Source of the DNA: Candidatus Falkowbacteria bacterium RIFOXYD12_FULL_34_57
Lineage (GTDB): Bacteria > Patescibacteriota > Patescibacteriia > Patescibacteriales > UBA12075
DNA: 50,097 nucleotides
Assembly: GCA_001780285.1 (NCBI GenBank)
Contig: MFGN01000010.1
Coordinates: 1 to 50,097 of the forward strand
Reading direction: 5' to 3'
The notes beneath the pieces were generated by a model that saw nothing but the letters and a program-made list of their open reading frames with translations, was not told where the DNA came from and searched no databases. The translations under genes were made by a program, and so were the position numbers. Positions 1 through 50,097 of the stretch are shown here, one piece after another. Position 1 is the first letter of the stretch; each line of letters starts with the position of its first letter.

Positions 1-191
1 TTAAAAAAATCAAGAAAATGCAATCATTAACAAAGTAAGATAATATATGCCTCAACCAGAGGCAGTAAAGTTAGATTTTTAAATGTCTAAATGCGCTAAA
101 AGCATAAATACTAAAATAAGCCATTTATTATACAGCGCTCTGCCGCTCAATACATTTTCGATAAATATATAATATCCTATTCTCAAAATTT

Positions 192-219
192 TTGTTAAAA
201 TGATAATATGAATTATATA
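192..219 (+). promoter_or_regulatory. Possible promoter of the 184-aa gene
   Basis: A TTGTTA hexamer at 192-197 and TATATA at 214-219 are separated by 16 bases, about 38 bases upstream of the start codon. The match to a vegetative sigma promoter is fair, but in such AT-rich sequence a chance match is possible. The rest of 1-190 shows no gene that I can support. Confidence 0.35.
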
Positions 220-256
220 CGTTCCTTAATAAAAATAAAATAAGGAGGTTCTTCTT

Positions 257-811
257 ATGGAGCAATATTGGATGCCGAAAAAACAGGATTTTAAAAATTT
301 AAGATTATGCCTAGATAATTATCTTGCGGATTTTTTGTTTATAAGAGATTGTGGGGGAGTCAGGGAAGACGGAAAATATAGCGCTCAAGGAAAAACAAAA
401 ATTAGAGAAGATTTAACGGATAAAACCCTTGATTTCAAAAAAGACAAGTCGGGTCTTTATATGCTGATTGATTCAGCCGAAGTATTTCATTTTTCGCTAA
501 AAAATTATTATAAGGGTTTCTCCTTGGCCTATGAAAGAATTGAGCCAACTGATGACGGTATTGGCAGAATGGTTATATTGAGCCACGGAATTAACCCCTA
601 TGATCCTGCTCTGCCGGAACCCCAAAGGTCGTTCCTACGAAATGTATGGGATGACCATTTAATAGAAATATATTTCAAAGGAAGGGTGAATCTTAAATTC
701 CATTCATGGTGGGAAAAACCAGATTGGAAATACTGGACTATTGATAAACCGGGCAACATAGAAGGGGCTATATTAAAATCGCGGATGGAGCAAGGGAAAG
801 AAGATTTCTAA
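257..811 (+). CDS. Hypothetical protein (184 aa)
   Basis: This is a soluble, charged protein with no signal peptide or membrane segment. It is rich in aromatic residues, with a Trp-rich C-terminus that includes SWWEKPDWKYW. I do not recognise a family. The start is well supported by a full Shine-Dalgarno sequence (taaggagg) about 8 bases upstream of ATG, and the gene is followed at once by a strong intrinsic terminator. It is therefore a complete single-gene transcription unit, unlike the decayed sequence that follows. No function is inferred. Confidence 0.75.
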   Translation: MEQYWMPKKQDFKNLRLCLDNYLADFLFIRDCGGVREDGKYSAQGKTKIREDLTDKTLDFKKDKSGLYMLIDSAEVFHFSLKNYYKGFSLAYERIEPTDDGIGRMVILSHGINPYDPALPEPQRSFLRNVWDDHLIEIYFKGRVNLKFHSWWEKPDWKYWTIDKPGNIEGAILKSRMEQGKEDF

Positions 812-827
812 AAGCCAAGCATATTAC

Positions 828-857
828 AAACTACACCCAAAAGAGTGTAGTTTTTTT
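828..857 (+). terminator. Intrinsic terminator after the 184-aa gene
   Basis: The 9-bp perfect stem AAACTACAC/GTGTAGTTT (828-836 with 844-852) is followed by a run of T. It lies 17 bases after the stop codon. Confidence 0.85.
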
Positions 858-870
858 ATTCGCCGATTAT

Positions 871-949
871 CTACTCCCTCCTCTTAATTTATAAACATAA
901 AAATATTCTTTTTCCGTGCCATCTCTTTTTTGCAAATATTTTAAAGAAT
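871..949 (-). pseudogene. Duplicated scrap of the AbiEii-like gene
   Basis: These 79 bases match 6529-6607 at 78 of 79 positions; the only difference is base 895 against 6553. The source segment lies inside the coding sequence of the AbiEii-like gene (its WYL-like part), and the scrap has the same orientation. It carries no start and no complete domain, so it is a gene fragment left by duplication or recombination. It abuts the truncated 3' end of the ATP-grasp remnant. Confidence 0.85.
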
Positions 950-960
950 TATCAAAAAAT

Positions 961-1600
961 TTAATGACCAGATATATGCAGATTTTTAATACATTGTCCG
1001 GAAATTGGATTACCATTTTTTATTATTCTTGTCCTGGAAATAGATAATAAAGAATTGCCATCATTATTAATTATCATATCAACCGACCATTCTTTTCCTT
1101 CACAAAACTTTGTAAAGATTAACTCGTCTAATTTATTTTTATTATTATTCAAATAGCTTTTTAACTTTGTAAAGTTATTTATTTTTTCACATCCCTTACT
1201 TCCACGTCCAATAGCCGGTTTCACAAACAACTTACGGTTAATAAAATCATTTGGTTTAACAATTAGTGGGTCATATGTTTTAAGTATATATTTTTTTTGT
1301 TTTAATAATTTAAATAGTTTATTTTTATTTAAAACTTTTATCAACGTATTTGCCGGTGAGACCAATAAAGGTAATTCTTTATATACTACAGTATTTTTAG
1401 ACAAAAAAGATAATTCTTCATCAACAGTAGGAATGACTAAATCTATTTTTTCTTTTTTAATAATTTTTTTTAACTCATTGTCCCAGTTATTAGTTTCAGC
1501 AGGTTGAATAATAAAGTTTTTGCGTGTAAAGCAAAAACCTTTAGCATTTTTGTAATGTCTGCTCCGTATAATTTTATATTTTCATAATATTTGAACAATT
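961..1600 (-). pseudogene. Decayed ATP-grasp protein gene
   Basis: The readable part (961-1404 and further upstream in the same frame to about 1545) includes KKEKIDLVIPTVDEELSFLSK, VKPAIGRGSKG and FCEGKEWSVDMI. These are the hallmarks of an ATP-grasp ligase of the carbamoyl-phosphate-synthase-like type. Further upstream, KLYGADI, the usual end of the preceding Rossmann-like strand, is in a different frame, so there is a frameshift near 1545. No ATG or Shine-Dalgarno precedes the readable frame. The protein also stops abruptly after ISGH, roughly 100-150 residues short of a normal ATP-grasp fold, right where the AbiEii scrap begins. A 24-residue hydrophobic peptide frame (1582-1656, minus) overlaps the 5' side and may be chance. 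Confidence 0.7.
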
Positions 1601-1693
1601 ATAAATCCACAAACAAGAAAAAACAACACAAACAACATCCTCTTCATTATGCCCATCCTTTTTTAAAAAATTTATTGATAATGAACGATAAAG

Positions 1694-1876
1694 CTAATTA
1701 AACCTATTATTAATATTTGTCGGATTTTCTTTTGTTAATACACCGAAAACATTTAAGGCGATTGTTAAATTGATTCTATTGTTTGGTGCTTTTATCACAA
1801 ATTCAAGCATTCTAACGGTTCTTTCTTGGATTAGATTTTGATCTGTTATAATCTTGATCCTTTTGCTTGTTCCCAT
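1694..1876 (-). CDS. Hypothetical 60-aa protein, possibly a gene remnant
   Basis: The short ATG-started frame begins MGTSKRIKIITDQNLIQE and has ordinary amino-acid composition, but there is no Shine-Dalgarno upstream. A second open stretch just upstream in another frame (reading IKRPLTILFIGNDKKTITF) ends about where this one begins. The two may be pieces of one broken gene. I recognise no family. Its position in a stretch full of remnants makes a functional gene doubtful. Confidence 0.3.
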   Translation of the reverse strand: MGTSKRIKIITDQNLIQERTVRMLEFVIKAPNNRINLTIALNVFGVLTKENPTNINNRFN

Positions 1877-2205
1877 AAGTAATTTGATTTTTTCTCTTTT
1901 TCAAGAAAAGTTATTGTTTTTTTATCGTTCCCAATAAAAAGAATTGTTAAAGGACGTTTGATTCAGCTCCAGCTAAATCATTGTACCTTACCATTTTATT
2001 TAGAAAAAGTCAAAACCCCCTCCATTTCCCCCTTGCTCTTGACTAGTGGTTGGCACCATTAACCCTCATGGCAAACCCTCACCGCCTAATTATTGCCCAC
2101 GCCGGGCGCACATTAAAAAAGCCGGGCAACTGCTCGGCACTAAAATTATCGATCATATCATTTTTACCATCAATAAAAAATTCTATTCATTTGGCAACAC
2201 TCAAA
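1877..2205. other. Gene-free stretch with a GC-richer block
   Basis: No convincing gene is present. Bases about 2010-2140 are clearly richer in G and C than their surroundings, with G-run/C-run tracts on opposite strands and short inverted repeats such as GCCGGGC near 2102 and 2120. It could be a remnant of a mobile element or an RNA-coding segment; I cannot assign it. Confidence 0.4.
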
Positions 2206-2237
2206 CTTAAAAACCCCCTAGTTTTATCAGGGGGTTC
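2206..2237 (-). terminator. Terminator of the Fe-S/NifX operon
   Basis: The 8-bp stem AACCCCCT/AGGGGGTT (2212-2219 with 2229-2236) is followed on the minus strand by a T run. It sits 8 bases beyond the stop of the last operon gene. T-rich sequence on the plus side makes it potentially bidirectional. Confidence 0.85.
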
Positions 2238-2244
2238 AAATTTT

Positions 2245-2736
2245 TTATATTTTCTTATTAAACTGCTTTAAAATAACATCTCTAACCGTTCCACCCGCTC
2301 CGGTAATAACCTGAATTCCGGCAACATTAAACGCATTAGCCGCCTTAGGGCCAACTTTACCGGTTACTACTGTGTCAACGCCTTCGTTGGCAACAAATTG
2401 AACCGCACCGACACCAACGCCGCTCGAACCGCCCCTTCCGGCATTTGCATGCGCCTTAAATGTTAAAGCATCCAAATCGACAACAACAAAATACTGACAC
2501 CGACCAAACATTGGATCAATTTGGTCATCCAATCCGGGCCCGGAAGATGTTACGCATACGATTTTTTGACTCGTTGTTAATTGATTCATATTTTTTTGAT
2601 TACCTCCTTGATTTTGCTTAAAACCACCGCCACAAGAACCCTGTCCTTTGCCTTGACCACCTTGTCCGCGCCCGGTTCCGTCTTTTTTACCCATACCACC
2701 ACCTTGTCCCTGGCCTCTTCCTTGTTCTTTTGACAT
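2245..2736 (-). CDS. NifX/NifB-type iron-molybdenum cofactor-binding domain protein with Gly/Gln-rich N-terminus
   Basis: Residues 1 to about 50 are a low-complexity Gly/Gln/Lys stretch with one Cys. Residues about 57-160 form a dinitrogenase Fe-Mo cofactor-binding (NifX/NafY-like) domain, seen in IVCVTSSGPGLDDQIDPMFGRCQYF and the later GVDTVVTGKVGPKAANAF. The family binds Fe-S or Fe-Mo cluster precursors; in organisms without nitrogenase its role is uncertain. The start is fixed by a strong Shine-Dalgarno (aaaggagg). It is the last gene of the operon, 28 bases after the MinD/ferredoxin gene, and is followed by a terminator. Confidence 0.88.
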   Translation of the reverse strand: MSKEQGRGQGQGGGMGKKDGTGRGQGGQGKGQGSCGGGFKQNQGGNQKNMNQLTTSQKIVCVTSSGPGLDDQIDPMFGRCQYFVVVDLDALTFKAHANAGRGGSSGVGVGAVQFVANEGVDTVVTGKVGPKAANAFNVAGIQVITGAGGTVRDVILKQFNKKI

Positions 2737-2764
2737 TTTTTGCCTCCTTTTGTTTGATTAAAAA

Positions 2765-3637
2765 TTATTTTAGCAACTGCTCGGCAATACGTGAAAACAA
2801 AACATCTAATTTTCCACTTTTTTCAATAACCGGCACCATGCTAACCAATGCCTCGGTAAAAACTTTATCATAGGGTAATTTTCCAACTAACTTTATATTA
2901 TTTTTCTTGGCAAAACTCTCTATTTCCCCGCTTCTCTCTTTGTTAATGTCATATTTATTAATAACAATGCCATGCGGTACATTAAAATGTTTTACGAGTT
3001 CTAATGCCTTTTTCATGTCGGACAAACTAGACGGAGTTGGCTCTGTAATTAATAAACAATAATCACTACCTGTTACTGAAGCAATTACCGGACAGCTAAT
3101 CCCGGCCGCTGAATCAATAAGCATAATATCGGAATTATCCGCTAATTGAGTCGCTTTCTGTTTAACCTCTGTTACTACTTTTCCGGATCCTGATTTTCCT
3201 ACTTCCAACTGGGCTAAAGCAATTTTAAATCCATATTTAGTTTCAGCATAGCCAATACGAGCATTCATTACGTCTCTCAGTTTAATGGCCTTTTGCAAAC
3301 AAATTAATTCACACATCCCGCAACCCTCACAACTATATTCCAAAAGCTCCGGTTTTTCATCTTGCCATTTAATTGATTCAAAATAACAATTTTCAAAACA
3401 TTTTCGGCATGAATCACACTTACTTAAATCAAACACCGGTCTTTGATTAGTGGTTATTTCTTCCCACTCTTTATAATCATTTTCTTTTATTCCGAATACT
3501 AATGCCAAATTAGATGCATCGACATCACAATCTGCTACAATTATTTTCTTTTGTCTTGATATGGCAATAGCTAAAGAGGCGCTAATGCTACTTTTCCCCA
3601 CACCCCCCTTGCCCGATAATATTGTTATTGTTTTCAT
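2765..3637 (-). CDS. MinD-superfamily P-loop ATPase with two [4Fe-4S] ferredoxin clusters
   Basis: The Walker A motif GKGGVGKS is at residues 9-16. An inserted two-cluster ferredoxin module has Cys74/77/80/84 and Cys103/106/109/113, and the ParA/MinD fold resumes with MLIDSAAGISCPV and NKYDI. This architecture belongs to the Mrp/MinD-type ATPases that travel with NifX-like and DUF134 genes and are thought to handle Fe-S clusters. The ATG overlaps the TGA of the upstream NifU-MinD gene (ATGA), so the two are probably translationally coupled and may form a heteromeric pair. AAGAGG serves as a Shine-Dalgarno inside the upstream gene. Confidence 0.92.
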   Translation of the reverse strand: MKTITILSGKGGVGKSSISASLAIAISRQKKIIVADCDVDASNLALVFGIKENDYKEWEEITTNQRPVFDLSKCDSCRKCFENCYFESIKWQDEKPELLEYSCEGCGMCELICLQKAIKLRDVMNARIGYAETKYGFKIALAQLEVGKSGSGKVVTEVKQKATQLADNSDIMLIDSAAGISCPVIASVTGSDYCLLITEPTPSSLSDMKKALELVKHFNVPHGIVINKYDINKERSGEIESFAKKNNIKLVGKLPYDKVFTEALVSMVPVIEKSGKLDVLFSRIAEQLLK

Positions 3638-4824
3638 AATGCGAGCCTCTTAATTAAATTTGTTATGCTTTGATGCTCTATTGGTTTACCGTTAGAATAT
3701 TTCTTAACTATATCCTTTGTGTAAGGAATCTCGGCTAAAATGTTTAAATTATATTTTTTGGCCAAATTTTCAATTAATTGACCATTTCCAACATCTGCCT
3801 TATTCAATACAATACCGGCATCTAATTTCATTTTTTCAAAAAGTTGGATCAATAATTTTAAATCATGTTCTCCCAAAGGAGTTGGCTCAGTTACGGCTAA
3901 AGCAAATTCGCATTTTTTCAAAGCGGCAATAACATCGCAATGAAGTCCGGCGGCCGTATCGATAATAACATAATCGTATTGATCTTTTTTTTCTTCTACT
4001 ATTTCATTTAGGGAGCTAACTACTATTTCGGCAATTGGTTCACCGCTTTTTAGCTCACCGGACAATAAATCAATATTATATTTAGATCCGATATATATTT
4101 CACCAATTTCTTTTTTATCCCAACTGATTATTTGCTCCGGGCACTTCAAGACACAAGCGCCGCAACCGTTGCATTGCGATGAAAAAAACATTGGGTCTTT
4201 TTTCTTAATTGAAATAATAGCATTTTCTTTACACACTGCTCCGCACAAACCGCATTGCTTACACCCGGATAAATCCCATGCGGGAATTCTTTGATCTACA
4301 ATCTTTAATAATTTTCTCTCTATTCCTAAAAGCAAATGATCGTTAGGACAGCCAACATCAGCATCAACCAACAATACTTTTTTATTCTTAGCCAATCCAT
4401 AAGCCAGTGCCGTGGCGACGGTTGACTTGCCTGTTCCGCCCTTTCCGCCGCTTACACCTATTAAAACTGTTTTATAATTTTTCATAGCCCTTTTTAATGC
4501 CTCCATTGGTAAGTTGGCGCAATGCCAATGATCTAATGGTAATCCGCCTAAAGCCTTGGATATATCATCTATAGTAACAGTTAATGCCTCTTTTATACTT
4601 TTTCCTTTGATTAAATCAATAAAAACATCAGTGGTGGATATTACCCCCGGACATCCATGAACCATAAATTTAGCATTTACTATTTTTTCTTTTATAATTT
4701 TAAGGTTCAATTCAATATAATCATTGCATTCAGAATTATAAGCATTGCTTCTCGCGTTAGCATCTTTTAAATCTCCTATATTTTTAGTATCACGAAAACG
4801 CTTTAACATTTTTTCAGTAAACAT
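3634..4824 (-). CDS. NifU/IscU-like scaffold fused to MinD-ferredoxin ATPase
   Basis: Residues 1-115 resemble an IscU/NifU scaffold: the three ligand cysteines are in place (Cys33 in a C-N-D motif, Cys58 in HGCPG, Cys102 in HCAN), with a partly conserved ISKALGGLP segment. A MinD-type ATPase follows, with Walker A GGKGGTGKS around residues 126-134. A ferredoxin insert has Cys188/191/194/198 and Cys218/221/224/228. A protein that can both assemble a cluster and hold ATPase and ferredoxin functions suggests cluster transfer; this is inference from the domains. It sits between a NifX-like gene and its paralogous MinD ATPase in one operon. Confidence 0.88.
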   Translation of the reverse strand: MFTEKMLKRFRDTKNIGDLKDANARSNAYNSECNDYIELNLKIIKEKIVNAKFMVHGCPGVISTTDVFIDLIKGKSIKEALTVTIDDISKALGGLPLDHWHCANLPMEALKRAMKNYKTVLIGVSGGKGGTGKSTVATALAYGLAKNKKVLLVDADVGCPNDHLLLGIERKLLKIVDQRIPAWDLSGCKQCGLCGAVCKENAIISIKKKDPMFFSSQCNGCGACVLKCPEQIISWDKKEIGEIYIGSKYNIDLLSGELKSGEPIAEIVVSSLNEIVEEKKDQYDYVIIDTAAGLHCDVIAALKKCEFALAVTEPTPLGEHDLKLLIQLFEKMKLDAGIVLNKADVGNGQLIENLAKKYNLNILAEIPYTKDIVKKYSNGKPIEHQSITNLIKRLAL

Positions 4825-4836
4825 AGATCTTTTTCT

Positions 4837-5202
4837 TTAATGTTTGCATCCCCCTACTAAATCACTCAACTTATCTAAATTATTAATTACCTCTTTAATA
4901 GTTTGATATTGGCCCGTTTTAATAACTACTCTTTTTTCAGCAAATAGGCTGATAGCCCGAGCGCCAATTCCATGTGCATAAACCATGGTTGGATTAGCAT
5001 TTTGCATAACTTGATCTACCGGAGAAATCTGTTCGTTATGATGATCTAAGGTATTATCTGTAATTTTTAATTTTTTTGTTTCTGTATCATACAAACCAAA
5101 ATACGGCGCATGCCCAAAATGAGATGAAATCTCTGAATTCTCGCCCTTGTTATTAATTAGTGGGAAATATACTTTCTCACTGCTTTGATTCTTAATAGTC
5201 AT
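4837..5202 (-). CDS. NifX/NifB-type cofactor-binding domain protein
   Basis: This compact single-domain protein of about 121 residues shows the family's HFGHAPYFGLYD motif and ends in a Gly-Gly-Cys-Lys-His tail that could bind metal. It is a second, divergent NifX-like copy in the operon. The open frame extends to a TTG at 5238, overlapping the DUF134 gene, but the ATG at 5202 (MTIKNQSSEK) gives the expected domain start and avoids the overlap, so I use that. The downstream NifU-MinD gene begins 12 bases after its stop. Confidence 0.83.
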   Translation of the reverse strand: MTIKNQSSEKVYFPLINNKGENSEISSHFGHAPYFGLYDTETKKLKITDNTLDHHNEQISPVDQVMQNANPTMVYAHGIGARAISLFAEKRVVIKTGQYQTIKEVINNLDKLSDLVGGCKH

Positions 5203-5224
5203 AAGTCTAAAAAAAATAATAAAT

Positions 5225-5527
5225 TTATTTATGGACAATACTAATAGCCTTTCCGTTTACTAAGGCATCGCTTACTTTTTTGTAGGCAGAAGTTAAAATG
5301 CGCTGAAAAGTGGTCTGCGAAGTTTTCATTCGCTTGGCACATTCATTTTGATCCAAATCTTCTATATTCTTCAAACGCAATGCTTCACCCTCTTCAATGG
5401 TTAACTCGATGATTTTCAAATCCATCATTGGTACCCCCCTGGGCTTAAAGTAATCTGCTTTGGGGTTAAATTTTATATTCCGAGACAGACATGGACGCCC
5501 CGGACCTCGTCCAAATTTATTTACCAT
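5225..5527 (-). CDS. DUF134 (UPF0251) helix-turn-helix protein
   Basis: The 100-residue protein begins with a basic GRGPGRPCLSRNI segment. It has the DUF134 core ELTIEEGEALRLKNIEDLDQNECAKRMKTS, followed by a sigma-70-region-4-like HTH (SQTTFQRILTSAYKKVSDALV). The family is a presumed DNA-binding regulator that commonly neighbours NifX/MinD Fe-S genes. It is the obvious candidate to bind the direct repeats over the operon promoter; this is inference. No Shine-Dalgarno is evident, and the ATG is at 5527. Confidence 0.88.
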   Translation of the reverse strand: MVNKFGRGPGRPCLSRNIKFNPKADYFKPRGVPMMDLKIIELTIEEGEALRLKNIEDLDQNECAKRMKTSQTTFQRILTSAYKKVSDALVNGKAISIVHK

Positions 5528-5562
5528 AAATATCGCTTAATTTAATAACAAATAACGGATAG

Positions 5563-5579
5563 TCCCGCTTCGCAAGCGG
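5563..5579. repeat. Short GC palindrome
   Basis: CCCGCTT-CGC-AAGCGGG is a perfect 7-bp hairpin in the gap between the DUF5320-like and DUF134 genes. It lacks a T run on either side, so it is more likely a dispersed palindrome or mRNA processing/stability element than a terminator. Confidence 0.5.
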
Positions 5580-5639
5580 GATCATCGGTCATTTGTCATA
5601 TTCTTCAACACTAAAATACTGAATTTTCATCACAATTTC

Positions 5640-5801
5640 TCATCCTTGCTTCTTGGTATCTTCTTTTTCTTTCTCCTGTTTTTGATTTTCTTCTCTCCAT
5701 GCACCATTTCTACACCGTCTTAAACCCTTACCACAGGGTCCCATCCTCCGACCTGTCATAGCTCCGTCTCCACAAGGACCTGTTCCGTCTTGTCTTGGCA
5801 T
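5640..5801 (-). CDS. DUF5320-like small Gly/Arg/Cys protein (53 aa)
   Basis: The tiny gene begins MPRQDGTGPCGDGAMTG, then has GRRMGPCGKGLRRC and a highly charged C-terminus. This is the pattern of the DUF5320 family (MPRGDGTGPxGxGPMTGR), which typically travels with NifX/DUF134 genes. Three Cys residues (10, 23, 30) may bind metal. The start is secured by a very strong Shine-Dalgarno (agaagggggg) 9 bases upstream. It is the first gene of the Fe-S operon, about 60 bases below the predicted transcription start. Confidence 0.75.
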   Translation of the reverse strand: MPRQDGTGPCGDGAMTGRRMGPCGKGLRRCRNGAWREENQKQEKEKEDTKKQG

Positions 5802-5845
5802 AATTATCACCCCCCTTCTAATTATTATAATTTTATTAAATATGG

Positions 5846-5888
5846 ATATATACCCATTATTATTTATAATATATACCCATTATTATTT
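5846..5888. repeat. Two 20-bp direct repeats over the operon promoter
   Basis: The 20-mer atatatacccattattattt occurs at 5846-5865 and again, identically, at 5869-5888. The repeat period is 23 bases, about two helical turns. The upstream copy (minus-strand sense) fills the -35/-10 spacer, and the other covers the predicted transcription start. This is the classic geometry of a repressor operator pair. Confidence 0.75.
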
Positions 5889-5896
5889 TTTGTCAA
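5868..5896 (-). promoter_or_regulatory. Consensus sigma-70-type promoter of the Fe-S operon
   Basis: On the minus strand, TTGACA (5891-5896) and TATATT (5868-5873) are spaced by 17 bases. It precedes the DUF5320-like gene and is overlapped by the tandem repeats. Confidence 0.75.
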
Positions 5897-5924
5897 TACC
5901 AAAATACTCGGGGCTTCAAAAAAA

Positions 5925-6020
5925 GTGGGGCCGGGTCTTGTTTTTTGAATTATTAAATTTTTAGAGATAAAAAAATAGCTATTAAAAGATACATTTTAAT
6001 AGTTATTTCTCAACTGTTCC
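5925..6020. repeat. 96-bp dispersed repeat, copy 1 (includes a terminator hairpin)
   Basis: It is identical to 16843-16938 except for one base (a T/C change in the hairpin arm). It begins GTGGGGCCGGGTCTTG, similar to the end of the nearby tyrosine-transposase element (GGGGTCAGGTCTTG). A 15-bp hairpin (5973-5987 with 5994-6008) is followed on the minus strand by TTTTTTT, so it can terminate the AbiEii-like operon. The rest of 5900-6176 has no gene that I can support. Confidence 0.9.
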
Positions 6021-6176
6021 CTAAGTCGGTCTAGTACCAACTAACTAGTGTTTTCCAGGGGGTTTTTGAGATCTTTTTTATAACGAAATGACGTAAACGG
6101 GTCGGGGTTTTTAAAGGAAAATGGGACAAATGAGACAGTATAAAAAGGGATAATCTTATGTCTCATTTTAGCAATA

Positions 6177-7586
6177 CTAGTATTTTGTATCAACATAATA
6201 ACCATATCTACCATTACATGGATAGCCATTTTTATCTTTATGTTTACCAAGGCTAGTATCACGATTTTTTCTATAAAATTTCTTTCCGCAATAACTACAT
6301 TGATAAACATACCTAGGACCATATGACGAAATTCTAGATCTTGAAGAAAAAACACCTCTTGAATAACTTCTTGGTTCTTTTGTTGGTTTATTTGGATCAA
6401 AAAGATAAGGATTTTCCGGTTTTTCCCCAGCTTTACACAGCTCAATCATGTGTCTAGGTTCAAACTTTTCTTCTGTATTTTCAACAGATTGCATTCTTTC
6501 AGCAATAAATGCTTTTATGCCCGGGGCACTACTCCCTCCTCTTAATTTATAAGCATAAAAATATTCTTTTTCCGTGCCATCTCTTTTTTGCAAATATTTT
6601 AAAGAATAGGGTTCTACTATCCTTTCTTCTCCTTTATAACGAATTTTTAAAAGTGTTTGACTTCTACCAGCATTCATTATTGGGACTCTAAACTCCGGTC
6701 CGAAATAAGCAAATTGCATATATCCGCTATCAGGATATTTACTAAAAATATTTTCCAAATCTTCTACAAATATCTGTATTGCATCTTCAACATTAAAAAC
6801 AAACTGTTTAGCACAAATTACTGCTTTCATCCATTTTTCTCTAAAATAATCAAATGAAGTTTCTTTTAAAATATTTTTTAAAACACTTGGATTTCTTCTG
6901 AATATCGTTTTTTTGATTAAGGCATCAACGACTTCATTTTTATCTAATTCACCACCAAGTAACTTAATAGAATGAACATAGTCAAATAAATCAGGTGCGT
7001 GCTGTCTCTGTAATAAACATTTCAATTTAGTAGCAATTATTTCTTCTACCTTCATACAACGGATAATACAATTAAGCATATTGTCATCAGAATAGGGGTG
7101 AATTAATTTAACATCCTGAATTGGTAAAATGGTTTTATCAAACCTTGTAATATCCATCGATATTTTTATTTTTATATGATCTTGTTTTCCATAAAAATCT
7201 TTAAAATAAACTCTTACATCATAAACCCTCAAACCCGGAATAGGTGCATTTGTTGCAGTAAATTTTTCATCTAATCTATTTGATTCTTTTTCAAAAATGA
7301 CACCGGCTTTTTCAGTTATAAAATCACATACTTTATTAATTTCAGCCAATAAAACAGATTGTTGTATATCATTTGGTATTCCGAAATCTAAATCAGAAGA
7401 ATATCTCGTATTTTCAAAATAACCTTTTCTAAGAGCATTTCCCCCTTTCAAAAAAATAACATCTTTTAAATTACTAACGGTAAAAATACCATATAATAAC
7501 CAACCAAAAACATAATCTCTTTCTACATTTGAAGGATGTATTTCAAATTCTTTAGATTTTTCTTCTATTTCTTTTTTTTCAATCAT
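6177..7586 (-). CDS. AbiEii-family nucleotidyltransferase with WYL-like domain and C-terminal zinc finger
   Basis: Residues 40-70 carry the AbiEii/DNA polymerase-beta-like signature LKGGNALRKGY...RYSSDLDF (Gly48-Gly49, Asp65, Asp67 as the metal-binding pair), with the family's KVEEIIATKL...RQHAPDLFDYVH region following. Residues about 312-375 (IRYKGEERIVEPYSL...YFYAYKL...KAFIAERMQSV) look like a WYL ligand-sensing domain. Around residues 428-462 a CxxC...H...C array suggests a zinc finger. AbiEii toxins are nucleotidyltransferases, and the extra domains are unusual. No AbiEi-type HTH partner is adjacent. It is the last gene of a five-gene operon, 10 bases after the nuclease-like gene. Confidence 0.8.
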   Translation of the reverse strand: MIEKKEIEEKSKEFEIHPSNVERDYVFGWLLYGIFTVSNLKDVIFLKGGNALRKGYFENTRYSSDLDFGIPNDIQQSVLLAEINKVCDFITEKAGVIFEKESNRLDEKFTATNAPIPGLRVYDVRVYFKDFYGKQDHIKIKISMDITRFDKTILPIQDVKLIHPYSDDNMLNCIIRCMKVEEIIATKLKCLLQRQHAPDLFDYVHSIKLLGGELDKNEVVDALIKKTIFRRNPSVLKNILKETSFDYFREKWMKAVICAKQFVFNVEDAIQIFVEDLENIFSKYPDSGYMQFAYFGPEFRVPIMNAGRSQTLLKIRYKGEERIVEPYSLKYLQKRDGTEKEYFYAYKLRGGSSAPGIKAFIAERMQSVENTEEKFEPRHMIELCKAGEKPENPYLFDPNKPTKEPRSYSRGVFSSRSRISSYGPRYVYQCSYCGKKFYRKNRDTSLGKHKDKNGYPCNGRYGYYVDTKY

Positions 7587-7596
7587 TTTTTTATAT

Positions 7597-8145
7597 TTAT
7601 AAATCTGAATAAATTATTCTTAAAATTTCCATATTTTTTTGATATATTTCAATTATCGTTTGCTCTTTTTCTAAACCTAAAACAATATAACAACTAAAAT
7701 CATAATTAAATGTAAAATAGTTACCATCATCATTCTTTATTATCTCTTTTGTTTCAAATATGTGTGGCAACATTTTTCCCGAAAGAACCATTAATTTTGC
7801 TCTATCTTTTTCAGCTTTTTTGGATCTAAGTTTATTTATTTTTTTAACTTCAAAGCAGGCTAAATCGTTTTCTGGATTATTATCTCTCTTTGTTATTACT
7901 ATGTCTACTGAATTCCCATACTCGCTTGTTAATTTTTTTGAACCAACGCTTCCATTAGAAGAATAAGCTCTATTATATTCATGATCAACAAAATATCCAT
8001 CACCAAAATTTTCCTCTTCCAAATATTTTGCTAATTTAAAAGTTATACTACGTTCATTTAGATCTTCAGTAAAAAGATAGGTATCATTTTTATATAATTT
8101 ATCTAAAGAATTTTTAATTTTTTGTTTTAAATTATCAGTATTCAT
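7597..8145 (-). CDS. PD-(D/E)XK nuclease-like protein
   Basis: The 182-residue protein has an N-terminal helix with Glu31 (LNERSITFKLAKYLEEE). This is followed by NSVDIVI (Asp81) and ACFEVKK (Glu99-x-Lys101), the spacing expected for a PD-(D/E)XK active site. The lineup is by eye and has not been tested against profiles, but all catalytic positions are present. It sits 8 bases after the GIY-YIG gene and 10 before the AbiEii-like gene. Two different nuclease folds in one short operon suggest a defence or addiction role. Confidence 0.6.
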   Translation of the reverse strand: MNTDNLKQKIKNSLDKLYKNDTYLFTEDLNERSITFKLAKYLEEENFGDGYFVDHEYNRAYSSNGSVGSKKLTSEYGNSVDIVITKRDNNPENDLACFEVKKINKLRSKKAEKDRAKLMVLSGKMLPHIFETKEIIKNDDGNYFTFNYDFSCYIVLGLEKEQTIIEIYQKNMEILRIIYSDL

Positions 8146-8153
8146 ATATTTTA

Positions 8154-8531
8154 TTATTTATTTAATAAATTATAATCCTTCCTTAATTTATAAATTAAAG
8201 CCTTCTCTACTAAATGGCATAAATCACTATCTTCTGTCTCGACATATTTAAATCTACAATTTTTTAAAATCCACTTTTTTAATTTTAGTCCGGGTTGTCT
8301 GTTTAATCTTTTACATAATGATTGCCTGAATGCGCTAGTTTTTGTTGTATTAGCACCGGAAATATGTTTGGAATTTATCCTCTTATATAGATTATTACTT
8401 TCACCAACATAGATAATCTTTTCTTTTTGATATATCAAATAAACCCCTTGCTTTTTAGGAATTTGTCTTCGATCTATAACAAAACCAGAATTTAATATTT
8501 TTATTATATAACTTTCTATTAACCTTATCAT
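8154..8531 (-). CDS. GIY-YIG nuclease-domain protein
   Basis: The GIY-YIG core is clear: GVYLIY near residue 28, IIYVGESNNLYKRI near residues 38-51 (conserved Arg in YKR), a central RQSLCKRLN helix, and a conserved late Glu in VEKALIYKLRKDYNLLN. At 125 residues it is a stand-alone GIY-YIG domain. It begins with a short extra helix and follows the membrane-protein gene by 5 bases. Stand-alone GIY-YIG proteins range from repair enzymes to homing nucleases; its operon partners argue for defence. Confidence 0.82.
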   Translation of the reverse strand: MIRLIESYIIKILNSGFVIDRRQIPKKQGVYLIYQKEKIIYVGESNNLYKRINSKHISGANTTKTSAFRQSLCKRLNRQPGLKLKKWILKNCRFKYVETEDSDLCHLVEKALIYKLRKDYNLLNK

Positions 8532-8536
8532 AAATT

Positions 8537-9025
8537 TTATTTTCTTTTTATAATAAATTTAACAAGTTTAAATATACCGTAAATAAAAAATATAAAAGCC
8601 ACCAAAAGTAAAATTAATATAAAAAAAGTAAACGGCCAAACTATATATTTTTTCAAAACAATATCTTTAAATAATTCATCCATGTATCCTGTTTTTATCA
8701 ACCCCATTAAACTTAAATTTAGAATAAATGTTATTGATGATAAAATAAATTTCTCACCTATCTTAACAAGACTATTTTTTTCTTCTCCCTCCAAATTATT
8801 AGCATAAGAAAAAACCATTGATGCTAAAGCGATATTTACTGCAATAAGAGCTGTAGCTACAATTAACGCATCTGAAGAACTAATTACTTTCAAATCATAA
8901 ATTTCAAAAAAACCTATAGAAAAAATAGAAGCAATACCAATTAATATTAATGTAAAATATTCAATATAAAAAACATCAAATGCTTTCCATAAATAATTTA
9001 AAAATTTTTTAAATTTTTCCTTCAT
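8537..9025 (-). CDS. Small integral membrane protein (4 predicted TM segments)
   Basis: Four hydrophobic stretches are visible (around residues 20-42, 50-75, 93-112 and 128-155), with basic ends (MKEKFKK at the N-terminus, KLVKFIIKRK at the C-terminus). I do not recognise a family. A small membrane protein encoded with nucleases and an AbiEii toxin could be a membrane effector or anchor; this is inference from context only. It is separated by 14 bases from the upstream gene and 5 from the downstream gene, so co-transcription is likely. Confidence 0.72.
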   Translation of the reverse strand: MKEKFKKFLNYLWKAFDVFYIEYFTLILIGIASIFSIGFFEIYDLKVISSSDALIVATALIAVNIALASMVFSYANNLEGEEKNSLVKIGEKFILSSITFILNLSLMGLIKTGYMDELFKDIVLKKYIVWPFTFFILILLLVAFIFFIYGIFKLVKFIIKRK

Positions 9026-9039
9026 ATTAATAAAAATTA

Positions 9040-9693
9040 TTATTTTATAAAAATATCAATCCTCCTTTTTTGATCTGTTAATAAAAAATCATCAAAAGAA
9101 AATTTTTCTAATGGTACCAATCCTAATCCGGAATATTGCAAAGTCCGATATAAATATCCGAGAAATGACCCGGTATAACGGAATCTACGAACACAGCCTT
9201 CTATTTGCTGAATTATTAATTCATTATATCCTTTCCAGCTAAATAAACTTTTATCATTTTCAATCCACTGATCAACCAGTGAAACAAGTAAACTAATTAT
9301 TTTTTCTTTTGCTAAGATATTCCTCTTTTGTGCTACTCTCACCAATCTGATACTGATCCAATCACAAATAACATAATCCTCTTTATTTACCTGAACCAAA
9401 AATGTATAAAATTTATTATTATATCTTTTCAAAATTAAATTTACTTCCTGTTTGTTTTTATACAATTTAATATACCGCTTTTTAAATCCCCTCATCCATA
9501 ATTTCTGATTCCATCTGTCTAATTTAGAAATAACCAAATCCCAATCCGGATCACCAAGTTCAGTTTTTATATTTTCTATAATAAATTCATAAGAAACATT
9601 ACAACGATATCTTATCCAAGTATCATTAAAGCTTTCAGGTTTTTTCTTTGTTACTGATCTATTAATATTTATAACTGCTTTTTCAAAATTCAT
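9040..9693 (-). CDS. Hypothetical protein (217 aa), first gene of the putative defence operon
   Basis: This is a soluble protein rich in Trp, Tyr and Arg, with no signal peptide or membrane segment and no family that I recognise. Its ATG lies two bases from the left end of the tyrosine-transposase element. The region upstream of the start is therefore transposon sequence and the native promoter or ribosome-binding site has been displaced. The N-terminus may have been trimmed by the insertion. The next gene follows after 14 bases. Confidence 0.65.
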   Translation of the reverse strand: MNFEKAVININRSVTKKKPESFNDTWIRYRCNVSYEFIIENIKTELGDPDWDLVISKLDRWNQKLWMRGFKKRYIKLYKNKQEVNLILKRYNNKFYTFLVQVNKEDYVICDWISIRLVRVAQKRNILAKEKIISLLVSLVDQWIENDKSLFSWKGYNELIIQQIEGCVRRFRYTGSFLGYLYRTLQYSGLGLVPLEKFSFDDFLLTDQKRRIDIFIK

Positions 9694-9694
9694 T

Positions 9695-10654
9695 TAAGGG
9701 GGTCAGGTCTTGAATTATAAGGTTTTATTTTTTGTTAACTATTTTACTAATGGTTGTATAATGTATATTTAGAGCCCTGCCTATTTCTGATAAAGTATAT
9801 CCGTAATCCCAATGAGCTTTATATATATTTTTATTTCTACCAACTTTATCTTTAATACCTTTAAATATTTCTTCTAAATCAGGCCTATGAGCAAATCTTT
9901 CTATCTTTGGTATCTCTTTACTTTTTGACTGCTGTTTAAAATACTTCTTTATTTTATCAATGAATTCTATTGATCCTAATATTGTTTTATTCCCCAATTC
10001 CTTATCTAACAAATCTTCTTCCATTTTTAAATTAATATTTTTAATGTAATTCTCTTTGGCTTTATCCTGATTATTATCATATAATTTAAACGCCCTCTTT
10101 AAATCCAAACATTTTGTGGGCTTTAACTTTCCCGTCATTTCGTTATGGCTACTCCATTTCCATTGCCCCGGATATTTAACCATCTTTGCTTTTACGGGGT
10201 TTAAAACTATATATCTAATAACCTCATAAGCATAATTATCCATATCAACCAATATGGATTTATATCTCCCCTGAAATAAATGCCCCAATACCTTATGCCT
10301 AATATTAAATGCCTGCGTATATTTACCATTTAATTGGCGCATTGATATTGATAAATTTGGATCCGGTGTCTCTATAAATAAATGATAATGATTCGGCATC
10401 AGACAATAAGCATAACTTATAATATTATACTTCTTTAATACCTCTTCATAAACATCTAAAAACTTCTCGTAATCCTTCTTATCTTTAAAAATATTTTGTC
10501 TCCCGTTACCGCGCGACATTATATGATATGTTGCCCCGGAAAATTGTACCCGTATTGGTCTTGCCATATATTTTTTCTTATAAATAAAATATAATTAAAA
10601 TCTTATTTTAATCATATTACATAAAATCTTATAATTCAAGACCTGACCCCCTTA
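9695..10654 (-). mobile_element. REP-type tyrosine-transposase element with 27-bp inverted ends
   Basis: Perfect 27-bp inverted repeats lie at 9695-9721 and 10628-10654, with the core GGGGTCAGGTCTTGAATTA. They enclose a single Y1-transposase gene in a 960-bp unit. Each end is only about 3-60 bases outside the gene. I recall the same CAAGACCTGACCCC-type end beside Y1/RAYT transposases in many bacterial genomes. It sits between a divergent gene pair, right at the start codon of the minus-strand partner. Confidence 0.85.
9725..10567 (-). CDS. REP-associated tyrosine transposase (Y1_Tnp/RAYT)
   Basis: The N-terminal Y1 domain starts MARPIRVQFSGATYHIMSRG. The metal-binding HUH motif is His59-Tyr-His61 in CLMPNHYHLF, and the likely nucleophile is Tyr118 in VIRYIVLNPVKA. 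The C-terminal about 100 residues end with an HTH-like YTLSEIGRALNIHYTTISKIV, as in DnaA-C-type RAYTs. At 280 residues it is full length. The gene is intact and flanked by inverted ends, so the element may still be active. Confidence 0.95.
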   Translation of the reverse strand: MARPIRVQFSGATYHIMSRGNGRQNIFKDKKDYEKFLDVYEEVLKKYNIISYAYCLMPNHYHLFIETPDPNLSISMRQLNGKYTQAFNIRHKVLGHLFQGRYKSILVDMDNYAYEVIRYIVLNPVKAKMVKYPGQWKWSSHNEMTGKLKPTKCLDLKRAFKLYDNNQDKAKENYIKNINLKMEEDLLDKELGNKTILGSIEFIDKIKKYFKQQSKSKEIPKIERFAHRPDLEEIFKGIKDKVGRNKNIYKAHWDYGYTLSEIGRALNIHYTTISKIVNKK

Positions 10655-10745
10655 CTTCTGAATTTAAAAATATATAATAAATAATTTGATATCATCTACT
10701 ATTTTATGCTAAAATAAGAGTATAATTATTTAATTCACCAACAAT

Positions 10746-11150
10746 ATGCCTTTACAAAAAATTATCAGTAAAATCAAATCTAATAATAACAATGAAATTC
10801 CTTATTATTTAGAACGAGAATTTTGGGGATTTATGATTAGTTTTTCACTTTTACCCAGTATTTGGATAACAATTTCTGCATTGGGAATAAATATTTATTT
10901 AATGTTACAATACTTATTTGCAATGGTATACGGATTCTTAATTATAATAACCTTTAATTTATTAAATTTTTCTAATTTAAATATAATATTTTATGCTTTA
11001 TTATATTATATTATATTAGGATTATTTTTTTATTTAACTTTTAAGAAAAAAAAGGTTATTATAATTTTTCCCATTATTATTATTATTATTATTATTAGTT
11101 CTTTAGGGTTATGGAATGGCGCATTGTTTGCAATGGCTGATAATAGTTAA
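10746..11150 (+). CDS. Small integral membrane protein (134 aa)
   Basis: A basic start (MPLQKIISKIKSNNNN) is followed by four hydrophobic segments. The third and fourth run into a poly-isoleucine stretch encoded by about eight ATT repeats (near 11074-11097). There is no recognisable family or signal-peptidase site. It is transcribed divergently from the transposase and followed by a strong terminator, so it is probably a single-gene unit. The trinucleotide run changes the number of Ile residues but not the frame if it slips. Confidence 0.55.
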   Translation: MPLQKIISKIKSNNNNEIPYYLEREFWGFMISFSLLPSIWITISALGINIYLMLQYLFAMVYGFLIIITFNLLNFSNLNIIFYALLYYIILGLFFYLTFKKKKVIIIFPIIIIIIIISSLGLWNGALFAMADNS

Positions 11151-11177
11151 TTAATATTAAATACTACCTCAAATTTA

Positions 11178-11206
11178 AAATTCCTCAACTCTGAGGAATT
11201 TTTTTA
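11178..11206. terminator. Bidirectional terminator between convergent genes
   Basis: The 10-bp perfect stem AAATTCCTCA/TGAGGAATTT (11178-11187 with 11192-11201) has a 4-base loop. A T run follows on the plus strand. It overlaps the stop codon of the convergent minus-strand gene. Confidence 0.85.
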
Positions 11207-11718
11207 TACAACACCTCAACTTCAAAATCAAAATCCAAAAACTCCGGCACATAAATCGTATAATTTTTATTCTCTATTATCTTCTTCTCCGGTATTCTAA
11301 ACCCTAATTCGATCGGATCAAAAAATTCTCCCGACAATATTTCAATATTATCAACATCTATATATACATTTCCCTCTGTGGTTGTACCCGTAGCATTTGC
11401 TAATTTTACTCCGTCAGTAATATTACTAAAAACTAATCTAAAACTACCATCCAAATTTTCTTCTGTAATATTTTTTAATTTTAAACTTGCATATTTAACC
11501 CCCGTCTTCGGATCATATGCTCCGCCGGTTTTAAATACCTGAACATCTTCATCAACATTCTGCCAATTAGGAATGCCAATAGCGTAATGGGAAAAATGAG
11601 TAGTAATAATAGTAGCAAAATTATAATACTCCTCTATAATAGTAGGTAAAACTTCCCATGTATTGGTATCTTCATGATAAAGATAAACTGTTAAATACTT
11701 TTCTTCTATGTCGACCAA
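11185..11718 (-). pseudogene. C-terminal remnant of a secreted surface protein
   Basis: The readable frame starts at a TTG without a Shine-Dalgarno or signal peptide, in the middle of what looks like a domain: VYLYHEDTNTWEVLPT...ITTHFSHYAIG. This resembles the C-terminal part of surface proteins that assess 'THFSxYAI' in Ig/PKD-like modules; the carboxypeptidase at 28913 has a similar NYNTWRPLPT segment. The rest (about residues 60-177) is a cohesin-like or beta-rich extension. The 5' part of the gene appears lost, so I call it a truncated remnant. Confidence 0.5.
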
Positions 11719-11808
11719 AAATTAAAAACCAAAACCATGTAAAGAAAAAATTAATAATATATATTGGAAAAAATATTAACATAATAAATATAAACATACT
11801 CCACAATA

Positions 11809-12030
11809 TCAATAAATATTTTTTATAAATTTCAGTTTTTCCTTTAAAATTTTTTTATAATACCACACAAATATTAAAAAGGTTGGTAAAATTATAAATA
11901 CTATATATTCGATAAACCACCCCGGATCTTTAATTATTAAACCGCTTCCTAAAACAATAAATGGCAGAATAAAAAATATTAAAAAATAATAAAATATGTA
12001 TAATTTTAATTCTTTATTAATGTTGTTCAT
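11809..12030 (-). CDS. Hypothetical two-TM membrane protein (73 aa)
   Basis: The short protein has two hydrophobic segments (FYYFLIFFILPFIVLGSGLII and FIEYIVFIILPTFLIFVW) and a Lys-rich C-terminus. The family is unknown. It begins 10 bases after the stop of the next gene upstream and shares its style (aromatic/Ile-rich, 2-4 TM). The two probably form a unit, possibly arisen by duplication. The frame is open and ATG-started, but no Shine-Dalgarno is evident. Confidence 0.45.
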   Translation of the reverse strand: MNNINKELKLYIFYYFLIFFILPFIVLGSGLIIKDPGWFIEYIVFIILPTFLIFVWYYKKILKEKLKFIKNIY

Positions 12031-12040
12031 AAACCTAGCT

Positions 12041-12358
12041 TTACCAATTCAATGGTCGAAAAGTTTCTTTAATTTGCAAATAAATAAATAAATAAATAAA
12101 TAAATAAGGTATTACAAAACTATATAAAATAAAAAATATTTTATTTTTTGAAGGGGCAATAATTTTATATAAAATAATATAACAAAAAGGAGAGATAAGT
12201 ATAACATAAAACATAATATATCCTGCCCAATCAATAATAAAATTGTATTTATCTAAAATAATTGATAAAAAAAATGGAACAATGATAAATATTATCCAAT
12301 ATTGTAATACATATAATAGCGCTCTTTTATTCTTATTGTTATTTTTTTCTTTTCCCAT
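12041..12358 (-). CDS. Hypothetical membrane protein with coding tetranucleotide repeat (105 aa)
   Basis: A Lys/Asn-rich start is followed by three hydrophobic segments. The third (FVIPYLFIYLFIYLQIK) is encoded by a run of 7.5 copies of a 4-base unit (12078-12107). Gain or loss of one unit would shift the frame about 10 codons before the end. No family is recognised. It sits 6 bases after the lipase-like gene's stop, so it is probably co-transcribed with it. Confidence 0.5.
   Translation of the reverse strand: MGKEKNNNKNKRALLYVLQYWIIFIIVPFFLSIILDKYNFIIDWAGYIMFYVILISPFCYIILYKIIAPSKNKIFFILYSFVIPYLFIYLFIYLQIKETFRPLNW
12078..12107. repeat. (AAAT)7.5 tetranucleotide tract inside a coding region
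   Basis: Thirty bases of uninterrupted AAAT units lie in the 3' end of the 105-aa membrane-protein gene. Such tracts are prone to slipped-strand changes. Confidence 0.9.
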
Positions 12359-12364
12359 ATAAAT

Positions 12365-15300
12365 TTAATTTAAATAATTATTAATACATTGTATTCTGTT
12401 TATTATTATATCAAAAATATCTTTGGTTAGCCAATTTTTATTATACCATTGGTCAACGATCCTTTCCAGAAAATCTTTAGTGTTCATAATAATATTTTGA
12501 TATTCTCCGTCTTTCTTCTCCGTACTTATTTCCAGATGCTGTTTGATCAGTTCTAACTTATGGATCAATAAATCCTTTTTCTTTTCTTCTTTAATATTCC
12601 CTTCTTCATATAAATTATTGAATAGATCCAATAATCCCTCCAGACAATCCTGTTCTTCCAGGGTGATTTCTGTGGATTTTACTTTTTCTCTGTTACCGGC
12701 TTTGTCTATTCCATAATAATAAATAGTATAGTCTCCCTGTTCTTCTATAATCGGCTGATTATTTTCATCATAAACCTTCCAAGTACTTGTGCTATTAATG
12801 CTGTATTTAATATTCAACACTCCTGACAGATTATCGTTAGCTATAAAACCAATAACAGCTGGCAAATAATATGCGCCGTCCGCTGCCTGTTCCGCAGATA
12901 TTTCAATATTTGTAACCGGAAGTTCATTATCCCGCGCTTCATCCATGCTTAAAACAGATGAAGGTTCGATCGTTTCTTCAAATGCGCCGTCACCGTCAGA
13001 ATCTTTCAATATCTCTATATTTTGAATATTACGCGCGCTATCCACGCTATATTTTACCTTTGTATTTATTGATCCCAAAGAGATATCATGAAAATAAACC
13101 AAGTCTTCATAATCTCCGTTATCTATCTTTTGAATACGGGCATCAAATATTCCCTGATCTGTACTGCTGCCTATAATAATATAATTTCTTCCTGCCGGCA
13201 AAAAGGCAAATTTATCATGCCCAATAATATCGTATGTTACTCCGGGAATATTCATTTCTATATCTCCGTTTTTATCCGGACCGACATGATTATAGCTTTC
13301 ATCATAAATATGCAGATCTATCGGCGAATGAAAACTGACCTGTGTGCCGGAAAAATCACAAATATTATTAGTAGCGCTTAAATTATTAAAACCGCTAAAA
13401 TCAAAATTATCTTCCCGGTTGTTTAATATGGACATTATTAATTGTCTTACACCGTTCGTGCTAGGCAGATAAGCATGCGCTATTCCGGAAACATAATATT
13501 GTTTTTCAGCGTTAAATCCCATAGCGCTGCGCAAGGGTACTGTACCGTCGCCGTTGAACTGATAAATATTATAACTTTTATCATCCGTAGACATTCTATC
13601 CTCTACTCTAATCATTCCTAATGTCGGTACTCCGCAGCCGACGATATTATATGAATTGGGAACATACAGATCATCGATTTCATCATGGATAGTTTGCGCC
13701 CGGTCTAACAAATTCCAATTCCGTCCTGATAATTTCATAAAATCAATTGAAGCATCATAATCCAAAGCCGGTATGCTATCAGCGGTATCATAAATATAAT
13801 GATGATAATAATAATTTTCCGGATCAAAATAATCTCTGCTTGGTAATAACTGGTAGATTGACGGGAAATTTTGGGAAATTATTTGAGTTCTATTACTATC
13901 TAATCCAAATATGAACATTTTCATACCTAGATCATCCCCATACTGTAATATTTTAAAAGCTTTAGGCGATCCATAATGAGGGCTGGCAATATCTATGAAT
14001 TTATCTATGGATGAAGTACCAAAAAGATGTATATACTTTTTAGCCACTAGCCCGCCCATAGAATGAGCTATTACATCTACTTTATCTATGCCCAGTTGAT
14101 TCTTTATTTTTAAAATATTATTAGCCAAATTATTAGGATCATTATTATTTTCACCGGCTATATATGAAATATCCAATCTCCAATCATAAGGAAATACAAA
14201 TAGATCTTTATTTTCTTCATAACCTTCATTTTCTAATTCAGTAATTAAATCTTGAAAAAAATCATAATTGTCTATTTCTCGAAAAATATCAATAACTACA
14301 ATATTATTTTCATTAGATATACCATTATCCGGTAAAATTAATTGATTTAAATAAGAATCATCTCCAGGCATTGCCATATTAATTAAATTTGGCCATATTT
14401 CTTCATTAGTATGTGCATCGTTCAAATAACTGGCAATTATTCCGGGTATAATCAATACCGGAATGCGTGAAATTTCATTAATCGTCCTTACCTCGCTCCA
14501 CTCCCCCGGCAATCCGTTAATTATTGGTCGTACTCTCCAATAACTGCTTGTGTTGATATAATATTTAATACTATATCTATTATCATAAACAATACTCGCT
14601 GTCGGCCAATTATTTTGATCGTCTGTAATATTGAATTCATAATAATCGGCGTTTGAAATAGAATCCCAAACAGCATTAGTGCGGTAATTATTCCAGATGC
14701 CGTTGTTGGTAATGTTTCCGGAAATATTCATGATGAGAAAAACAAAGTATGACCAAGGAGTTCCTTCGTCTTGGATCGTGCCGTTGTTCTCTATATCACC
14801 GTTTACTGTTAATTCGCACCCGACATATTGTTTATTTTGTATTACCACATCTTCGTCTACCACCACATTTCCGTTTATCTCTGTGGAAGTAAGGATCGTT
14901 TTTATGCCCGGCCCCTTGAATTGTACCTCATCCGCGGTCATATAATATCTGATATTTTGATTGCCTGTGTCAAAAATTATTTTAGGGGCGGTGATATGCG
15001 TTCTGCCGTCAAAGAATGATCCGTCCGCCATGATGAGACTTCCCTGCCCGACAATTGTCCCGCCCCACTCTATTCTTCCTAAAATAGTAATACTTTGATC
15101 TTCATTAGGTAGAGCAACTGTTTTATTATTCAATGAAAAATATCCGTTGAATACCGGGCTGTTCAATATAGTAAAATCATCATTAACTATAATATTTCCT
15201 CTTAAAGGATCTGTACCCGATATGCTTCTGGCGTTATTTGAAACTAAATAAGTTCTATTATTTTTCCAAACTCCGTTATTTACAATATCGCCGCTGACTT

Positions 15301-16602
15301 CCAAAGAAAAATAGCAGGTATATGGTGAACAATCACTTCCTTCATCCTGGATGGTTCCTCTATTCTCTACATTACCGTTAATCTTTACGGTATTAGCCAC
15401 ATACTGTTTATTCTGAATAACTACTCCTTCTTCTATGGCAACATTTCCGTTCAGGGTCATACCATGAGCCATGGTCTTTGTCCCCGGTCCTTTAAAAATA
15501 ATCTCAGATGCGGTTAGTTGATAATCAACCATTGTTTGATCTCCTGCTGAAAATATTACTTTCGGCGCGGTAATATAGGCTCCGTCAAATTTTGACCCGT
15601 CACCCATAATCAATGTTCCTTGTCCTGCAATCTCTCCGCTTCCTTCTATTCCGGATAAAATGGTAATGCTTTGATTAATGTCGTTTAAGGTTATGGTAGC
15701 GCCCAAATAGAATATTCCCCCGAACACAGGATTACCTAACATCTCAAAATTATCATTAGCATAAATATTCCCGCCAAGAGGATTTCCGTTTATTGTTCTG
15801 ATATTATTTCCTGTTAGATAAGTGCGATAATTGTTCCAAATGCCGTTATTTTCGATATTTCCGGATGAATATACATATAATCCATAACTTGTATTATTTT
15901 GGATACTGCCGTTATTTACAATATCGCCCTCTACTGTTAATGAAAAATAATTTGCGTCTTTATTATATGCTATTGCGCTTTCCTCTATCGCCAAATCTCC
16001 GTAAATATTTGTACCACCTACTATTTCTTTGTTTCCCGGACCGGCGAATAATACTTCTCCTGCGTAAAGAGATCCTTTGATCTTTTGGTATCCGGAATCA
16101 AATATGATCTTCGGGGCTGTAACGCTATTTACAAAAAAACTAGATCCGTCTCCGATGATCAAACTTCCCTGTCCCCATTCCGCCAAAATAAAAATTCCCG
16201 TTAAATACGGGACTGTTTAATATTTCAAAATCATCATCAATGTAAATATTTCCTCTTAACGGATTGCCGGTTATGCTTCTGGAATTATTTCCGGTTAAAT
16301 AAGTACGATAATTATTCCATGTACCGCTATTCTGTATATCTCCCGACACCCGCACACTTAACCCGTAAGCATCGCTGTTCTGAATATACCCGTCATTCAA
16401 TACATCTCCGTTCACGGTCAGATAATAATAATTGGTATTTCTGTTCTCCAATGTCCCTCCGACGGCCCTCCCATGTAGTAGTAGCTGTCCATTTGCCTCC
16501 GGCCGCTACAGAACCAATAGTAGCCGCGCTGACTCCGTTAATGCTCCACAACAATAAACCGGCGCTGATAATTATACCCCCTAAAAATATTCTTTTGATC
16601 AT
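12365..16602 (-). pseudogene. Secreted giant with beta-repeat region and LCAT/lipase-like alpha/beta-hydrolase domain; frameshifted
   Basis: An ATG at 16602 starts a good signal peptide (MIKRIFLGGIIISAGLLLW...GVSA) and then AATIGSVAAGGKWTATTTWEG. The frame changes near 16460, continuing as VGGTLENRNTNYYYLTVNGD, and again near 16185, where about 20 residues of the repeat unit are missing. From 16186 a 1273-residue frame is open. It contains several beta-helix-like repeats (SITGNPLRGNI, NSPVFNG, SLIMADGS), then a hydrolase with PVLIIPGI, FPYDWRLD and the nucleophile Ser709 in IAHSMGGLVAKKY. An OmpL47-like Ig segment (GYTIYYYGIDKAGNREK type) and a helical tail follow. Lipid or ester hydrolysis at the cell surface is the likely role. 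The two shifts could be real decay or sequencing error. Confidence 0.75.
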
Positions 16603-16842
16603 ATTTTTTAAAAACAATTAATAATATTACCATTACCTTAGCAAAAAATAACACTAATTGTCAATTTTTTCTTTATTATTAGGAAAAAAATATAAAATTT
16701 TCATCTGGATTTTTATAAAAAACTAATAAAAACGAGGTGTTTATCACCATAAAAATTCTCTGGACTTCCTTGATTTATTGTGTCATCAATGTACTTGAGG
16801 TTATTCGCTCCGCGAACCCGCGCTACAAATGCCATGCCCGAG
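16603..16842. other. Gene-free stretch between lipase-like and STAND genes
   Basis: No credible frame exists on either strand. It is strongly AT-rich up to about 16780, followed by a short GC-richer segment ending in GCCATGCCCGAGG at the edge of the 96-bp repeat. Confidence 0.5.
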
Positions 16843-16938
16843 GTGGGGCCGGGTCTTGTTTTTTGAATTATTAAATTTTTAGAGATAAAAAAATAGCTAT
16901 TAAAAGATACATTTTAATAGCTATTTCTCAACTGTTCC
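16843..16938. repeat. 96-bp dispersed repeat, copy 2 (includes a terminator hairpin)
   Basis: This is a near-identical, same-orientation copy of 5925-6020. The hairpin AAATAGCTATTAAAA (16891-16905) pairs perfectly with 16912-16926 around a 6-base loop. On the minus strand it is followed by TTTTTTT. It lies 37-50 bases after the STAND gene and probably terminates it. Confidence 0.9.
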
Positions 16939-16974
16939 GTGTCGTCAACCGTATCCGAACCGAAGATCAGATAT

Positions 16975-19900
16975 CTATATAATGATATTGCTCACATTGA
17001 GCAATTCAAAACTGTCAGCTTTCTTAATTTCATCATAACTGTAACTCTTATCTCTAAAAGTTGTTTTCAATAAAAATCCTAGTCGTAAATTATTTTCTTT
17101 TAATACTTTGTTTAAAAATTTATCATTGATCAAAACTTGTTGACCATGCGGAATTGGTATTTCAAATTCATATCTTTCTTGTAGTCCTTCAAGCCAATCT
17201 TTGAAAACAATTATTTCATTATTCTCTTTATTTACATAAGCCCAATGATTCTGTTTGATTTTTATTTCTAAATCATTACGTAACTCATCAATTATATTAA
17301 AGGATTGATTTTTATCTTTATAATATTGCCAAAAACTGATTGTCATATCTCTATTTCTTGTTATTAGTGGAAATAACATTAAATCCTTTATTTGAATTGG
17401 CTCTGAATGAATATCAAAATAAGGATGGTTTTCCAGAAAATTTAAAGGTTTCTTTGCTCTTGTAGGTAGTATTATGGTTTGAGGGTTCCAAAGTATTTTC
17501 TGGCTTACCTCTTCAGGCGCAGGCAAATTTTTTCCCACAACCCTGTAAGCAAACCCAATTAAAGAGAAGGAATGTAGTGGTGACTCATCCCATCCTGTTC
17601 CCGGACAAATTGCACCACTTGCACCTATAATCACAAAATTATTTTCTTTATGCTTTATTAATGTGTCTATTGATGTTTCAAATTTAATTAAGGAGATGTC
17701 TTTTTTCGTGGTATCTGAAGTTTTTGCATTTTTAAATTTTGGCCAATACCCTGGCATACGATTAGAGTCAATCCTCCAAAAAGAAAAATCAATTGGCAAA
17801 GTAGCAAGGCTATATTCCAAATAAAAATTATACGGAATCAATTTCTTAATACTATACAAAACACGCAAAAAAGCTGATCTATAAATTTCACTAACTTTTG
17901 TAGAAAAGCCAATTAAAAATTTATCATTTTTACTATGACCATAAAAGTAATTATTAGGGTTTAACTCAATGCTTTCAATTTTTGCAATTTCTTCTGCATT
18001 ATATGACCACAATTTCATGAATGGTATTCCTGTTTTTTCCTCAATTTCGTTTGCTCTATCGTGATATATCGGAGCAAGAATTGTTTTTATATATTTTTCA
18101 AAAAAATCTTTTGGTTTATAGGGCTCTAAGTATTTATTTGCCGATAAATACTTAGGTAATTTTTTAATTTTTTGTTTAGTGCCTCCAGCAATCTCAACTA
18201 ATATTTTTTCAATAACAATTGAATTTGCCTGAACAGAGTTAACAATATTAGTAATATCAATGAATGATATTTTCTTCGTGTCTGACTGTAGCTGAAATGC
18301 CTTAATGACTGGTAATAGCCCCATTGCAATAATGCTTTCGATTTTCCACTTTTGGATCCATTCTAATAGCCTAGAGTAGATGTCATGATTTTGAGGCGAA
18401 AAAGCTATTAAATTTCCAATCGCCGTTGCGGCTCTTTCACGAACTAATGGACTTGGCCAGACTAAACGCTGAAAAAGTAGGTCAATTTCATCTAAGTTAG
18501 AAAATTTTATTTCAGCCCAGTCGGGTTTGCTTAATTTTAAATTTGCCATTAGTTGTTCTGCAAATGACAAGCTTGATTCAGTAATTTCTTTTGCTTTTTC
18601 TACATCATCAAAAAACAATAAATATTCAACTCCTCGAGAAAGCGGAAAGCCATCCTCTCTGCTTTTTTCAAAAAACTCCAAATATCTGCTTGGATATTTT
18701 TCCTTCAGAAATTTCCATCTACTTATTGCTTTTTTCTTATCTGTCCAGTATCTGCTCCATCCATGATCATTTATTTGAGCAAAACATAAATACTCAAAAG
18801 CCTTACCATTCTCAAACTCATAAGCCAGTGGATATAAAATATCTAACAATTCGCCTGAAACTGATTTAATATCTGTATTTTTAAAAGAAATGCTTTTTAT
18901 TAGGCTATAAATATCCTGTTTGTTTTTCTTGTCTAACCATAATCTTGTCCATCCAATTATGTATTTTTCAAAGTCCCATTTTGTTTTTAAATGGTTTAAG
19001 TGTTTTTCCAATTTTTCTGGTTGTATTTTTGAAAAATCTTCCTTTTTTTCTTCGAAATGATGTGAACTTTCCCCATCTCTTTCTTTATATTTTATTTCAC
19101 CAAGATAATCTTGAATAATACTCAAAGACTGTTCTGCACCTATTATTAATTTAGCTTTATCTTTTAATGTTCCTAATGAGTCTTTGTCTAAAGCAGTTGT
19201 AGCAAGTGCTATTTCTTTATCACTTTTAAAAGAGAGTGATTTAATGACATATTTAAATGTTTCTTGCGCTGGGTACAGCTCTTCTTTTTTCGCTTGTGAA
19301 AAGTAAAATTTGAAAAGTAATTTCTTATTATATTTCGATAAAAAATCTGCTAAATACGCAGATAAATTATGAGTTTCATCACCATCGGTACATTCTCCGA
19401 TATGTTCAATAATCGGAATAATTCTTTGAGTCCAGTCGTTTATAACATCCTTTTCAACACCTGATTCAGCACAAAATTCAATTGCCTCCAAAACATCAAA
19501 AAGATATATGTCTTTATGATACCCATATCCAAGTAAATTATCAGCAGCATTTATAAGTAATTCTTTTGCGGTTTTTAATTCTTGATAAATAGAATTAAAT
19601 TTTGTGAGTTTTGCATAGTCTTCTGCTCTCTCTGAAAAATAGTTAATTGATTCAGACAATCCCTTTATCTTTTCATTTGAAATTTTTAAAAATACTTCTT
19701 TTTCAAGAATTTGTTCTCCTAAATCCAAAACAAAATTGAATAAATTTTGTTGACTAAAAAAAGGTGAGCCAGTAATTATTTGATAATCTTCAATCGAAAT
19801 CTTCACTGAATCACCAAGAAATTTTTTAAAAAGAACACTATCTTTAAAAATATTTGTGAGAGCACCTGTTAGAGCATGTTTAAACTCTACCTTGTCTCTA

Positions 19901-22866
19901 TCATCTGACCAAAGCAAATTTTCAAGATCGTTCAATTCAGAAAAAACATCTTTATAATCTATTTTCTTTTCAGTTTGAATTGTTTTCGAAATTTTTTGAG
20001 CAATTGTAAAAAGTTTAATCGTTGCCTTTATCGACCATTGAGTTCTGCCACTAGCTTGTTTTATCCATTTTTCCAAAACATCCTTTCTGCCAGATAGAGC
20101 GTAAATTAATCCTAAATTAAAAAAACTATAAAAGTTTTCAATCCATAAATTACGCTCTCCGCCATATTCTTTTATAGTTTCTGGGAAATCTGCAATTTTA
20201 CGTAATTGTGGTAATTCAGATATTTTTTCTCCGTGTAAAACTAAGTATATTTGCTCAAATAATGAAGGGTTTTTCTGCTGGATAACAAGATTAATGTATT
20301 CTGTTTTTTGTTTTTCAAAATCAGAAATAACACAATTTCCCAAGACTGCCTCTCTTTCATTTTCCATTAAATCAAGATTCAATAATTCATTCATCTTTGT
20401 TTTTTGATCTAATTGCAAAAGTTGTTTACCGTAAGTCTGAAAAAGATGCTGTGATATTTTAAGATCTCTAAATTGAATGATATATTCAAAAACTCTTTTT
20501 ACTTCATGCTTTCTATTATAAGGCATCACTTTGATGATTGCCTCGGTAGCATTAGGAATTTCACCTTCCCTATATTCTTGATTACTTAATCTGTCTTGTA
20601 AAATATTAATGATATTATCGATAATATATTGTTTACATTTTTGCTCTGCGATATTGGAAATCACCACCAGCACATCGGACGGAAGTTCTTTTAAATTAAG
20701 GTCATCAACAAATTCAGGATTAAGTTTTATTGCTTCAATCCATATTAATTTTGAAGCCTCTTCAACAAAATCATTAGCATTTTCATAATAAGTACCCAAA
20801 TGCGAAATTTGTAGTGCTTTGGAAAAATCTTTATTTTCCATAGCTACCTTTGTAGCTAATTTCAGTTGTGATTTTATTTGACCGTAGTTTCTCGGATTAA
20901 CAGTTGCCCCAATGAGCCAATTCCTGTCAATTTTCAAAATTGGCTCATTATTCCCGAGACAATATTCAATTTTTCTTAACTCAGCCCATTTTAAATTTTC
21001 ATAACTTGATTTTTCCAACCAGGTTTTTATGGATTTTTTTATAACTTGCTCTTGCTCTAACCATTCCTTAGTATTATGCAAAAAAACTTTGAAGCTATCA
21101 TGATAAATCCGTAATTTATTTCTAAAATCACTTACAATTAAATGCTCCACTTTTTTAAAACTCTCACTTATATTAATTTTTGCTGGATCAACAAAAGATG
21201 AGATACATTCAAAAAATTGTTCGTTAGTAAACTTAAAATCAACACTCACGAATGTTAGTAGAAAACTTTTTATACTATCGTCTAATGTATTCCAAAGTGT
21301 AGAATAATAATTTTCAATATTCTTATCGTATTGAATAAGGTCTCTGCAAAAATACTCTGTAATAAGTGTATTTTTATGAGAATTTTTTAGTTGTTGCAAG
21401 ACATAGCGTAAATATAGAGGATTTCCTTTAGTAATATTAAATATTTTTTCCTTCAATTCTTTTTTTTGTTTTTCTTCTTCTGGTAAAGTTAGTTTAGCCT
21501 GATTTCTGTCTATGATTTTAGAAACAGCTTTTTTGTTTAATCCGTTGATTTCGAATTGATCTTTTGTTGAATATTTTGCAAATATAGAATTCAATTTAGG
21601 CTCATTTCTCACTTGAGGTTGGGTGCCTAAAATAATCCAAACGCCTTTTTGAGGATAAAAGATTTCATCAAGAAACGCCCTCAACTCATTTAAATCTTTT
21701 TCTCTTACAACATGATCTAAACCATCAATCATCAAAACAAAACTTTTTGTTTCTTTTGCAAGGCATTGTGCGACTTGATTTATAAAATCTTTTAGAGGGA
21801 TTTCTTTTGAATTTTTATTCTCTAGATCTCCAAGGTATTTCCTGTAATCAGAACTTTTAAATTGCGCTTTTATTGCCTCAATAACCCTTTTAGCATTCAA
21901 TCTTTCATAAATATTATTTTCAGAAGGATTAATATGATAATGATGTTTAATAACTACAATATTTTGTTCTTTTAGTATTTTTGATAATTGAGACAAATAA
22001 ACACTTTTGCCTGTTCCTGGTTTTCCATGAATTAATTTAATCCCGCCATCTGATTTTTTTAAGTCTTTTAAAATTGAAATATGACTTATTTCGTCAAAAA
22101 ATTGAAAATCATTAGGGATTTCAAATGATTCGTTTAATGGTTGTGGATCATCAATTTCACACCATCTTTTTACTTGTTCAAATTTTAATTGAACTGTATA
22201 AGTTTTTTGAGCTTCGACCCTAATATAATCACGTAATCTCCTAACCCCATTATCAGTTGCCTTGATTACATTGATAAATAATTTTTCAATTACTTCATTC
22301 TCAATTTTGTTTAATTTTTTATTCTCGTAGACGAATTTAAAAATACTGAAAAATTCTATTAATTGATTTTCATTTTCAAATTCTTTTTTGATTTTTTTGT
22401 ATAGTTCTGTATTTTTTTTCAATTTTTCAATATTTATCAAATCATCGGAAAGATATTGTTTTATCTCTTTTGAAAAATTTCCGTTAGTAATAAAATAAGC
22501 TTTACTAATCTCCTTTAAGCTAATACCCTTAATCGATGTTGCCCATTTTTTAAGAAGTGAGGGTAGTTTTGAACTATCTTTCTTGCTCTTCTTGCTTTTT
22601 AGGAGGTCATCCCAAGTCCAAGAATAATTTTTATCCACTTTAAATTTTATTTGGTAAAAACAATATTTATCGTCTTTGTCTAATAAAATAATATCATCAA
22701 GAAAAAAATCCTCTTCTGTAGGATTTGCTTCAATTTGAATCCATTTGTATTTGTCAGGATCAAGCAACCACTCTCCGCACAATTTTAGTGTCCATAAATT
22801 CTGGTAGTCAAAACCACTTCTTAACGGACTTGTGATATTTCTTTTCTTGTTTGTATTCTTAATCAT
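16975..22866 (-). CDS. Avs-like STAND NTPase with N-terminal Cap4/DUF4297-type nuclease
   Basis: The protein is 1963 residues long. The head (about 1-230) begins SGFDYQNLWTLKL and has Glu46, Asp57-Asp58 and Gln72-x-Lys74 (FYQIKF). This is the PD-(D/E)XK pattern of Cap4/DUF4297 dsDNA nucleases. The centre is a STAND/NACHT-type ATPase, with Walker A HGKPGTGKS near residues 279-287, Walker B VLMIDGLDHV near 378-387, then LGTQPQ and LYLRYVLQQL. About 1300 residues of helical, HEAT/TPR-like repeats follow and end in an unrecognised region. This matches antiviral Avs proteins, in which the C-terminal repeats bind phage proteins and the nuclease then cuts DNA. It has its own promoter and terminator. 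Confidence 0.78.
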   Translation of the reverse strand: MIKNTNKKRNITSPLRSGFDYQNLWTLKLCGEWLLDPDKYKWIQIEANPTEEDFFLDDIILLDKDDKYCFYQIKFKVDKNYSWTWDDLLKSKKSKKDSSKLPSLLKKWATSIKGISLKEISKAYFITNGNFSKEIKQYLSDDLINIEKLKKNTELYKKIKKEFENENQLIEFFSIFKFVYENKKLNKIENEVIEKLFINVIKATDNGVRRLRDYIRVEAQKTYTVQLKFEQVKRWCEIDDPQPLNESFEIPNDFQFFDEISHISILKDLKKSDGGIKLIHGKPGTGKSVYLSQLSKILKEQNIVVIKHHYHINPSENNIYERLNAKRVIEAIKAQFKSSDYRKYLGDLENKNSKEIPLKDFINQVAQCLAKETKSFVLMIDGLDHVVREKDLNELRAFLDEIFYPQKGVWIILGTQPQVRNEPKLNSIFAKYSTKDQFEINGLNKKAVSKIIDRNQAKLTLPEEEKQKKELKEKIFNITKGNPLYLRYVLQQLKNSHKNTLITEYFCRDLIQYDKNIENYYSTLWNTLDDSIKSFLLTFVSVDFKFTNEQFFECISSFVDPAKINISESFKKVEHLIVSDFRNKLRIYHDSFKVFLHNTKEWLEQEQVIKKSIKTWLEKSSYENLKWAELRKIEYCLGNNEPILKIDRNWLIGATVNPRNYGQIKSQLKLATKVAMENKDFSKALQISHLGTYYENANDFVEEASKLIWIEAIKLNPEFVDDLNLKELPSDVLVVISNIAEQKCKQYIIDNIINILQDRLSNQEYREGEIPNATEAIIKVMPYNRKHEVKRVFEYIIQFRDLKISQHLFQTYGKQLLQLDQKTKMNELLNLDLMENEREAVLGNCVISDFEKQKTEYINLVIQQKNPSLFEQIYLVLHGEKISELPQLRKIADFPETIKEYGGERNLWIENFYSFFNLGLIYALSGRKDVLEKWIKQASGRTQWSIKATIKLFTIAQKISKTIQTEKKIDYKDVFSELNDLENLLWSDDRDKVEFKHALTGALTNIFKDSVLFKKFLGDSVKISIEDYQIITGSPFFSQQNLFNFVLDLGEQILEKEVFLKISNEKIKGLSESINYFSERAEDYAKLTKFNSIYQELKTAKELLINAADNLLGYGYHKDIYLFDVLEAIEFCAESGVEKDVINDWTQRIIPIIEHIGECTDGDETHNLSAYLADFLSKYNKKLLFKFYFSQAKKEELYPAQETFKYVIKSLSFKSDKEIALATTALDKDSLGTLKDKAKLIIGAEQSLSIIQDYLGEIKYKERDGESSHHFEEKKEDFSKIQPEKLEKHLNHLKTKWDFEKYIIGWTRLWLDKKNKQDIYSLIKSISFKNTDIKSVSGELLDILYPLAYEFENGKAFEYLCFAQINDHGWSRYWTDKKKAISRWKFLKEKYPSRYLEFFEKSREDGFPLSRGVEYLLFFDDVEKAKEITESSLSFAEQLMANLKLSKPDWAEIKFSNLDEIDLLFQRLVWPSPLVRERAATAIGNLIAFSPQNHDIYSRLLEWIQKWKIESIIAMGLLPVIKAFQLQSDTKKISFIDITNIVNSVQANSIVIEKILVEIAGGTKQKIKKLPKYLSANKYLEPYKPKDFFEKYIKTILAPIYHDRANEIEEKTGIPFMKLWSYNAEEIAKIESIELNPNNYFYGHSKNDKFLIGFSTKVSEIYRSAFLRVLYSIKKLIPYNFYLEYSLATLPIDFSFWRIDSNRMPGYWPKFKNAKTSDTTKKDISLIKFETSIDTLIKHKENNFVIIGASGAICPGTGWDESPLHSFSLIGFAYRVVGKNLPAPEEVSQKILWNPQTIILPTRAKKPLNFLENHPYFDIHSEPIQIKDLMLFPLITRNRDMTISFWQYYKDKNQSFNIIDELRNDLEIKIKQNHWAYVNKENNEIIVFKDWLEGLQERYEFEIPIPHGQQVLINDKFLNKVLKENNLRLGFLLKTTFRDKSYSYDEIKKADSFELLNVSNIII

Positions 22867-22890
22867 ATATGCTATATAAAAAACACTTTA

Positions 22891-22919
22891 ATAGTATCAA
22901 AATCTATCGTTTTTGACAA
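22891..22919 (-). promoter_or_regulatory. Promoter of the STAND gene
   Basis: On the minus strand, TTGTCA (22914-22919) and TACTAT (22891-22896) are spaced by 17 bases, about 25 bases above the ATG. Its -35 overlaps that of the divergent plus-strand promoter. Confidence 0.55.
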
Positions 22920-22941
22920 AGCCCTTCAAATTTGCTATACT
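22913..22941 (+). promoter_or_regulatory. Strong promoter of a structured short transcript
   Basis: TTGACA (22913-22918), a 17-base spacer and TATACT (22936-22941) are near consensus. The expected start is about 22948. It is divergent from, and overlapping with, the STAND gene promoter. Confidence 0.8.
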
Positions 22942-22947
22942 TCTTTT

Positions 22948-23048
22948 AGATCCAATTTAGAAGACCAACGAAGTATTGGATAAATTACCCAAGTTTTTAC
23001 GAGGGGGTTTATCCGACCATAATACCCCTCAATTTGAGAGGGTTTTTT
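22948..23048 (+). ncRNA. Structured ~100-nt RNA or attenuator leader
   Basis: Between a consensus promoter and a T-run terminator there is no start codon with a useful frame, but several helices can form. These are CCAAT (22952-22956) with ATTGG (22975-22979), and GGATAAA (22978-22984) with TTTATCC (23008-23014). The terminator stem is CCCTC with GAGAGGG (23026-23042, one bulge) followed by six T. GAGGGGGT (23001-23008) can alternatively pair with ACCCCTC (23024-23030), which would break the terminator. It is either a small RNA or a switch controlling the downstream 115-aa gene. No known RNA family is recognised. Confidence 0.6.
23026..23048 (+). terminator. Terminator of the short transcript
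   Basis: CCCTC-AATTT-GAGAGGG forms a stem with one bulged A. It is followed by TTTTTT. Confidence 0.75.
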
Positions 23049-23085
23049 GTTTTTAATGACTTTTTGATAAATCTGGGTGATGATT

Positions 23086-23124
23086 ATCTTTTTTCGGCGG
23101 GTTGCCCGCCCGCCGAAAAAAGAT
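23086..23124. repeat. Long perfect GC-cored palindrome
   Basis: A 16-bp arm (23086-23101, ATCTTTTTTCGGCGGG) pairs perfectly with 23109-23124 around a 7-base loop. It overlaps the 5' end of the 115-aa frame. It belongs with the other CCGCC...GGCGG palindromes in the window but is the longest. Confidence 0.85.
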
Positions 23125-23191
23125 TTCTCGCCTGAGCAAAAAACTGAAAAAACGAAGACCTCTGACTGTTAATAAACCTAAGAAAAATTTT

Positions 23192-23449
23192 ATGCCTTAC
23201 TTGAATACAAACAATGTTGAATTGGCAATCGGATTCCACGATCATATCAACAAAAAACTGCTTGAGAAAAAAGGTTACATGGGAGCCAAATTTACAAGCC
23301 GAGTTGATGAAAAGTTTATTAAAAAATATGGAAAATTTAGAATCGGCTTGAATGACTTTCAAAGCCCTCTTCTGGGCATTGCCCCTCAAAACGGTGGCGG
23401 AATGTTCACCGAAGAAGAAATAATCGAACTACTCAAACAAAATGATTAA
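23192..23449 (+). CDS. Hypothetical protein of the integrated element
   Basis: The frame is open from a TTG at 23102 (a very basic RRKKISRLSKKLKKRRP start that overlaps the palindrome), but the first ATG is at 23192 (MPYLNTNNVELAIGFHDH). The ATG form has 85 residues, mixed charge and a conserved-looking GKFRIGLNDFQSPLLGIAPQNGGGMFTEEEI. I do not recognise it. It lies just inside the presumed plasmid-like element, below the structured leader. If the upstream TTG is used, the protein gains a Lys/Arg-rich tail that could bind nucleic acid. Confidence 0.5.
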   Translation: MPYLNTNNVELAIGFHDHINKKLLEKKGYMGAKFTSRVDEKFIKKYGKFRIGLNDFQSPLLGIAPQNGGGMFTEEEIIELLKQND

Positions 23450-23532
23450 ATGCCCTCTCATTATAACTGGATTATATGCACACATCTAACCGCTGATGTG
23501 GCATGCTATTTTCGTTCTCTTTATCCGCATAT

Positions 23533-23567
23533 AAAAAAAGGGAGTAAGTCTGTTAAGACTCACTCCC
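23533..23567 (-). terminator. Terminator of the ArdC-like gene
   Basis: A 12-bp stem (23540-23551 with 23556-23567, one internal mismatch) has a 4-base loop. It is followed on the minus strand by TTTTTTT. It overlaps the end of the gene. Confidence 0.9.
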
Positions 23568-23846
23568 GATCTTCTCAACTTGCTTGATGTAAAACAAGTT
23601 GATTGATTTCGGATATTTACTCACGACCTCGCCTTGCTTGTCCTTTTTCTCAATTACGATGTAGGACTTAATGGCTTTCTCGCCTTTCTTTACCCTATAT
23701 CCGTTGTTTGCCCAACTCTGGAAAGTTAGACAATTAGACTTCGGGTCGTATTTATCCGCTTCTTCCGCTCCCCAGCGGTTGAAGATCTGTTTGCGGACTA
23801 TGTTCGAAGTAGTTTCTGAACCTGTCCAGTTTGACTGTATTGTCAT
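23553..23846 (-). CDS. ArdC N-terminal-domain-like (ssDNA-binding, anti-restriction type) protein
   Basis: It reads FNRWGAEEADKYDPKSNCLTFQSWANNGYRVKKGEKAIKSYIVIEKKD...INLFYIKQVE. This is the pattern of the ArdC/DUF1738 N-terminal ssDNA-binding domain (GYxVxKGEKA...LFxxxQ), without the metallopeptidase part of full ArdC. ArdC proteins protect incoming plasmid DNA. I use the ATG at 23846; the frame runs to a TTG at 23888. It is transcribed away from the replication gene and supports the plasmid nature of the element. Confidence 0.7.
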   Translation of the reverse strand: MTIQSNWTGSETTSNIVRKQIFNRWGAEEADKYDPKSNCLTFQSWANNGYRVKKGEKAIKSYIVIEKKDKQGEVVSKYPKSINLFYIKQVEKIGSES

Positions 23847-24079
23847 AAGTTTATATTTACGGCTACTAAATAAATCCGAGAAAAACAACGCCGTATTTGT
23901 AGCTTATCTCGTTAAGACTAAAAAAGCGTCTGATAGCTTAATTTGGTCAAGGTGGAGATTTTTAATACTACCTTGAGGGAATAAAAGCCGACGCTAAAAT
24001 AAAAGGCTTAGAGATATGCGTTCCCCTATTCTTGTTAATTTTGGCATTTGATTTTTCTGTTCTTACAAAATTTAACTCT

Positions 24080-24985
24080 ATGGCTGAATCCTATGACTTT
24101 AAGATTGTTAAATCAGGAAAAGAAATTGAAGTGTACCAGTACAAAGACAAGGAAATACTCCGAGGCTACAAAAGAAAAGAACGAAATAATAAAAAAGTAA
24201 AACCCTTTAAGGGTCAACTGAATTTCAACGAATACAAAAAAGAATTAAAACGGCTGGAAGAATGGGAAAAAGAATATAAGGCTAAAACCGTTTTTTCCAT
24301 TTCCCGCACACGCACGAATATCCGCCGACTGGCAAACGCCAATCCGCACTTAAACAAATTCTTAACGCTCACTTTTGCCGAAAGCACGACCGAGCTGACA
24401 AAAGCCAATAATCTTTATAACCAAGCGATGAAAAGAATTATCCGCAAAAGAAAAGATTTTGAATATATCGCCGTGGTTGAATTTCAGAAAGACATAGATT
24501 ATCACGGCAATAAGAAAGAAAAAGGCGGATCAGTCCATTATCATTTACTATGCAATATCAAAATGCCTAAAACGGAAAATCTGAAAGAATTGTTTGACTG
24601 GGAAAAATGGTTTGCCTTGCGATATTGGAAATACGGCTTCATCAAGATCAAAGATGTTCGGCAGGTTTCCAATATGGGGGCGTATTTCTGCAAGTACTTA
24701 GGTAAAGATATGTTTGACAAGCGGATGTTCGGCAAGAAGAAATTCTTTTGTTCCCAAAAACTAAAAAAACCAGTCGAGATGACTGGCTATAAAGCGACTA
24801 TTTTTTACGACCAACATATTAGCGGACTAACGCCGATATTCGCTAAAACCTTTTTTAGCGAATACGCAGGCACGATTGATTATTCCGCCTTTACCTTGCC
24901 CGAGGACATACCTGTGATTTTGAACATCGACAATCAAAAAAATGATCAAAGAAAAACATATTTTGGAATTTCAGAGATTATATAA
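24080..24985 (+). CDS. HUH-type replication initiator (rolling-circle Rep)
   Basis: Three motifs are in order: LTLTF (motif 1), GSVHYHLLCN (metal-binding HUH, about residues 153-155 from the ATG), and MGAYFCKYLGKD (catalytic Tyr with following Lys-Tyr, about residues 200-206). This layout matches Rep proteins of small plasmids and microvirus-like phages that nick a single-strand origin. The frame is open to a TTG at 24032, but the ATG at 24080 (MAESYDFKIVKSG) is the more plausible start. It overlaps the small downstream ORF. With ArdC-like and serine-recombinase neighbours it marks an integrated plasmid or phage. Confidence 0.82.
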   Translation: MAESYDFKIVKSGKEIEVYQYKDKEILRGYKRKERNNKKVKPFKGQLNFNEYKKELKRLEEWEKEYKAKTVFSISRTRTNIRRLANANPHLNKFLTLTFAESTTELTKANNLYNQAMKRIIRKRKDFEYIAVVEFQKDIDYHGNKKEKGGSVHYHLLCNIKMPKTENLKELFDWEKWFALRYWKYGFIKIKDVRQVSNMGAYFCKYLGKDMFDKRMFGKKKFFCSQKLKKPVEMTGYKATIFYDQHISGLTPIFAKTFFSEYAGTIDYSAFTLPEDIPVILNIDNQKNDQRKTYFGISEII

Positions 24986-25106
24986 AAAGATACACAAAGA
25001 AAAAATAACTTATGATGAAGCATTAAAACAATGCACTGCTATGGTCAATCTATGTAAGATTGTCTATAGACCGATTACCAAACAAGACCTTGAAAAATAC
25101 GGTTAA
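24942..25106 (+). CDS. Small accessory protein (54 aa) overlapping rep
   Basis: The ATG frame MIKEKHILEFQRLYKKIHKEKITYDEALKQ ends ...YRPITKQDLEKYG. It is predicted to be all helical. It overlaps the last 44 bases of rep, the usual place for a co-translated copy-number or accessory gene. I know of no family name; the composition and overlap argue that it is real. Confidence 0.55.
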   Translation: MIKEKHILEFQRLYKKIHKEKITYDEALKQCTAMVNLCKIVYRPITKQDLEKYG

Positions 25107-25125
25107 AATGTGATATTATTTGAGC

Positions 25126-25233
25126 GAGACCTAACAAGACAATTAAATACCAAAAGTTTTAATTCTATTTGTCCCCAGAAAGGGGCGGTTTGTGCCGACA
25201 AATATTACTTTTGGTAATGTCTTGTTGGGTCTC
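25126..25233 (+). other. 108-nt near-perfect hairpin with a perfect three-way junction
   Basis: GAGACCTAACAAGACA (25126-25141) pairs with 25218-25233 (16 bp, one G-U). TACCAAAAG (25148-25156) pairs with 25208-25216, and TTTGT (25168-25172) with ACAAA (25198-25202). At the top two hairpins sit side by side with no unpaired linker: CCCC-agaaa-GGGG (25173-25185) and CGG-tttgtg-CCG (25186-25197). It lies between rep and the recombinase gene. It may be a single- or double-strand replication origin, a folded recombination site, or an RNA element in the recombinase leader. Confidence 0.85.
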
Positions 25234-25267
25234 CACGACCGTCCCTTTTTGATTGTTAAAAAATAGT

Positions 25268-26899
25268 ATGGCCAACAAAAACAAAATTAAATATTTCGCT
25301 TATGTCCGCAAGTCCACCGAGGGCGAAGAACGGCAGGCTTTGTCTATTTCCAGTCAAATGGACAAAGTAAATGAGTTTTTCTCTGGTCTGGATATTGTGG
25401 AAGTTCTGGAAGAAAAGCACTCCGCTTTTAAGCCGTATAATCGCCCTGTATTTGAGAATATGATTTTTAGGATACGAAAGGGCGAAGCCAATGGAATAAT
25501 CGCCTGGCACCCCGACAGACTGTCCAGAAACGAGATTGACGCTTCGACTATCACCTACTTGGTAAGGACTGGAATCATAGACGATCTCAAATTCGGCTCA
25601 TACAATTTCGATAATAGTCCCGAGGGAATCATGATGTTGCAATTATCGCTTTCCCAATCTCAATATTTTTCTTCCAAACTGGGAAAAGATGTTCGGCGTG
25701 GACTAGAAAAGAAATTTGAAATGGGCTGGCACCCGAACAAATGCCCTAATGGATATTTAAACATTACCAGAACCAACCAAGGATACAGCACGATTAAGAC
25801 GGATGAGAAGCGATTTAAAATCATCCGCAAGGCTTTTGATTTGATGTTAAGCGGTAATTATTCCGTTCCTGAAATATTGGACAAACTAAATAATGACTGG
25901 GCTTTCAAACCCAAGTCAGGCTATAACGGTCTATCAAGAAGCTCACTCTATCGGATGTTTACCAATTTGTTTTATACTGGAATCATTCAATATGACGGAA
26001 AGCAAAAACAAGGCAAGCATAAAGCCATGATCACTCTGGAAGAATACGATCGCATACAGTATTTACTGGGCAGACACGGCAAACCAAGGCAAAGAAAAAA
26101 CGATTATGCCTATACTGGTTTGATTCGCTGTACTAATTGCGGTTGTATGGTTAGCGCGGATTTAAAAAGGAAAACAATCAAAAAGACAGGCAGGCAAAAA
26201 GAATATACCTATTATTGCTGTACCCATAAAAAGCGAGAAATAAAATGCGAAGAAAAAGCCGTTGAGGTTAAAGCTCTTGAAGAACAGATTGAACAGGAAT
26301 TATCAAAGTATGAATTTAAAAATGAGTTCAAGGAATTGTTTTTTGGGATTATAGATGAAGAAGCCAAAGACAAGCCAAAAGAAAATAAAATTATTACTGA
26401 TAATTTACAGGATAAAATCAATAAACTAAAAATCGAGAAAACCAATCTTACCAAACTGATCTGCAAAAGGTTGATAAGCGATGAGGAATTCCAAAAACAA
26501 AGGAATGAATATGAAAAAGAAATTGCCACCCTCTTACAAAAGCTAAACAAGCAAAGAAGCGAGAAAAAAGATGAGGTATTAAAAAAGGTAAAATTTGCCG
26601 TTCAAGCAAAAATTAACTTCAAAAAAGGTAATCAAAAAGACCGCAGAATTATACTAAATGAAATCGGCTCGAACCGAGAGATGAAAGACAGAAAACTGAT
26701 AGTTACGCCCTATAATTGGCTTATTCCCATTCAAAAGGATGTTAAGACCTTAGAGGCTCAATTTTACACGCTCGAACTGCACAAAAACCCTTTAAACACA
26801 AAACAAAAAGAGGCTTACACCTCTCTTTGTCGCAATCTGCTCGGGGACAGGGACTCGAACCCCGATAGCCAGGACCAAAACCTGGAGTCCTACCGTTAG
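25268..26899 (+). CDS. Large serine recombinase (integrase)
   Basis: The resolvase domain starts at the ATG at 25268, with the nucleophile Ser16 in FAYVRKSTEGEE, then AWHPDRLSRNEID. A recombinase domain (NGYLNITRT...LYRMFTNLFYTGI) and a zinc-ribbon (CTNCGCMVS...YYCCTHKKREIKC) follow. A coiled coil (ENKIITDNLQDKINKLKIEKTNL) comes next. At 543 residues it is a typical large serine integrase. Its last 20 or so codons (LLGDRDSNPDSQDQ...) are simply the antisense of tRNA-Gln. The gene's end is therefore supplied by the integration target, which marks the attachment boundary. Confidence 0.93.
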   Translation: MANKNKIKYFAYVRKSTEGEERQALSISSQMDKVNEFFSGLDIVEVLEEKHSAFKPYNRPVFENMIFRIRKGEANGIIAWHPDRLSRNEIDASTITYLVRTGIIDDLKFGSYNFDNSPEGIMMLQLSLSQSQYFSSKLGKDVRRGLEKKFEMGWHPNKCPNGYLNITRTNQGYSTIKTDEKRFKIIRKAFDLMLSGNYSVPEILDKLNNDWAFKPKSGYNGLSRSSLYRMFTNLFYTGIIQYDGKQKQGKHKAMITLEEYDRIQYLLGRHGKPRQRKNDYAYTGLIRCTNCGCMVSADLKRKTIKKTGRQKEYTYYCCTHKKREIKCEEKAVEVKALEEQIEQELSKYEFKNEFKELFFGIIDEEAKDKPKENKIITDNLQDKINKLKIEKTNLTKLICKRLISDEEFQKQRNEYEKEIATLLQKLNKQRSEKKDEVLKKVKFAVQAKINFKKGNQKDRRIILNEIGSNREMKDRKLIVTPYNWLIPIQKDVKTLEAQFYTLELHKNPLNTKQKEAYTSLCRNLLGDRDSNPDSQDQNLESYR

Positions 26900-26910
26900 A
26901 CGATCCCCGA
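26840..26910 (-). tRNA. trnQ: tRNA-Gln (anticodon UUG)
   Basis: A cloverleaf is visible: acceptor TCGGGGA/TCCCCGA, D-arm GTC...GAC, anticodon arm CCAGG-TTTTGGT-CCTGG with anticodon TTG, variable loop CTAT, T-arm CGGGG-TTCGAGT-CCCTG. Discriminator G, and CCA is not encoded. 71 nt. The serine recombinase reads antisense across most of it. Confidence 0.95.
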
Positions 26911-26918
26911 AATATTTT

Positions 26919-26933
26919 TCCGCCGGAGGCGGA
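26919..26933. repeat. Short GC palindrome (TCCGCC-GGA-GGCGGA)
   Basis: A dispersed 15-bp palindrome lies in the tRNA leader. The same type recurs at 33299, 43059 and 46247. Confidence 0.75.
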
Positions 26934-27010
26934 TTAGTCGAAAAAACTAGTATTGTGTTGTTGATTTAAATTAAAAAACCCACTATTTGCAGGACTTCAG
27001 GACTTATTAT

Positions 27011-27039
27011 ATGTTATATAAAAAATATTTAATTGTCAA
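27011..27039 (-). promoter_or_regulatory. Likely promoter of tRNA-Gln
   Basis: On the minus strand, TTGACA (27034-27039), 17 bases and TAACAT (27011-27016) lie upstream of the tRNA with a leader of about 94 bases. There is no other gene to serve in this direction. Confidence 0.5.
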
Positions 27040-27083
27040 TATCAAGACTTTGGACTTTATAAACTTTCAACCTTAAACCATGC

Positions 27084-27995
27084 TTATACTTTAGAATACT
27101 TTCTTACTGCGAGCAAGCTGGCCAACATATTTATAAAACCGGCTACCATAAATTCTGCACCAAATATAGTAAACGCATTAGTATAAAAATACGAAACCAG
27201 GTCAATATTATAACCAACAAAAAAAGCTTCTAGATATGGTTGCAAAAGCGTAAGGAAGGGATAAAAAACAATCATTACAAACCCCACCCCTATTAATGTA
27301 TAAAACCATCCGGAAATCAAAAACGGCAACTGAATAAACCAATTTGAGGCTCCAACCAACTTCATAATGGCTATTTCTCTTTTGTGGGTGTATATTGATA
27401 TTCTAATTGAGTTAAAAACCACTAAAATACTAATAAAAACAAAAATAGAGCTTAAAAATAATCCGGCATCCGTTACTTTTTTAGTAATTACATTAATTTT
27501 ATCCAACAACACTTTATAGTTTGTAAAATTGCGCGACTCTATCATATCGCTGTCAATTGAGTTAATCCGATTAATCAGCATATCAAATTCATCCAAGTTA
27601 TTTGGTTTTATAACAAGCGTCGGCGTAAGCGGATTTTTTCCAAGCTCACGCAAAGCCTCTAATATTTCCGGATTGTCTTTGTGATTCTCTTTGAATTTCT
27701 CTAAAGCTTCTGACTTAGAAACATAGGTTACCTCGCGTACTTCGCTAAAACCGCCAATTTGGGCCTTGAGCGCTAAAATCTCATTTTCTTCCGAGTCATT
27801 ATTTAAAAATAAATTTATATCTATTTTTTCTTTAATAGCATCTACCGCCGTATCCCCGATTACCTTTACAATTAAAAGCATATTAACCGTAAATAGGGCT
27901 AAAATTAAAATGATTACCGTAACAAGCGACAGCCAAATATTTCGATAAACATCCTGAAAACTGAATTTTAAAACTCGATAAAATGATATAAACAT
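27084..27995 (-). CDS. ftsX: Cell-division ABC transporter permease FtsX
   Basis: 303 residues with an N-terminal TM (about 18-40), an extracellular domain (about 45-165) with FLNNDSEENEILALKAQI...VREVTYVSKSEALEKF, and three C-terminal TMs. FtsX senses or regulates peptidoglycan hydrolases at the septum together with FtsE. The hallmark ISIYTHKREIAIMKLVGASNWFIQLPFL cytoplasmic loop contacts the ATPase. It lies downstream of ftsE with a gap of about 140 bases that contains a GC-rich repeat-like block, an unusual spacing for this pair. Confidence 0.95.
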   Translation of the reverse strand: MFISFYRVLKFSFQDVYRNIWLSLVTVIILILALFTVNMLLIVKVIGDTAVDAIKEKIDINLFLNNDSEENEILALKAQIGGFSEVREVTYVSKSEALEKFKENHKDNPEILEALRELGKNPLTPTLVIKPNNLDEFDMLINRINSIDSDMIESRNFTNYKVLLDKINVITKKVTDAGLFLSSIFVFISILVVFNSIRISIYTHKREIAIMKLVGASNWFIQLPFLISGWFYTLIGVGFVMIVFYPFLTLLQPYLEAFFVGYNIDLVSYFYTNAFTIFGAEFMVAGFINMLASLLAVRKYSKV

Positions 27996-28136
27996 AAATA
28001 TTAGATAAAAGTTAAAAGCCCGTAAGGTTAAAAATCCGGAGCCCCGCCCAGAGCGCCGTGCCCGCCTCTGGAGGGGACACAGCGCTACGCGACACTTGTT
28101 TAATAACTTTCGACTTTATAGACTTTTGACTTTTGA

Positions 28137-28817
28137 CTATAGTACGTACTTCCCCACTGCTTGATCGCTGATTATCATACCGTTATCAATAGTAATTACT
28201 CGTCTTCTTAAACGATTTACTATTTCCCTGTTGTGGGTTACGAGTATCACGGTGGTACCGAATTTATTAATACGAAGCAACAACTCAATAATTTCGTTAG
28301 CATTAAGCGAATCCAGATTTCCAGTAGGCTCATCTGCAAGTAATATTTTTGGTCTGTGTACCAGTGCCCTGGCTATAGCTGCTCTTTGTTGTTCTCCGCC
28401 GGATACTTCTTGCGGGTATCTATGAATCTTGGACTCAAGCCCCACAATTTTCATAACATGCGGAACAATTTTTTTTATTTTTTTAGGAGATCCGCCGCAG
28501 ACTTGCATGGCAAAAGCAACATTTTCAAACAATGTCTTTTTCGGCAACAATTTAAAATCTTGAAAAATAACTCCGAGCTGTCTTCTAAGCACCGGAATCT
28601 CGCTGGGTCTAATACTTGTTATATCCCATCCGCCAATTTCAATTTTGCCATAATCTATTTTTTCTTCTCCAATCATGGTTCTTACCAGAGTGGTTTTTCC
28701 TGTTCCTGACTGTCCGACAATGGAAACAAACTCTCCCGGAAGAATATGTAAATTAATCCGGTTTAACGCCTTAACGCCTTTGGGGTAAAGTTTTATAACA
28801 TTATGAAATTTAATCAT
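28137..28817 (-). CDS. ftsE: Cell-division ABC transporter ATPase FtsE
   Basis: The ABC signature is complete: Walker A GQSGTGKTT (about residues 35-43), Q-loop VIFQDFKLL, signature SGGEQQR, Walker B ILLADEPTGNLD and switch His in VILVTHNRE. At 226 residues it is the usual length. It energises FtsX for septal cell-wall hydrolysis. The start ATG (MIKFHNVIKLYPKG) has no clear Shine-Dalgarno. Confidence 0.97.
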   Translation of the reverse strand: MIKFHNVIKLYPKGVKALNRINLHILPGEFVSIVGQSGTGKTTLVRTMIGEEKIDYGKIEIGGWDITSIRPSEIPVLRRQLGVIFQDFKLLPKKTLFENVAFAMQVCGGSPKKIKKIVPHVMKIVGLESKIHRYPQEVSGGEQQRAAIARALVHRPKILLADEPTGNLDSLNANEIIELLLRINKFGTTVILVTHNREIVNRLRRRVITIDNGMIISDQAVGKYVL

Positions 28818-28828
28818 TTTTTTATGTT

Positions 28829-28894
28829 ATTCCCGCGAAGGCGGAAATCTATATATTTAATTTAAAAATCACAATGAATTCCCGCCTTCGCGGG
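28829..28894. repeat. Inverted pair of GC palindromes
   Basis: CCCGCGAAGGCGG (28832-28844) and its reverse complement (28882-28894) flank a 37-base AT-rich spacer between ftsE and the carboxypeptidase gene. Each arm is itself nearly palindromic. This is a BIME-like pair, common in these genomes. It lacks a T run. Confidence 0.75.
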
Positions 28895-28912
28895 GGTGAC
28901 AATGGGTGAAAT

Positions 28913-30463
28913 TTATAATAATCTCAATCCGTACTTAATCAATCTTTCTGTTTCTGTGAAACTCGCTTCTCTGGAATCAGCTCCCATGGTTACCACTATA
29001 AGATTATTACCAAGCGGAGATTCTACTCTGGTCATAAGGCAATATCCGGCCTCATCCAAATATCCGGTCTTGGAACCATTAATTTGATATAAATCTTTAA
29101 AAATTAATTTATTTGTATTGCTTACTCTATAGGAATTAGCAGTATTAACCGTTATAAATTTATATTTATCCATGGTGCTGGCTTTTTGAATAATCGGATT
29201 TACCAGCACCTCTTTGGTTATTATAGCATAATCACGCGCAGAACTCACATTATCAGGAGAAAGTCCCGTAGGTTCTATAAAATAAGTGGAACTTGCTCCC
29301 CATCCCAAAACAGTCTGATTCATTTTATCAATAAAGCTAGCGCGGCTAAGTCCGCTGACCCGCACCAATGTTTCTATGGTATTGTTAGCAGAACCAACCA
29401 AAGAGGCGTAAACCAAATCCTCAATTGTTACCATCTCCCCTTCTTTTAAATTGATTTTTGAAGATTCCCATGGTTTGCAATGTTCATAATTATACTCAGC
29501 ATCCATTGTAGAATAAGCAACTTCTCGATTCAGGCTTGGTTTTGTATCTAAAAAAACTTTAACCGCTATCATCTTTGTTAAACTTGCAAGCGGCAATGTA
29601 GAGGTGGAATATTTGCCCCACAACTCCTTCCCACTTTCTTCTTCAAAGATAATAGCTGATTTTAAGCTAATATCAGGCTCAACTCCTACGCCAAAATCAG
29701 GCACGCCCAATTCACGACCGTCCTCTTTCTCTATATATAACGGCTCTATTCTCACATCAACAACCCCCTCGCCTAAACTGGAAATTTTCAAAAAAGCTAT
29801 TTTATCCAAATCAATAACCCGATCCGGAAAAATATGCCTCTCCGGTCCAAAATCATTAATTATCACATCCACAAATTTACCATTTGCCTGATTGTGGACT
29901 CTAAGTTTGGAGCCCTTGGGAAAATCGGGAGAAGCGGCAAAGTTACCGCCCTTGTAAGCATACCAACTCGCCCTGCCGGAAGTCATGATTTTTGGATAAG
30001 AAAAAACAGCAATGCGCGCAAAGGGAAGATGAATCAAGGAACGGACAAATTTTTCTTCCGAAAAATCTTTAGTGGGAAGCGGTCTCCATGTGTTGTAATT
30101 CTTATCATAAAAAAACACCTTCTTATAGTCTCCTGTCTGCTCACTGTAAGCGAATTGAATATAAAATGGTGTGTGATTATCATAAGCAGCCTTATTTTTA
30201 AACTCAAATTGATAAATATTGCTAACCCGATCCAAGTTCCACGGACTTGGCATTTCTTCGTTAAGTCTCACAATCTCGACATTGGTAGATTCATTTAATA
30301 TCCCGGGAGCGAGCGAGAGTTTCAATTCATCGTCAAAGGCAGTTACAGTATAACCTTTAGTAATGGTTTCCTTATCTAAATTAATAGAATAAATCTCATT
30401 GTCTGCAGCCCGAACCACGGAAAAGGATAGAAAAAAAAATACAACAAAAACAATCTTTTTCAT
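28913..30463 (-). CDS. D-alanyl-D-alanine carboxypeptidase (S11) fused to an RlpA-like domain
   Basis: A signal peptide (MKKIVFVVFFFLSFSVVRA) is followed by a beta-rich region of about 120 residues. Next is an RlpA-type double-psi beta-barrel (SGRASWYAYKGG...KGSKLRVHNQANGKFVDVIINDFGP, about 160-245). A penicillin-binding S11 peptidase follows, with SLTK (Ser294, Lys297), SANN (about 354) and SKTG (about 463). It should trim peptidoglycan pentapeptides outside the membrane. The RlpA part may bind glycan. Fusing the two in one protein is uncommon. It lies upstream of ftsEX on the same strand, so both act on the cell wall. Confidence 0.9.
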   Translation of the reverse strand: MKKIVFVVFFFLSFSVVRAADNEIYSINLDKETITKGYTVTAFDDELKLSLAPGILNESTNVEIVRLNEEMPSPWNLDRVSNIYQFEFKNKAAYDNHTPFYIQFAYSEQTGDYKKVFFYDKNYNTWRPLPTKDFSEEKFVRSLIHLPFARIAVFSYPKIMTSGRASWYAYKGGNFAASPDFPKGSKLRVHNQANGKFVDVIINDFGPERHIFPDRVIDLDKIAFLKISSLGEGVVDVRIEPLYIEKEDGRELGVPDFGVGVEPDISLKSAIIFEEESGKELWGKYSTSTLPLASLTKMIAVKVFLDTKPSLNREVAYSTMDAEYNYEHCKPWESSKINLKEGEMVTIEDLVYASLVGSANNTIETLVRVSGLSRASFIDKMNQTVLGWGASSTYFIEPTGLSPDNVSSARDYAIITKEVLVNPIIQKASTMDKYKFITVNTANSYRVSNTNKLIFKDLYQINGSKTGYLDEAGYCLMTRVESPLGNNLIVVTMGADSREASFTETERLIKYGLRLL

Positions 30464-30522
30464 AAATAGAATTTTTAATTATTATTAAATATATTATAAC
30501 ATATAAATAAATATTTCCACAA

Positions 30523-30551
30523 CCAAAAAAGCGTTCCATTTTGAAACGCTT
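30523..30551 (-). terminator. Terminator of the HAD gene
   Basis: AAGCGTT (30529-30535) pairs with AACGCTT (30545-30551). A T run follows on the minus strand. Confidence 0.75.
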
Positions 30552-30597
30552 GAAATAATTTTTTATAAAAACTAGAAAAAATTATAAATTTTCTTCT

Positions 30598-31236
30598 TTA
30601 TATAATACCCTGATATACAAACTCGTTTTTTAACAAGTTAATAGAATCGTATCTGCCGTTAAAAACCATCCCCGGTCCCCCGAATATATGTTGGTAGGTA
30701 AACACAAACAAGGCTAAATCATCAATAAACAAAGCCTCCCCGGGGAGACAACCGGCTTTTTCTAATGCTTCTTTCCACATTAATTGATTGGGTTTTCTTT
30801 TTCCAACCAAAAAAGATAAGACCTGATGATTTTTATCGGGAAAATGTTTTTTTATCAAAGGCAAGCGGGACATTGCCCCTTCCCAATGAATCAAATTGGT
30901 ATTAGATACTAATATTTTTTTTATTTCCGGTCTCATTAATTCTAATATTTTCTCTATCCCCTCATAGGGTAAAAAAATATCACACCAAACCTTGCGAAAT
31001 TTTTCCGGTGTAAGCTTTGTTTTATTGGCCCCAATAGCCAAAGTTGATTTTTCATAAAACTCTTCAAAGCTTCCGCCTTCATCCGGTATTTTTTCTATTT
31101 TACCTAAATAAATTTTTTCATACACTTCTTCGGGACTCAGTTGGCAGAACTTTGCAAATTCTTTATAAGCAATCATTTGATCAGCCAAATAGATCACATT
31201 TCCAAAATCGAAAAATACAGCCTTAATTTTTGACAC
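30598..31236 (-). CDS. HAD-family hydrolase (phosphatase-like)
   Basis: HAD motif I is AVFFDFGNVIY (Asp10; the second Asp is replaced by Gly, as in the YihX-type DFGNV/DLGNV group). Motif II is ILVSNTN, the conserved Lys is in VGKRKPNQLMWKEAL, and motif IV is EALFIDD. It is probably a sugar- or nucleotide-phosphatase; the substrate is unknown. The start is a GTG at 31236, supported by a good Shine-Dalgarno (aaggaga). It is divergent from the pilus operon. Confidence 0.85.
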   Translation of the reverse strand: MSKIKAVFFDFGNVIYLADQMIAYKEFAKFCQLSPEEVYEKIYLGKIEKIPDEGGSFEEFYEKSTLAIGANKTKLTPEKFRKVWCDIFLPYEGIEKILELMRPEIKKILVSNTNLIHWEGAMSRLPLIKKHFPDKNHQVLSFLVGKRKPNQLMWKEALEKAGCLPGEALFIDDLALFVFTYQHIFGGPGMVFNGRYDSINLLKNEFVYQGII

Positions 31237-31475
31237 AGTCTATCTCCTTATCCAAAGTTAAAGAACATCGTTAACATATAACACAAAAAATAAATTTAGT
31301 CAATAGGAAATTTTTATCATTTTATGGTATAATATAATATAGTTAAAAGTAACTGCATTCAAGGCGGATCAGCCGAAATAATTAATGGCTGAAAAGTTTT
31401 TAAAGTTAAAAGTCTGTCGCATAAGCGACTCCAAACTTTCAACTTTTTACCTTATAAACTCTATTACCAAGCATT
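31237..31475. promoter_or_regulatory. Divergent promoter region HAD / pilus operon
   Basis: On the minus strand TTGACT, a 17-base spacer and TATATG lie upstream of the HAD GTG. On the plus strand a TATAAT-rich block lies near 31327, followed by AT-rich repeats of the word 'aaaagttaaaag' type. The pilB ATG has no clear Shine-Dalgarno. Confidence 0.45.
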
Positions 31476-33191
31476 ATGTTCTCAGAAAAAAAATTAAAAA
31501 ACATTTTAGTAGAATCCAACATTTTATCTGAAGAAGTATTTGACAAGTATACACAAGAAGCTAAAAAAGAAGAAAAAAAAATACAAGATTATTTAATTGA
31601 GAAAAAGATTATTACTTCTCTTTTTTTATACGAAAGCGCGGCTAATTATTATAAAATACCTTTTGTGGAACTGAAAAATAAAAACATCAGAAAAGATGTT
31701 TTATTCTTGATACCGGAACCAATTGCCACTACGCACAAAATAATATCTTTTGATATGGCAGAAAACTTATTAAGCGTAGCCGCTACCAATCCCAATGATT
31801 TAGAAATTTTCGAATTTTTAAAAAAAAAAACAGGGCTAAAGCTTAAAGTATATTTAACCACACCGGATAGCATAAAAGAAGTCTTAAAACAATATCACAA
31901 AAGCTTAAAAGCTGAATTTGATTACCTATCCGATAAAAAAACGGATGATAAAGACTTGAAAAAACTAGCGGCTGATCTGCCTGTAGTGAGAATTGTGGAT
32001 ACCTTGTTGGAATATTCTATTATTGAGGGGGCTAGCGATATCCACATTGAACCGGAAGAAAAAAATGTAGCTGTTAGATATAGAATTGACGGCATGATGC
32101 GCAAGGTCATGGTATTCCCCAAGACCGTCCAATCGGGCATTGTAGCCAGAATTAAAATTCTGGCAAATTTAAAAGTTGATGAACACCGTTTGCCGCAAGA
32201 CGGACGATTTAAAATATCTTCCCCTGAGCACAAGGTGGCTTTTCGCGTGTCTATCATTCCTACCTTTGATGGAGAAAAAATAGTATTGCGCTTATTGCGT
32301 GAAAGCGCCCAATCTTTAACACTGGAGCAACTAGGGTTGCAATCAAGGCCGTTTGAAGTATTAAAAAGAAATATTTCCAAACCACATGGCATCATCTTGG
32401 TTACCGGTCCTACCGGTTCTGGAAAAACCACAACCCTTTATACTATTCTTAATATTTTAAACAAACCAGAAGTAAATATATCCACCATTGAAGATCCGAT
32501 TGAATATCGCATGCAGCATATTAATCAATCACAAGTTAATACTAAAATAGGATACACTTTCGCCTCTGGATTGCGCGCTTTTTTAAGACAAGACCCGGAT
32601 ATTATCATGGTGGGAGAAATCCGCGATCAGGAAACCGCGGAAATAGCGGTGCATGCCGCCATGACCGGACATTTGGTTTTGTCTACCATTCACACCAACA
32701 ACGCCGCCACCACTATCCCACGCCTTTCAGAGATGGGCGTACCTACATTTTTAGTAGCCACAACAATGAATATTATTATTGCTCAACGCTTAGTAAGAAA
32801 AATATGCACCAACTGCATTCAAAGTTATAATTTAGACAAAAAAACAATAGAAGAATTGGAAAAACAACTGGATATAGAAAACATCTTAAAAACCATGATT
32901 GAAGAAAAAACAATTTTAGAGGCTAGGGGCGGCTTAAAATCTCTTTTGTTTTATCGCGGAAAAGGATGCAAGCAATGCAATCATACAGGGTATAAGGGTC
33001 GAATCGGTATCTATGAAATACTGGAAAATACCGAAGAAATATCTTCCCTGATTTTAAAAAACAACAGCGCTAATGAAATTAATAAAGAGGCAATCAAAAA
33101 TAAAATGTTAACAATTGTAGAGGATGGCTTTATAAAAGCCAAAAACGGCATCACCACCCTAGAAGAGATAATGCGCGTTACCAAAGAATAA
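31476..33191 (+). CDS. pilB: Type IV pilus assembly ATPase PilB (GspE/MshE family)
   Basis: An N-terminal MshEN domain (about 1-150) is followed by the GspE ATPase domain, with Walker A GPTGSGKTTT near residues 310-319, an Asp box ISTIEDPIEY, Walker B DIIMVGEIRD and a His box LSTIHTN. A C-terminal zinc tetracysteine follows (CTNC at 444/447 and CKQC at 498/501). At 571 residues it is full length. It powers pilus extension at the inner membrane. It is the first gene of a pilus operon that continues with pilC and three pilin-like genes. Confidence 0.96.
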   Translation: MFSEKKLKNILVESNILSEEVFDKYTQEAKKEEKKIQDYLIEKKIITSLFLYESAANYYKIPFVELKNKNIRKDVLFLIPEPIATTHKIISFDMAENLLSVAATNPNDLEIFEFLKKKTGLKLKVYLTTPDSIKEVLKQYHKSLKAEFDYLSDKKTDDKDLKKLAADLPVVRIVDTLLEYSIIEGASDIHIEPEEKNVAVRYRIDGMMRKVMVFPKTVQSGIVARIKILANLKVDEHRLPQDGRFKISSPEHKVAFRVSIIPTFDGEKIVLRLLRESAQSLTLEQLGLQSRPFEVLKRNISKPHGIILVTGPTGSGKTTTLYTILNILNKPEVNISTIEDPIEYRMQHINQSQVNTKIGYTFASGLRAFLRQDPDIIMVGEIRDQETAEIAVHAAMTGHLVLSTIHTNNAATTIPRLSEMGVPTFLVATTMNIIIAQRLVRKICTNCIQSYNLDKKTIEELEKQLDIENILKTMIEEKTILEARGGLKSLLFYRGKGCKQCNHTGYKGRIGIYEILENTEEISSLILKNNSANEINKEAIKNKMLTIVEDGFIKAKNGITTLEEIMRVTKE

Positions 33192-33298
33192 CAACTCAAT
33201 TGAAAATCAAGGTTTATAAAGCCCGGAGTTGCTACGCGACATTTATTCAATGACTTTTGACTTTTTATCCATCAATAATTAAATAATTTTTCGGTTAA

Positions 33299-33313
33299 TC
33301 CGCCTCTGGCGGA
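33299..33313. repeat. Short GC palindrome between pilB and pilC
   Basis: TCCGCC-TCT-GGCGGA is the same dispersed type as at 26919. Confidence 0.7.
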
Positions 33314-33334
33314 ATAGACTTTCAATAAAAATAT

Positions 33335-34474
33335 ATGGTAGTAAATTTTTCTCAAGAAGAAAAAAAACAAAACGATACTCAGGAAAAAGATGCGAAAACA
33401 ATTTTAGAAAAAATTGATACTTTTTTATTAAAATTTACCAGGATTCCTTTAAAAGAAAAACTTTTTTTTGTACGCCACCTAGGGCTCATGCTTAAATCAG
33501 GAATTTCATTATCCACCGCACTTCAAACCCTTGCAAAACAAACAGACAATAAATACTTTCAAAAAATATTAGTAGATATTGGTACTAAAGTGGAAAAGGG
33601 AAGCACTTTTGCAGACAGTCTTAAACAATACCAAAAAATATTCGGAGAACTTTTTATAAACATGGTAGAAGCCGGAGAATTATCTGGAAAATTAGAAGAT
33701 GTATTGAATGAGCTATACATTCAAATGAAAAAAGAACATAGTTTAATTTCCAAAGTAAAGGGAGCTCTAACCTATCCGGCTGTAATAGTTTTAGCCATGA
33801 TCGGAATCGGTACTTTTATGATTTTAGTGATTATTCCTCGTATTACTTCCATGTTTACAGAAATGAATGTAGAACTGCCCCTCCCAACCAAAATATTAAT
33901 AGGAATTAGCGGTGCTATAGTTAACCATGGGGTCGTAAGCGGAATTATTACCATATTTTTTATTGCATTTTTAATTTGGGGGCTCAAAACATATCGTGGT
34001 AAATATATATTTCAATCTGCCCTTTTAGTGCTCCCCATAATTTCCCCTATTATTAAAAAAATAAACCTTGCCAGATTTGCCAGAAACATAAGCTCTCTTT
34101 TGAAAACCGATATTATGATTATAAGAGCTTTTCAAATTACCGCCAATGTTCTGGGTAATATTCACTACAGAAATGCCCTTTTGGCTATGGCTCAAGAAAT
34201 TAAAAAAGGCGGAAAAATAAGCGAGGTAGTAAGCAATTATCCTAAATTATTCACTCCGGTAGTCACATCCATGATTGCTGTTGGGGAAGAAACCGGGGAG
34301 CTGGACAATATATTAATTGAGTTAGCCGAATTTTACGAAGAAGAAGTTGATCAAATCATGGAAAACCTGCCATCCATAATTGAGCCATTACTAATATTAT
34401 TCCTGGGACTTGGAGTTGGCGGCGTAGCAGTGGCTATTATTATGCCTATGTATTCTATCACTAATGCAATATAA
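33335..34474 (+). CDS. pilC: Type IV pilus inner-membrane platform protein PilC (GspF family)
   Basis: Two GspF domains are present (about residues 45-170 and 245-370), each starting with a cytoplasmic helical bundle (FVRHLGLMLKSGISLSTALQTL...; FARNISSLLKTDIMIIRAFQITANV). There are three TMs. The conserved GELSGKLEDVL and GEETGELDNIL segments are seen. PilC is the platform turned by PilB that inserts pilin subunits. The gap of about 140 bases to pilB contains a palindrome. Confidence 0.95.
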   Translation: MVVNFSQEEKKQNDTQEKDAKTILEKIDTFLLKFTRIPLKEKLFFVRHLGLMLKSGISLSTALQTLAKQTDNKYFQKILVDIGTKVEKGSTFADSLKQYQKIFGELFINMVEAGELSGKLEDVLNELYIQMKKEHSLISKVKGALTYPAVIVLAMIGIGTFMILVIIPRITSMFTEMNVELPLPTKILIGISGAIVNHGVVSGIITIFFIAFLIWGLKTYRGKYIFQSALLVLPIISPIIKKINLARFARNISSLLKTDIMIIRAFQITANVLGNIHYRNALLAMAQEIKKGGKISEVVSNYPKLFTPVVTSMIAVGEETGELDNILIELAEFYEEEVDQIMENLPSIIEPLLILFLGLGVGGVAVAIIMPMYSITNAI

Positions 34475-34518
34475 ACTTTTTTAATTCAATAATTTTTTAA
34501 CAATTAAATTTTTTAAAA

Positions 34519-36762
34519 ATGAAAAAAATAATCTTCACCACTCAAAAAGGTTTCGGCATCATGGAGGTTTTGGTATCCGTATTAATAATAATGATATTAA
34601 CTTTAGGGGTTTACCAGCTAGCAATATATTCCCTAAACATCACTTCCGATAATAAATTTTATGTTGAAGCTATTGAAATAGCCAATCAAAAAATGGAATA
34701 TATCAGAAATCTTCCTTATGACTCGGTAGGCACTCTTACCGGCTTTCCTGCAGGAGAAATACCAGAATATGAAAATTTGCACAGAGACGGCAATTTTTTA
34801 ATACACACTACTATTATCTATCACGACGACGAATATGATGGAACACTGGCTTCCGGAACCGATCTAATCTTAAATGACTATAAAATAGCCACAATCGAAG
34901 TCAGCTGGAACGGAAAATTCGGCGCAAAAAGCGTAACTGTTTTTTCAAAAATCATATCCGCTACCGAGGAAATGGATATCGGCGCGGGATTATTGAAATT
35001 AATCATTGTCGATGCCAACGGGGATCCGGTGCCAAATGCGAATATACATATAGAAAACAACCTACTATCTCCAGCTTACAGCCAGGACTTTATTTCAGAT
35101 GCCAATGGCGCGCTATACCGGGCGCTAGAGCCATCTTTTGAAGGTTACGAAGTAACGGTTACCAAAGCTGGTTATGGAACAGATCAAACATATCCCCGCA
35201 CCATTAATAATCCAAACCCCACAAAGCCTCATTTATCGATCATCTCCGCCGTTAAAACCGAAGAAAGTTTTTCTATCGACCTTTTATCAAATTTAACCAT
35301 TAATACCGTCACATCCGACCTTCCTGATAATTGGCAAGTTAATTCCGATGCCAGCGGAAAAGCCCAGATCAATTCCCGCTTCGATTTTGATGCTGCCGGT
35401 TTTATGTATGTTGTCTGGCAGGATTACTGCTGCAGCGCGGACTCTAAAATACATGCTCAAAAATACGATACCGACGGCAATGCCCAATGGCCGAATTCCG
35501 GCGCGCCCGTAGACGAGATCGTGGGTACGGCCAACAACACCGTGTTGCCGGATATACAAGTTGATAATTACGGCAACTTGTATTTGGCTTGGAATGATGA
35601 CTCGGTCGGCAACAAAGAATCTTATCTTATCAGCCTGAATTCTGCCGATGGCAGCGACCGCTGGGGAGGAGAAAAAAAAATAAATACTACATGGAACTCC
35701 GATAAATCAGATCCCAGGATAACGCTTTTGGAAAAAAGCGGCGCAGCGACCACCAGCATAGTCTGGGTTGATAATAAAAACACCGATCTTGACCTGTTTC
35801 TACATTTTTATGAACAAAACGGCAATCCGGCCTCCACTCTGCCGGTAAGAGTCAATACAAATGCCGTCGGCGACGGATCCGCGCAATCAGAACCATCTAT
35901 AATTTCAGACAATGATGATAATACTTATATTTTTTGGACCGATGAAAGAAACGGCGACAAAGATGTTTATGCGGCGAAAATAAGCAAAAGCGGAAATTTT
36001 TTATGGTCTCCGGATAATAAAAAAATCAATACCGATCCGGGAAGCGCCAATCAATATTCGCCCGATACGGCCCGCGATTCATCCGGATATTTTTATATCG
36101 TCTGGACCGATGAAAGAAACGGCGACAAAGATATCTATGCCCAAAAATACGATACCGACGGCAACCCCGAATGGGCTGATGACCTTGAAATCAGCCATGA
36201 TACCGACAGCGCAAACCAGGAAGAACCGGCTATCGCCATCGACGCTACTGATAATATTTATGTAGTCTGGACCGATGAAAGAAACGGCGACAAAGATATC
36301 TATGCCCAAAAATACGATACCGACGGCAACAACCTCTGGACCCAGGATTTAAGAATCAGTCTGTCTTTTACAAGCTCCAATGAATACAATCCTGATGTAA
36401 CCATAAATCCCAACAACAATAAGCCTTTTGCCACATGGCAAAGCGATAAAAACGGAGACTTGGATATTTTTATTTCGGAATTCAATTTTTACAGCACATC
36501 TACTCCCGCGGCGAATGTACCGATAATCATCCGCGGCACTAAAAAAATAGGTGAATTACCGAATATAATCTATGAATATGATCGGGAATACACCATCGGA
36601 GCAACCGGCAAACTGAATTTACAACTGGAATGGGATGTGCCGGGATACACCATTACCCTTAAAACAGCTTCTACCTCCTACAACCTGCTTTTACACGACC
36701 CCACCCCTCCGGTCGAAATACTGCCCGACACAAATAATATTATTAACTTATATTTAGAATAA
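34519..36762 (+). CDS. Pilin-like protein with large repeat (adhesin-like) domain
   Basis: A type III signal sequence is present: TTQKG followed by FGIMEVLVSVLIIMIL, with cleavage after Gly11 and Glu at +5 (Glu16), so it is a substrate of the prepilin peptidase. After a pilin stalk there is a carboxypeptidase-regulatory-like Ig fold (about 155-235: LIIVDANGDPVPNANIHI). About 350 residues of beta-propeller-like repeats follow (VWTDERNGDKDIYAQKYDTDGN). At 747 residues it is far larger than ordinary pilins (about 150). It probably sits at a pilus tip as an adhesin. Its stop codon overlaps the next start (TAATG). Confidence 0.85.
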   Translation: MKKIIFTTQKGFGIMEVLVSVLIIMILTLGVYQLAIYSLNITSDNKFYVEAIEIANQKMEYIRNLPYDSVGTLTGFPAGEIPEYENLHRDGNFLIHTTIIYHDDEYDGTLASGTDLILNDYKIATIEVSWNGKFGAKSVTVFSKIISATEEMDIGAGLLKLIIVDANGDPVPNANIHIENNLLSPAYSQDFISDANGALYRALEPSFEGYEVTVTKAGYGTDQTYPRTINNPNPTKPHLSIISAVKTEESFSIDLLSNLTINTVTSDLPDNWQVNSDASGKAQINSRFDFDAAGFMYVVWQDYCCSADSKIHAQKYDTDGNAQWPNSGAPVDEIVGTANNTVLPDIQVDNYGNLYLAWNDDSVGNKESYLISLNSADGSDRWGGEKKINTTWNSDKSDPRITLLEKSGAATTSIVWVDNKNTDLDLFLHFYEQNGNPASTLPVRVNTNAVGDGSAQSEPSIISDNDDNTYIFWTDERNGDKDVYAAKISKSGNFLWSPDNKKINTDPGSANQYSPDTARDSSGYFYIVWTDERNGDKDIYAQKYDTDGNPEWADDLEISHDTDSANQEEPAIAIDATDNIYVVWTDERNGDKDIYAQKYDTDGNNLWTQDLRISLSFTSSNEYNPDVTINPNNNKPFATWQSDKNGDLDIFISEFNFYSTSTPAANVPIIIRGTKKIGELPNIIYEYDREYTIGATGKLNLQLEWDVPGYTITLKTASTSYNLLLHDPTPPVEILPDTNNIINLYLE
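36100..36330 (+). repeat. Exact 66-bp internal duplication in the adhesin-like pilin
   Basis: 36100-36165 and 36265-36330 are identical over 66 bases. They encode VWTDERNGDKDIYAQKYDTDGN with flanks in neighbouring repeats (period 165 bases, 55 residues). A third, diverged copy starts near 35937. Confidence 0.9.
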
Positions 36763-37349
36763 TGAAGTATTTCAATAAAAAAAATTGCGGATTTACACTG
36801 CCTGAGGTTCTTGTCTATATGGCTATATTTGTTTCTGTTTTTGTGCTGGGAGCCAATTATATCATTACCGGATTTAAAACCAGCAGATTCGCATCCGAAC
36901 AGGAAACAGCCATCCAATATGCGCGCAAAGCTACGGAAATAATGGCTAAAGAATTAAGAGGAGCAAATTCTTCGGAACAAGGAGCATATCCTCTGGATAC
37001 TACAGAAGCTCAAAATCTAATATTCTTCAGCGATACTGATGATGACGGAGAAACGGAAAAAATCAGATATCATATCAACGGTTCCCAATTGTTTAAAACC
37101 ACTACTGAACCCGGACCGACAAATGATTACTCTTCTCTTCCGGTTACCGAAACAATCGCTGAATATGTCAACAATCAAGCTGAAAATCTTTTTACCTATT
37201 ACGACTCCAATAATGCCACTTCCACATCCATAAACAGCATCAGATTAATAAAAACAAGCATAAAAATAAACGTTACTCCCGGAATTGCCCCAAACGATTA
37301 TTATGTAGAAACCAGCGTACAGCTAAGAAACCTTAAAGATAATTTATAA
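36762..37349 (+). CDS. Pseudopilin (GspJ/PilW-like)
   Basis: The class III signal is NKKNCG then FTLPEVLVYMAIFVSVFVLG, with Glu15 at +5. A stalk helix (SEQETAIQYARKATEIMAKELRGA) and a beta-rich head follow. Length 195. This is the pattern of minor pseudopilins that prime pilus assembly. Its start overlaps the stop of the adhesin-like pilin, so translational coupling is likely. Confidence 0.85.
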   Translation: MKYFNKKNCGFTLPEVLVYMAIFVSVFVLGANYIITGFKTSRFASEQETAIQYARKATEIMAKELRGANSSEQGAYPLDTTEAQNLIFFSDTDDDGETEKIRYHINGSQLFKTTTEPGPTNDYSSLPVTETIAEYVNNQAENLFTYYDSNNATSTSINSIRLIKTSIKINVTPGIAPNDYYVETSVQLRNLKDNL

Positions 37350-37353
37350 ATAA

Positions 37354-38844
37354 ATGAAAACTTCTAAATTTACGACCACAAACCGCCAAAAAGGCACAAT
37401 GTTGATAGTAGTGCTGGTCGCTACTGGTATTTTTTTGGTCATGCTTATGGGTTCCGTCAGCCTTGGAGTATTACAGCAAAAATTAAACATTAAAAAAGTA
37501 TCCTCCGCCCAGGCTCTGCATATTGCTGAAGCCGGCGTAAATTATTATAGGTGGGTGCTATATCATGACAACGAAGAATACTGCAACAAAGAAATATGCC
37601 TGCCGGCCCCGGACTACGGTCCATATGGCCCATATGAATATAAAGATTCAAATGATAATATCGCAGGATATTATGAATTATATATAACTCCCCCGCCGCC
37701 CAATGGATCCACTATAGTCAATATTAAATCAATAGGATGGGTTATCGGAAATGAAAATATAAAAAGAAGTATTGAGGTCCAATGCGGCATACCGTCATGG
37801 TCCGCCTATTCAGGGCTATCCAATGCTGAAGTAAGATACGGAGCGGGCAGCGAAGTTTGGGGACGAATCCACTCTAATACCGGTATCCGTTTTGACGGTA
37901 TAGCCCATAATCTGGTTACTTCTTCCGTATTAGACTATGACGATCCTGATCATGCCGGTCCGGATGAATACGGCGTACATACCCATGTTTATACCGTCGG
38001 AGTTTATGACACGGATGAGGTCAGCGACGGATCCAATCCTCCTAATCCGCCAGATTACTCCGGAGATCCAAACAACCCCTTTTTAGCCGGCAGACAATTT
38101 CCCGTACCAGTAGTAAGCTTTGATCTTCTTACTGATTATGTAAACGATACTCTGGCCAAGGCCCAATCGAACGGTTTGGTGATACCGAACACAAACCAGG
38201 AAGGATACCATATTATCCTCAATACCGACGATACTATAGACATCTATGAAGTAACAAACGAAACAGGTAAATGCTCGGGGAATTATACGCATAAGATATC
38301 AAGCGAGATCCCGTATTTAATAGCGGAACCCACCCCTGCCAATGGTATAATTTTTGTAAAAGATAAAGTTTGGATTGAGGGAAAAATAGACGGAAACAGG
38401 ATTACAATTCTGGCTTTTGAAGATCCTATCTCCGGCAGCAAAACCGATATTATTATCAACAATGATATTGAGTATACAAATTACGACGGCACTGATGCCA
38501 TAGGATTAATAGCCCAAAGAAATATATTGATCGGACTGTACAGCGAAGGTGATTTTGCGGGCACAGCCGATCAGCAGGAACTTCGCATAGACGGAGCTTT
38601 GATCGCCAAAGAAGGAAAGTGGGGGCGCGATTATTTCGGACCGTCATGCGGCGCTACCTGGACCAGAAATAATTTAACCATATACGGCACACGCGCATCA
38701 AAATTGCGATCCGGAGTATCGTATAGCGACGGCTCAGGATATCAAAACAGAGATTATATATACGATAACAACCTTACCTTTGCTCCTCCTCCCCATTATC
38801 CCACCACCGGAGAATATACATTTATTTCGTGGAAAGAAGAATAA
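37354..38844 (+). CDS. PilX-like minor pilin with large C-terminal domain
   Basis: N-terminus: TNRQKG then TMLIVVLVATGIFLVMLMGSVSLG, a pilin-like hydrophobic helix lacking the usual Glu at +5. It is followed by SAQALHIAEAGVNYYRWVL, the PilX/GspK-style stalk. The C-terminal part (about 130-496) is beta-rich (RYGAGSEVWGRIHSNTGIRF...GLIAQRNILIG) and ends in FISWKEE. It is the last gene of the pilus operon, followed by a terminator. Without Glu+5 it may be a tip initiator, as GspK is. Confidence 0.8.
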   Translation: MKTSKFTTTNRQKGTMLIVVLVATGIFLVMLMGSVSLGVLQQKLNIKKVSSAQALHIAEAGVNYYRWVLYHDNEEYCNKEICLPAPDYGPYGPYEYKDSNDNIAGYYELYITPPPPNGSTIVNIKSIGWVIGNENIKRSIEVQCGIPSWSAYSGLSNAEVRYGAGSEVWGRIHSNTGIRFDGIAHNLVTSSVLDYDDPDHAGPDEYGVHTHVYTVGVYDTDEVSDGSNPPNPPDYSGDPNNPFLAGRQFPVPVVSFDLLTDYVNDTLAKAQSNGLVIPNTNQEGYHIILNTDDTIDIYEVTNETGKCSGNYTHKISSEIPYLIAEPTPANGIIFVKDKVWIEGKIDGNRITILAFEDPISGSKTDIIINNDIEYTNYDGTDAIGLIAQRNILIGLYSEGDFAGTADQQELRIDGALIAKEGKWGRDYFGPSCGATWTRNNLTIYGTRASKLRSGVSYSDGSGYQNRDYIYDNNLTFAPPPHYPTTGEYTFISWKEE

Positions 38845-38850
38845 GAATAA

Positions 38851-38885
38851 AATAAAAAAATACATTTAAAAATGTATTTTTTTAT
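38851..38885. terminator. Bidirectional terminator between pilus operon and creD
   Basis: AAAAAATACATTT (38855-38867) pairs with the complement around 38870-38882, with a 2-base loop. T runs follow on the plus strand. Confidence 0.8.
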
Positions 38886-38898
38886 TTTAAAACTATGT

Positions 38899-40272
38899 TT
38901 ATTTTTCGCTTAAATTATACCAATCAATTTTGCGGGATACATACATGACGACAGCTAGTATTACAAAAAGACCGACAGAACCAACCAAAAGAGCATAATC
39001 CTTAAGTTGTAGTATCACAAATATAAAAGAATAAATAAAGAAAAGAATTAATGATTCGATCATAGCCGGTCGCCATGCGGCAAAGACAGATTTCGAATAG
39101 AACATAATCAAACCGAGAGTTGCCACAACCGAAATCCAATAAGCCAAATCAAAACCAAGGTGTTCAGCGATAGATAAAAGTAATACATAAAATAATGACA
39201 AAGCCAAACCGATTAAAATATATTGCAAAGCATGTACTCGTTTTTTATTTATAGCTTCAAAAAAGAAAAGAATTAAAAAAGTAAGAGACAGAATCATGAT
39301 GGCATATTTTAAAGCTCTTACTGTTTTTTGATATTCATCCGCTACAACAAGTAAACGCACACCAAAACTGCTTGACTGCACCCCCCCCACCTGTATCGCT
39401 TCTTCATATTTATTAAAAGCCGTATTAGTTCCCTCGTCAAGCGTCATAGTTCCTAAAAAACTTTGCGGAAAATTCCTGTTAATCTCTAAGATCTTCCAAT
39501 CTGCCGAAAAACCATTTTCGTTAAGATTATATTTATTCGGTAAAAATGATCCTTGAAAACTGGGATCTGTCCAAGTTGATGCCAATCTCACTTCCGTTGT
39601 TCTGCCGATCGGCACAAATTCAAGATCTCTGCTGCCGTTCAATACTAAATTCAATTCATATTTATATTTTATTTTATCATTAGGATCAATGTATACCCCG
39701 GCGCTTACTCCGGAAGAAAGGATATCATTGGTTTCTATACCTGGTATAAAAGACAATTCATCGTTATTCCACTTCAGAGAAATATTTTCTTTTACTCCGC
39801 GCAAGTCTGGAATTCCCAAAGAAAGAAAAGCTTTATCATACATAACCATTTCCGGATTAATTTCCCACTTGGAAAAATCAGGAACATTAAATTCACCGTT
39901 AATATTCAAATCAGCATTATAAACAACTACTTCGTATATTCCGCGTTGCCTAGTCTCTGGTAATATTTCTCCATTGACCATTAAACTTTCCGGCAAAAAA
40001 TGAGCATAACGAATAACTTCATCCCTTTTTTTATTGCCATCTACCATGCTTTCATATATTTTTTTATATGGCACGGTCAAAATCGGACCGGTAATCATCT
40101 GTTTTCTTCCCCATTTTTCACTTACTTCCAAAATTGCATCACTTTGTCGATTTTCCCGTTCATTAACCAATATGGCAATCATGGCGGTTGGTATCATTAA
40201 AATAAACACTAAAAAACCAACCACAAACAACTTTAATGAAAGTGAACTTTTAAATTTTTGAATTTTTTCCAT
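38899..40272 (-). CDS. creD: CreD-like inner-membrane protein
   Basis: 457 residues with one N-terminal TM (about 12-35), a large extracytoplasmic beta-rich domain (about 40-310), and about six C-terminal TMs. The order and motifs (RQSDAILEVSEKWGRKQMITGPILTVPY; AALKYAIMILSLTFLILFFFE type ending) match the CreD family. In enterobacteria CreD is part of the CreBC regulon and affects envelope integrity; no creBC is seen here. It is the last gene of the hydrogenase-side operon or an independent unit. Confidence 0.9.
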   Translation of the reverse strand: MEKIQKFKSSLSLKLFVVGFLVFILMIPTAMIAILVNERENRQSDAILEVSEKWGRKQMITGPILTVPYKKIYESMVDGNKKRDEVIRYAHFLPESLMVNGEILPETRQRGIYEVVVYNADLNINGEFNVPDFSKWEINPEMVMYDKAFLSLGIPDLRGVKENISLKWNNDELSFIPGIETNDILSSGVSAGVYIDPNDKIKYKYELNLVLNGSRDLEFVPIGRTTEVRLASTWTDPSFQGSFLPNKYNLNENGFSADWKILEINRNFPQSFLGTMTLDEGTNTAFNKYEEAIQVGGVQSSSFGVRLLVVADEYQKTVRALKYAIMILSLTFLILFFFEAINKKRVHALQYILIGLALSLFYVLLLSIAEHLGFDLAYWISVVATLGLIMFYSKSVFAAWRPAMIESLILFFIYSFIFVILQLKDYALLVGSVGLFVILAVVMYVSRKIDWYNLSEK

Positions 40273-40392
40273 ATCTTTTTATAATTTTATAATTATAAGA
40301 CTTACGCGTTTAGATGCAAAAGAAAAATAAGGTCAAATATGTAAATCCCATATTTTAATTTATACATAAAAACATTAATAAGAAATTATGAA

Positions 40393-40926
40393 TCATATTC
40401 TTTTCAACCATTTCAATATCAAGAAAGCGATCATTCCGCCTGTTAATGCGGTAGCGAGCTGCGACCAACTCATCATATCTGCCACTTTTTCGAGCAATTC
40501 TTGTTTAATAAGCAATTTTTCTATAATATTTACACTTAAAAATAAAAATAAAAATTTTAGTACTGAGCCAGACAATACCCCCAAGAAAAACCCCCTGTCA
40601 TTATCCTTGAAATAATTATAGACAGTTTCAATTGTTAAAATATAAACAATATTACCAATCATGATAAATGGCACAATCGGAGCAAGTATTGGGGGCAACA
40701 GCCCTCCGGATAAGGCCATTAAACTAGGGACCAAGCAAAACAAAAAAGCGCTCCTGATTCCCAACAAAAAAAGTGCAATGATTAAAATGGCGTTAATTAC
40801 AGGACCTGTAATCCATTGAATATGAATATAAAATGGCAAAACAGAAGCAAGTCCTGCCAATCCCAGAAATTGCACAATAACCACCATATTAACTCGAGTT
40901 AAGACCTTTTCTTTTGTGTATAACAT
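40393..40926 (-). CDS. Integral membrane protein of the hydrogenase neighbourhood (ECF S-component-like)
   Basis: Five to six hydrophobic segments are packed into 177 residues, with short loops and a PPILAPIVPFIMIGN motif. The pattern resembles ECF-transporter S components, but I cannot assign a substrate. It lies on the same strand as, and 89 bases after, the ferredoxin gene. I recall similar small membrane proteins beside hydrogenase genes in other Patescibacteria, often annotated 'iron hydrogenase' by association. A role in cofactor uptake would be inference. Confidence 0.55.
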   Translation of the reverse strand: MLYTKEKVLTRVNMVVIVQFLGLAGLASVLPFYIHIQWITGPVINAILIIALFLLGIRSAFLFCLVPSLMALSGGLLPPILAPIVPFIMIGNIVYILTIETVYNYFKDNDRGFFLGVLSGSVLKFLFLFLSVNIIEKLLIKQELLEKVADMMSWSQLATALTGGMIAFLILKWLKRI

Positions 40927-41014
40927 AATTAATTAAATTTATATTTATAGTCTATATACTTTCTAAACAATTTTTTAGAAAACAATCACAATGAAACTAA
41001 AAAATGTCTATTAA

Positions 41015-41224
41015 TTATTCAATAGTAATAGCTTGGTGCGGACATACTGCCGCACAAGCTCCGCACTCCAAACATTCACCAGCGTTAATTTCTACTTGTT
41101 TGTCTCTGGTAATAGCGTTAACCGGACAAACCTCTACGCATCCACCGCAATTATTTTCTTCACAATCACAGCTGGCGCACTTGCCATCTTTCCAACAGCA
41201 TTTATTGTAATCTACTTTAATCAT
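41015..41224 (-). CDS. 2[4Fe-4S] ferredoxin
   Basis: 69 residues. An atypical first cluster lies in the CCWKDGKCASCDCEENNCGGCVEVCP region. The second cluster is CLECGACAAVCP, so at least the four Cys of CxxCxxCxxxCP are complete in both halves. Extra Cys residues near the N-terminus could hold a further metal. It lies 55 bases after hydA, so it is the likely electron donor of the hydrogenase or a link to another oxidoreductase. Confidence 0.88.
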   Translation of the reverse strand: MIKVDYNKCCWKDGKCASCDCEENNCGGCVEVCPVNAITRDKQVEINAGECLECGACAAVCPHQAITIE

Positions 41225-41279
41225 ATTTTTTAAATAATTTTTAAATTTTTAATTTCTAAATATTTTATTGTTTGCAATA

Positions 41280-43103
41280 TTATTTTACTCTTTTATATTT
41301 AGTATGCAAAACAGAATGCTCTAATTTTTCTCCTTTTTCTCTTAACCAATCCAAAATTTCCAAAGCCTGCTTATTGTCTGTTGATTTTCTTATCTTTTTT
41401 GATTTATCCAATTTATACAAAGCTTCCATCCTTTTTTTTCTGATCTCTTCCGTGGTTGGAATGGGCTGTCCGCCTCCGCCGATACATCCGCCCGGACACG
41501 CCATTACCTCTACATAATCATACTTCTGTAGATTACTAATTATCGAACCCACATAACCAATACCGCTTACTACCGCTATACTCAACTTAATTCCCCCAAT
41601 ATCCACTTTGGCTTCTTTTATTCCTGTGAGTCCCCTAACTTCTTTAAAATCTATTCTTGATCTACAAATCTTTCCCGGTCTTTTATTTCTTTCCTTGCAA
41701 ATCATCACATTGGCGGTCCTAAGAGCAGATTCCATTACCCCCCCGCTTCCGCCGAAAATCACACCGCCTCCACTATATTCACCCATAGGATTATCTGCTT
41801 TGCTTTTTTTCAAATTAGGCAAAATAATATTTCTTCTTTTCATCATGAACGAAAATTCTCTAGTAGTTAAAACATAATCCACTCCCTGCATGCCATTAAT
41901 TTTCATCTCCTTGCGCGCAATTTCGTATTTTTTAGCCGTACAGGGCATAATAGAAACAACTACAATATTTTTGGGATCAATTTTCATCTTTTCCGCCCAA
42001 TATGTTTTTATGATTCCCCCGCCATGAATCTGCGGGGATCGGACGCTCGTCAAATTCGGCAATATTTCCGGGTGATAAAATTCAGCATAATTTACCCATC
42101 CCGGACAACAAGAAGTAATCATCGGCATTATTTTTTTATTTTGTATACGACCAATAAGCTCTTCTGCCTCTATGATGGTTGTAATATCTGCAAAAAAACT
42201 GACATCAAAAACATAATCAAACCCCAACTGGCGCAAACCGGAAACCAAATGTTCTGTAGCCACCTGGCCATAAGGCATACCAAAATCCTCTCCAATACTC
42301 ACCCTGATAGACGGCGCGAATTGTGCTACCACCACCTTTGTTTCATTGTTAATTTCTTTTTCCACTTCCTGCCAAGATGCTTGTTCCTGCGCCGCGCTAA
42401 CCGGACAATGCACGGCACATTGCCCACACAGTATACAATGTCTTTTTTTATCTTCTGTCGGCACCACTTCCTGATTACTCCCCTTGCCTTTTAATTCCAA
42501 ATAATCAATCTTTTGCATCAAGGAGCAGGCATCTATACAATTCCGGCAGTCAATACATTGTGTACCATCTATCTCCACAGCATTGGCGAATTTATATGTC
42601 TTTCTTTTTCCCTTGCGGTCATTAAAGGTGGTAATTAATATCTTATACTTTTCCGCAAAACTTAAGAGTTTACACTGAAAACGCCAAATACAACTTGCGC
42701 ATTTTTCAATATGCTCCGCAAAAATAAAATCTAAATTTAAATTTCGCGCTTTTTGTACTCTTTCAGTCTCTGTAAATATCTCCATCCCATTTTCAACCAG
42801 AGTAGAACAAGCGGTTAATAAACAACGCTTTCCCGTTACCTCTACCACACAAATACGGCAATTGCCCTTGGGGATAAAGTCCGGGTGACCGCAAAATCCG
42901 GGAATCTGAATTCCATGCTTATAGGCAGCTTGCATAATGGTTTGATCTGTCATACAAGTTATTACCTTACCATTTAATTTTATCTTACACCTTTTCGGTT
43001 GCTTGGGCTTATTTGGAATGGTGCAACGGTACGGTTTGGGATTTATTTTAACTTTTTTTCCGCCGGAGGCGAATCCGCCTCCGGCGGACATGTATTTAAG
43101 CAT
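41280..43103 (-). CDS. hydA: [FeFe] hydrogenase catalytic subunit HydA
   Basis: 607 residues. A [2Fe-2S] domain has Cys71/82/85/99. A His-Cys3 cluster (EHIEKCASCIWRFQC) and two [4Fe-4S] motifs (CIDCRNCIDAC and CILCGQCAVHCP) follow. All three H-cluster loops are intact: TSCCPGW, MPCTAKKYE and MACPGGCIGGGGQP. It should reduce protons or oxidise H2. The first 15 codons are made of a palindromic repeat (43059-43088), giving the odd MLKYMSAGGGFASGG start; no better ATG lies downstream. No hydEFG maturation genes are in view. Confidence 0.96.
   Translation of the reverse strand: MLKYMSAGGGFASGGKKVKINPKPYRCTIPNKPKQPKRCKIKLNGKVITCMTDQTIMQAAYKHGIQIPGFCGHPDFIPKGNCRICVVEVTGKRCLLTACSTLVENGMEIFTETERVQKARNLNLDFIFAEHIEKCASCIWRFQCKLLSFAEKYKILITTFNDRKGKRKTYKFANAVEIDGTQCIDCRNCIDACSLMQKIDYLELKGKGSNQEVVPTEDKKRHCILCGQCAVHCPVSAAQEQASWQEVEKEINNETKVVVAQFAPSIRVSIGEDFGMPYGQVATEHLVSGLRQLGFDYVFDVSFFADITTIIEAEELIGRIQNKKIMPMITSCCPGWVNYAEFYHPEILPNLTSVRSPQIHGGGIIKTYWAEKMKIDPKNIVVVSIMPCTAKKYEIARKEMKINGMQGVDYVLTTREFSFMMKRRNIILPNLKKSKADNPMGEYSGGGVIFGGSGGVMESALRTANVMICKERNKRPGKICRSRIDFKEVRGLTGIKEAKVDIGGIKLSIAVVSGIGYVGSIISNLQKYDYVEVMACPGGCIGGGGQPIPTTEEIRKKRMEALYKLDKSKKIRKSTDNKQALEILDWLREKGEKLEHSVLHTKYKRVK
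43059..43088. repeat. Palindromic GC repeat inside the hydA 5' coding region
   Basis: TCCGCCGGAGGCG (43059-43071) and its reverse complement (43076-43088) surround a 4-base centre. It is a tandem version of the dispersed 15-bp palindrome. It is translated as SAGGGFASGG. Confidence 0.85.
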
Positions 43104-43212
43104 ATATTAAAAAATTATTAAAAATTTTAAATAATAATATTATTTATAATATCATCATAAATGACACTATTTAAGTAAAATGCAAATTACAAGCACCAAA
43201 TAGATAAAAAAT

Positions 43213-43908
43213 CTATGAATTATTTTTACGAAAAATATATCTTTGCCCAGAAAGATACGGATACATCGTGCTGATCGATGCGCCCACAAAAAAATACCAG
43301 ATCAAATCTTCAATCGGCGCACCCAACCAAACTATTCCTGATAATTTATCCAACATCCAGGTGCGCTCCACCCACCCCGGAGATATATATACTAACAACA
43401 AATATATCGGCGCAGAAATAATCATCATCAATATTCCGCTCAACAAAGAAATACGAAACAAATCCGGTCGCCTCCAAAACACATAAGCAAGAGCTACAAC
43501 TATTCCAAAACAATTAGAATAGAATGAATTTATCGGAGTAAATATAAATACTACGGTTGTTACTAAAATAATTAGAATTAAGGGAAAAAAACCCTTAAAA
43601 ATATTAATTTTTGTATTTATATTCTCTTTTTCCTGATAAAAAAACAAAAAAACCACAGAAGCCACGCCACCATTGGAAAAACCAAGCAAAATGTCTTCTA
43701 TACCCGTTCTGTATCCCAAAATAGTATCGGGATACCACCAATCCTTTGTAAACCACGCTATACCCGAAATAGGCCCCAAAATCGCAAAAACAATGCTAAA
43801 AACTATCATCTGCCGCCTATTATCGCCAAATCTAATCCAAAAATATAACCAATAAACAAAAAACAACAATGCTCCAATAAAATATGTAAACTTATACGGT
43901 ACCAACAT
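43213..43908 (-). CDS. Lycopene-cyclase-domain-like membrane protein
   Basis: Six to seven hydrophobic segments. The repeated motif TGIEDILLGFSNGG and APIEDLIWYFFVGA resembles the P-x-E-[DE]...FF motifs of the CarR/lycopene cyclase domain family; no carotenoid genes are nearby. The ATG at 43908 is 11 bases after hydB's stop (a TTG at 43917 also opens the frame). It sits between the two hydrogenase subunit genes, so it could be a membrane link for the complex or unrelated. Confidence 0.5.
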   Translation of the reverse strand: MLVPYKFTYFIGALLFFVYWLYFWIRFGDNRRQMIVFSIVFAILGPISGIAWFTKDWWYPDTILGYRTGIEDILLGFSNGGVASVVFLFFYQEKENINTKINIFKGFFPLILIILVTTVVFIFTPINSFYSNCFGIVVALAYVFWRRPDLFRISLLSGILMMIISAPIYLLLVYISPGWVERTWMLDKLSGIVWLGAPIEDLIWYFFVGASISTMYPYLSGQRYIFRKNNS

Positions 43909-43919
43909 AACAAACAATT

Positions 43920-44981
43920 TTATAAGGAAAAAACTTCTTTTAACATTTTTTTATCTGCCTCAGGTATTTTGATTTTTCCGCTTGGCAAAAGCAACAAAAC
44001 ATTTTTTATATAAGAAGTAACAGCAATTGATGCTGCTGATCCAAGCCCGCAGAAAGATGTTTCTGGTAAATTTGTTAAAATATCTGAAAATATTGTCCAA
44101 TTTTTATCTTTAGAGATTAAAATCTCCTGCAGTCTGAGCGTACCCTCGCGGCAAGGAGTGCATTGCCCGCATGAATTTTTTACAAAAAAATCAACCCATT
44201 CCTTCATTAACCTAAACGGTTCATGTTTGAGAACACTATAAACAGTAACAGAGGCGCCACCACAAACCTTGCAATCCAACTGATTACTATTAAGCACTAC
44301 TCCAGCGGCATCTCCCCCGATCTGCACGAAAAAAGTAAACTTGGGATAATTCTCAGTTTTCCTTAATATATCTTCCACGGTCATTTCTTCGTCAAAAGCA
44401 TAAACCCCGGTCCACAAACAATCTCCATTAATGGTAACTAGTCTTTTATTGTGATACTTATTTTTAACAATTAATCCCACATCATAAAAAGTCTCCAAAT
44501 TATTAACAAGTGTTGGTGAGTTGAAGATACCGCATGTGGGCGGAAAAGGCGGACGCAGTCTTGGTTCTACCCGACAACCTTCTATGGAATTAATTGCTGA
44601 TGTTTCTTCGCCGCCAATATAGCCGGAATCATGCTCTTTTTCAAAAATTTCGATTTTTCTTCCCCGAATTACTTCGTTTAATTTTTTCTCAAACTTTTTA
44701 AAATAAGCTTTATTAATATAAATAATGGCTTTTTCAGCTTTTAGATATTCAATTGCTGTCTCCATGCCCAAAATAGCTGTATCTAAATAATTCTGTAAAA
44801 TATAATAATCTTTTTGAATTCCCGGCTCTCCCTCTGAAACATTACAAATTACATATTTATTTTTTCCACGAGCCTTCTTTACCATTTCCCATTTTAGGGC
44901 AGTAGGAAATGAAGCACCGCCCCGACCGGTCAAATTCGCTTTTTTAATTTTATTTATTATGTTTCTGGTCTCGTAACTCAT
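43920..44981 (-). CDS. hydB: NuoF/HydB-type NADH-binding hydrogenase subunit
   Basis: Starts directly with the NuoF core: TGRGGASFPTALKW (FMN/NADH site, about 18-31), GEGEP-like CNVSEGEPGIQKD, EETSAINSIEG, RPPFPP and NNLETF. The iron-sulfur site SCGQCTPCREGT with a later Cys (SFCGLGS) is complete. It lacks the N-terminal thioredoxin-like [2Fe-2S] and C-terminal ferredoxin extensions of long HydB. At 353 residues it is a minimal form. It couples NADH to HydA. No NuoE/HydC-type gene is in this locus. Confidence 0.9.
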   Translation of the reverse strand: MSYETRNIINKIKKANLTGRGGASFPTALKWEMVKKARGKNKYVICNVSEGEPGIQKDYYILQNYLDTAILGMETAIEYLKAEKAIIYINKAYFKKFEKKLNEVIRGRKIEIFEKEHDSGYIGGEETSAINSIEGCRVEPRLRPPFPPTCGIFNSPTLVNNLETFYDVGLIVKNKYHNKRLVTINGDCLWTGVYAFDEEMTVEDILRKTENYPKFTFFVQIGGDAAGVVLNSNQLDCKVCGGASVTVYSVLKHEPFRLMKEWVDFFVKNSCGQCTPCREGTLRLQEILISKDKNWTIFSDILTNLPETSFCGLGSAASIAVTSYIKNVLLLLPSGKIKIPEADKKMLKEVFSL

Positions 44982-45059
44982 AACTTTAATTTTTTATTTC
45001 TCTTGTTGCCTTAAAAATGTTAATCAAAAAAATAATCTTACTTATTGTGGCGAAAAAAA

Positions 45060-46067
45060 CTATATTAACCCCTTCTTATTAATATACTCCACCATATCCA
45101 CCATTCTGTTTGAATAACCCCATTCGTTATCATACCAAGCAATTACTTTAAGCAAGTCTCCACCAATTACTTTAGTGAGTGAGAGATCAACAATATTACT
45201 GGCCGGATTGCCGATTATATCGGTAGACACTAATGGTTCGCTTGATACTGATAAAAACTTCTTTAGTTTAGCACTTCCGGCAGCTTTTTTAAAAGCATTA
45301 TTAACTTTTTGTTCATCAACTTTTTTCACGGTTACAAAAACAATATCACAAAGAGAACCAACTAAAGTCGGCACACGAAACGCCATACCGTCAAATTTCC
45401 CCCTTAAACTTGGGATGGTATCAGTGGTGGCAACGGCGGCGCCGGTTGTTGTAGGTACAATATTAACTGCTGCCGCCCTAGCCCGGCGCAAATCTGTATG
45501 TGGTCCGTCAACCAATCTTTGATCGGCGGTATAAGAATGGATGGTGGTCATAATAGCTTTTTTAATGCCGAAATTGCGCCTAACACAATCCGTAACCGGC
45601 GCCAAGCAATTAGTGGTGCAAGAAGCATTAGAAATAATTTTGTCGCTCTTTTTTATTTTCTCCTCATTTACCCCCATTACAAATGTTTTTATTTCTTTTC
45701 CTTTTGGCGGAGCGGATATGATTACTTTTTTTGCACCGGCCAAAAGATGCGCCGAAGCCGCCTCCCTGGTTCGAAAAAAACCGGTTGATTCTATTACAAC
45801 ATCAACCTTCAAATCCTTCCACGGTAATTTTTCCGGACTTCTCTCGGCTAAAACACGGTACTCCCTGCCCCCTACTACCAAACTGCCCTTCTTAGCCTTT
45901 ATCTGTTTATCGTAAATACCGTAAGCAGAATCATACTTCAATAAATGAGCCAAGACTCCCGTATCTGTAAGATCATTAATGGCTACGACTTTTAAATTTT
46001 TTCTGTTTTGTAAAATTTTAAATACAGCCCGGCCAATTCGGCCAAAACCGTTAATGGCGATATTCAT
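45060..46067 (-). CDS. gap: Glyceraldehyde-3-phosphate dehydrogenase (type I)
   Basis: 335 residues. NAD-binding N-terminus INGFGRIGRAVFK, active site SNASCTTNCLAP (Cys about 152), the conserved His in TIHSYTADQRLVDGPH, and the C-terminal WYDNEWGYSNRMVDMV. It makes NADH and 1,3-bisphosphoglycerate in glycolysis. It is upstream of hydB on the same strand, so its NADH may feed the hydrogenase subunits. Asp33-like residue (NDLTD) favours NAD over NADP. Confidence 0.98.
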   Translation of the reverse strand: MNIAINGFGRIGRAVFKILQNRKNLKVVAINDLTDTGVLAHLLKYDSAYGIYDKQIKAKKGSLVVGGREYRVLAERSPEKLPWKDLKVDVVIESTGFFRTREAASAHLLAGAKKVIISAPPKGKEIKTFVMGVNEEKIKKSDKIISNASCTTNCLAPVTDCVRRNFGIKKAIMTTIHSYTADQRLVDGPHTDLRRARAAAVNIVPTTTGAAVATTDTIPSLRGKFDGMAFRVPTLVGSLCDIVFVTVKKVDEQKVNNAFKKAAGSAKLKKFLSVSSEPLVSTDIIGNPASNIVDLSLTKVIGGDLLKVIAWYDNEWGYSNRMVDMVEYINKKGLI

Positions 46068-46187
46068 AAACCTCTCGTGCCTTTAACTTGTAACTCATAA
46101 CTCTAAATATTATAAGTTGAAAATTAAAAGTTAAAATATTAATTATATATCATATTATAACACAAATATTTCATCCATCAAAATTAA

Positions 46188-46215
46188 AAAGAGCAAAGTG
46201 TTATTGCTCTTTTTT
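46188..46215 (-). terminator. Terminator of the trypsin-like gene
   Basis: AAAGAGCAA (46188-46196) pairs with TTGCTCTTT (46204-46212). T runs lie on both sides, so it may work in both directions. A second small hairpin (AAGCCT-TTC-AGGCTT) follows near 46223. Confidence 0.75.
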
Positions 46216-46246
46216 ACAAGAAAAGCCTTTCAGGCTTTTTGAAGTC

Positions 46247-46298
46247 TCCGCCCGAGGCGGACACAGTGCCTTTCCATTCCATGCCCGCCTCAGGCGGG
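46247..46298. repeat. Two GC palindromes between gap and the protease gene
   Basis: TCCGCC-CGA-GGCGGA (46247-46261) and CCCGCC-TCA-GGCGGG (46284-46298) are members of the dispersed family. The remaining 46068-46387 has no gene that I can support. Confidence 0.75.
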
Positions 46299-46387
46299 GG
46301 CGTGATGAATTACAAAATGTTTAATATTAGTCACTTTTATCTTTTCAAATAGTAACAAATAGAAATTCCTATGCGATAAAAAAATTT

Positions 46388-47317
46388 TTATTCTTTTTTT
46401 AGGTTTAAACCATCAAAAAATTTATCAATTTTTACAATGATTCCCAGTGGAAATACTGATGAAATACTAATGGGTAATCCGATTATTTTACCGGAATCAC
46501 AAGAAATCACAATTCCGCCACTATCACCCGGAGCACAAAAAACATCAATAATTCCAAAATTATAATCTTTTTTTGTTCTTGAAAAATTAGTATAATCACT
46601 GGAAACAATCCCCTCTCTATACCACTCCCCTAAATTGCGCGGTGTACTCCAAATAGCAACACGCCTCCCTATTTTCCAATCAAAATCAAAATCAAAATCA
46701 TTAACATTTAAAAAATTCAATTTTTCTTTTTGGGGATTGTTTTTAAGTGACACATATCCAACATCAATTCTTTTGTTGTGCTTTGAATTTCTTAAATCCA
46801 TTTCTACTGCTTTTTCAAAAATATTTTCCTTAAAACAATTATCAAAATCTTCTTTTGTTATTTTTAAATGTTGAATCTGAGAAGAATCTATTGGGGTTTT
46901 ATTAATATTGTGCACCTCGAAATATCTTCTGATATCTGCTAATACCCTCGGAGATTCATTCCAGTCTAAAACAAGAAAACATTTTTCTGCAAGTAAAAAT
47001 TTGTATAAATCTTCATCGAATTCAGGACTAAATATAACATGTCCGGCCGACAAAACAATTAACTTGCCATTATCTTTAAAAACAACTCCCCTCCCAATGC
47101 CCACACTCACCATTCCTAAATCAACATCTTTTTTGTCGCCATAAAGATTAATCTTAATTATTGTGTATGATGCGTTGCGAGCTTTTTCTATCCTCTTTTC
47201 AACACTTAAACCGCTAGTTAAGTCTTTTTTGTCCAGCCTTGTATCCACTCCCAAACAAGATGATGCGGGAAAAATAAAAACAAAAATTAAAAAAATAAAA
47301 AATATCCTCTTTGGCAT
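46388..47317 (-). CDS. Secreted trypsin-like serine protease
   Basis: A signal sequence is followed by PASSCLG, a possible but imperfect lipobox. The chymotrypsin-fold triad is visible: His93 (LSAGHVI), Asp185 (RIDVGYVSL) and Ser266 (APGDSGGIVIS). The substrate is unknown; it should act outside the membrane. It is flanked by terminators on both sides, so it is a single-gene unit. The 309-residue length includes an insert of about 60 residues between His and Asp. Confidence 0.8.
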   Translation of the reverse strand: MPKRIFFIFLIFVFIFPASSCLGVDTRLDKKDLTSGLSVEKRIEKARNASYTIIKINLYGDKKDVDLGMVSVGIGRGVVFKDNGKLIVLSAGHVIFSPEFDEDLYKFLLAEKCFLVLDWNESPRVLADIRRYFEVHNINKTPIDSSQIQHLKITKEDFDNCFKENIFEKAVEMDLRNSKHNKRIDVGYVSLKNNPQKEKLNFLNVNDFDFDFDWKIGRRVAIWSTPRNLGEWYREGIVSSDYTNFSRTKKDYNFGIIDVFCAPGDSGGIVISCDSGKIIGLPISISSVFPLGIIVKIDKFFDGLNLKKE

Positions 47318-47391
47318 GGCAGACCCCCTTAAATTGCCTAGAATTACAACAAATATAAGAATAAAAATTATATTATAAAGAACAATTTATT

Positions 47392-47425
47392 TAAAAAGAC
47401 AAGGATAACCTCCTTGTCTTTTTTT
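47392..47425. terminator. Terminator of the O-antigen-ligase-like gene
   Basis: The AAGACAAGG/CCTTGTCTT stem (about 47397-47421) has T runs on both sides. It lies 22 bases after the minus-strand stop and upstream of the protease gene. Confidence 0.8.
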
Positions 47426-47446
47426 AGATTGATATCTTAAAAAATA

Positions 47447-49930
47447 TTACAACAAATCAGCAAATTGCTGCATCACAGCTTCTTTGGTTTTAGCGTCTTT
47501 AATAATATCCAAGAGGGCGGTAACCATTATTTTTGCCTTATCTAATTCCCCAATCCTTTGATAAAGTATTGCTAAACTATATCTGGCGTTGGCATGATTT
47601 GGGTTAGAAAGAAGAATAGTAACAAATAACCGTTCGGCCTCATTTAAGTCGTTGTTTCTTTGGGTTTTTCCGTCGACATCCTGAGTCTGTACGCTAATAT
47701 TTTGCTGGGTGCTCGTAGAACCGCTTAACTCGTTCTCTGTGATTTGCCTGGTGGCGTTTTGTTTTAAGTCAAATTGACTAATACCCCTATTGAAATAAAG
47801 CCTACCAAGTTCAAAGGTGTAGTCAATATTATCACTAGCAACAAGTCTGGCCTTCTTTAACTGGTCAATAGCATCATCAATTTTATTTAATTTTTCACTA
47901 GCTATTGCCTTGCCATAATACGCTGAAGCCAAATTCTCTTTTTTGGAAATTGCAATGTCGTAATTCTTTATCGCTTCTTCGATATAATACTTCTTTTCAT
48001 CCGAATCTTTCTCTGCATTGGCCCTAGCCATATTTATTAATGCGATTCTAAGCGCTGGCTTTGGACTACTTGGATCAAGTTGAGCTAGTGTGTTATACAA
48101 CTGTTCAGACCATTCAAGCGCCCCCCTGGTATAAAAAGAAGCATTCTCATATATCAGTGCTAATGACTCATGATTAGCAGCCTTGTTTTCTCCAAGCTCC
48201 ACGGATTTTCTTCCATTATCAATAGCCAATCTAAGACTATTTACAATATCATTTTGATCTTGCCCTTTTAGTGCAGCTTGATTAGCAAGCGCCATATAAT
48301 GGCTGGAAAGATTCAAATAATAATTATCTTGGTAGGGAGCCAAGGAAATTGCTTGATTAAGTTTGGCAATTTTTTCATTTAAAGTTGCTGCTTGTAATGA
48401 TTTTTGCGCCATAGAATCCGCTAAATACATCTTGAGTCCCATAGTAAACAAAATCACAACTCCGGCACTCACACATAAAAATATTGAAGCTAGCGCCAAG
48501 GCATATTTGGGAGAAGCTCGAAAAGATAACTTTAATTCTCTAAATTTTTCTCCATACATTGTAAGGGCTGCTGATGCGGAAAAAACACAAATCAAAACTA
48601 CGCACAAAACCAATGAGTTGCTATAAGGAAAAAATAGGACAAATAACAGAGCCATAATCAAACTTGAAAACAGGCCCAGCATAACAGAATTATCTTCCTT
48701 GTTGATATTTCTTATAAGTGTTAAAAACGAAACAGACAGGGCTATGAGGGCTAAAACTACAACTGAAATGGCGCCAAAAATTCCGGTGGTAGCGAGTAAT
48801 TCAAAAAAGGCTCCATATGCGCTGTCAAAACGAACATTCCATAGTGGTGTTAAATTAAAATTGGGATTCTTAAATTTGGAAAAAGCATAATAAAATGTTG
48901 CTGGTCCTGAACCGAATATTGGATTTTCTCTTAAACTTTTCTTGGCAATCTCCCATGATGCACCCCTGGAAAGACTAACTTCTTTTGGGAGATTCATACC
49001 GGCAAAATCAAAATTACCCAAAACTAAAAATATAATTAAAACCAAAAAAACGGCTAAAGGTATTAACAGGTTATTGTTAGTAATTTTTATAATTTTTGCC
49101 AAAAAGAACATAAGCACAATTACCATGCCGGCCACAGCTATTGGCCAACTTACAAATCCTTTTAATAAGAACAAAACCATTAAGGTGGTTATAGTAGATA
49201 TAATCAAAAATATTTTTAACACCATTAAAAGCGCCTTATTTAAGCTGGGAAATATTTTTTTTGTCTGAGAAGCTCCGATTACTAAAAGTGGCAACGACAT
49301 TACCAAGAACATGGAAAGTCCGGAAAGAGAACCAATAGGATTAAAACTAGAGTTGTGCGTATATTTAATTGGTATTAGATATACTTCTTTTAACTGCAAT
49401 AAAGAATAAATGGCAATAAGCGATATTGACGACACAAAAGAAAAAAATACAGTTTTAATTTTTGTTGTATTGATATTGTTAACCACTAAATAATAAAACA
49501 AAACAAATGTGATTATGGCAAGCAAACCCTTAGTGGAATTTCCGTATGAGCCAATTAAACTGTCTCTATTATTCACGGAAAGAATTGTGGAAACAGAAAA
49601 AACTATCAAAGATATCACAATTGGCAGGTCAAATGGAGTTCTTTTTAAATTTAATTCACCGGTAATAGCGCCCTTGGTAACCCAGGCAACTATACCAAGC
49701 AAAACAAAAAAATAAAAAAGCGCCAATTTTTCAAAGCCCAAACCCTGTGCCACGAATCCGGTAAAGAACAACGGGCATAAGAAAAATATCAACGAAATAG
49801 AACCCATAATAATAATGTCTAAGCCTCGGGTATTTAATGTTTTTTTGGGCTTAACGGAAATATTGGTAGATTTTTGTTCTTCCATATGTTGAGTGATGCT
49901 AATCCCCCCACTATTGGGCGGGTTAACCAA
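47447..49930 (-). CDS. O-antigen ligase/Wzy-like membrane protein with C-terminal TPR repeats
   Basis: About twelve TM segments lie in residues 30-500. The O-antigen-ligase (Wzy_C) motif is around SLSRGASWEIAKKSLRENPIFGSGPATFYYAFSKF. TPR repeats follow (NYYLNLSSHYMALANQAA; SAYYGKAIASEKLNKIDDAIDQLKKA; ARYSLAILYQRIGELDKAKIM). These proteins polymerise or transfer polysaccharides at the cell surface; with TPRs they may also glycosylate pilins. The ATG is at 49930; an ATG about 14 codons in (MEEQKSTN) is also possible. Confidence 0.88.
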   Translation of the reverse strand: MVNPPNSGGISITQHMEEQKSTNISVKPKKTLNTRGLDIIIMGSISLIFFLCPLFFTGFVAQGLGFEKLALFYFFVLLGIVAWVTKGAITGELNLKRTPFDLPIVISLIVFSVSTILSVNNRDSLIGSYGNSTKGLLAIITFVLFYYLVVNNINTTKIKTVFFSFVSSISLIAIYSLLQLKEVYLIPIKYTHNSSFNPIGSLSGLSMFLVMSLPLLVIGASQTKKIFPSLNKALLMVLKIFLIISTITTLMVLFLLKGFVSWPIAVAGMVIVLMFFLAKIIKITNNNLLIPLAVFLVLIIFLVLGNFDFAGMNLPKEVSLSRGASWEIAKKSLRENPIFGSGPATFYYAFSKFKNPNFNLTPLWNVRFDSAYGAFFELLATTGIFGAISVVVLALIALSVSFLTLIRNINKEDNSVMLGLFSSLIMALLFVLFFPYSNSLVLCVVLICVFSASAALTMYGEKFRELKLSFRASPKYALALASIFLCVSAGVVILFTMGLKMYLADSMAQKSLQAATLNEKIAKLNQAISLAPYQDNYYLNLSSHYMALANQAALKGQDQNDIVNSLRLAIDNGRKSVELGENKAANHESLALIYENASFYTRGALEWSEQLYNTLAQLDPSSPKPALRIALINMARANAEKDSDEKKYYIEEAIKNYDIAISKKENLASAYYGKAIASEKLNKIDDAIDQLKKARLVASDNIDYTFELGRLYFNRGISQFDLKQNATRQITENELSGSTSTQQNISVQTQDVDGKTQRNNDLNEAERLFVTILLSNPNHANARYSLAILYQRIGELDKAKIMVTALLDIIKDAKTKEAVMQQFADLL

Positions 49931-50017
49931 TTAATTAATTTAAATAATAAATATCCACATATTAAAATATGATGCTATTATTTTAACAAATACCAACCAA
50001 AATGTCTAATTAATGTA

Positions 50018-50097
50018 TTAGTTCACCACATATTGGACAACATAGCCATTATTGATTAAATAATCCACAGGAGTCTCTAAATTTAGCCCCCAATGGA
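50018..50097 (-). CDS. C-terminal end of a transposase/integrase (partial)
   Basis: Reading in from the right edge, HWGLNLETPVDYLINNG...VVN then stop. The WGLNLETPVDYL pattern is the tail seen after the catalytic core of IS3/IS481-type integrases (RPHxxLxxxTPxxYL). Only 25 residues are visible; the rest lies outside the window. Confidence 0.5.
   Translation of the reverse strand, partial: HWGLNLETPVDYLINNGYVVQYVVN

Follow-up and report, generated by a model that had tools for sequence, protein, structure and literature searches.

The toxin gene in the gene row considered here encodes a 469-aa protein that is best read as a self-contained, antitoxin-less AbiE-type toxin, with a nucleotidyltransferase (NTase) that would be held under the control of its own WYL-zinc tail; we put the probability of this reading at roughly one half. 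The gene occupies 6177..7586 on the minus strand of the window, that is, the whole analysed stretch of 50,097 nucleotides from Candidatus Falkowbacteria bacterium RIFOXYD12_FULL_34_57 (contig MFGN01000010.1). With much the same confidence, the row as a whole can be regarded as acquired DNA of low GC in which separate defence-type modules lie together, this toxin being the main one.

The row consists of five minus-strand genes with intergenic gaps of 14, 5, 8 and 10 bases, and the ORF coordinates agree with the initial annotation, which had described spacings of 5-14 bases. Read along the minus strand, these are U217, a helical protein of 217 aa (9040..9693); an orphan small membrane protein of 162 aa (8537..9025); a stand-alone GIY-YIG endonuclease domain of 125 aa (8154..8531); a PD-(D/E)XK-like nuclease of 182 aa (7597..8145); and the toxin. 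The row lies directly downstream of a RAYT-type (Y1/REP-associated tyrosine) transposase (9725..10567, minus strand; PF01797, 2.2e-14), which scores 76.3 bits against NF047646, for which the cut-off is 80. The sequence places a 34-base inverted repeat at each end of the RAYT unit, one on the operon side (9695..9728, containing CAAGACCTGACCCC) and one at the far end (10621..10654). The GC content of the five-gene stretch is 23-26%, against about 35% on both flanks, and this low value is consistent with acquisition.

The identification of the toxin as AbiEii, proposed in the initial annotation, is borne out by Pfam, by fold and by motifs I-IV, all of which agree. The protein matches PF08843 (AbiEii) over residues 29-246 with an E-value of 1.3e-22, and in its AF2 model (mean pLDDT 85.1, pTM 0.77) residues 1-285 (6732..7586, minus strand) superpose on MenT3, MenT4 and TglT (6y56, 6j7p and others) with Z 19-21 over 251-261 residues at 3.2-4.0 Å, as assessed using VIA-align. 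Conservation was counted in a 27-sequence alignment of relatives, in which the residues of motif I (G48, G49), motif II (R61, D65, D67), motif III (K187, R194) and motif IV (D199, D202) are invariant in 27/27, save G49, which is kept in 26. These motifs are essential for AbiEii toxicity (PMC3985639), and MenT toxins lengthen tRNA ends (PMC10435456, PMC11541572). Judged from conservation and the modelled fold, this domain is predicted to be a competent nucleotidyltransferase, and it is likely that the nucleotidyltransferase itself is the effector of the locus.

The remainder of the protein comprises a WYL (Sm/SH3-like) domain (residues 289-396; 6399..6722, minus strand) and a C-terminal C2HC zinc motif (residues 428-460; 6207..6305, minus strand), the two tails that had been suspected from the sequence and that are now supported, the first by structure matching and conservation and the second by conservation. 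At 14.7 bits the Pfam WYL match (PF13280) stays under the cut-off of 21.8, and similarly weak matches occur in 18 of the 27 relatives (best 9e-4); a search of the WYL alignment against the sequences of solved structures found nothing. The model, by comparison, aligns over 80-93 residues of approximately this region with DriD-ssDNA (8tp8), BrxR, PafBC and CapW-ssDNA (9c5g) at Z about 9-10 (VIA-align). Across the 27 sequences, Y317, R322, E325, P326, Y327, E341 and Y342 are invariant and position 358 is K or R, and the zinc ligands C430, C433, H449 and C457 are kept in 25-26 relatives, as well as in a remote, AbiEi-linked group.

PafB and DriD bind ssDNA through their WYL domains (PMC11804915, PMC12340889). 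R322 and Y342 plausibly match R181 and Y196 of PafB; the essential PafB pair R211/R214 has no evident conserved counterpart in the 27-sequence alignment, where position 363 varies freely, so the ligand may differ from that of PafB. From the modelled fold and these analogies, ssDNA or nucleotide fragments are the probable ligand of the WYL-zinc tail, which would use it to control the enzyme.

One should keep in mind a second use for such a tail, which we consider possible though rather unlikely, namely that it binds the substrate (tRNA or another nucleic acid) and that the enzyme is either constitutively active or controlled only through its expression. Sm/SH3 barrels do bind RNA and DNA (PMC9122601), a zinc motif also suggests nucleic-acid binding, and the AbiEi-linked relatives retain the same tail. 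A constitutive MenT-like toxin without an antitoxin should not, however, be tolerated, yet the solitary copies of this gene are intact in most loci, though broken remnants also exist.

How far the gene stands alone was judged from 30 GTDB loci, spread over several phyla, that carry relatives of the AbiEii protein at 35-71% identity. None has AbiEi among the immediate neighbours, which were checked by Pfam, just as ORF, Pfam and PADLOC checks found none in the present operon, as had been noted at the outset. Neighbour ORFs were called mechanically, so that small antitoxin peptides or RNAs could escape. In 15 of these loci the ORF closest upstream runs on the other strand, and the toxin gene there therefore appears to stand alone. 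Cultured bacteria such as Paenibacillus rigui (L081) and Roseovarius azorensis (L077) also carry relatives. Elsewhere it is found between hsdM/S and hsdR of a type I restriction-modification (R-M) operon (L067), after a D12 methyltransferase and a type II restriction endonuclease (L071), after Vsr/Z1/NOV_C (L075), after RelA/SpoT (L063), after an SbcB-like exonuclease (L083), or before Septu PtuA and TIR (L069), and in four loci it overlaps the upstream gene by 4 bases. Neighbours are not all defence genes; a ribonucleotide reductase is nearby in one locus (L088). This single-gene, plug-in habit across defence operons appears to be previously undescribed.

The same three-domain architecture, at about 26% identity, is present in Rhizobium and Thiodictyon plasmid loci (L028-L030), where the toxin is preceded by AbiEi and belongs to a separate long-branch group. 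In the tree, a 100/100 branch separates the AbiEi-lacking sequences, which fall together on one side, from the AbiEi-linked ones. Since this distant three-domain group retains AbiEi, possession of the tail does not by itself mean that the antitoxin has been replaced.

The gene might, alternatively, serve mainly as an addiction or stabilization module for mobile islands, with an antitoxin that is unlinked or unrecognized. AbiE is able to stabilize mobile elements (PMC3985639), and the relatives include plasmid-borne copies, are scattered across phyla and leave broken remnants. We nevertheless regard this explanation as improbable, as an all-against-all comparison of neighbours revealed no recurrent partner apart from the AbiEi of the remote group, and in the organism's own genome no match to AbiEi_4 reaches the family cut-off.

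Searches of phage records gave no match to AbiEii, and viral contigs yielded six AbiEii-type loci at 25-30% identity. No relatives of U217, the GIY-YIG gene or the membrane protein were found in the viral contigs, and the PD-(D/E)XK protein had one remote match there; plasmid matches were limited to AbiEii and one weak PD-(D/E)XK. Carriage of the whole set by a phage or plasmid was therefore rejected.

Among the other genes of the row, the calls of the initial annotation can be retained. The GIY-YIG gene matches two Pfam families above cut-off (PF20815, 4.3e-12, 46.7 bits; PF01541, 9.2e-8, 32.7 bits) and has the core motif G-Y..Y-G at residues 29-43; a search of 240 genomes of the phylum gave weak partial matches only, almost all of which lie in frames of 400-780 aa, the size of UvrC. 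The PD-(D/E)XK-like protein has neither a Pfam match nor a match in a sequence search of solved structures, but the catalytic motif D81...E99-x-K101 is invariant in four homologues, as are E31, R32, D54, E56, Y57 and N58. It also has a partial PADLOC match to PD-Lambda-3_A (residues 8-64, E 1.4e-9), with no PD-Lambda-3 match among the other operon proteins. The membrane protein shows about four hydrophobic helices by hydropathy, in keeping with the four transmembrane (TM) segments first proposed, and a search of 58 further related genomes gave no relative of it.

U217 (AF2 model, pLDDT 82.7) contains a region, residues ~94-197, whose fold resembles sigma-70 region 2; most of the top rows of the structure search are sigma factors, the best being SigC (2o7g; Z 8.0, 85 residues, 2.4 Å; VIA-align). 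We set aside U217 as a true sigma factor, the likeness being structural only: neither Pfam nor profile-profile comparison supports sigma-70 region 2, and hhalign scores against primary and ECF sigma factors do not exceed the best of 30 shuffled controls. Its N-terminal unit occurs repeated in longer relatives, and homologues are found in other defence operons, for example with TIR and caspase.

The five genes had been proposed to work as a single system. A lineage-specific defence system of this sort, in which U217 and the TM protein would act as sensor or anchor and the effector roles would fall to the NTase and both nucleases, is suggested by the tight, co-directional packing with its 5-14 base gaps. 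The placing of a membrane protein next to a GIY-YIG nuclease also recalls SNIPE, which is TM-DUF4041-GIY-YIG in one chain (PMC13190303), although here the TM and GIY-YIG parts are separate genes and Pfam finds no DUF4041. The gene order, on which the initial annotation itself had made its proposal depend, is common to no genome searched: the other four genes are absent beside the AbiEii relatives (0/30 GTDB loci), and no adjacent pair from the set occurs in 59 related genomes. Relatives of the PD-(D/E)XK protein (G301, G297) and of U217 (G203, G282, G334, G343) sit without the other row genes, and searches for the GIY-YIG gene and membrane protein found no close relatives. On the 30 loci and the separate searches together, we rejected a conserved five-gene system and hold the lineage-specific version to be very improbable; of the original reading, the domain assignments, the absence of AbiEi and the link to defence stand, and its single system is not supported. 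The GIY-YIG and PD-(D/E)XK nucleases look like separate modules. Least credible of all is a repurposed, non-toxin NTase, used for example in nucleotide-signal synthesis or antibiotic-type modification: Pol-beta NTases are diverse and ANT(2'') is a further structural match (Z about 10.8), but MenT/TglT is the best and clearly higher match (Z about 20) and the DUF1814-specific motifs III and IV are invariant.

AbiE is taken to require AbiEi. The present toxin shares with the AbiE type IV toxin-antitoxin system (PMC3985639) the DUF1814 nucleotidyltransferase with motifs I-IV intact, but it lacks AbiEi, adds WYL and zinc domains and is often a single gene. With MenT3 and MenT4 (TglT) it shares the fold over residues 1-285 at Z about 20, whereas MenT depends on separate MenA antitoxins and has no WYL tail. 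Makarova et al. (2014; PMC4012209) list the same two domains in one protein as an 'AbiGII-like nucleotidyltransferase (DUF1814)' and propose ligand sensing; in their main text this is one entry among WYL fusions, and AbiEi loss, the zinc tail and the single-gene spread in defence operons are not mentioned there. BrxR, CapW, PafBC and DriD have the WYL fold in common with it and sense nucleic-acid or nucleotide ligands in defence or DNA damage, but they are transcription factors, whereas the output domain here is an enzyme. PrrC, a guard inside hsdMSR, cleaves the anticodons of tRNA and is kept in check by EcoprrI. The likeness to this type of guard is that of a translation-blocking enzyme within an R-M operon (L067); the difference is that here a nucleotidyltransferase has its own sensor fold.

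For the self-contained toxin, we propose that the WYL-zinc tail keeps the NTase of the same chain inactive and reads a nucleic-acid ligand, candidates being ssDNA or oligonucleotides out of damaged or degraded DNA. A rise in ligand, such as when a nuclease or restriction enzyme encoded nearby has acted or been blocked, would release the NTase, which, by analogy with MenT, would add nucleotides to tRNA 3' ends, stop translation and limit the phage burst. The products of the GIY-YIG and PD-(D/E)XK genes would act as nucleases in their own right and could, in addition, provide the signal. Because no dedicated partner would be needed, the toxin gene could become attached to unrelated defence operons of many kinds. 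The broader suggestion is more tentative, with the odds somewhat against it: a widespread antitoxin-less AbiE class with its own WYL-zinc sensor would serve as a portable back-up switch on restriction and nuclease defence operons, reading DNA-breakdown products and altering tRNA to halt translation once the first line acts or fails.

We recommend that tight gene rows in Patescibacteria not be read as single systems. Given a branch that is large, intact and free of AbiEi and has a WYL domain built in, one may ask whether a ligand sensor can control a nucleotidyltransferase toxin in cis. If it can, nucleic-acid sensing by WYL domains, so far shown chiefly for transcription factors, would be tied directly to a translation-stopping enzyme, and this would account for the presence of one gene inside or behind many unrelated defence operons.

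The initial annotation suggested that five compact minus-strand ORFs could form one undescribed abortive-infection or anti-plasmid system, with shared gene order as its test. The row exists, with gaps of 14, 5, 8 and 10 bases, but the order is not shared. A GTDB scan with full-length alignment of the 469-aa toxin (6177-7586) gave 30 loci at 35-71% identity, and at none of these (0/30) were U217 (9040-9693), the membrane protein (8537-9025), the GIY-YIG (8154-8531) or the PD-(D/E)XK gene (7597-8145) found nearby; a single five-gene system is therefore rejected. No widely recurring neighbour family was found around these loci, which span Patescibacteria, Omnitrophota, Bacteroidota, Pseudomonadota, Acidobacteriota, Planctomycetota, Bacillota and one Lokiarchaeota bin, some MAG labels possibly being wrong. 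The toxin gene is intact in 27 of the 30 and interrupted or cut in three (L085, L086 and L087). Of 32 loci inspected, 15 have their first upstream ORF on the opposite strand, so the toxin gene is probably monocistronic there. What we have is an ordinary-looking defence row containing a well-formed single-gene toxin family, a variant of AbiE. Short or stop-broken stretches of the family in other Patescibacteria (L011 in G059, L020 in G103, L165 in G293, and G450:C7:9882-10157) suggest that it decays often.

All three domains claimed for the toxin were recovered. Residues 1-285 carry the AbiEii/DUF1814 domain (Pfam) and, by predicted-structure comparison, the MenT3/MenT4 fold (Z 19-21). Residues 289-396, matched weakly by Pfam, adopt a WYL fold in the predicted structure (Z 9-10; closest matches DriD with ssDNA, BrxR, PafBC, and CapW with ssDNA), and a C2HC zinc motif lies at the C-terminal end. 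Mutations that abolish AbiEii toxicity fall on G of motif I, R, D and D of motif II, K and R of motif III, and D of motif IV (PMC3985639). Their counterparts, G48, R61, D65, D67, K187, R194 and D199/D202, are invariant in 27 sequences, the motif IV equivalence being assigned by pattern, with a variable leading basic residue. A 79-base piece of the WYL region (6529-6607) recurs with 98.7% identity at 871-949, an unrelated place close to the start of the window and adjoining an interrupted ATP-grasp-like frame.

AbiEi, the usual antitoxin, is indeed missing. A remote Rhizobium/Thiodictyon group has the same three domains at about 26% identity, but there AbiEi precedes the toxin; a long, fully supported branch separates this group from the AbiEi-free one, in a tree that, being midpoint-rooted, is silent on the direction of AbiEi loss. 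The WYL-DUF1814 fusion itself is already known, having been listed by Makarova et al. 2014 (PMC4012209); no description of a single-gene habit, for AbiEii with WYL or orphan AbiEii, was found in the open-access literature.

Toxin relatives sit in varied places: between an HsdM/S fusion and HsdR in a type I R-M operon of a Portnoybacteria MAG (L067:73-6729); after a D12 methyltransferase and type II restriction enzyme (L071), Vsr, Z1 and a NOV_C protein matching PDC-S36 (L075), a RelA/SpoT-domain protein matching PDC-S33 (L063) or an SbcB-like exonuclease (L083); and upstream of a Septu PtuA-like ATPase and TIR protein (L069). The upstream gene overlaps the toxin gene by 4 bases at L071, L075, L079 and L080. 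Apart from AbiEi, just one kind of gene was seen immediately next to the toxin gene at more than one locus: a DUF3800-type gene, which overlaps the toxin stop by 4 bases at two alphaproteobacterial loci (L025:9344-10108 and L084:9392-10156).

As for the other genes, Pfam supports the GIY-YIG nuclease well, and the PD-(D/E)XK-like assignment is based on an invariant D81...E99xK101 pattern together with a PADLOC hit that is partial. No relative of the 162-aa membrane protein turned up in the related genomes searched, which makes it an orphan. A few Patescibacteria carry relatives of U217. In genome G334 the relative adjoins a ThsB-like TIR, a C14 caspase and a regulator of S24/LexA-like type; in G343 it is next to PDC-S53, a candidate defence helicase, and to a further S24 regulator, and a second, remote copy in G343 lies near PDC-S59. 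The ThsB-TIR and caspase pair in one such operon resembles caspase-type Thoeris. The C-terminal half of U217 resembles sigma region 2 (best Z 8.0), a lead, since the likeness is seen in predicted structure and no sequence-level support was found. The family, located in S24/LexA-controlled defence operons, pairs helical repeats with this predicted fold (window 9040-9693; L047:7172-9901; L048:5134-9869).

GC is 23-26% over 7000-12000 versus about 35% on both flanks, which suggests acquisition of this stretch. Upstream of the row, a RAYT-type transposase (9725-10567) lies between 34-base inverted repeats (9695-9728 and 10621-10654). A REP-like motif resembling CAAGACCTGACCCC occurs four times in the window (5927, 9699, 10637 and 16845; 0.1 expected), two copies being the inverted ends flanking the transposase. 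A 96-base repeat (99%) is found at 5925-6020 and 16843-16938, and 12365-16186 encodes a 1273-aa repetitive protein with a mid-protein HSMGG motif, apparently of lipase/acyltransferase type.

The analysis shows the fold, catalytic motifs that are intact, conservation at the WYL and zinc positions, AbiEi absence and varied contexts; from there we propose that the WYL-zinc tail would control the enzyme in cis. PafB R181 and Y196 plausibly correspond to R322 and Y342 here, but conservation among the relatives reveals nothing that evidently matches the PafB arginine pair R211/R214. Auto-phosphorylation at S63 is a possible alternative control route, by analogy with MenT toxins, which can be silenced via induced auto-phosphorylation (PMC11375011). 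The ligand of the tail would, by analogy with DriD and PafB, be ssDNA or oligonucleotides (PMC12340889, PMC11804915), the target of the enzyme would, as for MenT, be tRNA (PMC10435456, PMC11541572), and the outcome would be abortive infection.

What the first reader, a model, noticed from the sequence alone, without database searches (positions are those of the whole stretch)
25126..25233. 108-nt hairpin capped by a perfect three-way junction between rep and integrase
Seen: nested arms of 16, 9 and 5 bp, then two terminal hairpins with no unpaired bases between TTTGT, CCCC...GGGG, CGG...CCG and ACAAA. Such regular base pairing cannot be chance. Known: rolling-circle plasmids and ssDNA phages carry folded origins (dso, sso) and folded recombination sites. 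Inference: it is the element's replication or recombination hairpin, or an RNA that controls the recombinase.
Basis: seen in the sequence. Interest (0 to 1): 0.7.

Follow-up and report, generated by a model that had tools for sequence, protein, structure and literature searches.

The report
RNA on/off switch before an integrase
The hairpin is the front half of a two-shape RNA that sits before DNA-integrating recombinase genes across many Patescibacteria lineages and can fold either into this hairpin or into a transcription stop signal, so it probably decides whether the mobile element's integrase gets made; it is absent from Rfam and I found no description of it.

Summary
The hairpin at 25126-25233 is real (z -5.8 as RNA, 0 of 200 shuffles) and ends in a perfect three-way junction, but it is only half of the element. 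It is the 5' leader of the large serine recombinase (LSR) gene at 25268. A sigma70-type promoter ends about 7 nt before its first base pair. A strand inside the hairpin (25177-25194, 'segment 2') is also complementary to the sequence right after it (25234-25250, 'segment 4', ending CCCTTTTT). That second helix looks like an intrinsic terminator and excludes the big hairpin. Covariance models built from relatives found the same 1-2-3-4 design in 21 of 111 genomes of the order and 41 of 381 of the class. It lies almost always upstream of an LSR, with or without rep nearby, and once at the head of a type III restriction-modification operon. Both helices covary. Best reading: a transcription attenuator in which hairpin 1:3 forms first and permits LSR transcription, and terminator 2:4 forms only if segment 1 is captured. 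What captures it is unknown: tests for an antisense promoter, a read-through partner and tRNA sensing were negative. The replication-origin and recombination-site readings are not supported. Rfam has no match.

The parts
25090..25095 (+). -35 box TTGAAA of the leader promoter
   Evidence: Exact match; 18-nt spacer to the -10. Logo over 89 leaders shows TTGAAA-like enrichment at this place
25114..25119 (+). -10 box TATTAT
   Evidence: -10 found in 78 of 89 leaders with at least 5 of 6 matches, about 32 expected from shuffles; start of transcription inferred at about 25126, the first paired base
25126..25165 (+). Segment 1: 5' arms of the hairpin (GAGACCTAACAAGACA, TACCAAAAGT) with the U-rich unpaired stretch (about 25158-25165)
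   Evidence: TTTT present at this place in 78 of 89 leaders against 8 and 0 in neighbouring windows; no ATG, GTG or TTG in it (sequence)
25166..25204 (+). Three-way junction: TATTTGT/ACAAATA, CCCC/GGGG, CGGT/GCCG
25177..25194 (+). Segment 2: AGAAAGGGGCGGTTTGTG, locked in the junction in one state, 5' arm of the terminator in the other
   Evidence: 14 + 3 bp with 25234-25250 around one bulged U
25195..25201 (+). CCGACAA: pairs with 25222-25228 TTGTTGG in the terminator state, competing with segment 1
   Evidence: Constrained fold
25205..25233 (+). Segment 3: 3' arms of the hairpin; its 5' half folds on itself (25202-25209/25213-25220) in the terminator state
   Evidence: self-hairpin covaries, 7 of 8 pairs with double changes
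25234..25250 (+). Segment 4: CACGACCGTCCCTTTTT, 3' arm and U-tract of the intrinsic terminator
   Evidence: T frequency 93-98% at the first three bases after the C core, U-rich for about 11 nt, then A-rich, over 89 leaders
25268..26899 (+). Large serine recombinase gene controlled by the leader (ATG 25268)
   Evidence: PF00239, PF07508, PF13408
24942..25106 (+). 54-aa small protein gene between rep and the leader; recurrent partner of these LSRs
   Evidence: Profile search
24032..24985 (+). rep gene (REP_ORF2-G2P), neighbour but not needed for the leader
   Evidence: PF23343 E 4.5e-15
26839..26910 (-). tRNA-Gln, inferred integration target at the 3' end of the LSR gene
   Evidence: ARAGORN and Rfam

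Best explanation
The hairpin is the antiterminator half of a transcription attenuator that forms the 5' leader of the LSR gene. RNA polymerase starts at about 25126, the first base of the hairpin. Segments 1, 2 and 3 are transcribed first and fold as hairpin 1:3, which locks segment 2 in the three-way junction; segment 4 (CACGACCGTCCC-TTTTT) then stays single-stranded and transcription runs on into the recombinase. If segment 1 is captured by something, segment 2 pairs with segment 4, segment 3 folds on itself and pairs with CCGACAA, and the resulting GC-rich hairpin plus U-tract stops transcription 17 nt before the start codon. Shown by computation: both structures, their mutual exclusion, covariation of both, promoter, U-tract, link to LSR genes. 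Inferred: that termination occurs, that read-through is the default, and that an unidentified trans-acting factor switches it.
For: (1) Structure. (2) Terminator helix: RNAalifold given only an alignment of 16 rep-linked leaders chose helix 2:4, not the hairpin; counted there, 98.7% of cells of that helix pair, 6 of its 14 pairs with double changes. (3) Own arms fit far better than foreign ones in 89 leaders: 1:3 -21.7 own, -9.4 foreign, -7.3 shuffled kcal/mol; 2:4 -24.7, -18.0, -10.8. (4) Mutual exclusion: segment 4 starts 0-2 nt after segment 3, while segment 2 lies at the far end of a helix stack of over 30 bp. (5) Switch behaviour in silico: the full leader folds as 1:3 in 86 of 89; without the first 22 nt, 76 of 89 fold as 2:4; prefix folding of the window leader shows 1:3 complete before segment 4 exists. 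(6) Promoter: -10 hexamer in a fixed place, best PWM position at -12 in 64 of 89 leaders. (7) U-tract. (8) Link to LSR: 38 of 39 distinct leaders, and all leader loci that were fetched, have an LSR downstream; 39 of 80 LSR loci gathered by protein have the leader, mostly ending 20-40 nt before the LSR match, and a model-free search recovers the design in 38 of those 39 with 0 in shuffles.
Against: No transcript data exist here. Some phylum-level members have short or interrupted U-tracts (e.g. CCCUUUAAG in L039, CCAUUUGG in L037), so termination may be weak or the 2:4 helix may act on translation there. Hairpin 1:3 is the more stable fold in 85 of 89, so a switch needs a factor, and none was found: no conserved antisense promoter, no upstream sequence pairing with segment 1 and no other complementary site of note in the window, no specific match to the adjacent tRNA. 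13 of 89 do not fold as the terminator when segment 1 is removed.
Confidence: 0.75

Rival explanations
1. The two folds control translation rather than termination: helix 2:4 lies just before the start codon and blocks ribosome binding; hairpin 1:3 frees it.
For: In many distant members the AUG follows helix 2:4 within about 10 nt (e.g. L098 CCCTTTAGGGTTTTTATATG, L105), and the lower part of 2:4 can keep pairing while losing poly-U (L063, L072). L151 has an unrelated 1-2-3-4 leader next to its AUG without a U-tract.
Against: The distance from 2:4 to the start codon varies from about 6 to about 45 nt or more, some members carry a Shine-Dalgarno outside the structure (L040, L044, L046), and a U-rich tract right after the GC core is the rule.
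Confidence: 0.12
2. A folded DNA element: origin (dso or sso) of the rolling-circle Rep, or a folded recombination site.
For: It lies 141 nt downstream of a REP_ORF2-G2P gene and folds as single-stranded DNA too (z -6.4).
Against: It tracks LSR genes, not rep; a sigma70-type promoter and U-tract are in register with it; it is intact in integrated copies and the tRNA attachment site lies at the other end of int.
Confidence: 0.03
3. A stand-alone small RNA of about 125 nt ending at its own terminator, whose proximity to the LSR is only positional.
For: Own promoter and terminator-like end.
Against: A stand-alone RNA would not need a terminator that is mutually exclusive with its main fold; the LSR start follows within tens of nt across the phylum.
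Confidence: 0.07

Closest known systems
Antisense-RNA-driven transcription attenuators of plasmids pT181 (repC) and pIP501 (repR)
   Same: Leader upstream of the key gene of a mobile element; terminator just before the start codon; a competing upstream pairing (pre-emptor) prevents the terminator unless a trans-acting RNA occupies the leader (described in PMC5703833).
   Different: Controls a serine recombinase, not rep; transcription starts at the hairpin's first base pair; the competing pairing is one long hairpin with a three-way junction; no antisense promoter found.
Amino-acid operon attenuators (trp leader, ribosome-dependent)
   Same: Four segments with two mutually exclusive pairings, one an intrinsic terminator (general knowledge).
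   Different: Pairings are 1:3 and 2:4, not 1:2/2:3/3:4; segment 1 has no start codon or leader peptide in the window.
Riboswitches and T-box leaders
   Same: Leader with alternative terminator and antiterminator.
   Different: No conserved ligand-sized core: nearly all stem pairs vary; no Rfam match at the leader; no preference for the adjacent tRNA.

Membership tests
Transcription attenuator (general) | Promoter-proximal leader upstream of the controlled gene | tested here: met
Transcription attenuator (general) | Intrinsic-terminator hairpin followed by a U-tract | tested here: met
   weaker U-tract in some phylum-level members
Transcription attenuator (general) | Mutually exclusive antiterminator pairing, conserved by covariation | tested here: met
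Transcription attenuator (general) | Measured premature termination that responds to a signal | not testable with these tools
   No transcript data
pT181/pIP501-type antisense attenuator | Countertranscript promoter within the leader | tested here: not met
   No conserved reverse-strand promoter: best mean position score 1.6 against 10.9 forward. Lineage-specific or non-sigma70 promoters are not excluded
pT181/pIP501-type antisense attenuator | Controls the rep gene | tested here: not met
   Downstream gene is an LSR or its operon, once an R-M operon
Ribosome-mediated (trp-like) attenuator | Leader peptide ORF overlapping segment 1 | tested here: not met
   No ATG, GTG or TTG in 25126-25165 (sequence)
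Rolling-circle origin (dso/sso) | Accompanies the rep gene | tested here: not met
   Absent at rep loci with tyrosine integrases, present at LSR loci without rep within 1.5 kb
Rolling-circle origin (dso/sso) | Rep nick site in an exposed loop | not tested
   No consensus nick site known to me for this Rep family
LSR attP/attL/attR site | Located at the element boundary or crossover | tested here: not met
   Intact between rep and int; tRNA gene at the 3' end of int
Any Rfam 15 family | Score above the gathering threshold | tested here: not met

The most novel reading that the evidence does not exclude
A new RNA family that acts as an establishment switch for mobile elements of Patescibacteria: read-through is the naive state in a newly entered cell, and an element-specific trans-acting signal (most simply an RNA complementary to segment 1) shuts off the integrase, and in some elements a restriction-modification operon, once the element is resident. 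The pairing code 1:3 differs between elements sharing a genome (own -34 to -38, cross -7 to -17 kcal/mol), as expected for such specificity, while 2:4 is interchangeable.
Probability: 0.35. Interest if true: 0.8.

Novelty: new variant of a known kind. Interest (0 to 1): 0.68.

Why it matters
How serine integrase expression is controlled is little known outside a few model phages (my knowledge). This is a compact, widely conserved RNA switch at that control point in a phylum with few known regulators and hardly any genetics. It gives an immediately testable model, could be a source of orthogonal attenuators and integrases for genome engineering, and its use before a type III restriction-modification operon hints at a general way for mobile elements to time gene expression on entering a new cell.

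Tried and rejected
Antisense-RNA promoter inside or next to the leader: PWM scan of the reverse strand, no conserved site. Upstream 'segment 0' that would flip the switch on read-through transcripts: no enrichment over foreign or shuffled sequence. Sensing of the target tRNA: leader-tRNA pairing no better with own than foreign tRNA, -43.9 against -43.0. The small protein next to the leader as its dedicated regulator: it occurs equally with LSRs lacking the leader. Antisense transcription from the tRNA promoter: in the window a terminator-like hairpin with T-run follows the tRNA on the minus strand. Direct repeat of the tRNA 3' end marking the other element boundary: none in the window with up to 3 mismatches. 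Rfam: only weak chance-level matches, the leader itself to microRNA precursors. Close relatives of the window's integrase in viral contigs: none with the single protein; with the protein alignment only L156 and L157 carry the leader. MAFFT alignment of all 16 rep-linked leaders misplaced the arms, so structure models were built from a cleaner 8-sequence seed.

Full report
WHAT IS THERE. The window (contig 10 of a 1.6-Mb genome) carries a small integrated element: rep (PF23343, 24032-24985), a 54-aa gene (24942-25106), the reported hairpin, and a large serine recombinase (LSR) gene (25268-26899; PF00239, PF07508, PF13408) whose 3' end overlaps tRNA-Gln (26839-26910, minus strand). The hairpin at 25126-25233 is as described and far beyond chance: helices of 16, 10 and 7 bp, then two short hairpins with no unpaired base at the junction.

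RELATIVES. The same genome has two more copies, each just downstream of a rep homolog. Reading downstream of rep in related genomes gave over a dozen versions with diverged sequence but the same plan. A covariance model from 8 of them (R1) and a wider one from 39 (R2) found the element in 12 of 380 genomes sampled over the phylum (R1), 21 of 111 of the order (R1) and 41 of 381 of the class (R2). Of 39 distinct leaders have an LSR downstream; the exception, L057, begins with the same short gene that precedes the LSR in L056. All leader loci fetched have an LSR too. The link is to the LSR and not to rep: rep loci whose integrase is of the tyrosine type have no leader (L010, L012), and many leader-LSR pairs show no rep homolog within the 1.5 kb of flank held. 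Among 80 LSR loci collected by protein similarity, 39 carry the leader, mostly ending 20-40 nt before the LSR match, and two more (L106, L119) have it with one gene in between. Named hosts are nearly all Patescibacteria lineages; single cases in a Dependentiae and a Neomarinimicrobiota MAG may be transfer or binning errors.

THE SECOND HELIX. That helix is 98.7% paired over the 16, with double changes in 6 of 14 pairs. Examples: GGGGTAGTTGTG/CACGACTACCCC (L011), GGGCAGTTCTG/CAGGACTGCCC (L027), CCCTAAAGGGGCGGTCTG/CAGACCGTCCCTTTAGGG (L098). In the window GGTTTGTG is matched by CACGACC around one bulged U. Hairpin 1:3 covaries even more strongly (39 pairs, 34 with double changes; that alignment was fitted to the model and leans towards it, but the alignment-free test agrees). 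In that test, pairing each leader's arms with its own or with foreign partners, own pairs win by 12 kcal/mol for 1:3 and 7 for 2:4. Segment 4 begins 0-2 nt after segment 3, so the two helices cannot coexist.

SIGNALS. Over 89 leaders the upstream logo is TTGAAA - about 17 nt - TGnTATAAT, ending so that transcription would start at the first base pair of the hairpin; the window has TTGAAA 25090 and TATTAT 25114. After the C-rich arm of segment 4 come about 11 U-rich positions, then A-rich sequence: an intrinsic-terminator signature. A U-rich unpaired stretch in segment 1 is kept in 78 of 89. The full leader folds as 1:3 in 86 of 89; with its first 22 nt removed 76 of 89 fold as 2:4. Prefix folding of the window leader shows 1:3 complete before segment 4 is made.

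MECHANISM. These facts fit a transcription attenuator whose default is read-through and which terminates when segment 1 is occupied. This is the logic of the pT181 repC and pIP501 repR leaders, where an antisense RNA triggers the terminator and a pre-emptor sequence otherwise prevents it (PMC5703833). It is not filed as a member of that family: no antisense promoter was found and the controlled gene differs. What occupies segment 1 is the open question. Because the first base pairs of 1:3 are found as U-A, A-U, C-G and G-C in nearly equal numbers (column pair 5/219), a host protein reading that sequence is unlikely; an element-specific RNA, or a factor binding the conserved U-rich bulge, fits better. 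The three leaders of this genome have mutually incompatible 1:3 arms but interchangeable 2:4 arms.

OTHER GENES UNDER THE LEADER. In one element a longer version heads a type III restriction-modification operon (Mod 3829-5439 and Res 5436-7616 in L237, assigned from sequence motifs), and in another it precedes a gene for a small membrane protein (L238). Together with the integrase this suggests control of genes needed on entry into a new cell; that is inference.

LIMITS. No expression data; the termination step and the default state are inferred; U-tracts are poor in some distant members, so translational control is not excluded; the absence of the leader in other phyla was checked only on the LSR loci; the literature search covered only the open library and found no description of this element.

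Noticed in passing
window 24942-25106; L076-L155: A 54-65 aa protein family without convincing Pfam or PHROG match is encoded upstream of, and on the same strand as, most of the LSR genes examined, across phyla and with or without the leader. It is a good candidate for the recombination directionality factor of this LSR clade.
   Followed up: partly
window 26839-26910; L076-L155: 59 LSR genes have a tRNA gene close after their 3' end (mostly 90-140 nt past the LSR match), all 59 on the opposite strand (Gln, Ser, Asn, Asp, His, Trp and others), so this LSR clade appears to integrate at tRNA 3' ends.
   Followed up: partly
window 26795-26829 (minus strand): The 3' end of the integrase gene contains, on the tRNA's strand, a terminator-like hairpin with T-run (AAAGAGAGGTGTAAGCCTCTTTTTG), as if the element supplies a new terminator for the tRNA it inserts behind.
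   Followed up: no
L237 3652-3794, 3829-7616: A second, longer leader of the same design heads a Mod-Res type III restriction-modification operon on an element that also carries an LSR leader.
   Followed up: partly
L004, L016, L020, L021, L151: Leaders of other LSRs show the same 1-2-3-4 order of complementary segments with unrelated sequence (e.g. GGACACAATT...AATTGTGTCC and AGAGAGCAGTGGCTGTT...AACAGTTTCACTGCTCTCT), so the design may be older or have arisen more than once.
   Followed up: partly
L035, L056, L069, L080, L082, L083 leaders, minus strand: The leader is pseudo-symmetric: the reverse strand also matches the model weakly, because the terminator helix has an A-tract opposite its U-tract (AAAAAGGG...CCCTTTTT).
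   Followed up: no
window 23086-23124: A perfect 16-bp inverted repeat ATCTTTTTTCGGCGGG/CCCGCCGAAAAAAGAT lies upstream of rep; similar CCGAAAAAAG palindromes appear near rep in other loci (L011, L024).
   Followed up: no
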